Origin: Actinomycetota bacterium
GTDB taxonomy: Bacteria > Actinomycetota > Thermoleophilia > Gaiellales > F1-60-MAGs149
DNA: 64,000 bases
Direction of reading: 5' to 3'
NCBI GenBank assembly: GCA_009885805.1
Contig: VFJZ01000028.1
Location: forward strand, 62,001-126,000
A program made the translations under genes and the position numbers. Numbering within the stretch: position 1 is the stretch's first letter; every line of letters begins with the position of its first letter. Of this stretch, positions 1 to 64,000 are shown one piece after another. Below the pieces are notes generated by a model. It saw only the letters and a program-made list of their open reading frames with translations. It was not told where the DNA came from and searched no databases.

Positions 1-883
1 CAACCTGCAGCCGTCCGAGATCGGCAAGCTCGTCGTCGCCGTCGCGCTCGCCGCGGTCGTCGCCGACGCCAGCCGCGAGAAGGCCGGCACCTGGCGGGCG
101 TTCGGCCGGTCGCTGGTGGTCGTGGCCGTGCCCGGCGTGCTCGTGTTCCTGCAGCCCGACCTCGGCACGGCGATCGTCTACGGCGCGATCTGGATCTCGA
201 TCGTCTTCGTAGCGGGCGCTCGCCTTGTGCAACTCCTCACGGTCGGCGTCGGCGCGATCATCGTGGTCCTGCTGGTGTTCGACCTCCTGCCCGCGTCAGG
301 CATCCGCGTGCTGCAGCCCTACCAGCAGGCCCGTCTCACCGCCTTCCTCGATCCCGGCTCCGCCAGCGACGCCGCCTACCAGGCGCAGCAGTCGAAGATC
401 GCGATCGGCTCCGGCGGTCTGTCCGGGAAGGGGCCGGAGGGCGCCGCGGTCTCGCTGCAGGGGTTCCTCCCGGAGCGGCACACGGACTTCATCTTCGCCG
501 TCGCCGCCGAGCAGCGCGGGTTCGTCGGCGCTGCCCTGCTGCTCGGCCTCTACATCCTGGTGGTGTGGCGTGCGGTGCGAACGATCACGCGGGCGGCGAC
601 GCTGTACGAGAGCCTGGTCGCCGCCGGCATCGCCGGCATGTTCGTCGTGCAGATCTTCGTCAACATCGGGATGACGCTCGGGATCATGCCGACGACGGGA
701 ATTCCGTTGCCCTTCATGACCTACGGTGGCTCGAACACGCTCACGAACCTGATGGCCGCCGGCCTCCTGCTCGCGATCCAGGTCCGCGGATCCGCACCGG
801 AACCGGCGCGCCTGGCCGACCACGAACTGGTGCGGGGGTCGCGACGCGCGCTGTCGGCGTCGAGTGCTGCGACACGGCAATAG
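1..883 (+). CDS. rodA: RodA/FtsW (SEDS) peptidoglycan glycosyltransferase, 3' part
   Basis: The gene enters from the left edge and reads in frame from base 2 to a TAG at 881-883, so only its C-terminal part is present. SEDS proteins polymerise lipid II glycan in the membrane with a class B PBP partner. Visible hallmarks are 'QPSEIGK' at the edge, 'LQPDLGTAIVY', 'PERHTDFIFAVAAEQRG' and the terminal 'MPTTGIPLPFMTYGGS'; the last two are typical of RodA and FtsW. Several hydrophobic segments are present. The tail after the last membrane segment is Ala/Arg-rich and unconserved. The family is certain; RodA is preferred over FtsW because this gene cluster usually follows mre/rodA. Confidence 0.9.
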   Translation, partial: NLQPSEIGKLVVAVALAAVVADASREKAGTWRAFGRSLVVVAVPGVLVFLQPDLGTAIVYGAIWISIVFVAGARLVQLLTVGVGAIIVVLLVFDLLPASGIRVLQPYQQARLTAFLDPGSASDAAYQAQQSKIAIGSGGLSGKGPEGAAVSLQGFLPERHTDFIFAVAAEQRGFVGAALLLGLYILVVWRAVRTITRAATLYESLVAAGIAGMFVVQIFVNIGMTLGIMPTTGIPLPFMTYGGSNTLTNLMAAGLLLAIQVRGSAPEPARLADHELVRGSRRALSASSAATRQ

Positions 884-916
884 CGCGGCGTTCGGAGGCC
901 CCTGGATCGTCCTACG

Positions 917-960
917 CGTGACGGCGATGCGGTCGAAGGGCTGACCGCATCGCCGTCACG
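917..960. terminator. Strong hairpin after rodA, likely bidirectional terminator
   Basis: A perfect 18-bp inverted repeat (917-934 with 943-960) encloses an 8-base loop. A second short perfect stem (977-985 with 988-996, two bases between) follows. There is no T-tract, which is common for high-GC actinobacterial terminators. It lies between the rodA stop and the converging cupredoxin gene and could end both transcripts. Nothing else is seen in 884-1072. Confidence 0.65.
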
Positions 961-1072
961 CTGCGGCGACCGTCTGCTGCGCCGCAAGCGGCGCAGCCGC
1001 GGGCTTCGCGGGTGACTCGCCCGCCGCTCGCGGAAGGCTCCTCGACCACAACGCTCTTTCCGTGCCGAACCA

Positions 1073-1444
1073 CTACCCGATCCTGAGGATCGTCTCCATC
1101 CCGAGCGCGCGATGGTCGGCGATGGTGCAGATGAGGCGGTACCGGCCCGGGGCCAGTCGCAGGCCGAACGTCGCCGTGTCGCCGGGCGCGACGAAGACGG
1201 TGTGGAGGACGCGCGTGCCGGTGAGCAGCGTCAGGTCGTGGTCGTCCTCGCCGCGGTTGCGCACGGTCAGGCGGACCCGGCCCTGGCCGAGCCGAGGCCG
1301 GCCGAGGTCGATGGCGTACTCCGTCTCGACGATCTCCGTCGCCTGCGGCAGGTGCGGCGGCGGCGGCAGCGTCGTGCGCCGGACGGCCGCTCCCGCCGGT
1401 ATCGCCACCAGCACCGCGAGCGCGAGCGACAGGGCCAGTCTCAT
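1073..1444 (-). CDS. Secreted small cupredoxin-like protein
   Basis: This 123-residue protein has an N-terminal signal peptide ending near 'PAGAA' and a single beta-rich domain. The arrangement His69 ('GEDDHDL'), Cys106, His111 and Met116 ('CTIADHRALGM') matches the type 1 copper ligand set of plastocyanin/azurin-like proteins. An exported blue-copper electron carrier or copper-binding protein is therefore likely. Its ATG overlaps the stop of the DUF1501 gene (ATGA), so it is the last gene of a translationally coupled four-gene operon. The partner redox enzyme is not apparent here. The fold call is well supported; copper binding is inferred from the ligands. Confidence 0.75.
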   Translation of the reverse strand: MRLALSLALAVLVAIPAGAAVRRTTLPPPPHLPQATEIVETEYAIDLGRPRLGQGRVRLTVRNRGEDDHDLTLLTGTRVLHTVFVAPGDTATFGLRLAPGRYRLICTIADHRALGMETILRIG

Positions 1445-2943
1445 CGGAACATCGAGCGGCCGAGCGCCGGCACCGACGCGAAGTCGGGCATGACCGCGGC
1501 CGGGTCACCGCCGAGCCAGTCGGAGATGATCGCCGCGTAGACCGAACGGAAGTCCGTCTCCACCTTGACGTTCCCGCGCGCGTCCAGGTCGGCGATGTTC
1601 GGGGGTGCCGACGCCAGTCCGCCGCGGACGGCCGACCCGACGAGGCCCATCAGGCCGCCGGCGCCGTGGTCGGTGCCGTTCGAGGCGTTCTCGCGGACGC
1701 GTCGGCCGAACTCCGAGTAGACGAGCGTGACGACGTCCTGTTCGACGCCGCGGGCGGACAGGTCGGCCTGGAAGGCAGACAGGCAGGTCGCGAGCTCCTT
1801 CAGCTGACGGTCGTGGCGGACGTTCTGGCCGGCGTGCGTGTCGAATGCGCCCCAGTGCACCGTGACGATCCGCGTCCCGAGTCGTGCGCCGAGGACGACG
1901 GCTGCTGTCTGCAGCTTGGCCGCGAGCGGCGAATTCGCCGGGTAGTTCGCGCCGGCGGCGGCGGCCGCGAGCGGTGCGAGCTGTCCGATCACGTCGGTCG
2001 CGAGGCCATAGGTCGAGCGGACGCGGTCCAGGTGCGTGTTGGACGCCCGGCGGGGGACGCCGCTCAGGGCGCGCATCGTCGCGGCCGGGTCGATGCCCGC
2101 GTACTCCGGGCCGCCCGGGCCGGGATACGTTCCGGTAGGGCCGGCGAGGAAGAAGCCGACGGATGGGATCGACGCAATCGAGGCGACGGGCGCTCCGGCC
2201 GTCCGCATCGCCTTCGACAGCGCCTCGTCGATCGACACGCCCTGCAGCGGATTCGTCTGCGAGCCGTAGAGGTCGAGCCAGCGGCCGGCCCAGCCGGTGC
2301 TCATCGGCTTCAGCGCACCGGCGAACCAGAAGTCGGAGCTCGAGAAGTGGGACAGGTTGGGCGGCTGGTAGTCGGCCGCGGGGAACAGCGCCAGGCGGGC
2401 GTCGGGGTTGGCGGGATTGCCGCTTCCCCAGAGGACGTCGAGCCCCTGGTTCGCAACCGTGATGTCGCCGCCGTTCGCGGCCGACACGGCGCAGTTGGCG
2501 AGGCCCCAGTCGGAGAGGCCGGCGAGCGGTCCGGCGACGCCGACGCGCGTGCCGACGGTGGGGCCGAGCGGCCGGTGCACGTCCGGGCGGTGGGTGGCGA
2601 GCAGCGAGTGTTGGGCACCGAGCGGCACCATCGTGCCGAGGCCGTCGTTGCCACCCGCCAGGTAGAGCAGGACGACCGCTCGTTGCGGCCCCGCCGCCGC
2701 CTCGGCGATCGCCGCCTCCCAGATCGACTCCCAGGGCAGTCGCGTCGAGCCGTAGACGGTCGCCAGCGCGGCGACGCCGTTCCGCAGCAGCCGCCGGCGC
2801 GACAGCGTGCGCGCGTCGGAGCCCTGCGGAAACCCGAGCAGCGCCTCGGCCGGCAACGGCATCGTCCCCAGCGGTCGCTGGTCGCGCACCCGCGCGAGTT
2901 CGATCTCCTCGCACTCCGTGCAGCGGACGGCGTCGTCGTCCAT
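1441..2943 (-). CDS. DUF1501 family protein, Tat-exported
   Basis: This 500-residue protein starts at the ATG that overlaps the DUF1800 stop (TGATG). Residues around 45-65 hold a twin-arginine signal ('SRRRLLRNG' followed by a hydrophobic stretch), indicating folded export. The remainder is DUF1501, a family related in fold to sulfatases/alkaline phosphatases and usually encoded next to DUF1800. Recognisable pieces are 'LYLAGGNDGLGTMVPL' and, near the C-terminus, 'EFGRRVRENASNGTDHGAGG', the conserved DUF1501 signature. The biochemical role of DUF1501/DUF1800 pairs is unknown. A longer in-frame start exists upstream but lies inside DUF1800 and adds an Arg/Gly-rich segment unlike the family. 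Confidence 0.88.
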   Translation of the reverse strand: MDDDAVRCTECEEIELARVRDQRPLGTMPLPAEALLGFPQGSDARTLSRRRLLRNGVAALATVYGSTRLPWESIWEAAIAEAAAGPQRAVVLLYLAGGNDGLGTMVPLGAQHSLLATHRPDVHRPLGPTVGTRVGVAGPLAGLSDWGLANCAVSAANGGDITVANQGLDVLWGSGNPANPDARLALFPAADYQPPNLSHFSSSDFWFAGALKPMSTGWAGRWLDLYGSQTNPLQGVSIDEALSKAMRTAGAPVASIASIPSVGFFLAGPTGTYPGPGGPEYAGIDPAATMRALSGVPRRASNTHLDRVRSTYGLATDVIGQLAPLAAAAAGANYPANSPLAAKLQTAAVVLGARLGTRIVTVHWGAFDTHAGQNVRHDRQLKELATCLSAFQADLSARGVEQDVVTLVYSEFGRRVRENASNGTDHGAGGLMGLVGSAVRGGLASAPPNIADLDARGNVKVETDFRSVYAAIISDWLGGDPAAVMPDFASVPALGRSMFR

Positions 2944-4325
2944 CACATCACCTGTCCGTCTGGTCCGCCGAGGATGAGTGCGCGCAGCGCGTACTGGCGA
3001 CCGAGGCGCTGCGCCGGCGTGCCGCCGGCCATCTGCGCCGCCGCGGCGCGGAGGATCGCCTTCGACCCCTCCGCCAGCCATGGTCGCCCGAGGCCCGTGT
3101 GGGCTCGGCGGAACGCCGCGGCGGCCGTTTCACCGGCTTCGTCCGGCGGCGCCGGCGCGACGTGCAGGCAGCGGATCGCGAAGTCGAAGCGCGCCTGTGC
3201 GGACGTCGTCGTCAGCCAGGACGCGCCGCCCTCCCAGCCGGCGACGTTTGGCGGGTTGAACGGTAGCTGTCCCATCCGCCGCAGGCCGACCGTCTGCCAG
3301 ACGTCCAGGAGTGACGCACGCGTCGCCTTGACCACGCCGAGGCCGTAGACGACCGGCGGCTTGATCATGTTCGGCTCGCCGATCGACTCGAAGATCTCCG
3401 GCCGCAGCAGGATCGCGCGCACGAGGGGACGGATCAGGAGCCTGCCGCCGGCGGTGTAGGTCGCGGCCAGCTTCGCGACGGTCTCCTCGGCGGGCGGCTG
3501 GAAAATGAATTCGCTCCACAACTGCCGGACGATGAAGTCGGCGTGGATCGGCCGGGCGAGGACGACGTCGGTGGCGGTGCGCAGGTCGAACGCGCCGCTC
3601 TGGCCGAGGATCTCCTTGACGCCGGCGTCGAAGCGGGTGGGATCGAACCGACCGACGGGCGTGGCCGGGTCGGTCAGGTCGATGCGCCAGCCCGAGAACG
3701 CGCGCGCGAGTTCGCCGACGTCGCGCTCGCTGTAGTTCGGCACGCCCTGCGGATCGGTGACGCCGAGGCAGAACAGCTCCATGAACTCGCGGCCGTAGTT
3801 CTCGTTCGGCCGGCCGACGATGTTGCTCTCGCCATCGAGGTACTTGAGCATCGCGGGGCTTTCCCCGACGAGGTAGGCCAGCTCTCGGAAGCTCGCGTCG
3901 GGATACGTGGCGAGGTCGGCGAAACGGTGCAGGAGCTTGCCGTACTGGTGTGCGAAGGTGAGCGTGACGCCGTCGTCGAGCGAGATCGTCCAGTGCTTCG
4001 ACCAGAAGAAGGTGAGGCGCTCGACGAGGGGGTTCGTCGTGTGCCGCATCCGGTCGAGCCAGTCGAGTACGAGTTCGGTCTCCGACGCCAGCGGGTCGAT
4101 CGGCACGCCGAGGCGCATCGGCGGCGGTGCCGGCGTCTTCACGGCCGGCGTCCGCGTCAGCCAGTTGACGGCGTCGAGCCAGCGGCGCCCGACGAGGCGC
4201 TTGCGCTCATCCGCGGACGGTCCGAAACCGGCTCGCCAGAGCAGGCGATCGGCGTGGGCCTCGCCGAGCCGTAGCGACGGGCGTAGCGGCCCGGCGGGCG
4301 GACGGCTCAGGCGCCGCCGGCTCAA
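2943..4325 (-). CDS. DUF1800 family protein
   Basis: This is a 460-residue protein of the DUF1800 family. The N-terminal 'HADRLLWRAGFGPSADE' matches the family's 'HlLrRagFG' start region, and the middle holds 'ENYGREFMELFCLGV', the best conserved family block. No signal peptide is visible, in contrast to its DUF1501 partner. The start is a TTG overlapping the stop of the GH26-like gene (TTGA), and its own stop overlaps the DUF1501 start, so the three are translationally coupled. Function unknown. DUF1800/DUF1501 pairs are widespread in Planctomycetes, Bacteroidetes and some Actinobacteria. Confidence 0.88.
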   Translation of the reverse strand: MSRRRLSRPPAGPLRPSLRLGEAHADRLLWRAGFGPSADERKRLVGRRWLDAVNWLTRTPAVKTPAPPPMRLGVPIDPLASETELVLDWLDRMRHTTNPLVERLTFFWSKHWTISLDDGVTLTFAHQYGKLLHRFADLATYPDASFRELAYLVGESPAMLKYLDGESNIVGRPNENYGREFMELFCLGVTDPQGVPNYSERDVGELARAFSGWRIDLTDPATPVGRFDPTRFDAGVKEILGQSGAFDLRTATDVVLARPIHADFIVRQLWSEFIFQPPAEETVAKLAATYTAGGRLLIRPLVRAILLRPEIFESIGEPNMIKPPVVYGLGVVKATRASLLDVWQTVGLRRMGQLPFNPPNVAGWEGGASWLTTTSAQARFDFAIRCLHVAPAPPDEAGETAAAAFRRAHTGLGRPWLAEGSKAILRAAAAQMAGGTPAQRLGRQYALRALILGGPDGQVM

Positions 4326-5230
4326 CGCCGGCAGGCCCCGGTCAGGTAGTCGGTGACGGCGGCGGTCGTCTCGGCCGAATCGCGCAGGCGGAAGTCGCCG
4401 TTCGGCTCGTCGACGTCGTACAGGACGACGCCCTTCAGGCGCGGCATCGCGTCGCCGGCCGCCTTCAGCTGCACGAGCCAGTCGGCCTTGGAGCCGCCGA
4501 CGGCCGTCGTGCCCGTCTCCGCGATCCAGAACGGCTTGCGCGCGAGTGCGTCGATGGTGTCGTAGGCCTCGCCGAACAGCGTCTGCGGCAGCGACCAGTC
4601 GAGATCCTCCGTGACGCCGAAGTTGTACGCCACGGCACCGACGAGGTCGACCTGTGATCTCCCCGGGAAGTAGTCACGGAATTCGTTGGTCGCCTCCTCG
4701 GGCACGGGGCGGGCGTAGGCCGTCCACATCAGGCGCACCGGCTTGATGCCAGCCGCGCGGCGCACCACGCGGCGGACGTGCTTCCACGCCCGCACGTATC
4801 GTGGCCCGCCCTGGCGCGACACCGGCCCGGACCAGGCATACCAGGGCGTGTTGGGCTCGGGCATGGGCCGGAGGATCGCCGAGGGCTTCAGCCCTCGGAT
4901 CTGCCGCACGAGGCGCCGCAGGGCGATGTCGTAGCGGCCCTGCGCGACGCGCGTGAGGGTCGCCGGCCGATCGTCCGGCTGCCACGCGACGATCAACTGC
5001 AGGCCGCGGCGCTTCACCAGGTCGATCACGTTCGGGCTGACGAGTTCGTTCGCTCCGACGTAGACCGAGACGGTGGTCAGACCGGGCCCGACCGCGGCCG
5101 AGAGCGTCTTGTGGCCGCTGACCGGACGGTCCTGGTAGACGCCGACGCGGAGGCAGGCCGTGGCGGACGCCGGCGAGGCGACGATCGCCGCGAGCGCGAC
5201 GAGGATCGATGCGCGCACCCTGCTCACCAC
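4322..5230 (-). CDS. Secreted GH26-like glycoside hydrolase
   Basis: This 302-residue protein has a signal peptide ('ASILVALAAIVASPASA'). It resembles GH26 (beta-mannanase clan GH-A) enzymes. 'ILRPMPEPNTPWYAWSG' corresponds to the family block 'RPMHEMNG.WY.W' around the acid/base Glu, with the usual His replaced by Pro. 'FWIAETGTT' is a plausible nucleophile block. The substrate would be a beta-linked polysaccharide or cell-wall glycan, but this is inference. Two tandem GTG codons lie just after an AGGAAG ribosome-binding sequence, and the first is taken as start. It is the promoter-proximal gene of the operon leading to DUF1800, DUF1501 and the cupredoxin. Confidence 0.7.
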   Translation of the reverse strand: MVSRVRASILVALAAIVASPASATACLRVGVYQDRPVSGHKTLSAAVGPGLTTVSVYVGANELVSPNVIDLVKRRGLQLIVAWQPDDRPATLTRVAQGRYDIALRRLVRQIRGLKPSAILRPMPEPNTPWYAWSGPVSRQGGPRYVRAWKHVRRVVRRAAGIKPVRLMWTAYARPVPEEATNEFRDYFPGRSQVDLVGAVAYNFGVTEDLDWSLPQTLFGEAYDTIDALARKPFWIAETGTTAVGGSKADWLVQLKAAGDAMPRLKGVVLYDVDEPNGDFRLRDSAETTAAVTDYLTGACRR

Positions 5231-5323
5231 CTTCCTGAACCGGAATCGTAGGGTAGGCCACCGATCTGGATGTCAGCGATCTGTAAGGGATGCGTGGGGG
5301 TAGTGGGTCAGGCTGAACCTTGC

Positions 5324-5760
5324 TCACGTGTCTTTCGGCAGCGTCCGCGCCGGAATCGGGGTCGCTTCGGCGGCGGCGATGAGCGCAACGATCTCGTCCA
5401 GTGTCCAGACGTGATCGGCGACGCCCGCTGCGACGGCGGGCGTCGTGCGGAGCGTCTGGTGGACACGGCAGAAGTCGTAGTGCATGAAGAGCAAGCTGAC
5501 GGCGGCGGCGAGGTTCTCGACCTTCTTCGAGAACCCGTTCGTCATGCGCGTGAAGCGCCGCATCCCCATCCGCATCGTAAGGTTCTGCCGCTCGACGTAG
5601 CTCGTCGAGATCGCGTTGCCGCTGACGACGCGGGCGCTGACTGATGCACGAGCTGCGCGTCGTCGACGCCGCCCTTGAAGGCGTTCGCGACGGCGCTCAG
5701 GTACGCGCGGTGACCGTCGGTGGTGAAGTGCACGCGGTGACGGAGACACGAGACGACGTC
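5324..5760 (-). mobile_element. IS1-type DDE transposase remnant (frameshifted, internally deleted)
   Basis: Two pieces of one transposase lie in different frames. The upstream piece (about 5760-5640) contains 'VHFTTDGHRAYLSAVANAF' and '...VDDAQLVHQ'. The downstream piece (about 5640 to the stop at 5324) contains 'ISTSYVERQNLTMRMGMRRF', 'TNGFSKKVENLAAAVSLLF' and 'HQTLRTTPAVAAGV', typical of the C-terminal half of IS1-type transposases. Compared with the family, the segment between 'QLV' and 'STS' is missing and the frame changes. The N-terminal half is absent; the fragment ends against an MFS fragment on the opposite strand. No terminal inverted repeats were found. It is a dead relic and evidence of past insertion here. 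Confidence 0.82.
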
Positions 5761-5770
5761 CTGCGTCGGC

Positions 5771-6055
5771 TCCCGCGGCCTCGCCGACGCGCAGGAGTTC
5801 ATGCGCCTGACGCGCTGGGTGTCGGCCATCCCGGCGCCGGTCAAGCTCCTCGTCGCCCCGCCGCTGATGGGCGTGCCGTTCCTGCTCGTGAACGCCAACG
5901 GCTCGGTGCCCGCGATCGCACGCGTCATCGCCCTCTTCGTGACCAGCGAGATGCTCTGGGCGCCGACCTCGCAGGCGGTCGTGGCCGACCTCGCCCCGGC
6001 TGACATCCGCGAGCGCGGCCCTCCCTCGTCGGCGTCTATGGGGCATCCGGTCGCC
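5771..6055 (+). pseudogene. MFS transporter fragment
   Basis: A segment of about 90 codons encodes 'SVPAIARVIALFVTSEMLW' and 'APTSQAVVADLAPADIRER', the loop typical of MFS drug/H+ antiporters ('GEML.PTSQA.VADLAP...RGRY.GVYG'). The final part 'LVGVYGAS' is present but only after a frameshift near 6022. No start, no other transmembrane segments and no complete gene exist. It abuts the transposase relic on the left and overlaps the last codons of the AbiEii gene on the right, so both edges look like recombination junctions. Confidence 0.7.
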
Positions 6056-6989
6056 ACGTCCGCGTGGTGGGGTCCCAGGTGAGTTTGTCTCGTGAGCGAG
6101 CGAGGGCTGGGGCGAGGAACGTGGTGGCGCGTTCGAGGGCTTGGTCGAATGTCAGCGGGGAGTTGCGGGTTGCCCCGGGCCAGCGCTGTCGCCAGTCGGC
6201 GGTTTGGTCGGGAGTCAGTGCCAGCGATTCCGGTAGCGGACGGTCCAGCGTCCCGCGCGTGTGGCGGAGTGCCTGTTCCTTCTCGAACTCCGCGAGGAGG
6301 TCGGCCAGTCGGATGCCGGCTTGCTGGTCGCTGATCATGGCGATATCGACGAGGTCGCGGGCACGGGTCGAGTGATGCCGTCCGGGCCCGTGGTGCTCGA
6401 ACATCGCACAGGTTTTCTGAGCGATCTGCGGCGCGAGCGGGAGGGTCATCAGGCCGGGGATCGCATCGACGGCGGAGAGGCCGGTCAGTGCTGATCGTGG
6501 CTGGAGCGGCTCGCTGAGGACATCAAGCGCGGGCTGTGCGAGGTCGATGTTGAAGCTCGTCCAGTCGGTCGTGCCGATCTGCGTCGTGACGCGGACGCTG
6601 ACGGTCGGATCGCCGTCCGTGGTGGAGTCGGTGATGACGCGTCCGACCTGGAACGTGATGAAGTCGTCGAGGTCGACCGCGCACGCCTCGCGCAGGCGTT
6701 CCACGGCGAGTGCGTGTCCGCCGGCCTCCAGGATGTAGGTGATGTCGATGTCGTCGCTTGTCCGGTTCGGGTCGAGCCGGAGGACCAAGGCGACGCCGCC
6801 TTTGACGACCCACCCGCCGGGATGGCGCGCGAACAGTCGCGCCAGCAGCCGGCGGAAGGCGATCTCCTGCACGCGGAGCTGCCGCTCGGCTGGCGGGTAG
6901 CGGTTCCGGATCAGCTGGCTGAGCCCGCGACGGGTCGCCTCGGGACTCGTCCACGGCCAGGGCGGCCGGTCGTCTACGGGCTCCGCCAT
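6036..6989 (-). CDS. abiEii: AbiEii/AbiGii-family toxin (nucleotidyltransferase), type IV toxin-antitoxin
   Basis: This 317-residue protein has the MNT-like nucleotidyltransferase motifs of AbiEii toxins. 'WVVKGGVALVLRL' (about residues 60-72) is followed by 'RTSDDIDITY' (76-85), which supplies the acidic pair. 'QIAQKTCAMFEHH', followed by 'RARDLVDIAMI', matches the family's C-terminal 'K..A...R...RDl.Di' helix. AbiEii toxins block growth by modifying cellular RNA targets and can abort phage infection. The ATG lies 2 bases after the stop of the upstream antitoxin gene. The frame extends far upstream, but that part overlaps the antitoxin. The gene looks intact although it ends inside a junction with pseudogene DNA. 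Confidence 0.88.
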   Translation of the reverse strand: MAEPVDDRPPWPWTSPEATRRGLSQLIRNRYPPAERQLRVQEIAFRRLLARLFARHPGGWVVKGGVALVLRLDPNRTSDDIDITYILEAGGHALAVERLREACAVDLDDFITFQVGRVITDSTTDGDPTVSVRVTTQIGTTDWTSFNIDLAQPALDVLSEPLQPRSALTGLSAVDAIPGLMTLPLAPQIAQKTCAMFEHHGPGRHHSTRARDLVDIAMISDQQAGIRLADLLAEFEKEQALRHTRGTLDRPLPESLALTPDQTADWRQRWPGATRNSPLTFDQALERATTFLAPALARSRDKLTWDPTTRTWRPDAP

Positions 6990-6991
6990 GT

Positions 6992-7654
6992 CTAGGGCCG
7001 ATCGCCGTCCGGGAAGGTCAGTGCGAGCAGTGGCTCGATCTCGGCGCGGACTCGGGCATGGCTGCCGCTGCGCCGGTCGCCGGCCGCGAGCAGTTCGCGG
7101 CCGGCGGCGGCACGCGACGGCCATGACTCGAGGATCGCACGACGGAGGTAGTCGCGCTCGTAGCGGGCGGCGATCAGATCGGTCACCGTTCGCGCCGGCG
7201 TCGTCACCGGCAGCCGGAAGGCTGGCGGCGCCATCAGCCACTCCCAATCGCGAGGATCGAGCTGCGACGTATGGAGCCGCAGCTCACGTCGTTGCGAGCG
7301 CGGGCGGCGGACGGTGAACTCCGGCAGTCCCGGGATGATCGAGCCAAGACCGCGCAGGGCGGCCGCGCTGGCGTGCGACACGACGGCTTTCGGCTCGTGC
7401 TCGCCGCGCGTCCAGGGCAGCACCTCGCCATCCAGTGCCAGCCAGGCGGCGAACAGCTCATCGTTCGGCGAGTGCGGCCGGCCGAAAGCCATCGCGTACA
7501 CGCGCGGCAAGAATCGCTCAAGCCGATTCCGCCGGGCCAACTCCACCATCGTCTTGGACGTCACCCCGACAGCCCGCGCCTGGTGGGTCGTCACGAATCC
7601 GCCCTGGTCGACGGCCACGTTGTTCAGCAGATGCAAGGCGTCGTCCGACTGCAT
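6992..7654 (-). CDS. abiEi: AbiEi-family antitoxin, type IV toxin-antitoxin
   Basis: This 220-residue protein begins with a winged helix-turn-helix domain of the AbiEi N-terminal type ('GGFVTTHQARAVGVTSKTM' and 'RNRLERFLPRVYAM', about residues 17-58). It continues with the AbiEi C-terminal domain, including 'PVTTPARTVTDLIA'. AbiEi proteins repress their own operon and neutralise AbiEii without contacting it, which defines type IV systems. Gene order (antitoxin first) and the 2-base spacing to the toxin are as expected. The pair sits among transposon debris, suggesting acquisition by transfer. Confidence 0.87.
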   Translation of the reverse strand: MQSDDALHLLNNVAVDQGGFVTTHQARAVGVTSKTMVELARRNRLERFLPRVYAMAFGRPHSPNDELFAAWLALDGEVLPWTRGEHEPKAVVSHASAAALRGLGSIIPGLPEFTVRRPRSQRRELRLHTSQLDPRDWEWLMAPPAFRLPVTTPARTVTDLIAARYERDYLRRAILESWPSRAAAGRELLAAGDRRSGSHARVRAEIEPLLALTFPDGDRP

Positions 7655-7702
7655 CCGGATAAGTTACACGATTTACCTCACAGCAAGACATTTCATCGAA
7701 AT
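7655..7702 (-). promoter_or_regulatory. AT-rich leader of abiE operon, possible operator
   Basis: The bases just upstream of the antitoxin ATG are much richer in A/T than the surroundings. On the minus strand a TTGCTG and a TAACTT occur, but their spacing is short (14). A small perfect inverted repeat (ATTTC-ATC-GAAAT, 7690-7702) could be half of an AbiEi operator. No ribosome-binding site is visible, so a leaderless or near-leaderless mRNA is possible. Confidence 0.3.
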
Positions 7703-7757
7703 CTCAGCAGCTACCGGGAGAGCGCTCCTTCCGTCGCGCTCCGCCGGGGACGTGGCT

Positions 7758-7780
7758 GTGGGCACAATCTGCCGTGCGGG
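7758..7780 (+). repeat. 23-bp direct repeat, copy 1 of 2
   Basis: This segment matches 8082-8104 with 21 of 23 identical bases, in the same orientation and 324 bp apart. The shared core is CAATCTGCCGTGCGGG. It lies in the non-coding zone between the AbiE operon and the conserved gene block. It could be a recombination scar, an attachment-site repeat or a small dispersed repeat. Confidence 0.6.
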
Positions 7781-8081
7781 CACCCGGGTGGGCCTGGGAG
7801 CGCGCCTTTTGATGGAAGCGGCTACCGAGGGGGCTTGCGCTACCGAAGGGTGTGGTGCTTCGGTGACAGCTGCCTGCTCAGGGTCACTCCTCGGCTTCGA
7901 GTGCGGCGAGCGCGGAGTCGACGGACATCTGAACCTGGCTGGTCGCGGGCGTCGGTTCCCCGGTTGCCGGGCCGGTGGGCTGGTGGCCGACCAGGAGCAA
8001 GGCCCCGCCGGGCGCGACGCCCGTGAACGGCGTCTACCCGGACTCGTCCGCGAACACCGACGCTCGGCTGAGAGCGCGTTC

Positions 8082-8104
8082 GTGGGTGCAATCTGCCGTG
8101 CGGG
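8082..8104 (+). repeat. 23-bp direct repeat, copy 2 of 2
   Basis: Second copy of the 23-bp direct repeat at 7758-7780, with two differences (T and G replacing C and A at repeat positions 6 and 7). It ends 87 bases before an orphan tRNA 3' end. Confidence 0.6.
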
Positions 8105-8190
8105 AGCAACTCTGGGGGACACGGAGCGTGGCTCTCCAGCGCGGTTCGTGACGTTGCAGACGCAGGCGTGGTCGGTGTTCGTCCGCGATC

Positions 8191-8214
8191 GAAGGTTCGA
8201 ATCCTTCCGCCCCA
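8191..8214 (+). pseudogene. tRNA 3'-end remnant (T-arm plus acceptor strand)
   Basis: A perfect T-arm (GAAGG, TTCGAAT, CCTTC at 8191-8207) is followed by CGCCCCA, which has the form of a tRNA acceptor 3' strand. No matching 5' acceptor, D-arm or anticodon arm with tRNA spacing lies upstream. Integrative elements commonly recombine at tRNA 3' ends and leave such copies as attachment sites. The position, at the border between accessory DNA and the conserved block, fits that reading. The parent tRNA is not in this window. Confidence 0.55.
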
Positions 8215-8370
8215 GGGCTTCGGGGCTGTCGACTCGGTTGGGTCCTCGGGCTCGAGCAGTCCGGGCGCCGCTGAAGCCTCCGACAGGGCAGGGGCGGACC
8301 GCAAGCCGGCGGGGTGGAGAAGGCGCTACGATCGGCGGCGGCGTGATCCAGCCGGTAGCGTTCGTCACGG

Positions 8371-9120
8371 ATGGACCGCCGCCACGCCTTCGCGCTGCTG
8401 CGGCTCGTGCAGGACGACGACGAGCCGCCGCGCCGGCCACTCGCGCTCGTCGGGCGTGGCGCGTTCGTCGACGCCTTCGCCCGCACGCTGCTGGCGGGCG
8501 GCGGCGATCGCCGGGCGCTCGCGCCGCTGCCAGCAGCCGCACCTGCCGAGCTCGCCGGCTGCGCTGCCGTGGTCGCGTGCGGTCTCTCGCTCGCACAGGC
8601 TCGGCTGGTTGCGGCTGCCCGGCGGCCGTGGGTGGCGGCCCTCGCGCCCGGCGACGACCGCCATCTGTTCGGCGCCCTGCCGCACCTCGGCGCCTGGAAC
8701 GCCGTGCCGCCACTGGACGACGGCACGCCCGACGTCGCCACCGCTCTCGCGCGGCTCGCCGCTCGCCTCGAACGACTCGACGCGGTCGTGCTTGCGCAGC
8801 GGCTGCCGGCGCTGGTACCGGCGACGACTCGTGCGCGTGAGGCCGTTGCGGCGCGCCGTGCGGGCGGTCTCGCACTCGCCGGCCGCCCGGGTGGATCGAT
8901 CACGCTGACCCAGGCCCTCGCGCTCATCGACGACGCTCGCTCGCGAGGCTCGGCCGCTGGCCCGGCGCGCCTGCCCGAGATCGCGACGGCGATCGGCGCC
9001 GGGCTGCTGGCCCGCGAGGCGGGCCGCCGGCTGCCCTCCCGGTTCGTCCGCGCCGCGCTCGCCTACGGCGTCACCCGGGCGGTCCTGCGCTGCTCGCGGG
9101 CTATGCTTCCCTCCCGATGA
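8371..9120 (+). CDS. DUF697/YcjF-like protein
   Basis: This is a 249-residue Ala-rich protein. Residues 30-160 look like a small alpha/beta domain ('ALVGRGAFVDAFARTLLAGG' near the start). The C-terminal 75 residues ('ITLTQALALIDDARSRG', 'ARLPEIATAIGAGLLAREAG', 'FVRAALAYGVTRAV') follow the pattern of DUF697, in which an Ile/Ala-rich amphipathic segment ends in 'vkaaiAYggT.A'. No nucleotide-binding motif is evident. Its TGA overlaps the ATG of the radical SAM relic, so it heads the rne operon. Function unknown; the family assignment is tentative. Confidence 0.55.
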   Translation: MDRRHAFALLRLVQDDDEPPRRPLALVGRGAFVDAFARTLLAGGGDRRALAPLPAAAPAELAGCAAVVACGLSLAQARLVAAARRPWVAALAPGDDRHLFGALPHLGAWNAVPPLDDGTPDVATALARLAARLERLDAVVLAQRLPALVPATTRAREAVAARRAGGLALAGRPGGSITLTQALALIDDARSRGSAAGPARLPEIATAIGAGLLAREAGRRLPSRFVRAALAYGVTRAVLRCSRAMLPSR

Positions 9121-9662
9121 CGGTTCCCGCGATCGAGGCGAAGATCGAGATGGTCCTCGCCACGGTGCAGAAGCCGTCCCGCTCCATCGGCGGCGAGGCG
9201 AAACGCGATCGTCAAGCCTCCGGCGGCCGTTCGCGTCGCCCTCTGCTTCGCCGCCGCGTACGCGGTCGTTCCGTCTCCGGCGCGATCTTCTCGCGGGCGA
9301 GCGTCGAGGTGAGCATGCTCGAGGGCGCGCTCGGTCGCGGTGATCGGCGGACCGCCGACATCATCGAGACGGCGTGGCGCGGCGGCGCGCGGTACGACGC
9401 CTGGTCCGAGCACCACGTCGAAGACATCTGGCGGCGCGCCTTCGCGGCGCATGACCGCTCCATCGAGGACGAGGCGACGCGCGAGCGCGATGCGCTCGAA
9501 CCGCTGCCGTGGGATCACGTGCGCAGCGGCGTCACCAAGGAGTTCCTGCTCGACGAGTGGTGGGCCTCTCGCGCCGAGCGCGCGACCGGTGACTGCCGTT
9601 TCGACGGGTGCACGGACTGCGGGGCCTGCAGTGGCCCTGTCCGGAACCGGCTGGTGTCGTGA
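9117..9662 (+). pseudogene. TIGR03960-type radical SAM protein with core domain deleted and a frameshift
   Basis: The first 27 codons ('EMVLATVQKPSRSIGGE') match the N-terminus of the radical SAM protein normally encoded just before DUF2344. In the +1 frame the match continues as 'NAIVKPPAAVRVALCFAAAY', so one extra base near 9200 breaks the frame. From about codon 63 the sequence resumes in the original frame with the family's C-terminus: 'LEGALGRGDRRTADIIETAW', 'PWDHVRSGVTKEFLLDEWW' and a terminal 'CRFDGCTDCGACSG'. The whole central part, including the CxxxCxxC iron-sulfur motif of the SAM barrel, is missing. Such a protein cannot be a radical SAM enzyme. An assembly collapse is possible but would not by itself explain the frameshift. 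Confidence 0.8.
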
Positions 9663-9693
9663 GCTCAGGCCACGTCGCCAACTTGCCGCCCCG

Positions 9694-10347
9694 GTGAAGG
9701 TCTCGTTCCGCCTTGCGGTCACCGGCCGTGCCCGGTTCCTGTCGCACCTCGAGTGTGTCGACGTGCTCCTGGCCGCGTTCCGGCGTGCCGGCTACACGGT
9801 CGCGCTGTCACAGGGCCTGCGCCCGAAGCCGGTCATCTCCCTCGCCGTCGCGAGGGCCGTCGGCGTCGCGTCGCTCGATGAGCTCGTGACGGTGGAGATC
9901 GTCGGCACACCGGATCTGGACGAGATCCAGGAGCGCGTCGCAGCAACCCTGCCGCGTGGACTCCAGATCCGCGCTGCGGCCGAGGCAGCGGGGACGCCGC
10001 GTCCCGTCTCGGCCCGGTACTTGATCGAGCTCGACGCCGCACCCGCGGTCGTCGAGCGCGCGGCGGCGCTGTACGCCGAGGCGGAGGTAGCGCTTGTCGA
10101 GCGCGTCTCGCCGAAGCGCCGTAAGGTCGTCGACGTGAAGGCGTACGCGCCTTCCGTCGAGCTTGTCGCCGGCGGTTTCGAGGTCGAGGTCGCCGTCTCA
10201 CAGGAAGGTTCCGCCCGTCCGGAGGAGGTGGCGCGCGCGCTCGCAGAGCTCGCCAGCGCCGATCTCCGCGTGACGGGCGTGACGAGAATCGCATTGCGCG
10301 TCGAGCCGGGCAGAGTTCCGGTCGGCGCGCCGGGAGAACGCCAATGA
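9694..10347 (+). CDS. DUF2344 (TIGR03936) protein, radical SAM-linked
   Basis: This 217-residue protein starts at the GTG at 9694. 'FRLAVTGRARFLSHLECVDVLL' region and 'ALSQGLRPKPVISLAVARAVG' match the DUF2344 family, in which the product is encoded beside, or fused to, a TIGR03960 radical SAM protein ahead of RNase E/G. Its role is unknown; association with ribosome or tRNA maturation has been suggested from gene order only. The stop overlaps the rne start (ATGA). It remains intact although its usual partner gene just upstream is broken. Confidence 0.88.
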   Translation: MKVSFRLAVTGRARFLSHLECVDVLLAAFRRAGYTVALSQGLRPKPVISLAVARAVGVASLDELVTVEIVGTPDLDEIQERVAATLPRGLQIRAAAEAAGTPRPVSARYLIELDAAPAVVERAAALYAEAEVALVERVSPKRRKVVDVKAYAPSVELVAGGFEVEVAVSQEGSARPEEVARALAELASADLRVTGVTRIALRVEPGRVPVGAPGERQ

Positions 10348-12695
10348 TGAAGAAGATCCTGATCAGCGCCGACCCGATCGAGACACGGGTGGCGATCGTC
10401 GAGGACAACGTCGTCGTCGAGACCTACATCGAGCGTGTCACACGCCGCTCGCTGCTCGGCAACGTCTATCTCGGTCGGGTGGACAACGTGCTGCCCGGCA
10501 TGGAGGCGGCGTTCATCGACGCCGGCCTGCCGAAGAACTGCTTCCTCTACGTCGACGAGATCGTGATCCCCGAACTGGACGACCGCGAGCGTCGCAAGAA
10601 GAAGATCGAGCAGCTGATCAAGAACGGGCAGAGCCTGCTCGTCCAGGTGACCAAGGACCCGATGGGCACGAAGGGCGCGCGGGTGTCGATGGACGTCTCG
10701 CTGGCCGGGCGCTTCCTCGTCTACTCGCCCGACGGCAAGGGCTTCGGCGTCTCGAAGCGATTGCCGGATGGCGAGCGCGATCGCCTCCGCGACCTCGTCA
10801 AGCAGCTGACGCCGAAGGGCGGCGGCGGCCTGATCGTGCGCACCGCCGCGCGGGGCGCCGAGCGCGCCGAACTCGATCGCGACCTGGAGCTGCTCGAGCA
10901 GCTCTGGGCCCAGATCCAGGCGGCGGCGACGAAGAAGGGCGTCCGCGCTCCGGCGATGATGCACGAGGAGGTCGATCTGGCGCTCGAGATGGTGCGCGAC
11001 GACCTCCGCGTCGAGGTCGACGAGGTCGTCACCGACGACGAGGCCACGTACGAGCGGATCCGCGCCTACGTCGAGGCCCACTCCCCGGAGTTCCTGCCCC
11101 GCATCAAGCTCCATACGGCCCAGACGCCGCTGCTTCGGCGCTACCAGGTCGAGGACGCGATCCGCTCGACGCTGCACCGCCGCGTCGACCTGCCGTCGGG
11201 CGGCTACCTGCTGTTCGACTACGCCGAGGCGTTCACGATCATCGACGTCAACACGGGCCGGTTCGTCGGCAAGTCGCGGCTCGAGGACACGATCCTCGCG
11301 AACAACCTCGAGGCGGCGCGTGAGGTCGTCCGGCAGCTGCGGCTGCGTGACCTCGGCGGCATGATCGTGATCGACTTCATCGACATGGCGTCGCAGAAGA
11401 ACCGCGATGCCGTGATCGCCTGCCTGCAGGAGGAGTTGAAGCGCGACCGCTCGAAGGTCTACCTGACGTCGATCTCCCCCCTCGGCCTGGTCGAGATGAC
11501 GCGCCAGAACGTCACCGACGGCGTGCGCGAGGTGATGAGTTCCACCTGCCCCACGTGCAACGGGGAGGGGCGCGTCGTCAGCAACGAGACGATCGCGATC
11601 GAGAATCTGCGCACGCTACGTCGGCACGCGTCGCTCTCCGACAAGCAGGCGTTCCTCGTCGAGCTCGAGCCACGGATCGCGTCGCTGATGGTCGGTCAGG
11701 GTGGCTCGCGTCTCGCCGAGCTCGAGCGGTCGACGGGCAAGCACTTCTCGCTGGTCGGGGTCGATGGCGTGCCCGTCGAACGCTGCAACGTGACGCGTGA
11801 GGGCACCGCCTCGGACATCCTCGCGGAGGCGATGCCGGTCGCATCCGGCGCCGAGATCGAGATCGAGATCGCGGAGCCGCACATGTTCCAGGCAGCCGAC
11901 GCGGTCGCCTTCCTCGAGGGCGGCTTCCGCATCGTCGTCGCCGGCGCCGGCCCGTATCTCGGGGAGCGACACACGGTACGGATCGGCCACGTCGACCGGC
12001 ACGAGGCGCACGCCGAACTCGTCTCCGCGACCCCGGTCACGGAGGCGGAGATGCTGGCGATGATCGATCGCCGCACCGACATCCACGAACCGGACCGCCG
12101 CCCCGGCGAGCGCGTCGACCTCGAGGATCGACGTCGCAGCCGGCAGCGGCGACCGCCGAAGAAGGCCGCTCCGACCGGTGGGACGACGAACGAGGTCAGT
12201 GACGACGCGGCCGATGACGGCGCGCCGGCCGAGCCGCGGCCACCGCGGAGCCGCAATCGCCAGCGACCGGCGAGGACCGCGGCGGCGGCCGGCACCGAGG
12301 CCGTCGCGAACGGCACCACGGAGGCTGCCGAGCGGGAGGTCGTCACCGCTGACGAGCCCGCCGCCGGCGACGCCGCCGCCAAGCGCCGACGCCGCGGCCG
12401 TCGCGGCGGTAAGCGGCATCGCAAGCCGGGCACGGTCGCCGCTGGCGTCGACGCGACCGTCGCCGCCGAGCCCGTCGCCGTAGCGGTGGCCGAGCCGGCT
12501 GCCGTCGCCGCGGCGCCGAGGCGTCGCCGTCGCACCCGCGCCGAGATCGACGCGGCTGCCGCTGCCGCGCCGCCGCCCGCGCCCGCACCGGCGTCTACGC
12601 CTGCGCCTGCGCCTGCGCCCGCTCCGGCCGCGGCAGAGAAGCCGAAGCGCCGACGCGGCGTCCTGAAGCGCCTGATCGGGTCCGACGACGACTGA
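10344..12695 (+). CDS. rne: Ribonuclease E/G family endoribonuclease
   Basis: This 783-residue endoribonuclease processes rRNA and turns over mRNA. The S1 domain spans about residues 35-125. The catalytic DNase I-like region carries Asp301 ('TIIDVNTGRFVGK') and Asp344 ('GGMIVIDFIDM'), which bind Mg2+. The zinc-link Cys402/Cys405 ('TCPTCNGEGRV') joins protomers. From about residue 590 on, the C-terminal tail is Arg/Ala/Pro-rich and low complexity, ending in an 'APAPAP'-like stretch; such tails often act as RNA- or partner-binding scaffolds. An acidic 'GSDDD' closes the protein. The length with a long tail favours the RNase E style over the short RNase G. It is translationally coupled to DUF2344. 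Confidence 0.95.
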   Translation: MMKKILISADPIETRVAIVEDNVVVETYIERVTRRSLLGNVYLGRVDNVLPGMEAAFIDAGLPKNCFLYVDEIVIPELDDRERRKKKIEQLIKNGQSLLVQVTKDPMGTKGARVSMDVSLAGRFLVYSPDGKGFGVSKRLPDGERDRLRDLVKQLTPKGGGGLIVRTAARGAERAELDRDLELLEQLWAQIQAAATKKGVRAPAMMHEEVDLALEMVRDDLRVEVDEVVTDDEATYERIRAYVEAHSPEFLPRIKLHTAQTPLLRRYQVEDAIRSTLHRRVDLPSGGYLLFDYAEAFTIIDVNTGRFVGKSRLEDTILANNLEAAREVVRQLRLRDLGGMIVIDFIDMASQKNRDAVIACLQEELKRDRSKVYLTSISPLGLVEMTRQNVTDGVREVMSSTCPTCNGEGRVVSNETIAIENLRTLRRHASLSDKQAFLVELEPRIASLMVGQGGSRLAELERSTGKHFSLVGVDGVPVERCNVTREGTASDILAEAMPVASGAEIEIEIAEPHMFQAADAVAFLEGGFRIVVAGAGPYLGERHTVRIGHVDRHEAHAELVSATPVTEAEMLAMIDRRTDIHEPDRRPGERVDLEDRRRSRQRRPPKKAAPTGGTTNEVSDDAADDGAPAEPRPPRSRNRQRPARTAAAAGTEAVANGTTEAAEREVVTADEPAAGDAAAKRRRRGRRGGKRHRKPGTVAAGVDATVAAEPVAVAVAEPAAVAAAPRRRRRTRAEIDAAAAAAPPPAPAPASTPAPAPAPAPAAAEKPKRRRGVLKRLIGSDDD

Positions 12696-12705
12696 GCAGG
12701 GCTTC

Positions 12706-13149
12706 CTGATCCGCCCGGCTACCGCGGCCGACGCCCACGCGGCCGCCGACGTCCTTTGCCGCTCGTTCGCCGCGGCGCTGCCGGGCGTCCGTCGCGCCCA
12801 CACCGAGGAGGAGACCCGGGCCTGGTTCGCCGAGGTCGTCGTGCCGTCACGGGCGACGTGGGTCGCGGTCGTAGCCGGCGAGATCGTCGCGGTGCTGGTC
12901 GTCCACGCCGGGTACGTCGAGCAACTGTACGTCCTCGCGGGACAGGCGGGACGGGGCATCGGCAGCGCCCTGATCGACCTCGCGAAGCGGCAGTCGCCGG
13001 CCGGCCTGCGTCTGTACACGTTTCAGATCAACGACGGCGCGCGCCGCTTCTACGAGCGGCACGGCTTCCGGGCGCTGGCGTTCTCGGACGGCAGCGAGAA
13101 CGAGGAGGGCGAGCCGGACGTGCTCTACGGCTGGCCGGCCGGCGTATGA
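12706..13149 (+). CDS. GNAT family N-acetyltransferase, probable CTG start
   Basis: The protein has about 147 residues if read from CTG 12706. The sequence from that codon ('LIRPATAADAHAAADVLC') is the usual GNAT N-terminus, and 'AGQAGRGIGSALIDLA' is the acetyl-CoA pyrophosphate-binding loop (Q/RxxGxG/A). 'INDGARRFYERHGFRAL' completes the domain. No ATG, GTG or TTG occurs in frame between the upstream stop at 12673 and this CTG. The next standard start is GTG 12841, which would remove the first third of the fold. A CAGG lies 6 bases before the CTG. Substrate unknown. It follows rne by 10 bases and could be cotranscribed. Confidence 0.78.
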   Translation: MIRPATAADAHAAADVLCRSFAAALPGVRRAHTEEETRAWFAEVVVPSRATWVAVVAGEIVAVLVVHAGYVEQLYVLAGQAGRGIGSALIDLAKRQSPAGLRLYTFQINDGARRFYERHGFRALAFSDGSENEEGEPDVLYGWPAGV

Positions 13150-13688
13150 GGCGCCTGCCGGTGCAGGCGATCACTGCCGAGGGCGGCGAAGGCGATCGAT
13201 CCGAGCGCGGCTGCGATGATCCCGGCCGCCTGTCCGGCATCGAGGAAGCCCTCGTCGAGGCCCACCTCGACGACCGCCGCGGGGACGCCGAGCGTCGCCG
13301 CCGCCAGGAGGCCGACGCCGAGCGGCAGCCGCAGAGTCGCGCCGACGACGAGGCGGGCGCCGAGGACGACGAAGAACACCGGGACGAGGAAGCCGTGCGC
13401 AAGGCCGCGAACCTGCCTCGCCAGGCGCCGCGGCTCGCCGACTGCGGCGACGATCAGTCCGGCCGAGAAGCCGGCGACGAGGATCGACGTCCCGGCGCGT
13501 TCGGCGGCGTACGCGAGGCCGGCGAGGGCGAGGAGCCACACGACGAGCGCCGCCTCGCTCGTCACCCGACGCTCCCGCAGCAGCGGCAGGGCGATCGCCG
13601 CGCTCGACGTGGCGAGGCAGAGGACGAGGACGCCGGCTTCGACTCCGAGCCCGGCGGCGACGAGCACGGCGAGGGTGCCGAACGTCAT
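13125..13688 (-). CDS. CPA2-type Na+/H+ antiporter, N-terminally truncated
   Basis: This is a 187-residue hydrophobic protein with about six membrane segments. It matches only the second half of CPA2 monovalent cation:proton antiporters: 'LATSSAAIALPLLRER' (the 'tS...vL.e' block), 'LVAGFSAGLIVAAVGEP', 'GFLVPVFFVVLGARL', and a C-terminal segment around 'EGFLDAGQAAGIIAAALGS'. The first four or so segments expected in the family are absent. The reading frame starts at an ATG only 112 bases from the rplU start, leaving no room for them. It may be a decaying gene whose 5' half was lost. It overlaps the GNAT gene tail to tail by 25 bp. Confidence 0.62.
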   Translation of the reverse strand: MTFGTLAVLVAAGLGVEAGVLVLCLATSSAAIALPLLRERRVTSEAALVVWLLALAGLAYAAERAGTSILVAGFSAGLIVAAVGEPRRLARQVRGLAHGFLVPVFFVVLGARLVVGATLRLPLGVGLLAAATLGVPAAVVEVGLDEGFLDAGQAAGIIAAALGSIAFAALGSDRLHRQAPHTPAGQP

Positions 13689-13698
13689 GGCTGCATGG

Positions 13699-13727
13699 TG
13701 CACTCGTTCGGTCGCGCCTGCTAACGT
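13699..13727 (+). promoter_or_regulatory. Possible rplU promoter
   Basis: A TAACGT at 13722-13727 could serve as a -10 box, with a weak TGCACT at 13699-13704 at 17-base spacing. It lies about 73 bases before the rplU ATG in the only non-coding interval ahead of the ribosomal genes. The assignment rests on weak boxes only. Confidence 0.3.
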
Positions 13728-13799
13728 GCGGCGTGCGACGGGGCGTGAGCGCTGCGTGCCGTCGTCCGACGAATCGAACGAGGAAGAGTTCCGATCGCC

Positions 13800-14108
13800 A
13801 TGTACGCCGTCATCGCCCTCGGGGGCAAGCAGTACCGGGTCACGCCCGGAGAGAAGTTGGTGGTTGACCGTCTGCACCTCGACGAGGGCGCGACGTTCGA
13901 GCCGACGGTGCTGATGGCCGCGGATGGCGACAAGGTCGTCTTCGACGCCGCCGGTCTGACGAAGGTCAAGGTCTCGGCGACCGTCAGGGAACATCGCAAG
14001 GGCAAGAAGATCCGCGTCCTGCGCTACCAGCCGAAGTCGAACTGGACGAAGCGCCGCGGGCACCGCAGTTACCAGTCGGTCATCGAGATCTCGAAGATCG
14101 CCGTCTAG
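13800..14108 (+). CDS. rplU: Ribosomal protein L21
   Basis: At 102 residues this is the normal length for bL21 of the large subunit. The N-terminal 'MYAVIALGGKQYRVTPGEKL' and the C-terminal 'KRRGHRSYQSVIEISKI' (compare 'GHRQ..T...I..I') are diagnostic. It is followed after 12 bases by rpmA, the standard L21-L27 pair. Its TAG stop is immediately followed by the AGGAGG ribosome-binding site of rpmA. Confidence 0.97.
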   Translation: MYAVIALGGKQYRVTPGEKLVVDRLHLDEGATFEPTVLMAADGDKVVFDAAGLTKVKVSATVREHRKGKKIRVLRYQPKSNWTKRRGHRSYQSVIEISKIAV

Positions 14109-14120
14109 GAGGATCCGAAC

Positions 14121-14375
14121 GTGGCGCACAAGAAGGGACTCGGCTCCTCCAGGAACGGTCGCGACTCCCAGTCGAAGCGGCTCGGCGTCAAGGTGTTCGC
14201 CGGACAGGCGATCAACGCCGGCGGCATCATCGTCCGGCAGCGCGGCACCCGCTTCCACCCGGGCGACGGCACGGGCATCGGTCGTGACGACACCATCTTC
14301 GCGAAGGTCACCGGGACCGTGCAGTTCGGCCAGCGACGCGGCAAGCGCGTCATCACGGTCGTCGCGGCAACGTAG
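14121..14375 (+). CDS. rpmA: Ribosomal protein L27
   Basis: The 84-residue bL27 starts at a GTG, nine bases after an AGGAGG overlapping the rplU stop region. '[20 protein letters not shown]' and the following 'LGVKVFAGQ' are unmistakable. The N-terminus begins directly with MAHKKG. It lacks the extended N-terminal leader that is proteolytically removed in Firmicutes. L27 contacts tRNA at the peptidyl-transferase centre. It sits between rplU and obgE, the common arrangement. Confidence 0.97.
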
Positions 14376-14384
14376 CGAGGGCGG

Positions 14385-15719
14385 TTGTTCTCCGACCGTG
14401 CCACGGTCCAGGTCGAGGCCGGGCGGGGCGGCGACGGGTCGATGGCCTTCCGGCGCGAGAAGTACGTGCCTCGCGGCGGACCGGCCGGTGGTGACGGCGG
14501 CTCGGGCGGCGATGTCGTCCTGGTCGCGAGCGAGAGCCTGCGCGACCTGACGGCGCTGCGCTTCAACCCGCACGTGCGCGCCCCGGCGGGACGTGCCGGT
14601 GAGGGTTCCTCGAAGACCGGGGCGAACGGGCCGGACCTCGAGGTGCCGGTGCCGGTCGGGACGCAGGTGTTCACGGAGGACGGAACGCTCGTGTGCGATC
14701 TCGCCCACCCCGGCGCCCGCGTCGTCATCACCCGCGGCGGCCGCGGGGGCGCCGGCAACATCCGCTTCGCGACCGCGACGCGGCAGGCACCGCGGATGGC
14801 CGGCGTGGGGGAGGACGGCGAGGCGCGGACGCTCGAACTCCGTCTCAAGCTGATCGCCGATGCCGCGCTGCTCGGCTTCCCGAATGTCGGTAAGTCGAGT
14901 CTGCTGCGTCGTATCTCGAACGCGACGCCGAAGGTGGCCGACTACCCGTTCACCACGATCGAGCCGGTGCTCGGCATCGTCGAATCGCCCGACGGGCATC
15001 AGCTGACCGTCGTCGACGTCCCCGGGCTGCTCGAGGGTGCGTCGGAGGGCGTCGGGCTCGGTCACGAGTTCCTCGCGCATCTGGAACGGGCGCGGTTGCT
15101 GCTTCACGTCGTCTCGCTGGAACTCGACCTGGATGCCGCCCGCAACGGGTTCTCGGTCATCTTCGGCGAGCTGGCGGCGCACGGGCACGGCCTCGCCGAG
15201 CGGCAACGGCTGGTGATCCTGAACAAGCTCGACCTGCTCGCGCCGGACGACCGCGGCACTTACCTGGACGCCTTTGCGGCCGCGATTGCGGACAGCCGGC
15301 TGGCCGCGGATGAGGGCGTCGTCCGCGACGACGGCGGCCGCCCCGTTGTGCTCGGGGTGTCCTGCGCGACGGGTGAGGGCATCGATCGCCTCGTTGCCGC
15401 GCTGCATCGCTACGCGCCGGCCCGGGAGGCCCACAATGACCCGGATGACGGCCTCGCGGACTATCTCGTCTACCGGCCGGGGATCGGCGGGAGCGACCGC
15501 TTCCGGCTGCTGCGCGCGGAAGGTGGCTATCGCATCACCGGCATCGATGACGTCGCGGTCGGCCTCGATCCGGACGATCCGGCCGATGCCGCAGCCCTCA
15601 ACGCGGCGCTCGACGAGCGCGGGGTGCTGGCGGCGCTGCGGCGTGCGGGCGCGGCCACGGGCGACGAGGTTCGCATCGGCGAAGCGGTCCTCATCTACGG
15701 CGCGGAGGATCGGCGATGA
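14385..15719 (+). CDS. obgE: GTPase ObgE/CgtA
   Basis: This 444-residue Obg GTPase starts at a TTG ten bases after rpmA. The Gly-rich Obg fold occupies residues 1-157 ('GGDGSMAFRREKYVPRGGPA'). The GTPase domain has G1 'GFPNVGKSS' (164-172), G2 'YPFTTIEP', G3 'DVPGLLEGA' (from 211) and G4 'NKLD'. A C-terminal OCT domain occupies roughly residues 360-435. Obg acts in late 50S assembly and the stringent response. The stop overlaps nadD (ATGA), so the two are coupled. Confidence 0.96.
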   Translation: MFSDRATVQVEAGRGGDGSMAFRREKYVPRGGPAGGDGGSGGDVVLVASESLRDLTALRFNPHVRAPAGRAGEGSSKTGANGPDLEVPVPVGTQVFTEDGTLVCDLAHPGARVVITRGGRGGAGNIRFATATRQAPRMAGVGEDGEARTLELRLKLIADAALLGFPNVGKSSLLRRISNATPKVADYPFTTIEPVLGIVESPDGHQLTVVDVPGLLEGASEGVGLGHEFLAHLERARLLLHVVSLELDLDAARNGFSVIFGELAAHGHGLAERQRLVILNKLDLLAPDDRGTYLDAFAAAIADSRLAADEGVVRDDGGRPVVLGVSCATGEGIDRLVAALHRYAPAREAHNDPDDGLADYLVYRPGIGGSDRFRLLRAEGGYRITGIDDVAVGLDPDDPADAAALNAALDERGVLAALRRAGAATGDEVRIGEAVLIYGAEDRR

Positions 15720-16285
15720 GAGTCGGCGTGCTCGGCGCTCTCTGCAATCCGCCCCACTACGGGCACCTGCTGCTGGCCAGCGAGGCCGCCTGGCAGCTGG
15801 GGCTTCAGCGGGTGCTGCTGGTGCCGACCGGACGACCGCCGCACCGGCCGCCGCCGCCGGAGAGCATCGATGTCCGGATGCGGCTGGCGCGGGCGCTGGC
15901 GACGTGCGACGAGCGGCTCGTGGTGTCTGCCATCGAGGCGTCGCGACCCGGCCCCTCCTACATGGCCGACACGCTCGAGGAGCTGTCGGCGGCGGAGGGG
16001 AGCGAGCTCGTGCTGCTGCTCGGCGCCGACCAGCTCGCGACGATCGATCGCTGGCACGCGCCCGAACGGGTCCGCGCGGCGGCGTCGATCGCGGTTGCTC
16101 CACGCCCGGGGACGCCGATCGTCGGTAGTGCCGAGGTGATTCGGATGCCCGAGATCGGGATCTCGTCGTCGGAGATCCGGCGCCGTGTCGGGGCCGGCGA
16201 GCCGATCCGCCACCTCGTCCCCGACGCGGTGCTGGCGGTGATCGACGGCGAGCGGCTGTACCGCCGGTCGCCCGTGGTAGCCTGA
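15716..16285 (+). CDS. nadD: Nicotinate-nucleotide adenylyltransferase
   Basis: This 189-residue NadD transfers AMP to nicotinate mononucleotide in NAD synthesis. The N-terminal nucleotidyltransferase motif 'GALCNPPHYGHLLLA' is a variant of 'GtFdPiHxGHl' in which Cys replaces the usual Phe. 'LLLGADQLATIDRW' matches the family's 'fiiGaDnl..l..W', and the C-terminal 'ISSSEIRRR' is the conserved ISxTxIR nucleotide-binding motif. It is translationally coupled to obgE. The obgE-nadD-rsfS order is common in Actinobacteria and Firmicutes. Confidence 0.93.
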   Translation: MRVGVLGALCNPPHYGHLLLASEAAWQLGLQRVLLVPTGRPPHRPPPPESIDVRMRLARALATCDERLVVSAIEASRPGPSYMADTLEELSAAEGSELVLLLGADQLATIDRWHAPERVRAAASIAVAPRPGTPIVGSAEVIRMPEIGISSSEIRRRVGAGEPIRHLVPDAVLAVIDGERLYRRSPVVA

Positions 16286-16312
16286 TCGCAGTGCGACTCC
16301 GGAGACGACGAC

Positions 16313-16672
16313 CTGAACGGATCTGACGCCCTGGTCCAGCGGATCGCCCGTGCGCTGAGCGACACGCTGGCCGAGGATCTCGTGATCCTCGACATGCGTG
16401 ACGTCGTCTCGTACACCGACTGGTTCGTCATCGCCACCGGCCGCAATGCGCGCCATACGAAGGCGCTGGCCGACGAGGTGCGGAGCCGTCTGAAGGCCGA
16501 GGACGGCACGATCGCGACGCGCGTCGAGGGCCAGCGCGAGGGCGATTGGATCCTGCTCGACTACATCGACGTGGTCGTGCACATCTTCACGCCCGAGTCG
16601 CGCGCGTACTATCGCCTGGAGACGCTCTGGGGGCAGGTCCCGGTCGTCGACGTGGCCGTCGAGACCGCCTGA
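16313..16672 (+). CDS. rsfS: Ribosomal silencing factor RsfS, probable CTG start
   Basis: RsfS binds L14 and blocks subunit joining. The core 'VILDMRDVVSYTDWFVIATG' followed by 'RNARHTKALADEV' and 'GDWILLDYIDVVVHIF' is typical. The domain's first helix ('DALVQRIARALSDTLAEDL') lies upstream of the first standard in-frame start (GTG 16382). The frame has no ATG, GTG or TTG back to the stop at 16283. CTG 16313, eight bases after a GGAG, gives 119 residues, the usual length. The start therefore appears to be CTG. It ends 3 bp from the convergent lipoprotein gene. Confidence 0.88.
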   Translation: MNGSDALVQRIARALSDTLAEDLVILDMRDVVSYTDWFVIATGRNARHTKALADEVRSRLKAEDGTIATRVEGQREGDWILLDYIDVVVHIFTPESRAYYRLETLWGQVPVVDVAVETA

Positions 16673-16675
16673 CGC

Positions 16676-17413
16676 TCAGGAGCCGTCGTCGGTCTCCTGG
16701 CGCTCCAGGAAGTCCAGGTACTCCTTCCCACCGACGGTCTCGAGGATGTGTCCCTCGCCTGCCACGACGGTGATCTCGGCGCTACCACCGGCGGCGTTGA
16801 GGTCGGCGACGGCCGTCTGGCCGGACTCGAGCCAGCCGGCGTCGTCAGCCCCGACCCAGATGGCGACGGGGATGCCCTTGAGCCGGCTGATGTCGGCGTC
16901 GGGCGAGGGTGGGTAGCCCGGGAACGCGGCGAGGTCGAGGTACAACTCCGGGTGGTCGAGCGCGGCCCGGAACGCGGACAGACCGCCGTTCGAGACGCCG
17001 GCGAGATGGACCTTGCCGCTCGCTGGCCGGAACTGCGCGACGAGCTGCGCGACCAGTTCCGGCAGGTAGCGGGCCGAGGAGTCGTCGAAGAACAGCGCGC
17101 CCGGCGCGACGGGGGAGGCGACGACCCAGCCCCGCCGCTCGGCCTCGGCCCGCCAGACCCGGTCGATGACGCTGTCGACGACCACCTGGTCCTGGCCGCC
17201 GGGCGGGAGTGCGAGCAGGACCGGGTACGACCTGGCCGGGTCGTACTCCGGTGGCAGGACCAGCGTGTAGGCGAGCGTCGTCCCATCGCCCATCGTCGCA
17301 GCCGCGTGCCCGGCGACAATCGGCGCCGCGGCGGGCGCCGGCGGCTCGGCGGCCGTCCCGCCACCACAGGCGGCGAGGAGCGCCGACAGGGCGAGCAGCA
17401 GCAACCGATTCAT
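16676..17413 (-). CDS. Lipoprotein with alpha/beta-hydrolase (esterase) domain
   Basis: This 245-residue protein begins with a lipoprotein signal ('LLALSALLAACGGG'; lipidated Cys16). The mature part is an alpha/beta hydrolase of the PHB-depolymerase/esterase type. 'YPVLLALPPGG' leads into the oxyanion region, 'HLAGVSNGGLSAFRAAL' holds the nucleophile elbow (GxSxG), an acid is likely around 'WVGADDAGW', and 'GEGHILETVGG' supplies the catalytic His. It is probably a surface-anchored esterase or peptidase-like hydrolase; the substrate is unknown. It diverges from tRNA-Ala and converges on rsfS. Confidence 0.82.
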   Translation of the reverse strand: MNRLLLLALSALLAACGGGTAAEPPAPAAAPIVAGHAAATMGDGTTLAYTLVLPPEYDPARSYPVLLALPPGGQDQVVVDSVIDRVWRAEAERRGWVVASPVAPGALFFDDSSARYLPELVAQLVAQFRPASGKVHLAGVSNGGLSAFRAALDHPELYLDLAAFPGYPPSPDADISRLKGIPVAIWVGADDAGWLESGQTAVADLNAAGGSAEITVVAGEGHILETVGGKEYLDFLERQETDDGS

Positions 17414-17420
17414 GCCGCCA

Positions 17421-17429
17421 TGCTAGACT
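17421..17429 (+). promoter_or_regulatory. Extended -10 promoter of tRNA-Ala
   Basis: The sequence TGCTAGACT contains a TAGACT -10 box with a TGN extension, ending 12 bases before the tRNA. No good -35 box is visible at the usual distance. It lies just upstream of the divergent lipoprotein gene's start. Confidence 0.45.
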
Positions 17430-17441
17430 CGGACGGACTCC

Positions 17442-17514
17442 GGGGCCATAGCTCAGCTGGGAGAGCGTCTGGCTGGCAGCCAGAAGGTCAGGGGTTCGAT
17501 CCCCCTTGGCTCCA
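17442..17514 (+). tRNA. tRNA-Ala (GGC)
   Basis: The 73-base tRNA folds into a full cloverleaf. The acceptor stem is GGGGCCA with TGGCTCC (one G-U pair) and the discriminator is A. The D-arm closes with GCTC and GAGC. The anticodon arm is TCTGG-CTGGCAG-CCAGA, giving anticodon GGC. The T-arm is AGGGG-TTCGATC-CCCCT. The CCA end is not encoded. An imperfect copy of its 3' end occurs at 18346-18376. Confidence 0.96.
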
Positions 17515-17744
17515 CTCCGGGAGAGCTACCATCGGACGTACGAAACCGTCAGGACGCGGTCGAGGGTTTGAGGCCGCCGTCAGCTCCCCGACCGGAACAG
17601 GGAACGACGACCCGGCCGGCGCCTCCCGGCCCGAGCGCGTTTGCTACGTTGGTCCACGCAGCAGGCCAGCGACGCAGGCGATCCGTCGAGCCCTTCCCGG
17701 GGCCAGGCGATGGTCTCCTGTACGACCACCCCAAGGAGCATCCG

Positions 17745-18164
17745 ATGTCCGCGTTCGACAACGCCAGCCGCTTCTTCCACGCCTGCGAGTCGCTGGAAGG
17801 ATGGGCCGGCTGCGAGCAGTACGTCGCGTCCGGCGCGACGTTCACCGGGCAGTCCGCCCCGCTCGCCGACGTCACAACCGTGGAGGGGTACACCGAGTGG
17901 ATGGCCGGCCTCGGCTCGGTCCCCCTCGCAGGCTGCAGCTACGACCTGCACACCAGCACGTACGACGAGGCGTCGCGGACCGCCGTCTTCTTCGCAACGT
18001 TCAACGGCACGCACGTCGGCGACGGCGGCCCCGTCCCGCCCACCCACAACACCACCCACAGCCACTACGTCTACATCCTGACGATGGCTGCCGACGACCG
18101 GGTCGCCGCCATGACGAAGGTGTGGAACGCGTCCTGGGCCCTGCGCGAGCTCGGCTGGATGTGA
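17745..18164 (+). CDS. SnoaL/NTF2-like domain protein
   Basis: This 139-residue protein starts at the ATG preceded by AAGGAG (17733-17738). The composition and pattern ('FHACESLEGWAGCEQYV', 'TVEGYTEWMAGL', 'TAVFFATFNGTH', 'VYILTMAADDRVAAMTKVWN') fit the cone-shaped NTF2-like/SnoaL fold. That fold serves as ketosteroid isomerases, cyclases or unknown small-molecule binders. Catalytic residues cannot be assigned. It stands alone between tRNA-Ala and a non-coding stretch. The 230 bases upstream hold no other gene. Confidence 0.7.
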   Translation: MSAFDNASRFFHACESLEGWAGCEQYVASGATFTGQSAPLADVTTVEGYTEWMAGLGSVPLAGCSYDLHTSTYDEASRTAVFFATFNGTHVGDGGPVPPTHNTTHSHYVYILTMAADDRVAAMTKVWNASWALRELGWM

Positions 18165-18646
18165 TCCTGCGGCGGATGTCCGCTGCCACCCGCCGGCTGA
18201 CCATGCAACTGTTCGGTCGCGGCATGGATCTCGGAGACCGGCGTCGGCTTCGTCGGCGCCGACCGCGCCTGCGCGGAGCATCTGACGCCCGCCGCCCCGG
18301 ACGCGCGCTGCTCAGCCCCAGCGCGTCGAGCCGGGTCTCGAGGGCGGGGTTCGAGAGTGCCCCGTTTAGCTCCACTATCGGAAGCCCTGCGACGGCGGGC
18401 GTTGAGTCCTCCTCAGCCGGGGTCTTCGAGCAGCCCTCGTGCGCGCGCAGACCGGACGCGACAGCGAACGCGATCTTCACGACGCCCGGCCCGCGAAGGC
18501 AGCGACGAGCTCCGGGCACCGCCAAGGGCAAGGCCTGGCCGGCCGTCGGCGATCCCCTCGCCTGCGAGGTCATCTGAGCTTCACGTTGTCGGCGCGTCGC
18601 ACGGCGTACCCTGCCGCCGGATGCGACGCGTCGACCTGGACCGGCA
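18165..18646. other. Gene-free stretch with a tRNA-3'-end-like sequence
   Basis: No gene is supported in these 482 bases. Open frames are short or Arg-rich shadows. At 18346-18376 a sequence resembles the T-arm and acceptor end of the nearby tRNA-Ala (GGGGTTCGA ... GCTCCACT), with five extra bases between the two blocks. No terminator with a clear stem was seen. Confidence 0.45.
18346..18376 (+). repeat. Imperfect copy of the tRNA-Ala 3' end
   Basis: GGGGTTCGA (18346-18354) and GCTCCACT (18369-18376) repeat, in order and orientation, the T-loop region and the 3' end of tRNA-Ala (17491-17499 and 17509-17516). The spacing is five bases longer. Together they bracket the SnoaL-like gene, as attachment-site repeats would, but the identity is low enough for coincidence. 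Confidence 0.35.
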
Positions 18647-19336
18647 GTGCGACTCGGGCTCGTAATCCCGGCGCTGGACGAGGCGCCGACAATCGCGGCC
18701 GCGGTCGCCTCTGCCCGCGAGGCGCTGGCGCCGGTTGCGATCGTTGTCGCGGACGGTGACTCGGCGGATGAGACGGCTGCGGCGGCCGAGCGGGCCGGCG
18801 CCATCGTCGTCGTTGAGGCGGGCCCGCGCGGCACGGCCCTGAATGCCGCCATCGCGCGCCTCGCCGGTGTCGACGCGATCGTCATCATCCACGCCGACTC
18901 GCGGCTGCCGTCCGGCGCTGGCGATGAGATCCGGGACGCGCTCGCTGACAAGGGCGTCGTCGGTGGTGCGTTCCGGCTGCGCTTCGATCGCCCGGGCCGT
19001 CTCCTCGGCGTCGCCGCCGCAGGGGCGAACCTGAGGGCGCGGCAGCTCGGCGTCTCCTACGCCGATCAGGGCATCTTCGTCCGCCGGTCGACGCTCGTCG
19101 CCGTCGGCGGGTTCCGCCCGTGGCCGCTGTGGGAGGATGCCGATCTGCTCCGGCGGCTCCGTGGCGAGGGGCGGGTGGTGCTCCTGCGTGGGCGCACGAC
19201 GACCTCCGCCAGGCGGCACGAGGCGGACGGCGTCCTGCGGACGGGTGCCCGCGTCTGGTGGCTCACGCTGCGCTTCCGCCTCGGCGCCTCGCCGGAGGAG
19301 CTGGCGCGCTCGTGGCGGACGGTGCGTGAGCCCTGA
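18647..19336 (+). CDS. Family 2 glycosyltransferase (TIGR04283-like)
   Basis: This 229-residue protein starts at a GTG. The N-terminal 'MRLGLVIPALDEAPTIAAAV' is the GT2 entry, 'VVADGDSADET' holds the first aspartates, and 'AIVIIHADSRLP' is the DXD-like metal site ('lhaDtrlp' in TIGR04283). 'GGAFRLRFD' and 'WEDADLLRRLR' are also typical of that subfamily. No membrane segments are seen. The sugar donor and acceptor are unknown. The next gene, an exported peptidoglycan peptidase, starts 16 bases after its stop, so an envelope role is plausible. Confidence 0.85.
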   Translation: MRLGLVIPALDEAPTIAAAVASAREALAPVAIVVADGDSADETAAAAERAGAIVVVEAGPRGTALNAAIARLAGVDAIVIIHADSRLPSGAGDEIRDALADKGVVGGAFRLRFDRPGRLLGVAAAGANLRARQLGVSYADQGIFVRRSTLVAVGGFRPWPLWEDADLLRRLRGEGRVVLLRGRTTTSARRHEADGVLRTGARVWWLTLRFRLGASPEELARSWRTVREP

Positions 19337-19352
19337 CGGGTACCCTGTGCCG

Positions 19353-20009
19353 ATGCGCGCCCGCTCGTCCGCCGCGGTTCTCGCCCTCGCCGCCGTCCTG
19401 GTGCCGGCCAGCGCGGATGCCGCCGACCTGCCGTTCCGCTCCTCGATCGAGACGATCAGCGGCGATGTCCGGTCGCTCGTCGTCGGTTCGTCGTGGCGGC
19501 AGGGTTGCCCGGTCCCGCTCCGCGACCTGCGTTACGTCCGCGTCCGCCACTTCGACTTTCGCCGCTACCCGCGCATGGGCGAGATCATCGTCCACCGCGA
19601 CGTCGCTGCGAAGGTGGTGCGGATCTTCCGGCGCCTCTACGCCAACGGGTACCAGATCCGCCGCATGCGCCTCGTCGACCACTACGGCGCCAGCGACTTC
19701 GACTCGATCGAGGCCGACAACACGTCCGCCTTCAACTGCCGCTACGTCGACGGCACGTCACGCTGGTCGAACCACGCCTACGGGCGGGCGATCGACATCA
19801 ACCCGATCGAGAACCCGTACGTCACGCGTGCCGGCACGACGTCGCACCCGGCGAGCGAGCGCTACGTCGATCGCTCGCGCCGCCGCCACCGGGCGATGAT
19901 CCTCGCCGGCGATGCCACCGTCCGGGCGTTCGCCGCGCAGGGCTGGAGCTGGGGCGGCAGCTGGTCGGGCGCGAAGGACTATCAGCACTTCAGCGCCAAC
20001 GGCCGCTGA
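19353..20009 (+). CDS. Secreted M15-family D-Ala-D-Ala carboxypeptidase-like peptidase
   Basis: This 218-residue protein has a signal peptide ending near 'PASADA' (residue 23). The zinc peptidase motifs of family M15 (VanY/Peptidase_M15_4 type) are present. His141 and Asp148 lie in 'SNHAYGRAIDINPIENPYV', and His212 in 'WGGSWSGAKDYQHF'. Such enzymes trim peptidoglycan stem peptides outside the membrane. 'RLVDHYGASDFDSIEADNTS' matches the family's N-terminal conserved block. It lies close behind the glycosyltransferase gene and converges on the decarboxylase gene. Confidence 0.88.
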   Translation: MRARSSAAVLALAAVLVPASADAADLPFRSSIETISGDVRSLVVGSSWRQGCPVPLRDLRYVRVRHFDFRRYPRMGEIIVHRDVAAKVVRIFRRLYANGYQIRRMRLVDHYGASDFDSIEADNTSAFNCRYVDGTSRWSNHAYGRAIDINPIENPYVTRAGTTSHPASERYVDRSRRRHRAMILAGDATVRAFAAQGWSWGGSWSGAKDYQHFSANGR

Positions 20010-20016
20010 GTCTGCA

Positions 20017-21582
20017 TCAGGCGATCGACGCGGGCACCTCGATCAGGGTCGGGCCGGCGGCGGTCGTCGCCGCGCGAAACGCGTCCTGCATCTCCGCGAG
20101 GGTCGTCACGCGCACGCCGGCCGCGCCGAGGCCCTCGGCGAGGCGGACGAAGTCGCGCGCGCTCGTCTGGGTGCCCACGTGCGGCACGCCGATGCGCGTC
20201 ATCGAATCGCGGATCTCGCCGTACCCGTCGTTCTGCCAGAGCAGAATTGGGATCGCCAGCCCGAGGTCGGCGGCGGTCGCGAGTTCCGCTGCGGTGAAGA
20301 GGAAGCCGCCGTCGCCGGCGAGGCAGGCGACGGTCAGATCGGGGGCGGCGAGCTTCGCGCCGATTGCCATCGGCAGCGCGGGACCCAGCGTCCCGAAGCC
20401 GGCCGGCGAGATGTACTGCCACGGAGCCGAGACCGGCCACCAGTTGTGGGCGGCGTAGGCGGGCTGGGTCGAGTCGGCAACGAGGATGCCGTCGGCAGGC
20501 AGCACCGCCCGCAGTGCCTCGAGGAACGGCCGGTAGGCATCGGTACCCGGTAGGGGCGCTGGCGCGGCTCGTGCCGGCCCGGGTCGGCTCTGGTCGGGCA
20601 GCTGGCGCGCGAGGGCTCGCAGCGTCTCGGTGGCGTCGCCGTGCAGCGCGATGTCGGCTCCGGGCCGCCGCCCGAACTGCGTTGCGTCGATATCGATCCG
20701 CACCAGCGTCCCGCTCACGACCGGTGGCTGCAGGGTCGGCGCGTAGAAGTAGTCCGTCTCCGAGAACTCGGTTCCGACCGCGAGGACGACATCGGCTGCC
20801 TCGAGGGCCGCGTGCACCTCCGGCGCCGTCGTCATCGCGCCGATCGACGCCGGATGTGAGTCGGGGACGACACCCTTGCCGTTCTGCGTGGTGACGATCG
20901 TGGCGCCCGTGCGCGCCGCTACCGCGAGCGCTTCCGGCCCGGCGCCGACTGCGCCGCCGCCGAGCACGATCATCGGGCTGCGCGCCGAGGCGAGCGCCGC
21001 CCCCGCGCGCGCGACCGCCGCCGGGTCCGCCAGCGGCCGGGTCGCGGGGCTCTCGAGCCGCTGGTCGTCGCCGGCCGGCCGATCGAGCACGTCGATCGGG
21101 ATCCCGATGTGTACCGGGCGGGGGCGCCGGGTGTCGAAGATCTCGAAGGCGCGGGCGAAGGCCTCCGGCAGCTCCGACGGGTCGTTGACGAGGATCGACT
21201 CGGCCGTGATCGTCGACATGAACGCCTGCTGGTCGGGCAGGTCGTGCAACGGTCCCACCCCGTGGCCGCGGTCGCGGGAATGGGTGTCGGATGAGATGAC
21301 CAGCAGCGGGATCGAGTCGTGGTAGGCGCCCGCGACCGCCGTCGCGACGTTCGAGAGCCCGGCGCCGGTGATCAGGATGCAGACGCCGGGCCGCCCGGCG
21401 ACACGGCCGTACGCGTCGGCCATGAACCCGGCTCCCTGCTCGTGCCGCGGCGTCACGTGCCGGATCGGCGACTCGCCGAGCCCCCGGTAGATCTCCAGCG
21501 TGTGAACGCCGGGAATGCCGAAGACGACCTCCGTGCCGTACTGCTCCAGCAGCCGCACGACCGCCTCGCCCGTGGTCGCCAA
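20017..21582 (-). CDS. Thiamine diphosphate-dependent decarboxylase, AruI (5-guanidino-2-oxopentanoate decarboxylase)-like
   Basis: This 521-residue enzyme of the acetolactate synthase/pyruvate decarboxylase family starts at a TTG five bases after GGAGG. The N-terminal Pyr domain carries the catalytic Glu in 'TPRHEQGAGFMADAYGR'. The central domain includes 'VVLAVGTEFSETDYF'. The C-terminal PP domain has the ThDP motif 'GDGGFLFTAAELATA ... NDGYGEI'. 'IRHVTPRHEQGAGFMADAY' and 'SNVATAVAGAYHDSIPLLV' resemble AruI of the arginine transaminase pathway more than acetolactate synthase. The exact substrate is uncertain. It is divergent from the MBL-fold gene with 44 bp between. Confidence 0.83.
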   Translation of the reverse strand: MATTGEAVVRLLEQYGTEVVFGIPGVHTLEIYRGLGESPIRHVTPRHEQGAGFMADAYGRVAGRPGVCILITGAGLSNVATAVAGAYHDSIPLLVISSDTHSRDRGHGVGPLHDLPDQQAFMSTITAESILVNDPSELPEAFARAFEIFDTRRPRPVHIGIPIDVLDRPAGDDQRLESPATRPLADPAAVARAGAALASARSPMIVLGGGAVGAGPEALAVAARTGATIVTTQNGKGVVPDSHPASIGAMTTAPEVHAALEAADVVLAVGTEFSETDYFYAPTLQPPVVSGTLVRIDIDATQFGRRPGADIALHGDATETLRALARQLPDQSRPGPARAAPAPLPGTDAYRPFLEALRAVLPADGILVADSTQPAYAAHNWWPVSAPWQYISPAGFGTLGPALPMAIGAKLAAPDLTVACLAGDGGFLFTAAELATAADLGLAIPILLWQNDGYGEIRDSMTRIGVPHVGTQTSARDFVRLAEGLGAAGVRVTTLAEMQDAFRAATTAAGPTLIEVPASIA

Positions 21583-21626
21583 CGATCCCTCCAGCCTCGG
21601 ATGACGTCGCGAACGATACGGGTATC

Positions 21627-22508
21627 GTGCGCGCCGTGCCGACCGTCCTCGACCTCGTCCACGACCGCGACCCGCTTCCCGGGACCGTCGGAGCCTTCCT
21701 CCTGCCGGACATCGCTGCGCTCGTCGACTGCGGCGCCGGCGCCAACCTGGCCTCCCTCGAGTCGGAGCTGAGCGGGCACGGCGTGGTTGTGGAGGAGCTC
21801 GAGCATCTCCTGCTGACCCACATCCACCTCGACCACGCAGGTGCAGCCGGGGCGCTGGCGGCGCGGAACCCGAGGCTCCAGGTCTGGGTGCACCGCGTCG
21901 GTGCGCGGCACCTGATCGATCCCTCTCGCCTGATCGCCGGCACCGCCGCCGTGTACGGCGCGGACTTCGAGCGGGTCTGGGGCCCGATCCTGCCGGTACC
22001 CGCCGACCGCGTCCACGCGATTTCTGACGAGGTGCGCCTGCCGTTCGCCGGTGCTCCGTTGGCGGTGCCGACGCCCGGGCACGCCAGGCACCACCTCGCC
22101 TACCTGACGGCCGACGGCACGTGCTACGCCGGTGATGCGGCCGGGGCCGCGTACGGTGGTTCGTCGACGTACGTCGAGCCCGCCTGTCCGCCGCCCGACG
22201 CCGATCCACCCGCCTGGCAGGGGACGATCGACCGGCTCGAGACGCTCGCGCCGGCGCGACTGGCGATCGCGCACTACGGCGTGTTCGAGGACGTCCCCAC
22301 CCACCTCGAGGCGCTGCGGGAGCGCCTCGCGCTCTGGTTGGAGCGGATCGATCGTGGCGAGGAGTCCTTCGTCGAAGCGGTCTGGGCGGACCGTCGAGAG
22401 CTGGCCGATCCGGCGAGCCTGGACGGGTTCTGGGGCTACGCCGCCGTCGAGCGGTGGTGTCACCAGGGACTCGTCCACTGGCGGGACCGTGTCGCGGCGG
22501 CCGGGTGA
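21627..22508 (+). CDS. MBL-fold metallo-hydrolase
   Basis: This is a 293-residue (or 290 from GTG 21636) metallo-beta-lactamase fold hydrolase. 'LLLTHIHLDHAGAAGAL' is the HxHxDH zinc motif, 'VPTPGHARHHLAYLTADG' supplies the next His, 'CYAGDAAGAAYGG' the bridging Asp, and 'RLAIAHYGVFED' the last His. This arrangement resembles glyoxalase II-like and general MBL hydrolases. Its tail overlaps the following membrane methyltransferase-like gene by 20 bp. Substrate not predictable. Confidence 0.88.
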   Translation: MRAVPTVLDLVHDRDPLPGTVGAFLLPDIAALVDCGAGANLASLESELSGHGVVVEELEHLLLTHIHLDHAGAAGALAARNPRLQVWVHRVGARHLIDPSRLIAGTAAVYGADFERVWGPILPVPADRVHAISDEVRLPFAGAPLAVPTPGHARHHLAYLTADGTCYAGDAAGAAYGGSSTYVEPACPPPDADPPAWQGTIDRLETLAPARLAIAHYGVFEDVPTHLEALRERLALWLERIDRGEESFVEAVWADRRELADPASLDGFWGYAAVERWCHQGLVHWRDRVAAAG

Positions 22509-22941
22509 GCGGCTGGTCGCCGCGCAGCTGACGCTGATCGCGGCGACGGCCGTCACCGCCGTCGCCGGCCCCGGACGCCTGCCGCGCCCGGTGCGGCTCG
22601 CCGGCCTGACGCTGCTCGCCGCGGGTGCGTGCCTCGGCGGTGCCGGGGCGGCGCGGCTGGGTCGCGATCTCACCCCGTTGCCGGAGCCGCGGGCCGGTGC
22701 GCCGCTCCGCGAGGACGGCGTCTTCGGCCGCGTCCGCCATCCGATCTATGGCGGGCTGATGCTCGGCGCTGGGGGCGCGGCGCTGGCCGGCTCGCCCCGA
22801 GCAGCACTGCCCGCTGCCGCTCTCGTCGCCCTGCTGCGACACAAGGCGACCGTCGAGGAGCGGGCGCTGTGCCGCGTCCATCCGGCGTACGCGGTCTACG
22901 CGGAGCGGGTCAAGCGGCGCTTCGTTCCAGCCCGCCCCTGA
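22489..22941 (+). CDS. Isoprenylcysteine carboxyl methyltransferase-like membrane protein
   Basis: This 150-residue membrane protein starts at GTG 22489, inside the end of the MBL gene. The C-terminal half ('LREDGVFGRVRHPIYGGLML', then 'KATVEERALCRVHPAYAVYAERVKRRFVP') is the ICMT/PEMT-type catalytic signature with the RHP and E-E motifs that bind SAM. Three or four membrane segments are present. Bacterial members methylate varied hydrophobic substrates or are uncharacterised. Confidence 0.82.
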   Translation: MSRRPGERLVAAQLTLIAATAVTAVAGPGRLPRPVRLAGLTLLAAGACLGGAGAARLGRDLTPLPEPRAGAPLREDGVFGRVRHPIYGGLMLGAGGAALAGSPRAALPAAALVALLRHKATVEERALCRVHPAYAVYAERVKRRFVPARP

Positions 22942-23057
22942 CGGGACAGCCCGGGGACGGGACAGCCCGGGGCCTGACCCCGCACGGGCCGAGCCCGGGG
23001 CCTGTCCCCGTTACCGGCGGAATTGGGGACAGGCCCCGACCGTTTTGCGAAACGGTC
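22940..23057. repeat. Palindromic intergenic repeat cluster
   Basis: A 16-bp unit is repeated twice in tandem (22940-22955, 22956-22971). A 14-bp perfect inverted repeat (22996-23009 with 23025-23038, core GGGGCCTGTCCCC) follows, and then an 8-bp perfect hairpin (23038-23045 with 23050-23057, loop TGCG). The cluster fills the interval between converging genes, so it may double as a terminator. Its look is that of a dispersed REP-type element. Confidence 0.7.
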
Positions 23058-23141
23058 CGGACGAGAGGCGCGCGAAGGTGCGCCCGGATGCGCCCGGCGC
23101 CGCGCCTTCTGCGGCGGGAGAGCACCTGACTCGCGCTACCG

Positions 23142-23504
23142 TCAGCCGCCCGCTGTGTCCTCCCAGGCGGTGGCGCCCCACGTGAGCGACAGCACCCGCG
23201 CCGTCTCGCCCGGCGCCGCGCCGTGCCAGTGGCGTTCACCGGCCGGCGCGACGACGAGCGACCCGGGCGCGAGCTGGACGGCGCCGTCCGCCTCCGTGCC
23301 GACCCGCGCGGCGCCCGCGAGGACGTACAGCAACTGCCCACCTGGATGGGAATGCCAGTTGGTGACTGCCCCGTCGTGGAAGTGGCCGACCGCAACGTCC
23401 GGCTCGCCCGCGGCCGGCGCCTCGCGGAGCATCTCCAACTGCACCTCACCGCTGAACCGGCCCCCGTACGCCGACGCCTTGTTGCCGCCCGTCACGATCT
23501 GCAT
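23142..23504 (-). CDS. Cupin-domain protein
   Basis: This 120-residue single cupin starts at the ATG at 23504. Motif 1 is 'TNWHSHPGGQLLYVLAG', with metal-ligand His residues but Gln where Glu is usual. Motif 2 is 'VVAPAGERHWHGAAPG'. N-terminal 'YGGRFSGEVQLEML' resembles small carboxymuconolactone-associated cupins. It is probably a metal-binding enzyme or sensor of small molecules. It is divergent from the aminotransferase gene with 18 bp between, so they may share control. Confidence 0.85.
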   Translation of the reverse strand: MQIVTGGNKASAYGGRFSGEVQLEMLREAPAAGEPDVAVGHFHDGAVTNWHSHPGGQLLYVLAGAARVGTEADGAVQLAPGSLVVAPAGERHWHGAAPGETARVLSLTWGATAWEDTAGG

Positions 23505-23522
23505 CCCGGTAGTATCGCCCCC

Positions 23523-24650
23523 GTGGACCTCGCTGCGTTCCGACACCAGTTCCCCGTGCTGCGCACCCGCTCATATCTCTTCTCCGGTGCGCTCGCGCCG
23601 GCCGCACGAGGGGTCCGCGCCGCCTGGGACGAGTGGTCCGACGCGTGGGAGTACGACCCGAACCACGTCTACACCGGACCGATGATGACCGGTCGGATGG
23701 ACGAGCTGCGGAGCGCCTTCGCCGGGTTGATCGGTGCAGCGTCGTCGTCGGACATCTGTCTCACCGACAACACCTGCCGCGCCGCCAACATCGCCGTCGG
23801 CGTCCTCGCCGCGCGGCCCGGCAGCAACGTCGTCGTCGACGACGGAACCTATCCGTCCGGCGTCTACCCCTGGCGGGCGCACGGCCGGCACGACGTGCGC
23901 GTCGTCCACACCGACGGCGTCACCGACGCCGCGGCCGCGATCGGCGCAGCGGTCGACGACGCGACCGTCGCCGTCAGCATCACCCACGTCGCGCCGTTCA
24001 CCGGGCGCCGCCACGACCTACGTGCGCTGGCCGATGTCTGCCATGCCCACGGCGCCGCGCTTGTCGTCGACGCCGCGCAGAGCGCCGGCGTCGTGCCGAT
24101 CGACGTGGTCGCGGAGGGGGTCGACGTTCTCGTCTCGACCGGGATGAAGTGGCTGCTCGGCCCCCCTGGTACCGGCTACCTGTATCTCGCGCCGCACCTG
24201 CTCGACGGTGCGCCCGCGCTCGACGTCGGCTACCTGGGGCTCGACACGGAACTCGGTGACTGGCCCGTCGACCGGCTGCCGCCGCTCCGCGCCGACGCCC
24301 GCCGCTACGAACTGGGACTGCCGTCGTTGCCCGCGCTCGGCGCGGCGATCGCCGGGATCGACCTGCTGGGCGCCGTCGGCGTTGAGCGCATCGAGGCGCA
24401 GGCAAGCCGGCTCGCGGGCAGGGTGATCGAGGCGCTCGCCGCCGCCGGCCGCGACGTCGTCACCCCGGCGGCGAGCGAGCAGCGCGCGAGCGTCGTGGTC
24501 GTGCGCAGCGACGACCCTGCCGCCGAGTTCGAACGTTGCCGCCGCGCCGGCGTCGACATCGGCGCGCTCAGCGGCGTGCTGCGGATCGATCCGCACGGCT
24601 TCAACGACGACGACGACATCGACCGCCTCCTGGAGGCCCTCGCGTCGTGA
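23523..24650 (+). CDS. Class V aminotransferase-like PLP enzyme
   Basis: This 375-residue fold-type I PLP enzyme starts at a GTG. The PLP Lys is in 'STGMKWLLGPPGTGYLYL', the Asp-His pair region is 'AALVVDAAQSAGVVPID', and the C-terminal 'LSGVLRIDPHGFNDDDDIDR' matches the end of the SufS/kynureninase group. The active-site Cys loop of cysteine desulfurases is absent, so it is more like isopenicillin N epimerase or other class V aminotransferases. Its stop overlaps the EamA transporter start (GTGA), suggesting the transporter exports or imports a related compound. Confidence 0.85.
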   Translation: MDLAAFRHQFPVLRTRSYLFSGALAPAARGVRAAWDEWSDAWEYDPNHVYTGPMMTGRMDELRSAFAGLIGAASSSDICLTDNTCRAANIAVGVLAARPGSNVVVDDGTYPSGVYPWRAHGRHDVRVVHTDGVTDAAAAIGAAVDDATVAVSITHVAPFTGRRHDLRALADVCHAHGAALVVDAAQSAGVVPIDVVAEGVDVLVSTGMKWLLGPPGTGYLYLAPHLLDGAPALDVGYLGLDTELGDWPVDRLPPLRADARRYELGLPSLPALGAAIAGIDLLGAVGVERIEAQASRLAGRVIEALAAAGRDVVTPAASEQRASVVVVRSDDPAAEFERCRRAGVDIGALSGVLRIDPHGFNDDDDIDRLLEALAS

Positions 24651-25501
24651 CGCCGATCGTCGGCGGGCTCCTCTGCGCGATCTTCTGGTGCGGGGCCGGT
24701 ACCTGTTCGGCGACGTGCGCACGCGCCTTCGGGCCCATCCCGTCGTTGGCGCTCGGCAACGTGATCGGCGTCGCGACGCTGCCGATCATCGCGCTGCTAT
24801 GGGTCGGCCTGCCCCCGGCGCCCTCCACTGAGTGGCTGTGGGCGGCGGTGTACGGCGTCGGGACGATGGGCGCCCTGGCCTGCATGTTCCGGGCCTACGC
24901 CACCGCGAAGGTCGGCCTCGTCTCGGCCGTGGTCTCGACCAACGGGACGATCGCCGCGCTGTTCAGCCTGGTCTTCCTCGGCGAGGTGATCTCGGGGCCG
25001 GCGCTGGCCGCCGTCCTCCTGGTTGGCGTCGGCGTCATGCTCGCCGCGCTGCGGCCGGGCGACACGGGCACCGGTCCGGAGGGCGGTAGCGATCGGCGGG
25101 GAGCCGTGTACGCGCTCGCCGGCGCCTGTGGGTTCGCGACGGCGGTGCTGGCCGGCGCCCAGGCCGACGACCTGCACCCGATCTGGATCGTCGCCGCCGG
25201 TCGCGTGTTCGGGCTGGCCGTCGTGACGGTACCGATCGTCCTGCAGCGGCGTCTACCGCGTCCCGAGCGCGGCATCCTGGCCTACGTGATCGGCTCGCCC
25301 CTGCTCGACGCGGCCGGCTTCGCCGCCCTGCTGATCGGTACGCGGGACGGCGTCGCCGTCGCGGTCGCGTTGTCGACCCTGTCCGCGGTGTTCCTGGCGC
25401 TGACGGGCCGCTTCGTGTTCCGGGAGCGGATGAGCCGGCTGCAGTGGGCCGGCGCCATGACGACCGTCGGCGGCGTGGCGTCGCTCGCGCTGACGCGATA
25501 G
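24647..25501 (+). CDS. EamA/DMT-family transporter
   Basis: This 284-residue protein has about ten membrane segments in two homologous EamA halves. The first half ends in 'VVSTNGTIAALFSLVFLGEVI' and the second in 'STLSAVFLALTGRFVFRERMS', each showing the family's '...l....f.f..E...' ending. DMT members export metabolites or amino acids. It is coupled to the class V aminotransferase gene and followed 2 bases later by a GT-C-like membrane protein. Confidence 0.88.
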   Translation: MTPIVGGLLCAIFWCGAGTCSATCARAFGPIPSLALGNVIGVATLPIIALLWVGLPPAPSTEWLWAAVYGVGTMGALACMFRAYATAKVGLVSAVVSTNGTIAALFSLVFLGEVISGPALAAVLLVGVGVMLAALRPGDTGTGPEGGSDRRGAVYALAGACGFATAVLAGAQADDLHPIWIVAAGRVFGLAVVTVPIVLQRRLPRPERGILAYVIGSPLLDAAGFAALLIGTRDGVAVAVALSTLSAVFLALTGRFVFRERMSRLQWAGAMTTVGGVASLALTR

Positions 25502-25503
25502 CC

Positions 25504-26769
25504 GTGGTCCGCGCCGCGACCCTCATCGCAGCCGCGTGCGTGACGGCCGTGATGGTCTCGACTGCCATCTTCGGCGTCCCGTTCATGAACCCGGACAACC
25601 TCGCGTACATCGCCTGGGGAGCGGAACTGCGAGCGGGGGGTACGCCGACGGTGGCCGCGGCGCTGACGACGCCGCATCCCGTCCCGATCGTTCTGATGGC
25701 CGCCCTCGGCGGCGTCGCGTCGCCACTCGTCACCTGGGCGGCGTTGGCCGCAGCCGGTCTCGTCGCCGTCGTCGCCGGCGCGTGTCTCGTCGCCTGGCGA
25801 TCGACCGGCGCGCCCGGCGTGGCCGGAGCGCTGCTAGCGCTCGCCCTGGCCGGCGGGATCTGGTCGGCGGGACCGCTCCGTGGCATCGACTGGCTGGCCG
25901 CCGGCGCGATCGGCCTGGCGCTCGCAGTCCCGCCGGAGCGGCGCCGGACGCGACTCGTGCTCCTCGTCCTGGCCGGCCTCGTGCGCCCGGAAGCCTGGCT
26001 CGCGGTGCCGCTGCTCGTGCTCGTCGGCGATCGGCGGCGCTGGCGTGCCGCCGTCGTCTGGGGCGCCGCGGCGCCGGCCCTCTGGCTCCTGTTCGACGGG
26101 CTCCTCTTCGGTGATCCGCTGCTCGCGTTCCACCGCACCGACGCGCTCGCTGCGATCGCCGCGCCCGGACCGGGGATCGGCGGTCTGCCTCGCCTCGTCT
26201 GGGCGGCGGCCGGCCCGGCGGTCCTGCTTGCGCCGCTCGGCGTGAAGCGGCTGCTGGCGCGTGATCCCCTGCCGGGTCTGGTGCTCTACGCCGTCCTCAT
26301 CACTCTCCTCGCCGAGTCGCTCGCCGGCTTCCCGGTTCGTGAGCGGTACGCCCTGCTGCTGGTGCCGGCGGTCGCCGCCGCCGCCGGCAGCCTCGTGCGC
26401 GTTCCTGCCGCGCTACGCGTCGCGGCGCCGGTCGCGCTGATCGTCGCGGCGCTCGGGGTGGCGGCGACGCGCGATGTCGCCGACCGCCGCCTGCCGCTGA
26501 CGCGGGAGCGCGCCCAGGCCGCCGCGATCAGGGCCGGTACCCCTGCCTGCACGGTCGTCGGCGTGACGGGGCTGGGCACTCGGACGCCGGGCCTCCTGCC
26601 GCCGCTGGCCGTGTTGACCGACCGACCGCTCGCACAGTTCGTTGCCGAGCCCGCACCGGGCTCCGTCGCGGTGCTGCTCGCACCCCTTGCCTCCGAGAAT
26701 CTGGACGTGATCGCGCACGGCGACGGCTGGGTGCTCGCCGGGCGCGAGCCCTACTGCGCGTCCCGGTAG
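25504..26769 (+). CDS. Polytopic membrane protein, GT-C glycosyltransferase-like
   Basis: This 421-residue protein has about ten hydrophobic segments and a small C-terminal extracytoplasmic part. The first outside loop '[20 protein letters not shown]' has an acidic residue placed like the catalytic Asp/Glu of GT-C mannosyl/arabinosyltransferases. '[28 protein letters not shown]' region holds the 'RPE.w' seen in many such proteins. Exact activity is unknown. It starts at a GTG right after the EamA stop and overlaps the convergent LLM gene by 19 bp. Confidence 0.6.
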
Positions 26770-27515
26770 GTCACCAGCGCGCGGACGTGCGCGAGGTCGA
26801 ACGCCGGACCGTCGCCACCGGCCACCAGCAAGGTCGCGCCGCGGGCAACGTAGGAAGCCGGGTCGACGCCGTCGAGCACCGAGACGGAGCGTTCGATCTC
26901 GCCGGGATCGCGCCCGAGCCGGGCGCACCAGTCGTCGAGGATCGTGTTCGAAGCCGCCCACTCCTCCGGCGTCCCGAAGCCGTGCCAGATCGCGGCGTGC
27001 TCGGCGGTCAGGCGCAGCGTCACCTTCGGGCCCTTCCCGCCGATCATGATCGGCAGGGCGCCGATCGGCGGCGGGTTGAGCTTGCCGAGACGCGACGTGA
27101 TCCGCGGCAGCGCCTCGCCGAGTGCGCGCAGACGATCCGGCGCGGTGCCGAACGTGTAGCCGTACTCCGTGTAGTCGCGCTCGAACCAGCCCGCGCCGAT
27201 GCCGAGGATGCAGCGCCCGCCCGAGATGTGGTCGACGGTTCGGGCCATGTCGGCCAGCAGTTCGGGGTTGCGGTAGGAGTTGCACGTCACGAGAGCGCCG
27301 ATCTGCGGGCGCTCGGTCGCCTCGGCCATCGCTCCGAGTAGCGTCCAGCACTCGAAGTGGCTGCCATCCGCGTCGCCGAACAACGGGTAGAAGTGGTCCC
27401 AGTTGAAGATCGCGTCGACGCCGGCTTCCTCGGCGCGGAGCCAGGCCTCGCGCTGCTCCGCATACGTTGCGTGCTGGGGTCGGCACTGGTAGCCGACGCG
27501 AACGGGGTGCGACAT
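26751..27515 (-). CDS. LLM-class F420-dependent oxidoreductase
   Basis: This 254-residue TIM-barrel flavin/F420 enzyme of the luciferase-like monooxygenase class starts at ATG 27515. Family blocks are '[20 protein letters not shown]', '[19 protein letters not shown]', '[19 protein letters not shown]' and '[15 protein letters not shown]'. In actinobacteria such enzymes mostly use coenzyme F420. The substrate is unknown. A paralogue lies at 44315-45097, sharing the central block almost unchanged. The gene is followed by a convergent overlap with the GT-C-like gene. Confidence 0.9.
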
Positions 27516-27528
27516 GGCTTCTCCGGGA

Positions 27529-28800
27529 TCAGGTGACGTAGGCCACGGGGCGCGGCACGATCCGTCGGCCGACGAGGAGTGAGATGACCGCGCCGGCGAT
27601 GCCGAGCGCGCCGGCGAAGAGGAACGCCGGCAGGTACGAGTCGAACCAGCCGCGCGACAGGCCGGCCGTCCAGGCGGCGAACGCAGCACCGACCTGGTGC
27701 GCGGCGAACACCCAGGCGAAGACGACGCCCGCCTTCTCCGCGCCGAATGCCTCCCGGCACAGCGCCACCGTCGGTGGGACGGTCGCGACCCAGTCGAGAC
27801 CGTAGAACACCACGAACACCACCAGCGTCAGACCGGCGTCGGACAGGGCCGCGTTCAGCCCGAGCAGCGACAGCCCGCGAAATCCGTAGTACCAGAACAG
27901 CAACCAGCGCGGGTCGTAGCGATCGGTCAGCCAACCCGATGCGGCGCTGCCGACGACGTTGAACGCGCCGATCACGGCGAGCAGGCCGGCTCCGAAGACG
28001 GCCGAGCGGCCGTGATCGGTGCAGGCGGCGATCAGGTGGGTGCCGATCAGCCCGTTGGTAGTGGCGCCGCAGATGAAGAAGGCGCCGGCGAGCAGCCAGA
28101 AGTCACGCTTCCGGCTGGCGATGCGGAGGAGGTCGATCGCCCGCCGCGCGGGGTTGCCCAGCAGCGGCGGCGGCGGGACGTGGTCGGCCGGCGCGCCGAA
28201 CGGCGCCAGGCCGAGCTGCTCCGGCCGGTCGCGGAGCAGCAGCAGGGCCAGCGGGGTGATCACGAACAGCGCGGCCGCTGCGACCGATCCCGCGGCTGCG
28301 CGCCACCCCCACTGCTCCGCGACCCACGCCATCAGCGGCAGGAAGATCAGCTGCCCGGCCGCGAACGAGGAGCCGAGGAGGCCGACGGCGAGGCCGCGCC
28401 GTTGCACGAACCAGCGGTTCACGACGACCGCCGCGAGCGGAATGGCGACGGCTGCGGTGGCGAGTCCCATGACGACGCCGAAGAGCAGGTAGAACTGCCA
28501 CGGCTCCGTCATCAGCATCGTCAGGCCTGAACTCGCCGCGACGATCGCCAGCGCGATCGTGCAGGTGCGGCGCAGGCCGAAGCGTTCCAGGACCGCGGCG
28601 GCGAAGGGCGCGCCGACGCCGTAGAGGAGGAGCGAGATCGCGATGCCCCCACCCACCAGCCCGGGCGACCAGCCGAACTCGTCCTCCAGCGGCACCACGA
28701 ACACGCCCGGCGTGGCGCGGAACCCCGCCGTCATCAGCATCACCAGGAACGTCGCCGCGAGGATCACCCAGGCGTAGTGGATCCCGTGGCGCGAACGCAT
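27529..28800 (-). CDS. MFS transporter (monocarboxylate/oxalate-formate type)
   Basis: This 423-residue protein has 12 membrane segments. '[20 protein letters not shown]', '[20 protein letters not shown]' and '[20 protein letters not shown]' are typical of the monocarboxylate porter/oxalate-formate antiporter branch. The second-half loop contains '[12 protein letters not shown]', the MFS motif A equivalent. It lies 13 bases upstream of the LLM gene and is probably cotranscribed with it, so the two may serve the same substrate. Confidence 0.9.
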
Positions 28801-28820
28801 CGGGTGGCATCCTACCGGCG

Positions 28821-30161
28821 GTGCCGTTCCGTCTCCTGCCGGTCGTCGTGGCCGTTGCGTTGGCCCTTCCGGTCGGGTACGCGCTGGCCGGCGGCGCCTC
28901 GTACGAGCCGCATCGCGTCGGCGATCCGTGCCGATTCGAGCCACCCGCGACGACGAGTCAGGGCGAGGCGCTGCAGGCCGTCCTGCTCGACGGGGCCGCT
29001 CGTGCCGCCTGCGAGATCGGCGTCTCCCGGGAGGTGCTCGTGCTCGCACTCGGCGATCCCCGATCGCGGGCGGCGCTCGGACGGAGCCTCCCCGGCGCCC
29101 TCGATCGCGGACTGCGGGCCGCGCTGGCGGCCGGGACGCTCGACGCTGGAACGGCCGGGCTCGCTCTCGGCCTGCTCGACATCGCGGCCGTCCCCGACCT
29201 GATCGACGCCGTCCTCGCCAGCGCGCCACCCTGCCGCCCGTTCGCGCTCGCGCCGACCGGCGAGCCGGCCGCGCTCACCTCCCGCCTCCTCGCCGATGGT
29301 CTGCGTCGCGCGGCCTGCGCTCGCGGCGTTTCGCTCGCCTCGATGCTCGTCGCCGTCGCCCCCGGCGCGGAGACCGCACCCGACGCTGCGGTCGCCCTGC
29401 GCGACGGCATCCGGGCGGCGGTGCCCGAGGCCGGTCTGCCGGCGGCCCTTGCGGTCGTGATCGACGAGGGCGCGCGCGCCGTCGATCCCCTGCGCCTGAT
29501 CGGACTGCTCCGCGACGGCACCGACGCCTGCGCTCCACTGGCCTGGGCGCGGCCGGAAGGGCAGGACCAGATCGGCGCGCAGCTCGCACTGCGGACGCTC
29601 GTGGCGGGTGCCTGCGCGTTCGACGTGGCCCTCGCACCGCTCGCGGCTGCGCTCGCCGAGGCCGACGCGCTCGCCGCGATCGCACGCTCCGCCGGGATCG
29701 ACGACGACCGCGCCCAGGCCGTCGTGCGCGAGGCTCTGGCAGCCGCCGTCACCGATCTCGAGCGGGACGATGTGATCCCGGGTGTCGGTGCCGACGCCCT
29801 GCGTGCCCTGGTCAGGATCGTGCCGGCCGATCGACTGCTGCTCGTCGCTCAGGGCACCGACGATCCCTGCCTGCCGCTCGTCTGGCAGGCGACCGACGGC
29901 GTCACCGAGTTCGCGGCCGAACTCGCGCTGTACGCGGTTCAGGGCGCCGCCTGCGCGACGGCCAGGTCCGCGCTCGCGATCATCGAGCAGATCGACGACC
30001 CCGAACTCGTGGAGCCGCTCCGGGCCGGGCTCCTCACCGGGATCGACGCCGCGGAGCGCGCCGGTGCGATCGGCGCGATTCGCGCGTTCGCGCTCCGGGA
30101 GGCGGCGCGCCGTCTGCCGCTCGGTCGGGCGCTCGAGCTCGCCGGTCAGGCGTTGGCCTGA
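28821..30161 (+). CDS. Secreted protein of four degenerate ~100-residue repeats with cysteine pairs
   Basis: This 446-residue protein starts at a GTG and carries an N-terminal signal sequence ('LLPVVVAVALALPVGYALAGG'). I do not recognise a family. The sequence falls into four tandem units of about 100 residues, beginning near residues 34, 135, 233 and 348. Each opens with a Cys-containing block ('GDPCRFEPP', 'APPCRPFAL', 'TDACAPLAW', 'TDDPCLPLVW') and about 25-30 residues later has a second Cys ('RAACEIG', 'RAACARG', 'AGACAFD', 'GAACATA'). The rest is Ala/Leu-rich and probably helical. One disulfide per repeat in an exported helical-repeat protein is likely. It overlaps the convergent fenitrothion-hydrolase-like gene by 16 bp. 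Confidence 0.75.
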   Translation: MPFRLLPVVVAVALALPVGYALAGGASYEPHRVGDPCRFEPPATTSQGEALQAVLLDGAARAACEIGVSREVLVLALGDPRSRAALGRSLPGALDRGLRAALAAGTLDAGTAGLALGLLDIAAVPDLIDAVLASAPPCRPFALAPTGEPAALTSRLLADGLRRAACARGVSLASMLVAVAPGAETAPDAAVALRDGIRAAVPEAGLPAALAVVIDEGARAVDPLRLIGLLRDGTDACAPLAWARPEGQDQIGAQLALRTLVAGACAFDVALAPLAAALAEADALAAIARSAGIDDDRAQAVVREALAAAVTDLERDDVIPGVGADALRALVRIVPADRLLLVAQGTDDPCLPLVWQATDGVTEFAAELALYAVQGAACATARSALAIIEQIDDPELVEPLRAGLLTGIDAAERAGAIGAIRAFALREAARRLPLGRALELAGQALA

Positions 30162-31285
30162 GACAGCAAGAGCAGCGCGAGCGTGGTGTAGCCCACCATC
30201 ACGACCAGCATCCAGAACTGGGAGAGCACCGCCTTTTCATGCGTCGGCTTGAGCACCAGTGCGCGGTCGTGGGCGAGTGCCAGCGCAAGGACGTGGCCGA
30301 CGACGACGAGGCCGGCCTGCAGGTACCAGACGGTCTCCGCGCCGATCAGCGTGAAGTCGATCGTCCGGGACGCGGTTCCGAGCAGGTACAGCGCGAGCAC
30401 GGCGGCGATGCAGGCCGTCATGCCGATCGCGCCGGCGGCCGTGACGCCGACGGCGTCGCGGAGTGACGCCGCGGGCTCCCGGTAGAACGCCGCCTGCGAG
30501 AGCCCGTCGTACGTGACGGTGCCGATCATGACGGCCAGGAGTGTCGGGGTGCCAGCCACCTCGGGCAGTCCGGGCAGGCCGGCGAGGGGCGGGCGCACGA
30601 CGATCTCCCGACCCTCGCGCGCGAACGGCGCCATGCGGGCGAAGAGGCCGAAGTAGGCGGCGAAGGCGTCGCCGTTGGCGCGCCACGCCTCGACGCCGTA
30701 CACGGCCATCCCGGCGAACGTCGCGACCGAGTAGACGATCGCGGCCGCCGCCGTCCGCTCGGGGACGCTGCCGTCTGGCACGATCACTTCGAGAGCCGTG
30801 AACGCCACCAGCCCGGCCGCCGCCGGGTAGCGACCGAGACGAGCCGGGTACGGGCGTCGCGCACGCCGGAACGCGACCCGGCCGATCGCACGCCACGGGT
30901 CGAAGGCGGCGTAGACGTCGCCGACGACGACCGACACGGCGACGAGTCCGACCCAGAAGAGGACGAAGACGACGACCGGCGTGATGTTCGCGCTCGGCTC
31001 CTGGGAGCCGGAGAACTCGGCGTGGAGGAGGCCGACGAAAGCGGCCACGCCGAGAGCGCCGCAGACGATCTCGACGGCCCTGCTCGTCAGGAGCCGCCCG
31101 CCGGGGAGGCGGCGGGTCGGTAGCTGCTGGAGTTTCGGCCGCGGCCACAGCACCGCGAGGGCCACGAACGAGACGATCAGGACGACGGCCGCGGCCCAGC
31201 CGAACAACCACCGGGGCAGCGGCAGGTCGGCGCGCTCGGACAGGCCGTGCGCGACGGCGGTAAGCACCAGGACGACTCGCCTCAC
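30146..31285 (-). CDS. Polytopic membrane protein, 'fenitrothion hydrolase'-like
   Basis: This is a 379-residue protein with about ten membrane segments. 'VAHGLSERADLPLPRWLFGW' and 'DVYAAFDPWRAIGRVAF' match a large actinobacterial family usually annotated as fenitrothion hydrolase. That name comes from distant similarity and real activity in this organism is unproven. Conserved His and Trp residues in the N-terminal and 'GDVYAAFDPWRAIG' segments suggest a metal or haem site. The start overlaps the stop of the cupredoxin-like gene (ATGA), making it the last gene of a three-gene operon. Confidence 0.75.
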   Translation of the reverse strand: MRRVVLVLTAVAHGLSERADLPLPRWLFGWAAAVVLIVSFVALAVLWPRPKLQQLPTRRLPGGRLLTSRAVEIVCGALGVAAFVGLLHAEFSGSQEPSANITPVVVFVLFWVGLVAVSVVVGDVYAAFDPWRAIGRVAFRRARRPYPARLGRYPAAAGLVAFTALEVIVPDGSVPERTAAAAIVYSVATFAGMAVYGVEAWRANGDAFAAYFGLFARMAPFAREGREIVVRPPLAGLPGLPEVAGTPTLLAVMIGTVTYDGLSQAAFYREPAASLRDAVGVTAAGAIGMTACIAAVLALYLLGTASRTIDFTLIGAETVWYLQAGLVVVGHVLALALAHDRALVLKPTHEKAVLSQFWMLVVMVGYTTLALLLLSQANA

Positions 31286-31641
31286 GGGGCGACCGAGACG
31301 CGCGCGATCAACGTGCCGGTCTCTTCCAACTCGACCTCGAAAACGCCTTCGATCGTCGCTTCGAGGTCGAGCTCGGCGGGCGTATCCGGTCCGGCCTCGA
31401 TCGCCACGTCATAGCCGTGGAAGTGCACCTCGGCGGCGGTGTCGGACTCGACGATGAAGTGAATGCGCTCTCCCTTCTTCACCTTGAGCGCGACCACTCC
31501 GTCGGCGGGCTCGCCGGCGACGACCGCGATCGTCGGCACCGTCGGCTCCGGTTCGGTGGTCTGCCCCACCGTCGTCTCGGCGATCGTGGCCTCGACGGTG
31601 GTTGCCTCGACGGTGGTAGCCGCCGCAGGTTCGGTCGTCAC
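31282..31641 (-). CDS. Cupredoxin-like lipoprotein, signal region frameshifted
   Basis: The uninterrupted frame gives 119 residues from GTG 31641. A Thr/Glu/Ala-rich linker is followed by a cupredoxin-like domain with 'EVHFHGYDVAIEAGPDTPAE', a potential His site, but without the Cys-His-Met set of blue-copper proteins. Upstream, a signal peptide starts at ATG 31733 ('MHRSTLGAFALTLAL') in one frame. Its lipobox 'LLAACGGEDPATTAAV' continues in the next frame, directly into this domain. The two parts are out of register by one base near 31686-31697. So the native product was a lipoprotein and the copy here is broken, or the sequence has an error. It is coupled to the membrane protein gene downstream. 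Confidence 0.78.
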   Translation of the reverse strand: MTTEPAAATTVEATTVEATIAETTVGQTTEPEPTVPTIAVVAGEPADGVVALKVKKGERIHFIVESDTAAEVHFHGYDVAIEAGPDTPAELDLEATIEGVFEVELEETGTLIARVSVAP

Positions 31642-31761
31642 CGCCGCCGTGGTGGCGGGGTCCTCGCCGCCGCAGGCCGCGAGCAGGGCAGGGCGAGCGT
31701 GAGCGCAAACGCGCCCAACGTGGATCGGTGCATGGTGGTTCCGCCTTGGTGGGTTCGCACG

Positions 31762-32310
31762 TCAGGGACGGGCGAGCGCAGGAGGGCCGCGGCCGAACTC
31801 GAGCCGCAGGTTGGTCCGGACCGGTCGGCGTTGTGGTGGCAGCAACCGGAGGCGGTGGCGCCTGCACGGGCGCGGCGGATCGGCGAGCCGGCGCGCGATC
31901 GCCAGCACCGCGCGGTCGAGGAGTCGCGCGACGAGCAGCGCAAGGCAGCCGAACGGCACCTGCAGCACGAGGCCGGCGAGCACCGCCGGCTCCGTCATCG
32001 TCTCGGACGGCACGGCGGCGGTCGCGACTGCTCGCTCGAGATGCTCCTGGACGAGGAAGGCGAACGGCGGGAGCGCGACGAAGTGGCGCGCGCGCACCGG
32101 ACTCGCGGCGCGTCCGCGCACGATCGCCAGGGTCTGGGCGCCGAGCGACGTGACGAGGATGATCGCGCCAGCGACCGCCAGGGCTGGGCCGAAGCGGTGC
32201 CAGGCGTGGCCGGGCTCCGCCGACGCGCCCGCGAGCGCGTGCGCAATCGTCGAGCCGGCGGCGCTCAGGGCGACTGCCGTCAGCACCGTTGCGAGGCGGG
32301 GGAGGCCCAC
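31762..32310 (-). CDS. Conserved membrane protein of the cupredoxin operon
   Basis: This 182-residue protein with about four membrane segments starts at a GTG. Features are 'IAHALAGASAEPGHAWHRFG', 'FAFLVQEHLERAVATAAVP' and 'LAGLVLQVPFGCLALLVARL'. Two or three His residues near membrane borders (HALAG, GHAWH, QEHLER) could bind a metal. The tail is Arg/Pro-rich. I do not know a function. It precedes the cupredoxin-like lipoprotein and the fenitrothion-hydrolase-like protein in one operon. Confidence 0.65.
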   Translation of the reverse strand: MGLPRLATVLTAVALSAAGSTIAHALAGASAEPGHAWHRFGPALAVAGAIILVTSLGAQTLAIVRGRAASPVRARHFVALPPFAFLVQEHLERAVATAAVPSETMTEPAVLAGLVLQVPFGCLALLVARLLDRAVLAIARRLADPPRPCRRHRLRLLPPQRRPVRTNLRLEFGRGPPALARP

Positions 32311-32336
32311 GGCCTCACGATCTATCCTGGGGCTCG

Positions 32337-33164
32337 GTGCGTCGCCGCCTCATCCTGTCCCTGCTGGCGATGCTCATCATCGCCCCCGCCGCGCACGCCG
32401 ACGGCGACCCCGCCTCCGACGTCCTCGTCTTCAAGGCGTTCTTTCTGCCGTACGCGCCGGCGACGCCGGAGGAGGCCCGCGCGCGCCTCGACGCCGCGAC
32501 GGCCGCTGCGGCGCGCGCAGGCTACGAGGTGCGGGTGGCGGTGATCGCGGGGCCCGGGGATCTCGGCGTCGTGCCCCAGTTCGACGGCAAGCCGCAGGAC
32601 TATGCAGGCCTCCTCGGCGCCGAGCTCAAGTTCGCCTACCAGGGCGTCCTGCTGACGGTGATGGATGACGGCTACGGCCTCTTCGGCTCCGTCGACCCAC
32701 CGGTGCGGGCGGCCGTCACGGCGCTGCCGAAGCCCGCTTCGAACGAGCCGGCCGACCTCGTGAACGCCGGCGCCGACGCCGTCATCGCGATGGCGACCGC
32801 CGCCGGGAAGACCCTCGACCTGACATTGCCGCCGCCAGCCGCCACGGCGACGGGGCCGGTGCACGGCGCGCCGGCGGCGGCGACGGATGACGGTGGGAAC
32901 ACCACCGCCATCGCGCTGATCGCCGGCGGAACGGTCGCGCTGCTCGCCGCCCTCGGCGTCCTCCTCTGGGTCGCGCGGCGCCGTCCGCCGGTCGAGTCGA
33001 CTGGCGACCTACTGGCGGAGGTCGCCGGCGAGGGAGGGCCCGCTGGCGCCGGGCAGGACCCGGACGGTTCCGAGCGAGCGGTTGACGATCTCGACGCCGC
33101 CGCCGGCGCGGTCGAAGGCGATCTGGCCGAGGGTCGGCGAGACCGAGAAGAACCCGCCCGTTGA
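32337..33164 (+). CDS. Secreted/membrane-anchored protein of unknown function
   Basis: This 275-residue protein starts at a GTG with a signal peptide ('LILSLLAMLIIAPAAHA'). The exported domain ('VLVFKAFFLPYAPATPEEAR', 'YEVRVAVIAGPGDLGVVPQF', 'LLTVMDDGYGLFG') recurs in actinobacteria without known role and recalls TPM-like domains. A single membrane helix ('AIALIAGGTVALLAALGVLLW') follows. The last 50 residues are Gly/Asp-rich and lie antisense to the end of the beta-propeller gene, so the natural stop may have been lost. Confidence 0.65.
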   Translation: MRRRLILSLLAMLIIAPAAHADGDPASDVLVFKAFFLPYAPATPEEARARLDAATAAAARAGYEVRVAVIAGPGDLGVVPQFDGKPQDYAGLLGAELKFAYQGVLLTVMDDGYGLFGSVDPPVRAAVTALPKPASNEPADLVNAGADAVIAMATAAGKTLDLTLPPPAATATGPVHGAPAAATDDGGNTTAIALIAGGTVALLAALGVLLWVARRRPPVESTGDLLAEVAGEGGPAGAGQDPDGSERAVDDLDAAAGAVEGDLAEGRRDREEPAR

Positions 33165-34001
33165 CCGCGGCACGGTCCGCCGGGCCCCGGTGTGCGCGTC
33201 GATGCGCACGACGTCGAACGCCCACGTCGCGCCGGTGCGACGGGCGCGATAGCTGACGAGGAGGCCCGACGAGAGCCAGGCCGGCGCGGGATAGCTGCGC
33301 GTACAGGAGCCGCGCGCGATGACCCGCGTCCGGCGGGTCGCAATGGTCATCAGCACGACGTCCGACGCGCGGACACCGCCGGGGCAGACGCCGTGCTCGC
33401 GGGTGAAGGCGAGCACGCGTCCGTCGGGCCGCAGCGCCGGCCAGCGCGAGCGACGATCGCGTGTCAGCCGGAGCGTGCGCGCGGTCGTGCGGTCGCGCAG
33501 CCAGATGTCGTACTGGAACAGGTCGACGTCGTTGCCACTCGCGAGCGCCGCGCGACGCCCGGTGCCGTCCCAGCTTGCGGAGAGCACGGTGTCCTCACCG
33601 CCGGCGAGCTGGATCACGCGCCGCACCTGGCCGTTCGCGCGGCGGATCCAGAGCGAGTCGAGGACCGGGTCGCGGACACCGTTGCGGCCCGGCCAGAACG
33701 CCACTTCGCCACCCGGCAGGACCAGACCCCGGAAGCCGTTTGTGATCGTGAATCGGCGTACGCCGGTGCGGGTATCGCGGACGTCGACGACGTCGTTCCC
33801 ACCGGACCCGGCGTCGATCGCGATCAGGCGACCGCCGATCGACCACCAGGACGTTGCCGGCAGCGTCGCGACGGCCGTGCCGTCCGCGAGGTAGGTTCGC
33901 AGCGTGCCGCCGTCGGCGGCGGCGAGCGTCGGCAGGTGGGCGCCGGAGGCGAACGGCGCCCCCGTTAGCAGCACCCCGACGGCGAGGCTGGTTCGGCGCA
34001 T
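33009..34001 (-). CDS. Secreted TolB-like beta-propeller protein
   Basis: This 330-residue protein has a signal peptide ('LAVGVLLTGAPFASGAH') and no membrane helix. Repeating blades are visible, for example 'RRSRWPALRPDGRVLAFTRE' and 'GGFFSVSPTLGQIAFDRAGG', the WD40-like/TolB pattern 'P.wSPDG..iaf'. Such proteins bind partners in the envelope; no catalytic site is evident. It diverges from the glutamine synthetase-like gene with 6 bp between starts. Its 3' end overlaps the opposite gene by 156 bp. Confidence 0.72.
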   Translation of the reverse strand: MRRTSLAVGVLLTGAPFASGAHLPTLAAADGGTLRTYLADGTAVATLPATSWWSIGGRLIAIDAGSGGNDVVDVRDTRTGVRRFTITNGFRGLVLPGGEVAFWPGRNGVRDPVLDSLWIRRANGQVRRVIQLAGGEDTVLSASWDGTGRRAALASGNDVDLFQYDIWLRDRTTARTLRLTRDRRSRWPALRPDGRVLAFTREHGVCPGGVRASDVVLMTIATRRTRVIARGSCTRSYPAPAWLSSGLLVSYRARRTGATWAFDVVRIDAHTGARRTVPRSTGGFFSVSPTLGQIAFDRAGGGVEIVNRSLGTVRVLPGASGPSLAGDLRQ

Positions 34002-34007
34002 CCCGCA

Positions 34008-35327
34008 ATGGTACGCTCGCCCGCGGTGCAACCGCTCGACGCAGAGCTCCTGACGCTGGTCTTCGTCGACAACGGCGGCATCGCGCGCGCCAAGACGGTG
34101 CCGGCAGCGCGGGCCGTCTACGCCGCGACGGCGGGAATCGGCGCGTCGACCGTGTTCGCCGTCTTCGATGGTCTGGACGTGATGGGTTCGGCGCACGGAC
34201 TCGAGGTTCCGACCGGCGACATGCGCCTGCGCGCCGATCTCGAGGCGGCCGTCTCCGACGGCACGTGGGCGCTCGTCCCGGCCGACCTGGTCGACACCGA
34301 GGGCGCACCGTGGCCGGCCTGCTCCCGGGCCTTCGCGCGGCGCATGGAGGAGGCCGCGGCGACGAGGGGGCTACGGCTCGAGATGACGTTCGAGACGGAG
34401 TGGATCGCGCGCCGTGCAGATGGCGCCCCGGTGCACCAGCAGCCGGCCTACGGCCTCGAGGCGACCCGCGCCGCGGGCGATGTCCTGCTCGGCGTCGTCC
34501 GGCGGCTGCAGCTGCTCGGCATCGACGTCGACCAGGTTCATCCCGAGTACGCGCCGGGGCAGCTCGAGGTGTCGGTCAGCCGGAGCGGCGCCGTCGCCGC
34601 GGCCGACCGCGCTGTCGTCGTGCGTGATGCGATCCGCACGGTCGGTCGCGAGCTCGGGCTGTTCACGTCGCTCTCGCCAAAGGTCGCGCCGGACGCGCTC
34701 GGCAACGGCACGCACCTGCACATCTCCCTCTGGCGGGATGACCGCAACCTGTTCGCCGGCGGCGATGGTCGGCGCGGGATGACCGCGGAGGGTGAGCAGT
34801 TCCTGGCCGGGCTCCTCACCGCGCTCGACGCTCTGGTCGCCGTCGGCTGTGCCAGTCCGGTCTCGTACCTGCGCCTCGGGCCGGGCCGCTGGACCGCCGC
34901 GTACGCCTGCTGGGGCCTCGAGAACCGCGAGGCGCCGCTGCGGTTGATCCAGGGCTCGAGCGTCCTGCGGGCGGCGGGCGCGAACGTGGAGCTGAAGACC
35001 GTCGATGCGTCGGGGAATCCCTACCTCGTCGTCGGCGCCGTGATCGCGGCCGGCCTGGAGGGGCTCGACCGTGGCCTGACGCTCCAGGCCGAGTGCGAGA
35101 TCGACCCGGCGACGATGTCAGAGGGACAGCGCGCGGTTGCCGGCATCGCGCCGCTGCCGGTCGATCTCCGCGCGGCCACCTCGGCGCTCCGCGACTCCGC
35201 CGTGCTGCGGCAGGCGATGGGAGACGTGCTCCACGATGCCCTGATCGCGGTTCGGATGCGCGAGGCCGGCGACGCGCAGGGCGTCGCCGACGTCGACCTC
35301 TGCGAGCGGTACCGGTTCCGCTACTAA
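34008..35327 (+). CDS. Glutamine synthetase-like (type I-like) amide ligase
   Basis: This 439-residue protein has a GS catalytic domain: the metal-site Glu pair 'FETEWIARR' and 'PEYAPGQLEVSV', 'GNGTHLHISLW' (ATP/Glu site), and 'NREAPLRLI' with 'ELKTVDASGNPYLVVGAVIAAG'. It lacks the adenylylation-loop region of GlnA and resembles gamma-glutamyl-amine/polyamine synthetases (PuuA) and the C-terminal half of FluG. The partner amidohydrolase starts 17 bp downstream. The ATG at 34008 has no clear ribosome-binding site; GTG 34026 is an alternative. Confidence 0.88.
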   Translation: MVRSPAVQPLDAELLTLVFVDNGGIARAKTVPAARAVYAATAGIGASTVFAVFDGLDVMGSAHGLEVPTGDMRLRADLEAAVSDGTWALVPADLVDTEGAPWPACSRAFARRMEEAAATRGLRLEMTFETEWIARRADGAPVHQQPAYGLEATRAAGDVLLGVVRRLQLLGIDVDQVHPEYAPGQLEVSVSRSGAVAAADRAVVVRDAIRTVGRELGLFTSLSPKVAPDALGNGTHLHISLWRDDRNLFAGGDGRRGMTAEGEQFLAGLLTALDALVAVGCASPVSYLRLGPGRWTAAYACWGLENREAPLRLIQGSSVLRAAGANVELKTVDASGNPYLVVGAVIAAGLEGLDRGLTLQAECEIDPATMSEGQRAVAGIAPLPVDLRAATSALRDSAVLRQAMGDVLHDALIAVRMREAGDAQGVADVDLCERYRFRY

Positions 35328-35344
35328 TAGCAGCAGGAGCCCAG

Positions 35345-36472
35345 ATGCAGATCGATCTCACCGAGGTGCCGTTCGTCGACGGCCACATGCACGCCCCGCT
35401 CGCCCGGCGCCCGGCGACGGCCGACGAGTACGCCTGGCCGTGGTACGAGGGCAACCACGACTACCTGGAGATGGCGACGGAGCTCGTGCCGCATCGCTGG
35501 GGCATGCGTCAGATGGGGGCCTGGCTCGGCTGTGAGCCGGACGAGGCGGCGATCGTCGCTGCGATCGCGACCCGCGACGACGACGCGTGGCTCGCCGAGT
35601 GCGTGCGCCACGGTACCGTCGGCGGCATCGTCGTCGACGCTGGGTATCCGCCGCCCGACGTCGTCGTGCCGCTGGCGACCCTCGCCCGCCACGTGCCGGT
35701 CGCCTGGCTCGTGCGGATCGAGGTGGAGGCAGAACGGCTCGCCGCCGCCGCGACGAGCCTCGACGACTGGCTCGACGCGGTCGACGCGGCCAGCGACTCT
35801 GGTCTCGATGCCGGCGCTGCGGGGCTGAAGTCGATCGTCGCCTACCGCACCGGCCTCGGCATCGGCCCCGTCGAGCGCGCCGACGCCGAGGTGGCCTTCG
35901 CGGCGCTGCGGGCGGCGGTCGCGGCCGGCGAGACGATCCGCCTCGCCGCCAAGCCGCTGAACGACCTGCTGGTGCTCCGCGCGCTCGCCGTCTGCCGACG
36001 CCGCGACGTCTCGCTGCAGCTTCACGCCGGCTACGGTGATCGCGACATCGACCTGCGCCTCGGCTCTCCGCTCGCCTTCCGCTGGGCGCTCGAGTCGGGC
36101 GCGGCCGACGGTGTGGCGGTCGTCTTCCTGCACGCGAGCTGGCCCCACATCCGCGACGCCGCGGTGATGGCGGCGATCCACCATCACCTCTACGTCGACA
36201 TCGCGTCGTGCATCCCGCCGCTCGGGCACGCCGCGCTCGTCGAGTGCTGGCGCGAGGCCCTCGCGGTCGCGCCGCTGACGCGCATCCAGGCATCGTCGGA
36301 TGCCGCCGGCGTGTTCGAGCACGTGACGATCGGCGCGCTGCGCGCCCGGCAGACGCTCGGCGTGGCGCTCGGCGAACTCGTGCAGACCGGTGAGCTCTCG
36401 CGGGCCGAGGCGGAGCGTGCGGGTGAGCTGATCCTGGCGGGCAACGCACGGCGCCTGTACGGACTCGGTTGA
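35345..36472 (+). CDS. Amidohydrolase 2 family protein (FluG N-terminal domain-like)
   Basis: This 375-residue TIM-barrel metal-dependent hydrolase has 'FVDGHMHAPLARR' as the HxH metal motif, 'VSLQLHAGYGDRDIDL' as the next His ('q.H.G.GD.d.dl', typical of FluG-like amidohydrolases), 'VVFLHASWPHIRDA', and 'IQASSDAAG' supplying the catalytic Asp. It follows the GS-like gene by 17 bp. In FluG proteins an amidohydrolase and a GS domain are one polypeptide, so the pair here is probably the split version. A role in amine or polyamine catabolism is inference. Confidence 0.88.
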   Translation: MQIDLTEVPFVDGHMHAPLARRPATADEYAWPWYEGNHDYLEMATELVPHRWGMRQMGAWLGCEPDEAAIVAAIATRDDDAWLAECVRHGTVGGIVVDAGYPPPDVVVPLATLARHVPVAWLVRIEVEAERLAAAATSLDDWLDAVDAASDSGLDAGAAGLKSIVAYRTGLGIGPVERADAEVAFAALRAAVAAGETIRLAAKPLNDLLVLRALAVCRRRDVSLQLHAGYGDRDIDLRLGSPLAFRWALESGAADGVAVVFLHASWPHIRDAAVMAAIHHHLYVDIASCIPPLGHAALVECWREALAVAPLTRIQASSDAAGVFEHVTIGALRARQTLGVALGELVQTGELSRAEAERAGELILAGNARRLYGLG

Positions 36473-36542
36473 CGGCGGGCGCGTGCTGGTGGTGACGAAT
36501 GCCTGGCCGATCGCCCTGCGCGTCGAGCCGATTCCTGACGGC

Positions 36543-37517
36543 CTATGCGCGCGCCTCGGCGACGAGCGCGACGATCTCGAACAGCACGTGCGCCGCGACC
36601 ATCGCCGTGATGTTGTTCGGCTGGTCCTTCGTCGGCAGCAGGCAGACGACGTCGCCGCCGACGACGTTCAGGCCACGGACGGCGCGCAGCATGGCGTTCG
36701 CCTCGTCGATCGTGAAGCCGGTGACGCCCGCCTCGAGATTCGACACGGCCGGCGCGACGGACGGGTCGAGGCTGTCGAGGTCGAACGTGATGTAGACGGG
36801 GGCGTCACCGATCCGGTCGCGGATCAGGTCGCAGGTCGCCGTGAGCCCGATCTCGCGGTAGCGCTCCATCTCGATCACCTCGTAGCCGAGGTCGTAGCTC
36901 GGCTGCAGCCACGTCAGGGTCCTCGGGTTGCCGCGCATCCCGATCTGCAGCGAGCGGCCGGGGTCGACGTTCCCCTGGCGAACCAGGTAGTCCGCCCAGT
37001 TGGCGGCCGACTTGATGGCGCCGTTCCAGTGCGGCAGGTCGTACGAGTCGGTGTGTGCGTCGATGTGCAGGAGCGCGACGGGACGGCCGTCGGTCAGCCG
37101 TGAGCCGACGCCGGCGATGCCCTGGACGATCGCTCCCGTGATGCCGTGGTCGCCACCGATCGCGACCGGCCGCGCGCCGGCGTCGGCGATGCGGCGGAAG
37201 TAGGTTGAGATGCGCTCGACGCAGAACTCGTTGTCCATCCCCTCCGGCAGCGGTACATCGCCGAGGTCGTTGATCCGGCAGCGCTCCCACGGGGAGAATC
37301 CGAACGCCTTGTGGATGCGGCGGTTGTGCGCGCTGACGTGTCGTACGGCACGCGGCCCGAGATGCTGGTCACGCTCGGTCGAGCCGTTCCCGGACGAGTG
37401 CGGGACACCGACCAGGGCGATGTCGCAGGCGGCCGGGTCCGGGTCGACGGGGCAGCGAAAGAGGGAGGGCACGCCCCACCAGTAGGCGGTGTCGAGCACC
37501 GTCAGGTCGTCGTCCAT
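36543..37517 (-). CDS. Agmatinase/ureohydrolase-family protein
   Basis: This 324-residue arginase-fold enzyme has the binuclear Mn2+ ligands: 'AIGGDHGITG', 'LLHIDAHTDSYD' and 'VYITFDLDSLDPSVAPAV'. The latter with 'SNLEAGVTGFTIDE' is nearer to agmatinases and guanidino-acid hydrolases than to arginases. The 'HTDSYD' and an N-terminal aromatic 'TAYWWGVPSLF' resemble guanidinobutyrase/guanidinopropionase-type members. It would release urea from a guanidino substrate. With the AruI-like decarboxylase and GS-like ligase in the same region it suggests arginine/polyamine catabolism. It is divergent from the small SRPBCC-like gene. Confidence 0.9.
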   Translation of the reverse strand: MDDDLTVLDTAYWWGVPSLFRCPVDPDPAACDIALVGVPHSSGNGSTERDQHLGPRAVRHVSAHNRRIHKAFGFSPWERCRINDLGDVPLPEGMDNEFCVERISTYFRRIADAGARPVAIGGDHGITGAIVQGIAGVGSRLTDGRPVALLHIDAHTDSYDLPHWNGAIKSAANWADYLVRQGNVDPGRSLQIGMRGNPRTLTWLQPSYDLGYEVIEMERYREIGLTATCDLIRDRIGDAPVYITFDLDSLDPSVAPAVSNLEAGVTGFTIDEANAMLRAVRGLNVVGGDVVCLLPTKDQPNNITAMVAAHVLFEIVALVAEARA

Positions 37518-37537
37518 GACGGTCTATCCTGCCAGAG

Positions 37538-37972
37538 ATGCTTGCCCTCCTGCAATGGCTCGGCGACCTGCTCGCCCGGTTCGGCCTGTCTCGTCGCAAC
37601 ACGGCCGCGGAGGCGCGCCTGTCGGACCCGGCGCAGGCCCGCCGCCTGCTCGCGGACCCGGCGCTCTGGTCGCTGTGGATGCCGGGCGTCCAGGATCTGC
37701 TCGACGCGCCACGCCCACCCCAGCCGAACGCGCGCTACCGCGTCACGATGCGCATGCGCGCGGGGCGGCTCGGCCTCTCCGGCGGCAACCGTCCGGCGCA
37801 TGTCCAGGTCGTCTCCTTCGGCGACGGCCAGCTCTCGTGGCAGTTGCTGCCGGGGAAGCAGATCGAGCACTACAGCGTGGAGATCGAGGGTTCGATGATC
37901 CGCGCCAACGCCCGTGGCGGGGAGGCAGCCGCGGCCGTCGTCACGGAACTCGAACGGCAGTCGCGGCCGTAG
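37538..37972 (+). CDS. Small SRPBCC/START-like protein
   Basis: This 144-residue cytoplasmic protein has 'LADPALWSLWMPGVQDLLDA' (a typical opening of the SRPBCC 'dp..wp.W.pgv' type) and a beta-rich middle ('RVTMRMRAGRLGLSGGNRPA', 'QVVSFGDGQLSWQLLPG'), as in polyketide cyclase/dehydratase-like folds. Ligand unknown. The gene ends 15 bp before the convergent MFS gene. Confidence 0.55.
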   Translation: MLALLQWLGDLLARFGLSRRNTAAEARLSDPAQARRLLADPALWSLWMPGVQDLLDAPRPPQPNARYRVTMRMRAGRLGLSGGNRPAHVQVVSFGDGQLSWQLLPGKQIEHYSVEIEGSMIRANARGGEAAAAVVTELERQSRP

Positions 37973-37987
37973 TCCGCTCGACCGCGA

Positions 37988-39190
37988 TCACGCGCGCCTG
38001 ATCGCACGCACTGACGGCGTTCCGAGGACGACCGCGGTGTTCAGCACCACCGCGAGGCAGGCGAGCCAGACCGTCTCCGAGCGCCCGAACCCGGCGCTGA
38101 CCGGACCGATCACGGCGAGGCCGACCGGTTGCGCCGCCATCGACCCGAGGAGCCGGTAGCTGGAGACGCGCGACAGCGCGTCGGCCGGTACCTGCTGCGC
38201 GATCGTCGTCTCCAGCAGCGTGTTCGAGACTGCTAGCGTCGCGCCCGTGAGGATCGCGGTCGCTGCGATCGCCGGCGTGGGGAGGGGGATCGCGATCGCG
38301 GCGAAGAACGGCAACAGGCCGACCGTGATCGCGTACGACACGACCAGGGGTCGCTGCACCTGAACGCGCCCGGCGATGAGGCCGCCGATCGCGAGGCCGG
38401 CGCCGAAGGCGGCGATGATGGCGCCCCAGGAGGCGGCGCCGCCGAGGCGGTCGGCGGCGATCAGCGGCCCGAGCACGAACACCGCCGGCATCACCAGCAG
38501 CGCGTAGAACGTCTCGGCGCCGGTCAGGACGAGGAGCCAGGAGCGGCTTCGCACCTCGCGCCACCCGGCGCCGAGGTCGTGCCCGAACGAGCCGCCGGCG
38601 GCCGCGCGTGGGCCCGGGTCGTGCCCCATCGCGAGCACGAGGATGGCGGCCGCGGCGAAGGTCACGGCGTCGATCGCGATCCCGGTCGCCGGCCCGGCCA
38701 GCGCTACCAGTGCGCCGCCCAGCGCCGACCCGACGATCAATCCCGCGGCCGGCGTCATCGCCAGCAGTCCGTTCGCCTCCTGCAGGTGCTCCGGGCGGAC
38801 GGTGGCCGGCACGGCGCCGCGGAGCGCAGGCCGGAAGAACGCCTCGGCTGCGCCGTACAGAACCTGCGCGGCGACGAGCACCGCGATCGGCGCCTCGGCG
38901 ACGACCGCGATCGCCGTCGCAACCTGCGCCAGCGCCATCGCGCCGTTGGCGGCGGCGATCAGGCGCCGCCGGTCGAGGCGATCGGCGATGACGCCGCCGA
39001 CGAGCAGCAGCACGGCGATCGGCAACGCCCGCGCGCCGAGGACGAGACCGAGTGTCGCGGCCGATCCGTCCGCTTCGATGATTGCGAACGCCAGCGCAAC
39101 GCCGCTGATGCCGTCGCCCACGATCGACGTCGCCTGGGCTGCGAAGAGCAGGGCGAACGGGCGCGACCGCAGGCAGGTGGGTAGCGGCAC
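37988..39190 (-). CDS. MFS transporter (MFS_3/enterobactin-exporter-like)
   Basis: This 400-residue protein starts at a GTG and has 12 membrane segments. 'RPFALLFAAQATSIVGDGIS' and 'VGGVIADRLDRRRLIAAANG' (motif A) are typical of the TMS12 MFS_3 group that exports siderophores and drugs. 'EAFFRPALRGAVPATVRPEH' is the family's motif after segment four. It diverges from leuS, with 34 bp between the start codons. Confidence 0.88.
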   Translation of the reverse strand: MPLPTCLRSRPFALLFAAQATSIVGDGISGVALAFAIIEADGSAATLGLVLGARALPIAVLLLVGGVIADRLDRRRLIAAANGAMALAQVATAIAVVAEAPIAVLVAAQVLYGAAEAFFRPALRGAVPATVRPEHLQEANGLLAMTPAAGLIVGSALGGALVALAGPATGIAIDAVTFAAAAILVLAMGHDPGPRAAAGGSFGHDLGAGWREVRSRSWLLVLTGAETFYALLVMPAVFVLGPLIAADRLGGAASWGAIIAAFGAGLAIGGLIAGRVQVQRPLVVSYAITVGLLPFFAAIAIPLPTPAIAATAILTGATLAVSNTLLETTIAQQVPADALSRVSSYRLLGSMAAQPVGLAVIGPVSAGFGRSETVWLACLAVVLNTAVVLGTPSVRAIRRA

Positions 39191-39224
39191 GGAGGCCAGC
39201 GTACCCGTCGCTATCCTGAGCCGG

Positions 39225-41717
39225 ATGGAGCGCTACGACCCGCAGCGGATCGAGGCCCGGTGGCAGGCCGTCTGGGCGGCCGAGCGCGCCTTCGAGACGC
39301 CGAATCCGACCGATCCGGCGACCGATACGCGGCCGCGGTCGTACGTGCTCGAGATGTTGCCGTACCCGTCCGGCGACCTGCACATGGGGCACGTCTCCAA
39401 CTACACGATGGGCGACGTCGTCTCGCATTTCCGACGCCGGAACGGCCACCTCGTGCTGCACCCGATGGGCTACGACGCCTTCGGCCTGCCGGCCGAGAAC
39501 GCGGCGATCCGCAGCGGCGGCCATCCACGGGCGGTGACCGAGGCCAACATCGCGCGGATCCGCGCGCAGATGCAGCGGATGGGCTGGTCGATCGACTGGG
39601 CGCGCGAGCTGTCGACGTCGGATCCGGCCTACTACCGCTGGACGCAGTGGATCTTCCTGCGGCTGTTCGAGCGGGGCCTCGCGTACAAGAGGGCGTCGCT
39701 CGTCAACTGGTGCCCGCAGGACCAGACGGTGCTCGCGAACGAGCAGGTGATCGACGGTCACTGCGAGCGCTGCGGCAGCGCCGTCGAGGCGCGAACGCTC
39801 GCGCAGTGGTTCTTCAAGATCACGGACTACGCCGACCGCCTGCTCGACGACATGGAGACGCTCGAGTCGTGGCCGGAGCGCGTGCTGACGATGCAGCGCA
39901 ACTGGATCGGGCGGTCACAGGGCGCTGAGGTGGTCTTCGGCGAGCCGGATCTCGGCGTCGAGATCCCCGTGTTCACGACCCGGCCGGACACGCTGTTCGG
40001 GGCAACCTTCTTCGTCCTCGCGCCGGAACATCCGATCGTTGCCGACCTCGTCCGCGGCACGGAGCAGGAAGATGCGGTGCTGGCCTACGTGCGGCGCACC
40101 GCCGGGCGCTCCGTGGCCGACCGCACCGACGCCACGAAGGAGAAGACCGGCGTCGGCACCGGGCGGTACGTCGTCAACCCGGTGAACGAGGAGCGGATCC
40201 CGATCTACGTGTCCGACTACGTGCTGGTCGAGTACGGCACCGGGGCGATCATGGCCGTCCCGGCCCACGACGACCGCGACCACGCCTTCGCGACGACGTT
40301 CGGGCTGGAGATCCGGCCGGTCGTGATGCCGCGTGATGGATCGGGCGACGTCAGCGTCGAGGCGTACACCGCGCACACGGCCGACGAGGTGCTGGTCAAC
40401 TCCGGGCAGTTCAACGGTCTGCGCGCCGACGAGGCGCTCGACCGCATCGTCACGTGGCTCGCCGAGTCGGGTCGCGGCCGAGCGACGACCGCCTATCGCC
40501 TGCGTGACTGGCTGCTCTCCCGTCAGCGCTACTGGGGCGCGCCGATTCCGATCGTCGACTGTCCGACCTGCGGTCTGGTCGCCGTCCCGGACGCCGATCT
40601 GCCGGTGCTCCTGCCGGACGTGACCGAGTACACGCCCAAGGGCCGGTCGCCGCTGGCGGCTGCGGAGGAGTGGCGGCGCGTGCCGTGTCCGACCTGCGGC
40701 GGCGCCGCGTTGCGCGAGACCGACACGATGGACACCTTCGTCGACTCCTCCTGGTACTTCATCCGCTACGTCGACGCGACGAAGGACGACGGCGCCTGGG
40801 ATCGCGCGGCCGTGGACTGGTGGCTGCCCGTCGATCAGTACATCGGCGGTGTCGAGCACGCCATCCTGCACCTGCTGTACGCCCGCTTCTTCGTGAAGGT
40901 CCTCTTCGACGCTGGGCTGGTCGGCTTCGAGGAGCCGTTCGCGAATCTCTTCACGCAGGGGATGATCTACAAGGACGGCGCGAAGATGTCCAAGTCGAAG
41001 GGCAACGTCGTCGCGCCCGACGCGATCGTCGAGCGCTACGGCGCCGACGCGCTGCGGCTCTACACGCTGTTCATGGGGCCACCTGACGCGGACAAGGAGT
41101 GGACGGACACCGGCGTCACCGGTCCGGCGCGGTTCCTGGGCAGCGCGTACCGGGTCGTGTCCGAGATCGCTGCGAAGACGGCCGGCGAGCCGCGGCCTGC
41201 CTATGCCGACGCCGGTCCGGCCGCCGACCTCGCCCGGGCGACGCACCGGTCGATCGCGCGCGTGACGGACGACATCGACCGTCGCCTGCACTTCAACACG
41301 GCGATCGCGGCGTGCATGGAGCTGCTGAACGCGATCGAGCGTGCTCGCGAGAGCCTGTACGGGGACCCGGGTGGAGAGATCGTCCTGCGTGCGGCGGCCG
41401 GGACACTGGTGTCGCTCCTGCAACCGTTCGCGCCGCACATCGCGGAGGAGTTGTGGCAGCGACTCGGCGGCGAGCGTCTGTGGGAGCAGCCCTGGCCGGT
41501 CGCCGACGAGCGCTTCCTGCGCGCCGAGACGTTCGAGTGCGTCGTGCAGGTGAACGGCAAGGTGCGCGATCGCGTGCAGCTCCGGCTCGGTCTCGAGCGC
41601 GACGCCGTGCTGGCCGCGGCGCGCGCTCTGCCCAACGTCCGAGCGCACACCGATGGCCGCGAGGTCGTCAAGGAGATCGTCGTCCCGGAGCGGCTGGTCA
41701 ACTTCGTCGTCCGCTGA
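39225..41717 (+). CDS. leuS: Leucyl-tRNA synthetase
   Basis: This 830-residue class Ia synthetase charges tRNA-Leu. The start is the ATG of 'MERYDPQRIEARWQAVWAAE'. The HIGH-like motif is 'PYPSGDLHMGHV' (His53-His56). The editing domain occupies about residues 230-410, with 'TTRPDTLFGATFFVLAPEHP' and 'AVPAHDDRDH'. The zinc finger-like 'DCPTCG ... CPTCGG' insertion is near 450-500 and KMSKS ('AKMSKSKGNVV') is near 587. The C-terminal anticodon and tRNA-binding parts are complete. A palindromic hairpin follows its stop. Confidence 0.97.
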   Translation: MERYDPQRIEARWQAVWAAERAFETPNPTDPATDTRPRSYVLEMLPYPSGDLHMGHVSNYTMGDVVSHFRRRNGHLVLHPMGYDAFGLPAENAAIRSGGHPRAVTEANIARIRAQMQRMGWSIDWARELSTSDPAYYRWTQWIFLRLFERGLAYKRASLVNWCPQDQTVLANEQVIDGHCERCGSAVEARTLAQWFFKITDYADRLLDDMETLESWPERVLTMQRNWIGRSQGAEVVFGEPDLGVEIPVFTTRPDTLFGATFFVLAPEHPIVADLVRGTEQEDAVLAYVRRTAGRSVADRTDATKEKTGVGTGRYVVNPVNEERIPIYVSDYVLVEYGTGAIMAVPAHDDRDHAFATTFGLEIRPVVMPRDGSGDVSVEAYTAHTADEVLVNSGQFNGLRADEALDRIVTWLAESGRGRATTAYRLRDWLLSRQRYWGAPIPIVDCPTCGLVAVPDADLPVLLPDVTEYTPKGRSPLAAAEEWRRVPCPTCGGAALRETDTMDTFVDSSWYFIRYVDATKDDGAWDRAAVDWWLPVDQYIGGVEHAILHLLYARFFVKVLFDAGLVGFEEPFANLFTQGMIYKDGAKMSKSKGNVVAPDAIVERYGADALRLYTLFMGPPDADKEWTDTGVTGPARFLGSAYRVVSEIAAKTAGEPRPAYADAGPAADLARATHRSIARVTDDIDRRLHFNTAIAACMELLNAIERARESLYGDPGGEIVLRAAAGTLVSLLQPFAPHIAEELWQRLGGERLWEQPWPVADERFLRAETFECVVQVNGKVRDRVQLRLGLERDAVLAAARALPNVRAHTDGREVVKEIVVPERLVNFVVR

Positions 41718-41720
41718 TGC

Positions 41721-41755
41721 GTGGCGCTGAAAGTGCCGGGCACCTTCAGCGCCAC
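41721..41755 (+). terminator. Hairpin after leuS
   Basis: A near-perfect 16-bp stem (41721-41736 with 41740-41755, one mismatch) has a 3-base loop and begins 4 bases after the leuS stop. The centre reads GTGCCGGGCAC, close to the GGTGCCTGGCACC palindrome at 57008-57020. It is a likely terminator built from a dispersed repeat; no T-tract follows. Confidence 0.6.
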
Positions 41756-41869
41756 CGTATGACTTTCGCGACATGTTCCCCTCAAGGACGCGGCGTGCCC
41801 TGCCGATGAGATGAGCGGGCGTACGACTGGCGAAAGTGGTACGCCCTGATCACGACCAGGAGGGCTCGG

Positions 41870-42163
41870 ATGCCGCTTCACGTCGATCGGGCGTCGGTTC
41901 ATGCAGGGATGGTGCAGCGCGAGCACGTGCTCGCGCCGCGTTCGTTCGCGCAGGCCGGGGCCGCGCCGGACGCCGCCGACCCCGACGCCGAGGGCGCCGC
42001 TGTCATCCGCCTCGCCGCCGTCATCTCGCCCGATCGATCCGACGTGGAGTCGATCGATCACGCCGAGGCGATCGTGCAGGCGTTGCTCGCCCGCGGCGGC
42101 GGTGCGCTCGGTGCGCACGGGTCGCTCGATTCGTCGCGCGTCCACGCGCTGCTCGCCGGCTAG
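41870..42163 (+). CDS. Small protein of unknown function
   Basis: This 97-residue protein is preceded by a good ribosome-binding site (AGGAGG, seven bases before the ATG). The N-terminus is His/Val/Met-rich ('MPLHVDRASVHAGMVQREHV'), the middle is acidic, and the C-terminal 'ALGAHGSLDSSRVHALLAG' weakly recalls the 'VD..RV..L' helix of FlgM-type anti-sigma factors; this is too thin to name it. It precedes comEA by 61 bp. Confidence 0.5.
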   Translation: MPLHVDRASVHAGMVQREHVLAPRSFAQAGAAPDAADPDAEGAAVIRLAAVISPDRSDVESIDHAEAIVQALLARGGGALGAHGSLDSSRVHALLAG

Positions 42164-42224
42164 TCGCAAAACGCGTCACGGACCGCGCGCTGGTGGTGCG
42201 CCCGGCCGGGCCTAGCCTCCGGCC

Positions 42225-42788
42225 ATGCCCTCGATCTCGCGTCGTGCTGTCGTTGCGCTCGCCGTCGTCGCCTTCTTCGCGGCCCTGGTTGTCGGCCGGC
42301 TGCGCGCCGGGGACGCCGGTGCGTCGAACACGGCTGCGGCAACGCCGATCGTCGCCGCGACAGCACCCGGTTCGGGCGCTCTCGTCGTGCACGTTGCGGG
42401 CGCCGTCCGGAAGCCCGGGGTCTACGAACTGATCGCCGGCGACCGCGTCCGAGACGCGATCGATGCTGCGGGTGGCGTGACGCGCCGGGCCGTGCTCGAC
42501 GCCGTCAACCTGGCTGCGCCCGTCGCGGACGGTCAGCAGGTCCTCGTCCCGCGCGAGGGCGAGCCGCGCGCGGTCGCTCCGGGTGCCACCGCGGTGGGTC
42601 CGGTAGCGCTCAACAGCGCCGACCTGGCCGCACTCGACGCCCTCCCGGGCGTCGGCCCGGCGACGGCGGCACGGATCATCGCCTGGCGCGACGAGCACGG
42701 GCCGTTCCGTTCGGTCGAGGACCTGCTCGAGGTGCCGGGGATCGGCGACGGACGCCTTGCCGCTCTACGCGATCTCGTCACGGTATGA
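42225..42788 (+). CDS. comEA: Competence protein ComEA (DNA-binding, SLBB plus HhH)
   Basis: This 187-residue protein is anchored by one N-terminal membrane helix ('AVVALAVVAFFAALVVG'). A SLBB domain ('LVVHVAGAVRKPGVYELIAG', 'DAVNLAAPVADGQQVLVPRE') is followed by a helix-hairpin-helix pair ('DLAALDALPGVGPATAARII', 'VEDLLEVPGIGDGRLAAL'). It binds incoming DNA outside the membrane and hands it to ComEC. The stop TGA overlaps an ATG (ATGA) that begins the first unit of an 86-bp tandem repeat. Confidence 0.94.
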   Translation: MPSISRRAVVALAVVAFFAALVVGRLRAGDAGASNTAAATPIVAATAPGSGALVVHVAGAVRKPGVYELIAGDRVRDAIDAAGGVTRRAVLDAVNLAAPVADGQQVLVPREGEPRAVAPGATAVGPVALNSADLAALDALPGVGPATAARIIAWRDEHGPFRSVEDLLEVPGIGDGRLAALRDLVTV

Positions 42789-42956
42789 GCGGGCAACGGC
42801 CGGAGCGCAGCGGAGGCCCTTGCGTGCGGTGGCGAATGCCGTGCGACGATGCTCCGAAGGGGCGCACGGCATGAGCGGGCAACGGCCGGAGCGCAGCGGA
42901 GGCCCTTGCGTGCGGTGGCGAATGCCGTGCGACGATGCTCCGAAGGGGCGCACGGC
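42785..42956 (+). repeat. Perfect 86-bp tandem duplication between comEA and comEC
   Basis: Two identical 86-bp units (42785-42870 and 42871-42956) each begin ATGAGC. A third ATGAGC at 42957 is the comEC start. Each unit has internal symmetry: GCCGTGCG and CGCACGGC near its end flank a short loop, and GGCC..GGCC lies near its start. The first ATG overlaps the comEA stop, as expected for the original coupled comEC start. So the units look like an insertion at that start codon that kept ATGAGC at each junction. Other frames are open through it but unlike known proteins. Confidence 0.9.
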
Positions 42957-44375
42957 ATGAGCCTGCCGGCGCCGACGCTGGCGCTGGCTGGGTTGGCGGC
43001 CGGGGCGGCCGGGTCGCTCGTCGGCCGGCCGGGCGCGGCGGTCCTGATCGCGCTCGCCGCCGTCGGACTGATCGGCCGCGACCGGCTGCTGGTGCTGGCG
43101 GTCGTGAGCGGTATGGCCGTCGGCGCCTGGCGGATCGAGCAACTCGCAGTCGACCCGCTGGCCGGACGTGTCGGCACCGCCGTCGACCTGATCGTGACCA
43201 TCGAGGAGCCGTGGCGAGCGAGTGCCCGCTCGGCTCGTGCGGCGGCGACCGTTCACGGTGGCGGCCGTGTGCAGCTTCGCCTCCCAACGGGCCTCGCGCG
43301 GCCGCCGCGCGGCAGCCGCGTCCGCGTCGCCGGCACCCTCGTGCGGCCGCGTGCGGACGTCGCCGGCTTCCGCGAACGGGCCTGGCTCGCGCACCGCGGC
43401 ATCCACGTCGTGCTGCCCGTCGGCGAGGTGCTCCTCGTCGGTCGGCGGGGCGGTGTGCGTGGCGCCATCGACCGCGTCCGCGTCTCGGCTCTCGACGCGT
43501 TCGTGGCCGCCGGCAACGATGACGCGGGGCGCCTCCTCGGCGCCATCGCGCTCGGCGCCGACGACGAGCTCAGCCCGGCGGCGCGCGACGCGTTCCGGGC
43601 CAGCGGTCTCGCCCATCTGCTGGCGGTGTCGGGAGGGAATGTCGCACTCCTGGTCGCAGCGCTGCTGGTCGCGGTCTGGGCCTGCGGCGGCTCCCGGCTG
43701 CACGGTCAGGTGGCGGCGATCGGCGCCGTGACGGCGTACGTGGCCATCGTCGGGCCATCGCCGTCGGTCGTCAGGGCGGGTGTCGCCGGGGTCCTGATGT
43801 CCGCGGCCTGGCTAGCTTCGCGGCCGGCGGATCCCTGGCACCTGTACGTCGCCGGCCTCGCCGTGTTGCTCTGCCACAACCCGTGGAACCTGCTCGACGC
43901 CGGCTTCCAGCTCTCGTTCGCGGCGGTCGCGGCGATCCTCGTCGTCGCGCCCCGGTTCCGACGCGCGCTCGACGGCGTGCCGTTCCCCGGCGTGCTCCGG
44001 ACGCCGGCGGCGCTGTCAGCGGCCTGCACGCTGGCGACGGCTCCGATCGGCTGGTGGCACTTCGGTCAGCTCAACCTGGTCGCCTCCGTACCCGCGAACC
44101 TGCTCGCGTTGCCGGCTGTGCCACTGCTGCTCTGGACCGGGCTTGCCAGTGGCATGGCGGCGCCGTTCGCACCCGGGGCCGCCGCCGGCCTCGCCGCGGC
44201 CGGCCGCGTGCCGGGGGAGTACCTGCTCGCGGTCGCCTACGCCGGGGAGGCGGTCGATGCCCGCACCCGTGCGCTGGAGCTGCCGCTCGCCGTTGCGTTG
44301 GCCGTGCTCCTCGGTTACGCGCTCCTGCGGTGGTCGCGCCACGCGATCAGGTCGCGGATGCCGGCAAGGTCGTAA
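42957..44375 (+). CDS. comEC: Competence membrane channel ComEC, without C-terminal MBL domain
   Basis: This 472-residue polytopic protein forms the DNA-uptake channel. It has two N-terminal membrane segments, the DUF4131-like external domain ('VRVAGTLVRPRADVAGFRER'), and the competence domain with 'LLGAIALGADDELSPAARDA', 'FRASGLAHLLAVSGGNVALL', 'PSPSVVRAGVAGVLM' and 'NLLDAGFQLSFAAVAAIL'. It ends soon after the competence domain. The metallo-beta-lactamase domain found at the C-terminus of most ComEC proteins is absent. The start at 42957 directly follows the tandem repeat. The 3' end overlaps the opposite LLM gene by 61 bp. Confidence 0.92.
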   Translation: MSLPAPTLALAGLAAGAAGSLVGRPGAAVLIALAAVGLIGRDRLLVLAVVSGMAVGAWRIEQLAVDPLAGRVGTAVDLIVTIEEPWRASARSARAAATVHGGGRVQLRLPTGLARPPRGSRVRVAGTLVRPRADVAGFRERAWLAHRGIHVVLPVGEVLLVGRRGGVRGAIDRVRVSALDAFVAAGNDDAGRLLGAIALGADDELSPAARDAFRASGLAHLLAVSGGNVALLVAALLVAVWACGGSRLHGQVAAIGAVTAYVAIVGPSPSVVRAGVAGVLMSAAWLASRPADPWHLYVAGLAVLLCHNPWNLLDAGFQLSFAAVAAILVVAPRFRRALDGVPFPGVLRTPAALSAACTLATAPIGWWHFGQLNLVASVPANLLALPAVPLLLWTGLASGMAAPFAPGAAAGLAAAGRVPGEYLLAVAYAGEAVDARTRALELPLAVALAVLLGYALLRWSRHAIRSRMPARS

Positions 44376-45097
44376 GGAGGGCCGGGAACGGTCCAGATCA
44401 GGTGTGTCGCGCCGGCGTCGACGTACTCGTCGAGTTGCTCGAGTTGCCGCGCGTGCTCGAGCATGACCGTGCACTCGACGGCTGCTGGATCACGCCCGAC
44501 CGTGGCGCAGTGGTCGTGCAACACGCCGACGAGCTCTGCGTACTCCGCCGGCGTGCCGTAGCCGTTCCAGAGGTCTGCATGCTCGGCCGCCAGCCGCAGG
44601 GTGATCTTGCGTCCCGCACCGGCCACGAGGATGGGAAGCGGGCCGAGCGGCGCCGGGTTGAGCGCAGCGAGTCGCCGGCGGATCCGCGGCAGCGCCTCTG
44701 CGAGGTCGCGCAGGCGGGACGGGGCCGTCCCGAACGGGTAGCCGTACGCGATGTAGTCCGGCTCGAACCAGCCCGCGCCGATGCCGAGGATGTACCGCCC
44801 ACCCGAGATGTGGTCGATTGTTCGGGCCATGTCGGCGTGGAGATCGGGGTTGCGGTACGAGTTGCAGGCGACCAACGGCCCGATCCGGGCACGCGTCGTC
44901 GTCGCCGCCATCGCCGCCAGCAGGGTGAGGCACTCGAGGTTCGGGGCCGTGCGGTCGGCGCCCTCGTCGGAGCGGAAGAAGTGATCGAACGTCCACAGGG
45001 TGTCGGCCCCGAGTCGCTCGGCCTCGACCCACGCATCCCGCATCGAGGCGTAGTCCGGGCCGTAGTTCGGAATCCCGGCGCCGATCGTGATCGTCAT
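44315..45097 (-). CDS. LLM-class F420-dependent oxidoreductase (second copy)
   Basis: This 260-residue enzyme shares with the product of 26751-27515 the blocks 'ACNSYRNPDLHADMARTIDH', '[19 protein letters not shown]' and 'YGYPFGTAPSRLRDLAEALP'. It is thus a paralogue, probably F420-dependent. 'DTLWTFDHFFRSDEGADRTA' is the substrate-side loop after strand 2. Its 3' end overlaps comEC tail to tail. It is divergent from holA with 23 bp between starts. Confidence 0.9.
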   Translation of the reverse strand: MTITIGAGIPNYGPDYASMRDAWVEAERLGADTLWTFDHFFRSDEGADRTAPNLECLTLLAAMAATTTRARIGPLVACNSYRNPDLHADMARTIDHISGGRYILGIGAGWFEPDYIAYGYPFGTAPSRLRDLAEALPRIRRRLAALNPAPLGPLPILVAGAGRKITLRLAAEHADLWNGYGTPAEYAELVGVLHDHCATVGRDPAAVECTVMLEHARQLEQLDEYVDAGATHLIWTVPGPPYDLAGIRDLIAWRDHRRSA

Positions 45098-45120
45098 GGC
45101 GGGAAGGCTACGCTCCGGTC

Positions 45121-46053
45121 GTGTCCGACGCGCTGGAACCGGTCTACCTGATCTGCGGCAACGATCGTCCCAAGGTCTTGCGCGCTCTCGCGCGGCTCCG
45201 TGATCGGTTCGCCGGTGCCGAAGCGACCTTCGACGCGGGCTGCGACCCCGAGACGGTCATCGGCGCGGCGCAGCAGATGGGGCTGTTCTCAGGCGGCCGT
45301 CTCGTCGTCGCGCACGGCGTGGAGGCCTGGCGGAAGGACCAGCTGCCGCCGCTCGATCGGTACCTGGCGGCACCCGCTCCGGACACCGTCGTCGCGCTGG
45401 TCGGTGCGGGCGTGCGGCGGGACGGCGCGCTCGCGAAGCTGCTGCAGGGCCCGTGTCAGCTTCGCTACGACCTGCCGACCGGCGCCGAGCTGCTCTCCCA
45501 TCTCCGCAGCGAGGCGCGCAGGCTCGGCGCCGACATCGAGCCCGACGCCTTGCGCCTGCTGATCGAGCTCGTCGGCGAGAACGCGCCCGCGCTGACGAAC
45601 GAACTGGACAAGCTCGCGACGCACGCAGCGGGTGAGGCGATCGACAGCCATCTCGTCGAGCAGCTCGCTTTCCGCGGCACCGGCGGCGTGCCCTTCGCGC
45701 TCACGAACGCGGTCTCGGCGCGTGATCGCCGGGCCGCCTTCCGGGCCCTCCAGCGATCGTTCGACGCCGGCGACAAGCCGCACGCGCTCCTTCCGCAGGC
45801 GGCCAATCAGGTCGCCCTGCTCCTCGCGGCCCGTCGCCAGCGCGACGCCGGTGGCTCGCCGTCGGAACTGGCGCGCGCCATAGCGGTGCACGAGTTCAGG
45901 GCGAAGAAGGCAATGGAGGCGGCGGGCCGCTGGTCCGAGCGCGATGCCGCGCTCGCGATCTGCCGCCTCGCCGAGGCCGACCACGCGATGAAGGGTGGAC
46001 GTCGGATCGGGCCGGAACTCGCGCTCGAGCGCGCCCTTGCGCTGTCAGTGTGA
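45121..46053 (+). CDS. holA: DNA polymerase III delta subunit
   Basis: This 310-residue clamp-loader delta subunit opens the beta clamp. It starts at a GTG. 'EPVYLICGNDRPKVLRALAR' is the HolA start block ('vyli.G.d...v..al..l'), 'NAPALTNELDKLATHAAGEA' matches the family's 'd.r.l.nEleKL', and 'PHALLPQAANQVALLLAARR' the domain III block. HolA in this position right after comEC is standard. It overlaps the convergent ParA-like gene by 9 bp. Confidence 0.92.
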   Translation: MSDALEPVYLICGNDRPKVLRALARLRDRFAGAEATFDAGCDPETVIGAAQQMGLFSGGRLVVAHGVEAWRKDQLPPLDRYLAAPAPDTVVALVGAGVRRDGALAKLLQGPCQLRYDLPTGAELLSHLRSEARRLGADIEPDALRLLIELVGENAPALTNELDKLATHAAGEAIDSHLVEQLAFRGTGGVPFALTNAVSARDRRAAFRALQRSFDAGDKPHALLPQAANQVALLLAARRQRDAGGSPSELARAIAVHEFRAKKAMEAAGRWSERDAALAICRLAEADHAMKGGRRIGPELALERALALSV

Positions 46054-46893
46054 GCGCAGGTCGCGCAGCGCGGCCCGGATGTCCGCGCGGACGAACCGCT
46101 TCACCGCCGGCCGGCGAATCGATCCGTTCCTGCGAGGTGCAGCGTGCGCCATCAGATGCTCCGCGACGGACGCGTAGGCCTGTGCCGGCGGGCTGGTCGG
46201 TGCCGTCAGCCCGATCGGCAGCCCGGCCAGGGCAGCCGCATCGAACCTGCTGGAGCGAGGGACCTGCAACGGCAGGACGAGGTCGCCGATCTCGCGGCGG
46301 AGCAGGTCGACGGCGGCGCCACTGGCTGGTCGGCGGTCGACGAACGTCGGCAGGATCGCGATCGGCGCGAAGGGCGCGCCACGCATCTTCTCCACCCGGC
46401 GCAGCGCCGCGAGCGTCGCGCGGGTCGCGTCGAGCGCCAGGAAGTCGGCCGCCACCGGGACGAGGACGGCGTCGGCGGCCCAGAGCGCCGCATCGCTGAG
46501 ACGGCCGAGGGCGGGTGGCAGGTCGAGGACGACGTGAGCCCAGTGGTCGCGCTGTCCGCGCAGCGCGTCGTGGAGACGCGACTGTCGCTGCACGGCCCGG
46601 TGGAGAGCCGCTTCGACGTCGGCCAGGGCCGTGTCGGCGGCGACGACCCCGAGCCGGAAGAGCGCCGGGTGCGTCGGGTAGATCGCGGTCCAGGTGTCCT
46701 TGCTGCTGAAGCCGGCGCTCGCGCCGTGGCCGTCGGCGGCCGTGACCCCGAGCGCCGCGCCGGCGGAGCCCTGCGGGTCGAGATCGACGAGGAGCGTGCG
46801 GTGCCCGGCGAGTGCCATCGCCGCCGCGACGCTGACCGCCGTCGTGGTCTTACCGACCCCGCCCTTGCGGTTGACGACGGCGACGACTGGCAC
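46045..46893 (-). CDS. ParA-family ATPase
   Basis: This 282-residue protein has a deviant Walker A box ('VVNRKGGVGKTTTAVSVAAA'), 'TLLVDLDPQGSAG' (switch I) and 'HVVLDLPPALGRLSDAAL' (switch II). It starts at GTG 46893; a nearby ATG is out of frame. No ParB gene follows, so it is an orphan that may position some complex rather than segregate the chromosome. The C-terminal extension 'RPAVKRFVRADIRAALRDLR' is basic and may bind DNA or membrane. tRNA-Cys lies 40 bp upstream on the other strand. Confidence 0.87.
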   Translation of the reverse strand: MPVVAVVNRKGGVGKTTTAVSVAAAMALAGHRTLLVDLDPQGSAGAALGVTAADGHGASAGFSSKDTWTAIYPTHPALFRLGVVAADTALADVEAALHRAVQRQSRLHDALRGQRDHWAHVVLDLPPALGRLSDAALWAADAVLVPVAADFLALDATRATLAALRRVEKMRGAPFAPIAILPTFVDRRPASGAAVDLLRREIGDLVLPLQVPRSSRFDAAALAGLPIGLTAPTSPPAQAYASVAEHLMAHAAPRRNGSIRRPAVKRFVRADIRAALRDLRSH

Positions 46894-46916
46894 CGACTCA
46901 TTAAAGCACAGGCCGG

Positions 46917-46922
46917 TACACT
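46917..46922 (+). promoter_or_regulatory. -10 box of tRNA-Cys
   Basis: TACACT ends 11 bases before the tRNA-Cys 5' end, in a locally AT-richer stretch. No convincing -35 box was found. Confidence 0.35.
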
Positions 46923-46933
46923 TGCGGCCGCGA

Positions 46934-47004
46934 GGCGACGTGGCCGAGTGGTTAGGCAGCGGCCTGCAAAGCCGCGTACACCAGTTCGATTCTGGTCGTC
47001 GCCT
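46934..47004 (+). tRNA. tRNA-Cys (GCA)
   Basis: The 71-base tRNA has acceptor GGCGACG paired with CGTCGCC and the discriminator T (U73) that is characteristic of tRNA-Cys. The anticodon arm is GCGGC-CTGCAAA-GCCGC, giving anticodon GCA. The T-arm is ACCAG-TTCGATT-CTGGT. The CCA end is not encoded. Confidence 0.95.
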
Positions 47005-47142
47005 CTCGCCGTGCCGAGACGATCGTGGGACGCCCGAGGTCGCTTCTTGTCCCATCGACGGGGGTCGGTTCCCCGAACCGCGACCCCGAGCGTCCGCCGA
47101 CAGCCTACCCCGCCGCGGTCGCGTCTCGTCCCTCAGATCGTC

Positions 47143-47679
47143 GTGGCCGGCCTCGCTGCCGCCATGATCGGCTGCGGCGCGCCGACGGTCGCACCCGATC
47201 CGCGCCCGATTGGAACGGGTGCCGAGTACACGCTCGAGGCCGGCGCCGTCGAGGCGCCCGGGCTGCCGTGCGGGCACCGTCGGCGCGCGATGTACGGCGT
47301 CCACCTCGAACTGTTCGCCGACGGGCTGACCGTGCTCGTCCCGAGCGGCATCGGCATCCGGCCCCCGTGGCGTGGCGAGACGCCGTACGTGGTCGGTGGC
47401 GCCTGCGAGCACGCCATCGTGACGCGGGAGCCGACCGGGGTGATCGAGGTCGGCCGGCCCGGGCTGACCCTCGGCGACCTCTTCCGGATCTGGGGACGGC
47501 CGCTCTCACGGACGGGTTTCGCACACTTCGGCGGGAACGTGACCACGCACGTCAACGGCCGGCCGTGGCCCGCCGACCCGGCCCAGATCCCACTCGACCG
47601 TCACGCGCAGATCGTCCTGCAGGTGGGCCGCCCGCAGGTCGTCGCGCACCCGCGCTACGTGTTTCCGCCTGGCCTGTAG
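47143..47679 (+). CDS. Putative lipoprotein with actinobacterial extracytoplasmic domain
   Basis: This 178-residue protein is read from GTG 47143 (ATG 47164 is possible). The short hydrophobic start 'VAGLAAAMIGCGAP' has a weak lipobox (MIGC). The body contains 'LELFADGLTVLVPSGIGIRP', 'CEHAIVTREPTGVIEVGRPG' and 'LTLGDLFRIWGRPLSRTGFA'. This pattern ('vdG....vP.GIGi ... HT.d.sGviHve.p ... ftLG.lF.iWG') is common in exported actinobacterial proteins of unknown function. It lies alone between tRNA-Cys and the HD hydrolase. Confidence 0.7.
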   Translation: MAGLAAAMIGCGAPTVAPDPRPIGTGAEYTLEAGAVEAPGLPCGHRRRAMYGVHLELFADGLTVLVPSGIGIRPPWRGETPYVVGGACEHAIVTREPTGVIEVGRPGLTLGDLFRIWGRPLSRTGFAHFGGNVTTHVNGRPWPADPAQIPLDRHAQIVLQVGRPQVVAHPRYVFPPGL

Positions 47680-47711
47680 TGGGTGATGGCACCTGCCGGT
47701 ACGATTGCGTC

Positions 47712-48278
47712 GTGGAGTACTCGGAGAAGGTGCGTGCCGCGCTCCGTTTCGCCGAGAGCGAGCATCGTGGGCAGGTCCGCAAGGGCGGCTCGACGCCGTA
47801 CGTGCTCCATCCGATCGCGGTGGCGATGATGCTTGCCGCTGGGTATGCCGACGAGGACCTCCTCTGTGCGGCGCTCCTCCACGACGCCGTCGAGGACACC
47901 GGCGCGGATCTTGAGGATATCGCGGCGTCGTTCGGTGACCGGGTCGCCGAGCTCGTGCTCGCCGTGACGGAGGACAAGACGCGGTCGTGGCAGGTGCGGA
48001 AGGAGGCGACCATCGCCCATCTCGCCACTGCTCCTCAGGATGTTCTGGCCCTCAAGGGCGCCGATGTCTGCGTCAACATCGCCGACGTCGTGTTCGACCA
48101 TGCCGAGGTCGGCGAAGCCGTCTGGCAGCGCTTCCGTCTCGGTCACGAACGGCAGATCTGGTACTACGGCTCGGTTGCCGATGCTGTGCTCGGGCGGCTC
48201 GAGGGGTTCGACCAGCTGCGCGCGTGCCTCGCCGCGAGGGTCGCCGAGCTTCGCGCGCTGCCCGTACTCAGCCCGTGA
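47712..48278 (+). CDS. HD-domain hydrolase, MESH1/RelA-SpoT hydrolase-like
   Basis: This 188-residue protein starts at a GTG. 'KVRAALRFAESEHRGQVRKG', 'PYVLHPIAVAMMLA' and 'AALLHDAVEDTGADLEDIAA' reproduce the (p)ppGpp hydrolase core (H...HD...ED) of RelA/SpoT and MESH1 enzymes. There is no synthetase or TGS domain. A stand-alone hydrolase of ppGpp or a related nucleotide is likely. Its tail overlaps tadC of the opposite strand by 11 bp. Confidence 0.85.
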   Translation: MEYSEKVRAALRFAESEHRGQVRKGGSTPYVLHPIAVAMMLAAGYADEDLLCAALLHDAVEDTGADLEDIAASFGDRVAELVLAVTEDKTRSWQVRKEATIAHLATAPQDVLALKGADVCVNIADVVFDHAEVGEAVWQRFRLGHERQIWYYGSVADAVLGRLEGFDQLRACLAARVAELRALPVLSP

Positions 48279-49170
48279 AGATCTTCATGATCTGGATCAT
48301 CGCCGGCCCGAGGATCACGATGAACATGGCCGGGAAGATGAACACCGCAGTCGGGAAGAGCATCTTGATCGGTGCCTTCATCGCCCGCTCCTCGGCTGCC
48401 ATCTGACGGCGATGACGCATGTCCTGCGCCTGGACGCGGAGGATCCGGCCGAGGGAGATGCCGAGCTGATCGGCCTGGACGATCGATCGGGAGAAGGCCG
48501 TGGTTTCGGGCATGTCAAGCCGTTCGCCCAGACTCCGGAGTGCCTTCGCTCGACTCTCACCGATCCGCATCTCGTGCAGCACGATGCGGAACTCCTCCAC
48601 CAGCGGCCCGTGCATCCGCTCGCACACCTTGGCGACCGCGGCGTCGAACCCCAGGCCAGCCTCGACCGAGACCGTCAGGAGGTCGAGGACGTCCGGCATC
48701 TGCGCAAGGAGGTCCTCCTTGCGACCGCGGGTCTTCAGCGACAGGTAGTAGTCCGGGAAGACGAAGGCCGCGGCGACGCCGCCGATGGTCGCGAGCAGGG
48801 CGGTCTGCGGCGGCTTACCGGTGACGAGCAGGACGAGGCCGAAGATGATGCACACCCCGGCAAACATCGCCTTGCCGGCCAGGTACGACTGCGGATTGGC
48901 GTTTGTCCTACCGGCCGCGGTCAGCTTGCGGCGGGTTTCGTCGAGCGAGCCCCGCGGGGTGGCTCGGAGCGCGATCGAGGCGAGGCGCTGCGCGGCGGGC
49001 CCGACGACGCGGTCGCTCATGCTCTTGCCGAGCTCGGCCTCGCGGAGGCTGTAGCCGCCGTAGGACTTGGCGCGACGCAACGACGTTGCGACCTGCCTGC
49101 GGCCTGCCGTGAGACCTTCGAGGAGGAAGTAGGTCGACAGTGCGACCAGGACGACGATGAGGATCAGCAT
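48268..49170 (-). CDS. tadC: Tad pilus inner-membrane platform protein TadC
   Basis: This 300-residue type II secretion F-domain protein has one N-terminal and three further membrane segments. 'MPDVLDLLTVSVEAGLGFDA' and 'ALRSLGERLDMPETTAFSRS' form the T2SSF domain (about residues 165-290), ending with 'IKMLFPTAVFIFPAMFIVIL'. It pairs with TadB to form the platform driven by TadA. The start lies 4 bases after the VWA-TadB stop. It is the last gene of the Tad operon. Confidence 0.92.
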   Translation of the reverse strand: MLILIVVLVALSTYFLLEGLTAGRRQVATSLRRAKSYGGYSLREAELGKSMSDRVVGPAAQRLASIALRATPRGSLDETRRKLTAAGRTNANPQSYLAGKAMFAGVCIIFGLVLLVTGKPPQTALLATIGGVAAAFVFPDYYLSLKTRGRKEDLLAQMPDVLDLLTVSVEAGLGFDAAVAKVCERMHGPLVEEFRIVLHEMRIGESRAKALRSLGERLDMPETTAFSRSIVQADQLGISLGRILRVQAQDMRHRRQMAAEERAMKAPIKMLFPTAVFIFPAMFIVILGPAMIQIMKIFTG

Positions 49171-49174
49171 TCGG

Positions 49175-51031
49175 TCACACCCTGAAGGAGACGATCTTCT
49201 TGAGGATCATCGCGCCGAGCGAGATGGCTACCAGCGCGATGACGACGAGCATCCGTCCCGTGCCGGTGTTGAAGAGCGGCGCGATGTAGGAGGGGTTGAT
49301 GGCGACGATCGCGAGCCCCATCAGAAACGGCAGCGCGACGAGCGTGTAGGCGGACATCCGGCCCATCGCGCAGAGCGCCTTGACCTTACGCCGGAACTGC
49401 TGGCGCTGGCGGACGGTGTCCGCGACCTGGTCGAGCAGCTCGGCGAGCGAGCCGCCGACCTGCCGCTGGATGTTGACGCTCATCACGACGAACTCGAAGT
49501 CGATCGAGCCGATCCGCTCGGCCATCGACTGCATCGCATCGTCGTTGGGCCGCCCGAGGCGGACCTCGTTGGCGACGCGCCCGAACTCCTTGCTCGTGGG
49601 CTCGGACCCCTCGCGGATGATGGTCTCGATCGCCTGGTTCCAGGAGTGGCCGGCCTTCAGGGAGGCGGCGATCGCTACCAGCGTGTCCGGTAGTTGGCTG
49701 TCGAACGCCTTGGCCCGTTTGCGGGCCTTCAGCTTGACCCAGACCACCGGCAGCATGAAGCCGACTGCGAACAGGCCCAGCGTAGCGATCGGGAAGATGC
49801 CGGCGAAGCCGGCGGGCATGCCGAGGAGCAGCGCCACACCGAGCTGGATGTAGAACAACTCGGCGGTGCGCAGGGGCAGATCGGCGCGCTCGATCAGGCC
49901 GGCCATCTTCTTCCAGAACTGCAGCCCGCCGAGGACCCGCTCGGTCGAGCGGCCCAGGCGGATGTGAACGGGCACCCGCTCGCTGCCGTCATCGGCGTCT
50001 TTCACCCGCCGTGAGAACTCGGTGTAGCTCTCGAGCTGGTGGGCGACGGTGCGATGCGGGCGGGGCCGGAAGATGATCAGGACGCCGACCAGGACGAGCA
50101 GGAAGGCGCCGCCGGCGACCGCGAAGGGCGACCAGCTGGAACGCGTGATGGACTCCGGCACGACGCCGGTCGCCGTCTGCAGCACGGCGGGGGCGCCGGC
50201 GTCGTAGCCCGTCTTCGCCTCCGCGCCATCCGCCGCGACGACGAGGTCGACGCGCTCGGCCTCGCTGGTGCGCCAGGTGAGGATGTAGGTCTTGGCGATC
50301 TCGTCCGCGACGGCCCGGTAGACGTCGGTCAGGCCCTCCTTGGAGGAGTCGCGGAACGATCCGCCCGTGGCGCCCGCGAGGCGGCGCAGCGGGTCCGGGT
50401 CGAACTGCGTCGACTCGAGGGCGATCGGGTACACGGCGACCTGTGCTGCGGTGGCCGCCGTGGCGACGTCCTCGATGGTCGCGAGCGACGACGAGTCGCG
50501 ACCATCCGTGAGGACGACGAGGATGCGGCGGGCGGTGGCGGGCGCGCTCTGCAGTTCGGCGACGCCGAGCTTCAGCGCATCGTGGAGCGCCGTGCCCTTG
50601 ACAGAGTCCGTCTTCAGGCCTTCGATCGTCGTTGCCAGCGCGCCGCGATCGGACGTCAACGGCTGAGCCATCAGTGCGGTGCGGCCGAAGTTGACGATCG
50701 CCACCCGGTCGTCGCCCTTGACGCTGCCGAGGAACTCGCCGGCGGCCGCCAGCGCCGCTCGCAGCGGCGTGCCCTTCATGGAGCCGGACGTGTCGATCGC
50801 GAGGACAATCGCGGCGTTGCCGTCGGGCGCGGCGACCTCGAGGGCGCCGATCGGGCGACCGTTCTCCGAGACCGTGATCGTCGGCGTCTTGCCCGGCGCC
50901 GGCGGGTCGGCGGTCACGACGGCGCGTACCAGCGGCAGCCGGGTGGTGTCGAGCCCGCGGACGATGACGTCGCCCGCCGCGGCCGGCGCGACCACGATCG
51001 CGATCGCCACTGCGACCAGCAGTTGCCGCAT
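49175..51031 (-). CDS. tadB: VWA domain-TadB fusion protein
   Basis: This 618-residue protein joins two modules. Residues 1-20 are a signal peptide. A beta-rich segment follows, then a von Willebrand factor A domain (about 75-250) with a complete MIDAS site (Asp80, Ser82, Ser84 in 'AIDTSGSMKGT'; Thr148; Asp176 in 'LTDGRDSS'). A membrane helix (about 302-321) leads to a TadB-type T2SSF half (about 380-618) with 'LIERADLPLRTAELFYIQLG', 'SLKAGHSWNQAIETIIREGS' and 'NIQRQVGGSLAELLDQVADT'. An external adhesion- or metal-dependent protein-binding domain is thus physically tied to the pilus motor platform. The ATG overlaps the tadA stop (TGATG). Confidence 0.93.
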   Translation of the reverse strand: MRQLLVAVAIAIVVAPAAAGDVIVRGLDTTRLPLVRAVVTADPPAPGKTPTITVSENGRPIGALEVAAPDGNAAIVLAIDTSGSMKGTPLRAALAAAGEFLGSVKGDDRVAIVNFGRTALMAQPLTSDRGALATTIEGLKTDSVKGTALHDALKLGVAELQSAPATARRILVVLTDGRDSSSLATIEDVATAATAAQVAVYPIALESTQFDPDPLRRLAGATGGSFRDSSKEGLTDVYRAVADEIAKTYILTWRTSEAERVDLVVAADGAEAKTGYDAGAPAVLQTATGVVPESITRSSWSPFAVAGGAFLLVLVGVLIIFRPRPHRTVAHQLESYTEFSRRVKDADDGSERVPVHIRLGRSTERVLGGLQFWKKMAGLIERADLPLRTAELFYIQLGVALLLGMPAGFAGIFPIATLGLFAVGFMLPVVWVKLKARKRAKAFDSQLPDTLVAIAASLKAGHSWNQAIETIIREGSEPTSKEFGRVANEVRLGRPNDDAMQSMAERIGSIDFEFVVMSVNIQRQVGGSLAELLDQVADTVRQRQQFRRKVKALCAMGRMSAYTLVALPFLMGLAIVAINPSYIAPLFNTGTGRMLVVIALVAISLGAMILKKIVSFRV

Positions 51032-52461
51032 CAGGACGCCTGCCTGCGGAACGCCTGGCTCGGCCCGGTCGGACGGTCGGCATCGAGCTGGAAGAACTGC
51101 GCCGGCAGAGCAACGCCGTTCGACGACAGCTTGTTCAGGAACTGCGGCTTGATGCCGGTGCAGAGGAGCGGCCCGAGCAGCCGGTTGCCCGTGTGCGCCG
51201 TCTCCTCGCGGTCCTCGACCGGCTTCGCCGTGAAGATGTCCTGCATCGTCACGACCTCGGACTCCATCCGCAGCACCTCCGTGATGTGCGTGATGCGCCG
51301 GGAGCCGTCGACGAGCCGCGAGACCTGCACGATCAGGTCGAACGCCGCCGACGCCTGCTCGCGGATCGCCCGTAGCGGCAGGTCGACGCCGGCGGTCAGG
51401 ACGAGCGTCTCCACGCGGCTCATCGCGTCGCGCGGCGTGTTCGCGTGAATCGTTGTCAGCGAGCCGTCGTGGCCCGTGTTCATCGCCTGCAGCATGTCGA
51501 CCGTCTCGGGTCCGCGGCACTCGCCGACGATGATGCGGTCGGGCCGCATGCGCAGGGTGTTGCGGACGAGGTCGCGGATCGCGACCTGGCCCTTCCCCTC
51601 GATGTTGGCGGGCCGGGTCTCGAGCGTGATCACGTGCTCCTGCGAGAGCTGCAGCTCGGCGGCGTCCTCGACGGTGATGATTCGCTCACCCTCGGGGATG
51701 GCGGAGCTCATGACGTTGAGCGTCGTCGTCTTCCCCGAGCCGGTACCGCCGGAGATGAGGATGTTCAGCTTGCCGCGGACGCAGGCCTCCAGGAACTGGC
51801 CGGACTTCGGCGTCAGCGTGCCGAACTTGATCAGGTCCGCCATCTGGAACGGGTCCTTGCGGAACTTCCGGATCGTCAGAGCCGGGCCCTTGATCGACAG
51901 GGGCGCGATGATCGCGTTGACGCGGGAGCCGTCAGGCAGGCGCGCGTCGACCATCGGCGACGCCTCGTCGATGCGTCGGCCGATGCGGGAGATGATCTTG
52001 TCGATGATCCGCAGCAGGTGTGAGTCGTCGACGAACTGTGCGTTCGTGACGGTCAGCTTGCCGCGGCGCTCGATGTAGATCTTGTGCGGTCCGTTGACCA
52101 TGATCTCGGTCACGGTCTCGTCGCGGAGAAATGGCTCGAGTGGGCCGTAGCCGAGGATGTCGTCCGTGATCTCACGCGTCACCTGCGCGCGTTCCTGTCG
52201 CGTCAGCGGCGTCTTGTCGACTGCGAGCGCCTCCGCGACCGACTCGCCGACGCGTTCGGCGAGCTCGCGGTCATTGGAGTTCGTGGTCGAAAAGAGCCGC
52301 GGGCCGAGGCGGGTGATGACCTCGTGGTGGACGCGGGACTTGAGCTCGGCATATGGATCGACGGCACGCTCGGAGGCCGGGGTCTCGCGCGTGTCCGCCA
52401 TTGCCGACTGCTGGGCCGCGTCATCGTTCCGGCCCGACTGGATCCGGCTCTGGAGCGACAT
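51031..52461 (-). CDS. tadA: Tad pilus assembly ATPase TadA/CpaF
   Basis: This 476-residue secretion ATPase powers pilus assembly and retraction. The N-terminal region is variable. The N-terminal sensor block is 'GYGPLEPFLRDETVTEIMVN'. Walker A is 'ISGGTGSGKTTTLNV' (from 237), the Asp box 'TVEDAAELQL', Walker B 'RIIVGECRGPE' (309-319), and 'NTGHDGSLTTIHANTPRDA' carries the His box. Residues after 440 are a short Pro/Gln-rich tail. It lies between tadZ (1 bp gap) and the VWA-TadB gene. Confidence 0.95.
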   Translation of the reverse strand: MSLQSRIQSGRNDDAAQQSAMADTRETPASERAVDPYAELKSRVHHEVITRLGPRLFSTTNSNDRELAERVGESVAEALAVDKTPLTRQERAQVTREITDDILGYGPLEPFLRDETVTEIMVNGPHKIYIERRGKLTVTNAQFVDDSHLLRIIDKIISRIGRRIDEASPMVDARLPDGSRVNAIIAPLSIKGPALTIRKFRKDPFQMADLIKFGTLTPKSGQFLEACVRGKLNILISGGTGSGKTTTLNVMSSAIPEGERIITVEDAAELQLSQEHVITLETRPANIEGKGQVAIRDLVRNTLRMRPDRIIVGECRGPETVDMLQAMNTGHDGSLTTIHANTPRDAMSRVETLVLTAGVDLPLRAIREQASAAFDLIVQVSRLVDGSRRITHITEVLRMESEVVTMQDIFTAKPVEDREETAHTGNRLLGPLLCTGIKPQFLNKLSSNGVALPAQFFQLDADRPTGPSQAFRRQAS

Positions 52462-52462
52462 C

Positions 52463-53698
52463 TCACGCCGCCTTTCGCAGCTTCATACCCGGCCTGCGGA
52501 CGTGGGCGCTGCCGCGCCCAGCCTTGACGGGCGCGGCGCCGTGGTCGCCCTTGCCCTCGAAGAACGCCCCGGCCATGTCGCCGATCACCTTCGACACGCC
52601 CGAGCGAGGTGCCGACATCGGCACGGGAACGCCCCGGTTGACGGCGGTGCCGACATCGCGGTCGCCCGGGATCTCGAACATCGCCTTCAGGTCGAGCGCC
52701 TTCTCGACCTCTCGGCGATCGAGTTCCGCCTTCGACATGCCGTGGTTGATGATGAGGTTGATGCGGTCCTTCGGGTAGTGCAGAAGGCTCAGCGTCTGCA
52801 GCGTCAACTTGACGTTCTTCACCGCCGGGATGTCCAGCGTGCTCACGAGCAGCAGCCGATCGGTGCGATCGAGGGTTGCGAGCGTCGTCGCCTGGAAGAA
52901 CGCGGGCGTGTCGACGACGATCGCGTCGTAGGTCTCCTTGGCGACGTCGAGCAGGCGGCCGACGCGATCCTCGGCGACCAGTTCGGCGTCCTCCGGACGC
53001 ACCGGGGCGGGCACGACGTCCACGCCCGACGGGTGCGACGTGACGTAGCCGGCCAGTTTCTCCGGATCGAGCTCGCCGGTCGTCATGACGAGGTCGTAGA
53101 TCGTCTTCTCCGGCTCGACGCCCATCATGATCGCGACGTCGCCGAACTGCAGGTCGAGGTCGATCAGCAGCACGCGTCGCCCGGACTTGCGGGCGATCTG
53201 GGTCGCGAGGGAGGTGGCAAGCACCGTCTTGCCGACGCCGCCCTTGGGCGAGAAGACGGTCAGCACGCGTCCCTCGGCGGTCGACGTGCGTAGCTGGGAC
53301 GGCGTCAGGCCGCCGCGCGTCGCGGCGAGCTGGCACGTCTTCTTGATCGTGAAGACGAGCGCGTCGGTCAGTTGCGGCAGCATCACGACGTCGGCGATGC
53401 CGTTGGCGAGCGCCTCGTGCAGCAGCGACGCCGCACCGCCCGACGTGACGAGGATGATCGGTGCGGCCGTCGCATGGCGGACGGCGTCGACCTCGGCCAC
53501 GGGCAGCCGATCGCCACGGGCGGTGCCGTGCAGGATCACCTGCGCGCCGCTCGAGGCGAGCTTCTGGTCGGCCTTCCCGGGCTCGACGGCGGTGCCGACG
53601 ATCTCGATGTCGGGGTGGTTCTGGAGCGCCTGCCGGACCTCGGCGAGACCGGCGCAGGCGCCCGTGATGAAGATCTTGATGGCGGTGTTGTCGCTCAT
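52463..53698 (-). CDS. cpaE: Tad pilus localisation ATPase TadZ/CpaE
   Basis: This 411-residue protein has an N-terminal atypical receiver-like domain (about 1-125, 'IKIFITGACAGLAEVRQALQ') and a ParA/MinD-type ATPase domain. The deviant Walker A is 'VFSPKGGVGKTVLATSLATQ', the following Asp block 'LLIDLDLQFGDVAIMMG', and the DxP block 'YDAIVVDTPAFFQA'. TadZ proteins mark the cell position where Tad pili assemble. The start overlaps the stop of cpaB (ATGA). Confidence 0.92.
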   Translation of the reverse strand: MSDNTAIKIFITGACAGLAEVRQALQNHPDIEIVGTAVEPGKADQKLASSGAQVILHGTARGDRLPVAEVDAVRHATAAPIILVTSGGAASLLHEALANGIADVVMLPQLTDALVFTIKKTCQLAATRGGLTPSQLRTSTAEGRVLTVFSPKGGVGKTVLATSLATQIARKSGRRVLLIDLDLQFGDVAIMMGVEPEKTIYDLVMTTGELDPEKLAGYVTSHPSGVDVVPAPVRPEDAELVAEDRVGRLLDVAKETYDAIVVDTPAFFQATTLATLDRTDRLLLVSTLDIPAVKNVKLTLQTLSLLHYPKDRINLIINHGMSKAELDRREVEKALDLKAMFEIPGDRDVGTAVNRGVPVPMSAPRSGVSKVIGDMAGAFFEGKGDHGAAPVKAGRGSAHVRRPGMKLRKAA

Positions 53699-54546
53699 CC
53701 TGCAGCCGCCGGAATGAGCAGTCTGCGCGCCTCGTCGACCTTCTTCTTCAGCTCTTCGGGCGACTCGCCGTCGGCGATCATCGATTCGATCGTCTCGATC
53801 GTCAGCGGCATGTCCTGTGCCTGCGACTCGGGCGGCCGCACGACGAACCAGAGCCCTGCAGCGTCCGGGTTGGTCTGCGTGAAGACGAGCTTCGCGGCGT
53901 CGGCCTGCGAGACGGCGAGCATGACCTGCATCAACTCCTCGCCGGCACCCTTGGCGAGGCCGCCGCTCTTCTCGGTCGAGATCTCAGGGACCTCGAGTAC
54001 ACGCACCTTCGTCAGGAGGCGCCGGGTGAAGTAGCGATCGTTGCCGCCGTTCAGTCCGCTCTCGGCCACTTCAAGCACCGGCTTGCTGAAGTCCTTGACC
54101 CTGATCGTCACGAACAGATCGACGAAGTCGCCTGCCCGCACCTGGCCGAGCACGCCACTGGCCGAGTCGACGCTGACGCGGACGCCGCGCTCCGTCTTGT
54201 CCAGTTGCAGCGAGGCGGCCTGGGTGGTGGATGTGCCGAACGAGGCGGCGACGACCTGCTGGCCGGCGAAGACCGTCTGCGTCGCGATCTTGCCGTCGAG
54301 ACCGGCGGTCGTCGCGATCGCGCCCGGCGACTTGTCGTCGACGAGGACCGAGCTGAGCTGCATCGCGCCGGCGGCGTCGGCCGCGGGGGTGCCGGCGGGG
54401 ATGTCGCGGGTCGCGACCATCACGTCCACGCGCTTCTGTCCGCGCGTCACGGATTGGCGGAAGCTCGTCGTGTAGACGAGCACCACCGCGGCTGCGGCGA
54501 TCGCCATGATCAGCGCGATCGCGATGTTGCGGACGTTATAGGTCAC
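53695..54546 (-). CDS. cpaB: Tad pilus assembly protein CpaB/RcpC (SAF domain)
   Basis: This 283-residue protein has an N-terminal membrane anchor ('IAIALIMAIAAAAVVLVYTT'), a SAF domain ('VDVMVATRDIPAGTPAADAA') and the RcpC/CpaB domain ('GVRVSVDSASGVLGQVRAGD', 'FVDLFVTIRV'). The acidic C-terminus is coiled-coil-like ('ESPEELKKKVDEARRLL'). In diderms CpaB works with the secretin; in this presumably monoderm host it would act in the cell wall zone. The upstream 107 bases include an AT-richer stretch that probably holds its promoter. Confidence 0.9.
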   Translation of the reverse strand: MTYNVRNIAIALIMAIAAAAVVLVYTTSFRQSVTRGQKRVDVMVATRDIPAGTPAADAAGAMQLSSVLVDDKSPGAIATTAGLDGKIATQTVFAGQQVVAASFGTSTTQAASLQLDKTERGVRVSVDSASGVLGQVRAGDFVDLFVTIRVKDFSKPVLEVAESGLNGGNDRYFTRRLLTKVRVLEVPEISTEKSGGLAKGAGEELMQVMLAVSQADAAKLVFTQTNPDAAGLWFVVRPPESQAQDMPLTIETIESMIADGESPEELKKKVDEARRLLIPAAAG

Positions 54547-54653
54547 GAAGGGGCCCCTTTCAGGGTCGAATCCACTTGTCCCGGCATTGCAAACGGTCTA
54601 ATGTGATCTATCGACGCTTTGTGTCTCGATCGTGAACGGAGGTTCCGGTACGT

Positions 54654-55094
54654 TCACTCCGCTCGCATCACGGTCAACGATGTGAGTGTCCCGCTCTTGA
54701 CCGCCCAGCCGAGGATCGAGACGGCGTACGGGTACGTGACGCTCACCTGGATCGGGTCGCCCTGGTTCCAGGTGCCGCTCTGCGACGAGACCGCCACGCC
54801 GAGGTTGCCCTGGTTGAGAGCGGAGGCGGCGGTTCGGGCGGCCGTCGTACCGGCCGAGACCATTCCGGCCTGCCCGGCACTGCGGTTGACGACGGCACGC
54901 CGGGCGCCCTCGCGGGCGGCATCCGTGACTGCGATGTAGTTCATCCAGATGACGCCGAAGTTGGCGATTGCGAGAAGCAGCACGATCAGGAGGTTGGCGA
55001 CGATCGCGAACTCCACCAGGGCTTGACCCCGCTGCTTCCTCCGGTTCCAGCGATGCATTCCTTCCGCATCGGCGGGTGTTCGTGGGCCGGCCAT
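54654..55094 (-). CDS. tadE: TadE-like pseudopilin
   Basis: This 146-residue protein is read from ATG 55094, or 134 residues from ATG 55058, which has an AAGGA directly before it. The TadE motif 'RGQALVEFAIVANLLIVLLL' gives a type IV-like prepilin N-terminus, followed by 'YIAVTDAAREGARRAVVNRS', the conserved 'daareGAR' block. TadE pseudopilins are needed for Flp pilus assembly. A hairpin at 55120-55147 lies between it and the flp gene, so its expression probably depends on partial read-through or its own promoter. Confidence 0.9.
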   Translation of the reverse strand: MAGPRTPADAEGMHRWNRRKQRGQALVEFAIVANLLIVLLLAIANFGVIWMNYIAVTDAAREGARRAVVNRSAGQAGMVSAGTTAARTAASALNQGNLGVAVSSQSGTWNQGDPIQVSVTYPYAVSILGWAVKSGTLTSLTVMRAE

Positions 55095-55119
55095 CCCCCG
55101 CCTGGGTGGGACGAAACGA

Positions 55120-55147
55120 CGAAGGCCCCGCCGGAGCGGGGCCTTCG
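55120..55147 (-). terminator. Terminator after flp pilin gene
   Basis: A perfect 11-bp stem (55120-55130 with 55137-55147) has a 6-base loop and starts 26 bases after the flp stop in the direction of transcription. Its position between the major pilin and tadE fits partial termination that would keep pilin mRNA more abundant than tadE. Confidence 0.7.
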
Positions 55148-55173
55148 CCATGGAGAAGAGTGCGTTCCCGGGA

Positions 55174-55344
55174 TTACGGGAGGATGCCGGTGACGGCGTC
55201 GAGCGCGCCGCCGATGCCCGTCGACAGGGCCGTCAGCGAAGCGATGATGACGACGGTGATGACCGCCAGGACGACTGCGTACTCCGCCATCGTCTGTCCG
55301 CGCTGCTCGCTGAGCCGAGCGATGAGATTCTTGATCTGAGCCAT
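55174..55344 (-). CDS. flp: Flp/Fap-type pilin, copy 1
   Basis: This 56-residue prepilin is the subunit of Tad pili. The leader ends with the cleavage site in '[20 protein letters not shown]' (Glu at +5, Tyr at +6, the Flp signature). A single hydrophobic helix and a short Gly/Thr-rich end follow. The ATG 55344 is preceded, 11 bases upstream, by GGAAGGGGG. A terminator follows. A second pilin gene lies at 57112-57297 beyond folD. Confidence 0.92.
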   Translation of the reverse strand: MAQIKNLIARLSEQRGQTMAEYAVVLAVITVVIIASLTALSTGIGGALDAVTGILP

Positions 55345-55433
55345 AGTTACTGCACCCCCTTCCTTCCCATTGAATTCCTTCCAATGCATCGGGGACGACG
55401 GCGGCTCCGCCGACCCCCGTTCGGGGTAACGTC

Positions 55434-56288
55434 ATGGTCATGACGAACCTGATCGATGGCAAGGCGGTCGCGGCGCTCGTCCGCGGCGAGGTTGCGGAGC
55501 GCGTGCGCGCGCTCCGAGAGCGGACGGGAGCGCAGTGCGGCCTGGCCACGGTGATGGTCGGCGATGACCCCGCCTCCGCGGTGTACGTCGGCAACAAGCA
55601 CCGTGCCTGCCACGAGGCCGGCATGGCCTCGTTCGACATCCACCTCCCGGCCGACATCGACCAGGCGGGCCTGCACGCGAGGATCGACGAGGTCTGCGCC
55701 GACGACCGGATCCACGGGATGATCGTGCAGCTGCCGCTCCCGGCGCATCTCGACGAGGATGCCGCGCTCGATCGGATCCTGTACGTGAAGGACGCCGATG
55801 GCCTCACCCCGGCGGCGCAGGGGCGGTTGGCGACGCTGCGGCCCGGCCCGCGGCCAGCGACCCCGAACGGCGTGGTCGAACTGCTCCGCCGTCACGACGT
55901 CGAGCTTCGCGGCGCCCACGCGGTCATCGTCGGACGCTCGGAGATCGTCGGCAAGCCGCAGGCGCACCTCCTGCTCGAGCAGGACTGCACGGTGACGATC
56001 TGTCACTCGCGAACTCGTGACCTGCCGTCGATCACGCGCCTGGCCGACATCCTCGTTGCGGCCGTCGGTCGTCCGCAGATGCTGACGGACGAGCACGTGC
56101 GGCCCGGAGCGGTGGTGATCGACGTCGGTATCAACCGCACCGACAGCGGGCTCGTCGGCGACGTCGACTTCGCGCGCGTCCAGCCGATCGCCGGCCTGAT
56201 CACTCCCGTTCCCGGCGGCGTCGGGCCGATGACGATCGCGATGCTGCTGAAGAACTGCATCGACGCGGCCGAGGCGGCCGCTGGCTGA
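55434..56288 (+). CDS. folD: Methylenetetrahydrofolate dehydrogenase/cyclohydrolase
   Basis: This 284-residue bifunctional FolD interconverts methylene-, methenyl- and formyl-THF. The catalytic Lys is in 'YVGNKHRACHEAGMA' (YxxxK). 'IVQLPLPAHLDEDAALDRIL' and 'VKDADGLTP' are the substrate blocks, 'VIVGRSEIVGKPQAHLLLEQ' the NADP site (usual 'RSnIVGkP'), and 'TPVPGGVGPMTIAMLL' the C-terminal signature. ATG 55440 is an alternative start. It is oriented opposite to the two flp genes that flank it and converges with the membrane protein gene at 56289. Confidence 0.94.
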   Translation: MVMTNLIDGKAVAALVRGEVAERVRALRERTGAQCGLATVMVGDDPASAVYVGNKHRACHEAGMASFDIHLPADIDQAGLHARIDEVCADDRIHGMIVQLPLPAHLDEDAALDRILYVKDADGLTPAAQGRLATLRPGPRPATPNGVVELLRRHDVELRGAHAVIVGRSEIVGKPQAHLLLEQDCTVTICHSRTRDLPSITRLADILVAAVGRPQMLTDEHVRPGAVVIDVGINRTDSGLVGDVDFARVQPIAGLITPVPGGVGPMTIAMLLKNCIDAAEAAAG

Positions 56289-56978
56289 TCAGCCCCGGAC
56301 GAGCAGCCGAGCGAGGGCGCCGAGCGCACCGACCGGACCCGGTCCGGGGACCGGTGGCGAACCGTCGCTCACCGCCCGCTCCGCGAGGGCGACGAGCGCG
56401 GCGGCGAGGAGCGTGAAGCCGACGAGCTCGACCGATTCCTCGGCCAGCACGAGCAGCACCTCTCCGGCCGGGACGCTCTCGCCCTCGAATCGGGTCGACA
56501 GCGCCTCGATCGCCGGAACGACCAGAAGTAACAGGAGTCCGACCCGGATTCGCCGACGCTGGCCCGGAGCGGGATGCCGTAGCGCGACGGCCGCCAGCGC
56601 CGCCGCCACGGCAAGCGCGATCGGCAGGTAGGCGACCGGCCAGAGAACGCGCTCGGAGACGTCGGCGAGGCGCGGCAGGTGCTGCGCCCAGGCGCCCAGC
56701 AGTTCGTGCGACGTCGTCGTCTCGTCGGCGGACAGCCAGACGAGTGCGACACCCGCGAGGAGGACGCCGCGGTCACGCCAGACTCGACCGGCGACGATAC
56801 CGCCGAGGCCGCCCGTCAGGAGCAGGGTCGCGGCCACCCACGTCGGAACGTTCGCCTCCTCGTCAAGGTCGAACATCCGGTCGGCATCGGTGCCGAGCCG
56901 GGTGACGATGTAGGCGACGACCAGCAGCGCGGTGGCGGCGAGGCCGACGCGCAGGACGAGGCGACTCGCGTTCTCCAC
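56289..56978 (-). CDS. Polytopic membrane protein of unknown function
   Basis: This 229-residue protein has about six membrane segments. It begins 'RLVLRVGLAATALLVVAYIV'; an acidic loop 'DADRMFDLDEEANVPTWVAA' follows the first segment. The block 'VWLSADETTTSHELLGAW' (DE...HE) between segments three and four resembles a metal or substrate site. I do not recognise a family. Its stop abuts the folD stop. Confidence 0.6.
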   Translation of the reverse strand: MENASRLVLRVGLAATALLVVAYIVTRLGTDADRMFDLDEEANVPTWVAATLLLTGGLGGIVAGRVWRDRGVLLAGVALVWLSADETTTSHELLGAWAQHLPRLADVSERVLWPVAYLPIALAVAAALAAVALRHPAPGQRRRIRVGLLLLLVVPAIEALSTRFEGESVPAGEVLLVLAEESVELVGFTLLAAALVALAERAVSDGSPPVPGPGPVGALGALARLLVRG

Positions 56979-57007
56979 CGTCTCACCATAGTCGCCGGCG
57001 TGTCGCC

Positions 57008-57020
57008 GGTGCCTGGCACC
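57008..57020. repeat. GGTGCCTGGCACC palindrome
   Basis: A perfect 13-base palindrome (odd centre) lies between the membrane protein start and the flp2 terminator. A related core lies in the leuS terminator hairpin (41733-41743), and a different palindrome family at 22996-23038. Such GGTGCC/GGCACC and GGGGCC/GGCCCC palindromes look like dispersed intergenic elements. Confidence 0.55.
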
Positions 57021-57033
57021 AGTGCGACAGGTC

Positions 57034-57064
57034 GAGGGGCCCCGCCCCGGAGGCGGAGCCCCTC
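57034..57064 (-). terminator. Terminator after flp2
   Basis: A 13-bp stem (57034-57046 with 57052-57064, one mismatch) has a 5-base loop and lies 48 bases after the flp2 stop in its direction of transcription. It closely resembles the terminator after flp1 (both centred on GGCCCCGCC-like sequence), suggesting the two pilin units arose by duplication. Confidence 0.65.
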
Positions 57065-57111
57065 TCGCGTGCCGGGACGGCGGACGCGTTCTCGAAGAGG
57101 ACCGATAAGAT

Positions 57112-57297
57112 TCAGACGAGCCCGTCGATCAACGACGAGACCGTTTCGATGCCGCTACCGATGGCCGTCGAGAGGCCAGTGATCGCGGCGAGAACGCCCA
57201 CCACGATGACCGCGAGCACGATTGCGTACTCGGCCATCGTCTGGCCCGCTTGCGGGCCGCCGCGGCACGCGTGCTCTCGAATCAGCTCGCGCACCAT
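57112..57297 (-). CDS. flp: Flp/Fap-type pilin, copy 2
   Basis: This 61-residue prepilin starts at ATG 57297, preceded by AGGGGAGAG. The cleavage region is '[20 protein letters not shown]' and the helix continues '[20 protein letters not shown]'. It shares the QTMAEYA-VLAV core with copy 1 but has a longer, more charged leader. It stands alone with its own terminator. It may be a minor or condition-specific pilin. Confidence 0.9.
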
Positions 57298-57385
57298 CTC
57301 TCCCCTTTCGTACCGCCTGTCCTTAGGTCGGCTCGAAGCGGCTCGCGGTGCATCCCCCGCCAGGGTGGCGCACTACGATTCGGCC

Positions 57386-57673
57386 ATGGCGCTGTCCGAC
57401 TCCGACGTCCGCCACGTTGCGCGGCTCGCGCGCCTCGGCCTGCACGAGGACGAGGTCGCGCCGCTGCGGGCGGAACTCGAGACGATCCTCCAGCACGTCT
57501 CGGCGATCGCCGAACTCGACCTCGCCGGCGTGCCGGTGACGAGCCACCCGCTCGAACTCGTGAACGTCCTCGCGGACGACATCCCGATCGCCTGCGCGAC
57601 GCGCGACGACGCGCTCGCGAACGCGCCGGATCGCGCCGGCGACGGCTTCCGCGTCCCGCCGATCGGCGCCTGA
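57386..57673 (+). CDS. gatC: Asp-tRNA(Asn)/Glu-tRNA(Gln) amidotransferase subunit C
   Basis: This 95-residue GatC bridges GatA and GatB. '[20 protein letters not shown]' and '[20 protein letters not shown]' are the family's N-terminal pattern ('v..ia.LarL.l.e.E...'). The tail '[17 protein letters not shown]' is the conserved 'll.nAP.....f.VP'. It is followed 2 bp later by gatA, in the standard gatCAB order. Confidence 0.94.
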
Positions 57674-57675
57674 CG

Positions 57676-59136
57676 ATGGCAGCGCTCTCGACGATCGGCC
57701 TCACGGCCGAGGGCGCCGCGATGCTCCTCGACGCGCGCGCGGTGTCCTGCGTCGAGCTCGCCGAGGCCTACCTTCGGCGCATCGACGCCGTGGACGGCGA
57801 CCTGCACGCCTTCCTGCGGACGCATCCGGAGGAGACCCTCGCCCGTGCCCGCGCCCTCGACGAGGGCGGTCGGAGCGGCATCGAGGGTGTACCGATCGGC
57901 CTCAAGGATCTCTTCTCGACGCGCGGGATCGAGACGACGGCCGGTTCGCGGATCCTCGAGGGTTTCCGTCCGATCATCGATGCCGACGTCGTCGAGGCGT
58001 GCGCCGACGCCGGCCTGATCTCCCTCGGCAAGCTGAACATGGACGAGTTCGCGATGGGCTCCTCGACGGAGCACTCCGCCTACGGGCCGACCCGGAACCC
58101 GTGGAACCAGGCACTCGTCCCCGGTGGCTCGTCCGGCGGCTCGGCCGCCGCCGTCGCCGCCGGACTCGCCCCCTGGTCACTCGGCACCGATACCGGCGGA
58201 TCGATCCGCCAGCCGGCCGCCTTCTGCGGCATCGTCGGGCTCAAGCCGACCTATGGGGCCGTCTCCCGGTACGGGGTCGTAGCGTTCGCCTCCTCGCTCG
58301 ACCAGGTCGGGCCGTTCGCTCTGAATGTCCGCGACGTCGCCCTCCTGCTGTCGATCATCGCGCGGAACGACCCGCGCGACTCGACCAACGTCGGCCTACC
58401 CGCGCCGGTCGAGCTCCCGGAGGCTGAGGATCTGAAGGGCCTACGGCTCGCCGTGCCCCGCGATCAGCTCGACGCCGGCGTCGACGCCGGCGTCGCGGCG
58501 CTGTTCGAGGCGACCGTCGAGCGGTGCCGGGCGCTCGGCGCCGAGGTCTCCGAGACGACCCTGCCGCACGCGGGGCACGGCCTCGCCGCCTACTACCTGA
58601 TCGCACCGTCGGAGGCCTCGGCCAATCTCGCCCGCTACGACGGCGCCCGCTACGGCCTGCGCGTCGACGCGCCCGACGTCCACGCGATGTACTCCGAGAC
58701 CCGCCGCGCCGGCTTCGGGGCCGAGGTCAAGCGGCGCATCATGATCGGTACCTACGCGCTCTCGGCGGGGTACTTCGACGCCTACTACGGGCAGGCACAG
58801 CGCGTCCGCACGCTGATCCGGCGCGACTTCGCGAAGGCGTTCGAGCAGTACGACGCTCTGCTCCTGCCGACGGCGCCGTCGGTCGCGTTCCCGTTCGGCG
58901 CCAAGCTCTATGACCCGCTCGCGATGTATGCCAACGACGTCTTCACGCTGCCGGTCAACCTCGCCGGGCTCCCTGGGCTGTCGATCCCCTGCGGCCTCGC
59001 CGACGGCCTACCCGTCGGCTTCCAGATCATCGGTCCGGCCTTCTCCGAGAACCGTCTGCTCGCGATCGGCCACGCACTCGAGCGGGCGATCGAGTTCGAC
59101 CCCGTGCCGCCGCGGATCCTGGAGGGCCGCGGATGA
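57676..59136 (+). CDS. gatA: Amidotransferase subunit A (glutamine amidase)
   Basis: This 486-residue amidase-signature enzyme liberates ammonia from glutamine for tRNA amidation. The catalytic triad Lys-cisSer-Ser is visible: Lys in '[15 protein letters not shown]', the middle Ser in '[15 protein letters not shown]', and the nucleophile region '[16 protein letters not shown]' preceding it. '[20 protein letters not shown]' and '[20 protein letters not shown]' are strongly GatA-like. The stop overlaps gatB (ATGA). Confidence 0.97.
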
Positions 59137-60560
59137 GCTGGGAGGCGGTGATCGGGCTCGAGATCCACGTGCAGCTTCGCACCGAGACGAAGATGTTCTG
59201 CCGTTGCCCGAACCGCTACGGCGACCCGCCGAACACGAACGTCTGCGCGGTCTGCCTGGCGCATCCCGGCATGCTCCCGGTGGCAAACCGCGTCGCCGTC
59301 GACCAGGCGCTGCGCGTCGGTCTGGCGCTCGGCTGTCGGATACCGGCGCGGTCGAAGTGGGACCGCAAGAACTACTTCTACCCCGACTCGCCGAAGGCGT
59401 ACCAGATCTCCCAGTACGACGAACCGCTCTGCGCCGAAGGCTCCTTCACAGGCGTGCGGATCACGCGCGCGCACCTGGAAGAGGACGCCGCGAAGACGAT
59501 CCACATCGGCGGCGGCGACGGTCGGATCGCCGGTTCCGGCGCCTCGATCGTCGACTTCAACCGCTGCGGGACGCCGTTGCTCGAGATCGTCACCGAGCCC
59601 GACCTCCGCGGCGGCGCCGAGGCGCGGCGGTTCCTGACGCTGCTGCGCGCGACGATCGTCGCCACCGGCGCGTCGGACTGCGACCTCGAAAAGGGCTCGC
59701 TGCGCGTCGACGCCAACGTCTCCGTGCGCCGCTCCGGTGACGAGGAACTCGGCGTCAAGTGCGAGCTGAAGAACATGAACTCCTTCCGCTTCATCGAGCG
59801 CGGGATCGCGGCCGAGATCCGCCGCCAGGCGGCGCTGCTCGAAGCTGGCGAGCCGGTGTTGCAGGCGACGCTGCACTACGACCCTGCAAGCGACTCGCTG
59901 TCGGTGCTGCGGACGAAGGAGGAGGCCGACGACTACCGCTACTTCGCCGAGCCCGACCTCGTCCCGGTCGAGCCCTCGCCGGCTCACCTCGAGGCGCTCG
60001 CCGCTGCCCTGCCTGAGCTGCCGCTGGTGCGAATGGATCGTCTCCGGGCGGCCCACGGCCTCCCCGACGCGACCGCGGAATCACTCGCCCTGACGCCCGG
60101 CCTCGCGGACTACTTCGAGGAACTCGCGGCCCTCGCCGGCGACGCCCGCGCCGCCGCCAACTGGGTGATGGGTGAGTTCTCGGCGCACCTCAACGCCAGC
60201 GGCAGCGACCCGCATGCGTCAACGGTCACACCGGCCCGGCTCGCCGGGCTGATCGCCCTCGTCGCGGAGGGTGCGGTGTCCTCGACCGGCGCGAAGCAGG
60301 TGTTCGCCGCGATGATCGACGATCCGGCGGACGCTGCCGCGTTGACGGAGCGGCTCGGTCTCGGACAGGTCGGCGACACCGACGCGCTCGGCGCGATCGT
60401 CGACGAGGTGCTGGCCGCAAGTCCGGCCGAGGTCGCCGCCTATCGAGGCGGCAAGGTGCAGCTGATCGGCTTCTTCACCGGCCAGGTGATGAAGGCGTCG
60501 GGCGGACGCGCCGATCCGAAGGCGGTCCAGTCGCTGCTGCGGGAGCGCCTCGGCGGCTGA
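59133..60560 (+). CDS. gatB: Amidotransferase subunit B
   Basis: This 475-residue kinase/amidotransferase subunit activates the mischarged tRNA. '[20 protein letters not shown]' includes metal-binding His/Glu/Cys residues. '[20 protein letters not shown]', '[20 protein letters not shown]' and '[20 protein letters not shown]' are diagnostic. The C-terminal helical and YqeY-like tail domains bind tRNA ('[15 protein letters not shown]'). It overlaps the next gene by 1 bp (TGATG). Together with GatC and GatA it indicates indirect Gln-tRNA and/or Asn-tRNA synthesis. Confidence 0.97.
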
Positions 60561-61696
60561 TGGCCGCGCTGCTGCTCACGCCGGGACCGACGCCGATCCC
60601 ACCGGCCGTCGCGGCCGCCGCCGCCGCACCGCTCCTCCACCATCGCTCCCCGGAGTTTCGCGCCGTCCTCGAGCGAGTGCTCGACGGTCTCCGGCGGGTC
60701 TACCGGACAGACGACGAGGTCGTCCTGATGACATCGAGCGGGACGGCGGCGGTCGAGTCGGCCTTCGCGAATCTCGTCGCGCCCGGCGACCGCGTGCTCT
60801 GCGTCAGCGCCGGCAACTTCGGCGACCGCTGGGTGACGTTGGCGGCGGCCTACGGCGCCGAGGTCGAGACGCTCCGCTATCCCTGGGGCGCGCGGCCCGA
60901 CCCGGCGGAGGTGGCGGCGCGGATCGCCGGACGCACCGACCTCGCGGTCGCGATCCTCGTCCACTCGGAGACGTCGACCGGCGCCGTCGCCGACCTCCGC
61001 ACGATCGCGGCGGGCGCGCGCGACCGCGGCTGCATCCTCGTCGTCGACGCGATCTCCTCGCTCGGCGCAGCGCCGCTCGAAACGTCGGCCTGGGGTCTCG
61101 ACGTCGTCGTCAGCGGCTCGCAGAAGGCGCTGATGACGCCACCGGGCCTCGCCTTCGTGCAGGTCTCCGCTCGCGCCCGGGAGCGTGCCCGCGCGGGCGG
61201 TGCGGCGCGCTACGCGCTCGACTGGGAGCGCACGCTGGTCGCGCAGGCGAAGGGTCAGACGCCGTTCACGCCGGCGATCTCGCTCGTCTGCGCGCTCGAC
61301 GTCGCGCTCGCCATGATCGAGGCGGACGGTCTCGAGGTACGGATCGAGCGGACGCGCCGGATGGGCCGTGGTGTTCGCGCCGCGGTTCGCGCGCTCGGCC
61401 TGGAGCTCTACTCGCCCGACCACGACGACTGCGGTCTCGTGACGGCGGTGGTCTGGCCGCAGGGCGTCGACGGCGAGGCCGTGCGGCGACGGCTGCGCGA
61501 GCAGCACGGTGTCGTCGTCGCCGGCGGGCAGGGCGACCTCGTCGGCCGGATCCTGCGCGTCGCCGCATTCGGGGCGATCACGCCGGGCGACCTCGTACAG
61601 GGGATCGCGGCGCTCGAGATCGAGCTGCTCGCGGCCGGGCACATCGTCGAGGCCGGGGTGGGTGTCGGCGCCTTCGAGCGCGGGTACGCGCGGTGA
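60560..61696 (+). CDS. Class V aminotransferase (serine-pyruvate/alanine-glyoxylate type)
   Basis: This 378-residue PLP enzyme has 'LLLTPGPTPIPPAVAAAAAA' (the 'npGPt.v...v' start), 'MTSSGTAAVESAFANLVAPG', 'ILVVDAISSLGAAPLETSAW' and PLP Lys in 'VVSGSQKALMTPPGLAFVQV'. It belongs to the AGXT/PucG/small hydrogenase-subunit group. Lying between gatB and serA with coupled starts (its stop overlaps serA as GTGA), it likely acts as the phosphoserine or serine transaminase of the pathway, as in methanogen and thermophile operons. That role is inferred from context. Confidence 0.9.
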   Translation: MAALLLTPGPTPIPPAVAAAAAAPLLHHRSPEFRAVLERVLDGLRRVYRTDDEVVLMTSSGTAAVESAFANLVAPGDRVLCVSAGNFGDRWVTLAAAYGAEVETLRYPWGARPDPAEVAARIAGRTDLAVAILVHSETSTGAVADLRTIAAGARDRGCILVVDAISSLGAAPLETSAWGLDVVVSGSQKALMTPPGLAFVQVSARARERARAGGAARYALDWERTLVAQAKGQTPFTPAISLVCALDVALAMIEADGLEVRIERTRRMGRGVRAAVRALGLELYSPDHDDCGLVTAVVWPQGVDGEAVRRRLREQHGVVVAGGQGDLVGRILRVAAFGAITPGDLVQGIAALEIELLAAGHIVEAGVGVGAFERGYAR

Positions 61697-63261
61697 GGGT
61701 CCTCGTCACCGAGCCGATCGCCGAGGCTGGCGTGGCCCGTCTGCGCGAGGCCGCCGAGGTCGACGTCGAGCCAGGCCTCGCCCGCGGCGACCTGCTCGCC
61801 CGGATCGCGGACTACGACGCGCTCGTCGTCCGCTCGGCGACGCAGGTGGATTCCGCGCTGATCCGCGCCGGTTCGAGGTTGCGGGTGATCGGCCGGGCCG
61901 GTACGGGCGTTGACAACGTCGACGTCGAGGCGGCCACGGCGCGTGGCATCCTCGTCTGCAACGCGCCGCAGTCCAACATGATCTCGGCCGCCGAGCATGC
62001 AATCGCGTTGATGCTGGCGCTCGCCCGCAACGTGCCGCAGGCGCACGCGGCGCTGGCGGCGGGCCGCTGGGAGCGCGCGCGCTTCGCCGGCGTGGAGCTG
62101 CAGGACAAGACCCTGGCGGTGCTCGGCTTCGGGCGGATCGGCCAGCTCGTCGGCGCGCGGGCGCGGGCGCTGGGGATGCGCGTCGTCGTGTACGACCCGT
62201 TCGTGACGGACGAGCGGGTGCGTGAGCGTGGCGCGGAGCGCGCGGAGACGATCGCGGCAGCGGTCGGCGAGGCCGACTGGGTGACGCTGCACCTGCCGGT
62301 GACGGCAGAGACGCGGCACCTCGTCGACGCGGCGCTGCTCGCCCGGATGCGGCCGGGCGTGCGGATCGTGAACGCCGCCCGCGGCGAGCTGATCGACGCC
62401 GACGCGCTGATCGCCGCCCTCGATTCCGGGCACGTGGCTGGCGCGGCGCTCGACGTCTTCGAGGCGGAGCCGCTGACCTCCTCGCCGCTGTTCGGGCGCG
62501 ACGACGTCGTCGTCACCCCCCATCTCGGGGCGTCGACGGCCGAGGCGCAGGATCGCGCCGGTACGATCATCGCCGATCAGGTGGCGCGAGCGCTCGCTGG
62601 CGAGATGGTCTCCAACGCCGTCAACGTCCCTGGCGTCCCCGCGGAGGACCGCGCGGCGCTTGAGCCCTACGTGCCGCTGGCCGAGAAGCTGGGTCGGGTG
62701 GCGGTCGCGCTTGCCGGCGGTGCGGTGGAGCGGATCGAGGTGACCTGTGCCGGTGGCATCGGGCGGCGCGATACGCGGCTCGTGACGCTCGCGGTGCTGC
62801 GCGGCGCGCTCCGGGGCCTGGACGAGGACGTCAACCTCGTCAACGCCCGCGCACTGGCCGACGCGCGCGGCATCGACGTGCGCGAACTGCGCCGCGAGGC
62901 GGGCGACTTCACCAACCTGGTGCGCGTGCAGGTGTCGGACGACGTCAGCGTCGGCGGCACCCTGTTCGGCGCGGACGACCGCACCTGGTTGGTGCGCGCC
63001 CTCGGCTACGAGGTCGAGATCGAGCTCGCCGGCCTGATGCTGTTCGTCCTCAACGACGACCGGCCGGGCATGATCGGCACGATCGGCAGCGTGCTCGGCT
63101 CGGCCGGTGTCAACATCGCCAACATGAGCGTCTCGCGGAACCGCAAGGGCGGCACGGCGCTGTCCGCGATCCAGGTCGACGGCGACGTCCCGGAGGGGAC
63201 GATCGAGGCGCTGCGCGGCGCGCCGGGCCTGGAGCGCCTCAGGGTCGTGCGCGTATCCTAG
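61693..63261 (+). CDS. serA: D-3-phosphoglycerate dehydrogenase
   Basis: This 522-residue SerA performs the first step of serine synthesis. The start is a GTG. The nucleotide-binding motif is 'LAVLGFGRIGQLVGARARAL', with the catalytic residues around 'VNAARGELIDADALI' (Arg), the Glu before 'PLTSSPLFG', and His in 'VVTPHLGASTAEAQDRAG'. An intervening allosteric substrate-binding domain (about 320-440) and a C-terminal ACT domain ('LFVLNDDRPGMIGTIGSVLG', about 450-522) make it the long, regulated actinobacterial type that serine inhibits. It is coupled to the upstream aminotransferase. Confidence 0.97.
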   Translation: MRVLVTEPIAEAGVARLREAAEVDVEPGLARGDLLARIADYDALVVRSATQVDSALIRAGSRLRVIGRAGTGVDNVDVEAATARGILVCNAPQSNMISAAEHAIALMLALARNVPQAHAALAAGRWERARFAGVELQDKTLAVLGFGRIGQLVGARARALGMRVVVYDPFVTDERVRERGAERAETIAAAVGEADWVTLHLPVTAETRHLVDAALLARMRPGVRIVNAARGELIDADALIAALDSGHVAGAALDVFEAEPLTSSPLFGRDDVVVTPHLGASTAEAQDRAGTIIADQVARALAGEMVSNAVNVPGVPAEDRAALEPYVPLAEKLGRVAVALAGGAVERIEVTCAGGIGRRDTRLVTLAVLRGALRGLDEDVNLVNARALADARGIDVRELRREAGDFTNLVRVQVSDDVSVGGTLFGADDRTWLVRALGYEVEIELAGLMLFVLNDDRPGMIGTIGSVLGSAGVNIANMSVSRNRKGGTALSAIQVDGDVPEGTIEALRGAPGLERLRVVRVS

Positions 63262-63309
63262 ACAGTCCGGAGGCGATACGATGGCGCCTCAAGCGGCGGG
63301 GAGGGCACG

Positions 63310-64000
63310 ATGCAGGAGGGCGAGAAGATCTGGTTCGACGGCGGGCTCGTCGACTGGGTCGATGCGAAGATTCACGTCCTCAGCCACGCGCTGCACTACG
63401 GCTCGGGCGCCTTCGAGGGGATCCGCGCCTACGAGACGGACCGCGGCACCGGTGTCTTCCACCTGACCGAGCACCTGGAGCGCCTGCACCGCTCCTGCGA
63501 GATGTACTTCATGACCGTCCCGTTCTCTGTTGAGACGCTCGCAGCGGCCGTGCACGAGACGATCGCGGCGAACGCTCTGCGCTCCTGCTACGTCCGGCCG
63601 CTGGTGTTCCGCGGTTACAAGGAGCTCGGCGTCAATCCGCTCAACTGCCCGGTGCAGGTGGTCATCGCGGTCTGGCCGTGGGGCGCGTACCTCGGCGAGG
63701 AGGCCCTGCAGAAGGGGATCCGCGGCATGATCTCCTCGTGGCGGCGGATCGGTCCGAACACGATCCCGGCCGCCGCGAAGGCGTCCGGCCAGTACCTCAA
63801 CTCGCAGCTCGCGAAGATCGAGGCCGTCAAGCACGGCTACGACGAGGCGATCCTGCTGAACGAGCAGGGGATGATCGCCGACGGCTCGGGGGAGAACGTC
63901 TTCGCCGTCCACAAGGGGCGCCTCTTTACGCCGCCCACCCAGGCGTCCTGTCTGCCGGGTATCACCCGGGCTTCGGTGATGCGCATCGCCGACCTGCTCG
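63310..64000 (+). CDS. ilvE: Branched-chain amino acid aminotransferase, 5' part
   Basis: The gene starts at the ATG at 63310 and runs off the right edge (230 codons seen). The protein is a fold-type IV PLP enzyme. 'VDWVDAKIHVLSHALHYGSG' and 'AFEGIRAYETDRGTGVFHLT' are the N-terminal signature, the PLP Lys is in 'IPAAAKASGQYLNSQLAKIE', and 'EAILLNEQGMIADGSGENVF' follows. It belongs to the IlvE group I. It is 48 bp after serA and may share its transcript. Confidence 0.96.
   Translation, partial: MQEGEKIWFDGGLVDWVDAKIHVLSHALHYGSGAFEGIRAYETDRGTGVFHLTEHLERLHRSCEMYFMTVPFSVETLAAAVHETIAANALRSCYVRPLVFRGYKELGVNPLNCPVQVVIAVWPWGAYLGEEALQKGIRGMISSWRRIGPNTIPAAAKASGQYLNSQLAKIEAVKHGYDEAILLNEQGMIADGSGENVFAVHKGRLFTPPTQASCLPGITRASVMRIADLL

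Follow-up and report, generated by a model that had tools for sequence, protein, structure and literature searches.

Loss of the catalytic core from a TIGR03960 radical SAM gene beside an intact DUF2344 partner: a probable pseudogene in early decay

Introduction

Pairs of a B12-binding radical SAM gene (TIGR03960) and a DUF2344 gene, located beside a gene for RNase E/G, are widespread, although a search of the literature on TIGR03960, TIGR03936, DUF2344 and COG5011 found no functional study of the pair. Lineages with a fresh loss of the enzyme are natural knock-outs, and the locus described here raises the question of what such a loss means for the DUF2344 gene left behind. A sequence-only reading of this DNA had proposed that either the lineage has lost the enzyme while keeping its partner or the assembly collapsed at this point; and that a real loss would show DUF2344 to be able to act without its radical SAM partner. 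The locus lies in a window of 64,000 nucleotides, the whole stretch of DNA that was analysed (G000:C21:62001-126000), from a genome designated G000 with an assembly of 101 contigs that is 95.2% complete. All positions given without a contig are those of the window.

Results

Positions 9117-9662 form an open reading frame of 181 codons (ATG at 9117, stop at 9662), the product of which matches the NCBIfam profile TIGR03960 (6e-31, 107.6 bits) over profile positions 471-598 of 605 only; this is below the curated cut-off for the family, a whole-protein score of 462.3 bits. A tblastn search with the full-length protein of G001, the nearest relative of G000, placed three separate pieces within 9117-9659: G001 residues 1-33 at 9117-9215; residues 29-50 at 9202-9267 in a different frame; and residues 465-588 at 9288-9659 with 79% identity. 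The intact TIGR03960 gene of G001 then served as the reference for lesions in a DNA alignment, and this agreed with tblastn that about 45 N-terminal and about 120 C-terminal codons of a TIGR03960-type gene remain, as had been proposed. The N-terminal B12-binding half is thereby reduced to these 45 or so codons, partly out of frame, while the C-terminal segment with its conserved cysteines adjoins DUF2344. On these alignments, 9117-9662 is what is left of a TIGR03960 B12-binding radical SAM gene. The features of the locus are as follows.

1-883, plus strand: 3' part of rodA (G000:C21:61735-62787), which relatives carry immediately 5' of the radical SAM gene
884-9116, no strand assigned: about 8.2 kb of other DNA, with DUF1501/DUF1800 genes, a GH26-like gene, IS1-like transposase debris, AbiEi/AbiEii genes and an ORF at 8371-9120
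9117-9200, plus strand: N-terminal remnant in the original frame, MTVPAIEAKIEMVLATVQKPSRSIGGEA (tblastn and DNA alignment to G001, 80% DNA identity)
9201, plus strand: +1 frameshift by one extra base (AAA versus AA in relatives), a site on which DNA alignments to G001, G007, G014 and G011 agree
9202-9262, plus strand: N-terminal continuation, out of frame with the ATG, NAIVKPPAAVRVALCFAAAYA (tblastn, DNA alignment)
9262-9263, plus strand: junction of deletion 1, 531 nt lost (G001 1192-1722), comprising most of the B12-binding half (DNA alignment)
9274-9275, plus strand: -1 frameshift, one base lost and the original frame restored (DNA alignment)
About 9275-9312, plus strand: internal island AIFSRASVEV, ancestrally directly 5' of the radical SAM cysteines MRGCTRGCRFC (DNA alignment)
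9312-9313, plus strand: junction of deletion 2, 690 nt lost (G001 1774-2463), comprising the radical SAM barrel in full, CxxxCxxC included (DNA alignment)
9313-9662, plus strand: C-terminal remnant with the cysteine motif DCRFDGCTDCGAC intact (TIGR03960 positions 471-598; 2/58 invariant columns changed)
9694-10347, plus strand: partner gene DUF2344/TIGR03936, intact from its GTG at 9694 to its stop (profile matches; predicted structure TruA-like)
10344-12695, plus strand: rne/rng (RNase E/G), intact, overlapping the DUF2344 stop (ATGA)

By comparison with G001 the gene carries four lesions with a net 1,221 nt missing, and DNA alignments to other relatives show the same lesions. The sequence-only reading had envisaged one deletion of about 1.2 kb together with a one-base shift separating the N-terminal parts. 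The size was right but the number was not, as there are two deletions (531 and 690 nt) with an island between them; the shift lies at 9201, with a second, compensating loss of one base at 9274/9275. Because the +1 and -1 changes compensate and both large deletions are multiples of three, the frame is open throughout 9117-9662, with about 25 codons in the middle of the ORF consisting of out-of-frame sequence. The central barrel with its iron-sulfur cysteines has indeed gone, deletion 2 at 9312/9313 having taken the cluster motif CxxxCxxC (CTRGCRFC in G001). Microhomology was looked for at the deletion junctions and none was clear; nor were there clear repeats at these sites.

A genome-wide family search across all G000 contigs found neither a second TIGR03960 copy nor a displaced core, and when the part of the G001 protein that G000 lacks was searched in the genome the only match was the known N-terminal piece. 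The search for a full-length copy elsewhere, suggested as a check on the original reading, therefore returned remnant pieces only, and an intact copy in the unassembled 5% or so of the genome is unlikely. Downstream, the claim that DUF2344 and rne are intact and coupled holds, both being open and joined by their ATGA overlap. The DUF2344 product scores 117.6 bits against TIGR03936 (cut-off 71.9; positions 3-207 of 209) and 89.1 bits against PF10105, and its start lies 31 nt beyond the stop of the remnant.

The adjacency of rodA and the radical SAM gene is evident in the loci of G009, G012, G013 and G015, with a like upstream ORF layout in other relatives; in G001, rodA was not recognised in the approximately 1 kb available upstream, though the radical SAM gene is intact. 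In G000, the DNA between rodA and the remnant includes IS1-like transposase debris beside a probable AbiEi/AbiEii toxin-antitoxin pair (5324-7654). An imperfect 44-nt direct repeat (7737-7780 and 8061-8104) containing CAATCTGCCGTGCGGG is present in a stretch without recognisable genes, and is followed at about 8185-8215 by a sequence resembling a tRNA 3' end, where ARAGORN calls no tRNA. The ORF at 8371-9120 (249 codons) shares an ATGA overlap with the start of the remnant and has no Pfam or NCBIfam match and no match in G001.

Four genomes of the same family but of another genus (G009, G012, G013 and G015) also have a truncated TIGR03960 gene, missing before about position 439 and lying directly after rodA. 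The breakpoint sequence is identical in all four; in trees built from the remnant and from DUF2344 they group together as sister to G014, which has an intact gene; and at least two of the four derive from separate public sequencing projects (matching JAEMTW010000058.1 and CAMAWJ010000003.1). This truncation is clearly biological and, as it is independent of that in G000, loss of the TIGR03960 gene recurs in the family. At the four loci (L067-L070), synonymous divergence (NG86) of the remnant and DUF2344 is 0.02-0.16 compared with 0.17-0.40 for the adjacent rne; given this low divergence beside rne, recombination at the locus is possible. Loci L087 and L090 (CAMDVX010000023.1 and CAMAWJ010000003.1) are titled 'Bifidobacterium breve', yet group here with Thermoleophilia/Actinobacteria metagenome genomes, and these names look wrong.

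The co-occurrence of the two genes was assessed in a class sample of 229 genomes (at least 90% complete) and a phylum sample of 149 genomes (at least 95% complete), with four genomes common to both. DUF2344 was above cut-off in 44 of the 229 class genomes, and 43 of these have a full radical SAM gene (counting G243, where it is split over two contig ends); the exception is G000. The 84 of 149 phylum genomes with DUF2344 are the identical 84 with a TIGR03960 match, and this match extends beyond a remnant in 83, the exception again being G000. Across both samples DUF2344 occurs in 124 distinct genomes: an intact TIGR03960 partner is present in 123 and absent from G000 alone. DUF2344 above cut-off is absent from 185 genomes of the class sample and 65 of the phylum sample, and many related genomes have neither gene of the pair. 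The pair is co-inherited but for G000, and the favoured reading of this exception is a stage of transition.

Several other sequences were noted in these surveys. In family f3, weak DUF2344 matches of 19-28 bits might have been DUF2344 genes without a radical SAM partner, a reading that was rejected because the three inspected loci are TruA. In G116 (G116:C1:281331-283779) the radical SAM gene is in two frames near profile position 503, most of family f7 having fused single frames; this split could be a sequencing error or another early lesion. A 42-residue TIGR03960 fragment occurs at a contig end in G076 (G076:C186:5-130), family f3 being otherwise without the gene, and is possibly contamination or a rare survivor. 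No related sequences were found in a search of viral contigs.

Selection after the loss was examined with branch codon models (own script; GY-type model, F3x4; 15 genomes for DUF2344) and by changes at columns invariant among 16 intact relatives, 58 in the radical SAM C-terminal part and 37 in DUF2344. For the radical SAM C-terminal part, the background omega is 0.078. In the four-genome clade it rises to 0.82, and fixing it at 1 costs 0.2 lnL units, with 8-14 of the 58 invariant columns changed; selection on this remnant as a stand-alone protein was rejected on this value. On the G000 branch omega is 0.13 in the best fit and a value of 1 is worse by 2.6 lnL units, so that neutrality is weakly disfavoured. 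For DUF2344, with a background omega of 0.11, the four-genome clade has an omega of 0.54 (a one-ratio model is worse by 25 units; fixing at 1 costs 3.6), and three to six of the 37 invariant columns are changed in the three readable clade members. All three have lost His18, a residue nearly invariant among 39 DUF2344 sequences from several phyla. The clade's rne is still constrained (omega 0.018). On the G000 branch, DUF2344 has an omega of 0.06, a value of 1 being rejected by 11 lnL units, and one invariant column has changed. Pairwise counts were consistent with these models.

In the four-genome clade, then, the remnant is neutral and DUF2344 is under relaxed selection, both genes decaying, and in G000 the loss looks recent. 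Since the C-terminal part is well conserved in G000, the case for decay there rests on domain loss and not on substitution rates. The conservation of its DUF2344 is a long-branch average, most of the branch probably predating the loss.

The structure of DUF2344 is predicted with a pLDDT of 95.7, and the best solved-structure matches of the model are Pus1/TruA (Foldseek E 6e-7 to 3e-6, TM-score about 0.55). The DUF2344 profile also matches TruA weakly, and DUF2344 is placed in the same Pfam clan as the TruA/Pus1 pseudouridine synthases in the relevant part of PMC7955657. Sequence searches of the PDB with both proteins gave nothing useful. The predicted TruA-like fold hints at an RNA substrate, and DUF2344 is probably a non-catalytic protein that binds an RNA and offers it to the radical SAM enzyme, which would act on it with B12. 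The ORFs beside DUF2344 (rne, then those for a ribosomal protein and obgE) fit a role connected with RNA or the ribosome.

Discussion

We consider it likely from the sequence that the radical SAM gene of G000 is a pseudogene, or nearly so, in early decay, with its partner DUF2344 yet to decay; its lesions are disabling, the catalytic part being gone, and no other copy was found. The original proposal that the lineage has lost the enzyme with its partner still present is borne out by the four lesions, the failure to find a second copy and the independent truncation in four relatives. Relatives show the ancestral order, an intact block of rodA, the TIGR03960 radical SAM gene, DUF2344 and rne. 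On the way to G000 about 8 kb came between rodA and the other genes, with radical SAM decay before or after, and the +1 change, two large deletions and -1 change removed the B12 and radical SAM domains. As the CxxxCxxC cysteines are lost, any catalytic activity of the remnant must presumably be gone. The radical SAM gene is probably the catalytic half of a two-part, RNA-modifying enzyme, which DUF2344, with its predicted TruA/Pus1 fold, would serve as the RNA-binding partner. Without the enzyme, DUF2344 would be expected to lose its function and to decay later, a process that is under way in the sister genus and complete in the many relatives without both genes.

The more far-reaching claim, of a DUF2344 able to work on its own, finds no support: the pair is almost perfectly co-inherited (123/124), and in the four-genome clade, the one lineage in which the loss is old enough to measure, DUF2344 is relaxed and conserved residues have been lost. 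Both the co-inheritance and the relaxation that follows loss point to dependence of DUF2344 on the radical SAM protein, and the G000 case gives no ground for reading DUF2344 as working alone.

An unlikely alternative is that the 181-codon ORF yields a functional mini-protein, the C-terminal cysteine-rich part of which would go on binding DUF2344 or RNA with no radical SAM chemistry involved. The ORF is open despite four lesions, it retains the cysteine motif and 56/58 invariant C-terminal columns, and the G000 DUF2344 is as conserved as in intact relatives; however, a recent loss accounts for this conservation equally well. Moreover, the central 25 or so codons are out-of-frame sequence; the predicted C-terminal structure is only moderately confident (pLDDT 79.5, pTM 0.64) and without a match to any solved fold; and the comparable C-terminal remnant of the sister genus evolves neutrally. 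More doubtful still is that the ORF is a new, selected mini-protein, its C-terminal cysteine domain forming with DUF2344 a non-enzymatic RNA-binding pair.

A misjoined or collapsed contig that hides a full-length gene is very improbable, even though G000 is a draft assembly and the only one available for its lineage. Assembly collapse normally requires a repeat and yields one junction. Four separate lesions, two of them of a single base, junctions without clear repeats and a comparable, independent truncation in four related genomes make a simple collapse unlikely, and no frameshift interrupts the conserved neighbouring genes DUF2344, rne and obgE. We give least credence to the idea that, in the G000 lineage, DUF2344 has taken on a new role that needs no radical SAM protein: the gene is intact and constrained on the G000 branch, but the greater part of this long branch probably lies before the loss, DUF2344 is found alone in no other sampled genome above 90% completeness, and selection on it is relaxed in the sister clade.

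The G000 remnant shares with TIGR03960 (rSAM_fuse_unch) its N- and C-terminal ends and its gene order before DUF2344 and rne, but the B12-binding and radical SAM domains present in the family are deleted. The truncated loci of the four-genome clade likewise keep the C-terminal part beside an open DUF2344; they differ from G000 in having another breakpoint, arising from an independent event with one large 5' loss, and in that both remnant and DUF2344 are already decaying. By score and length the G000 DUF2344 is a full member of TIGR03936/PF10105, but its radical SAM partner in this genome is non-functional. With the TruA/Pus1 pseudouridine synthases it would have a fold in common, according to the predicted structure, but it differs from them in sequence (10-16% identity) and in having no aspartate, the catalytic residue sought, among the invariant or nearly invariant columns of the 39 DUF2344 sequences; for these reasons DUF2344 is probably no pseudouridine synthase itself.
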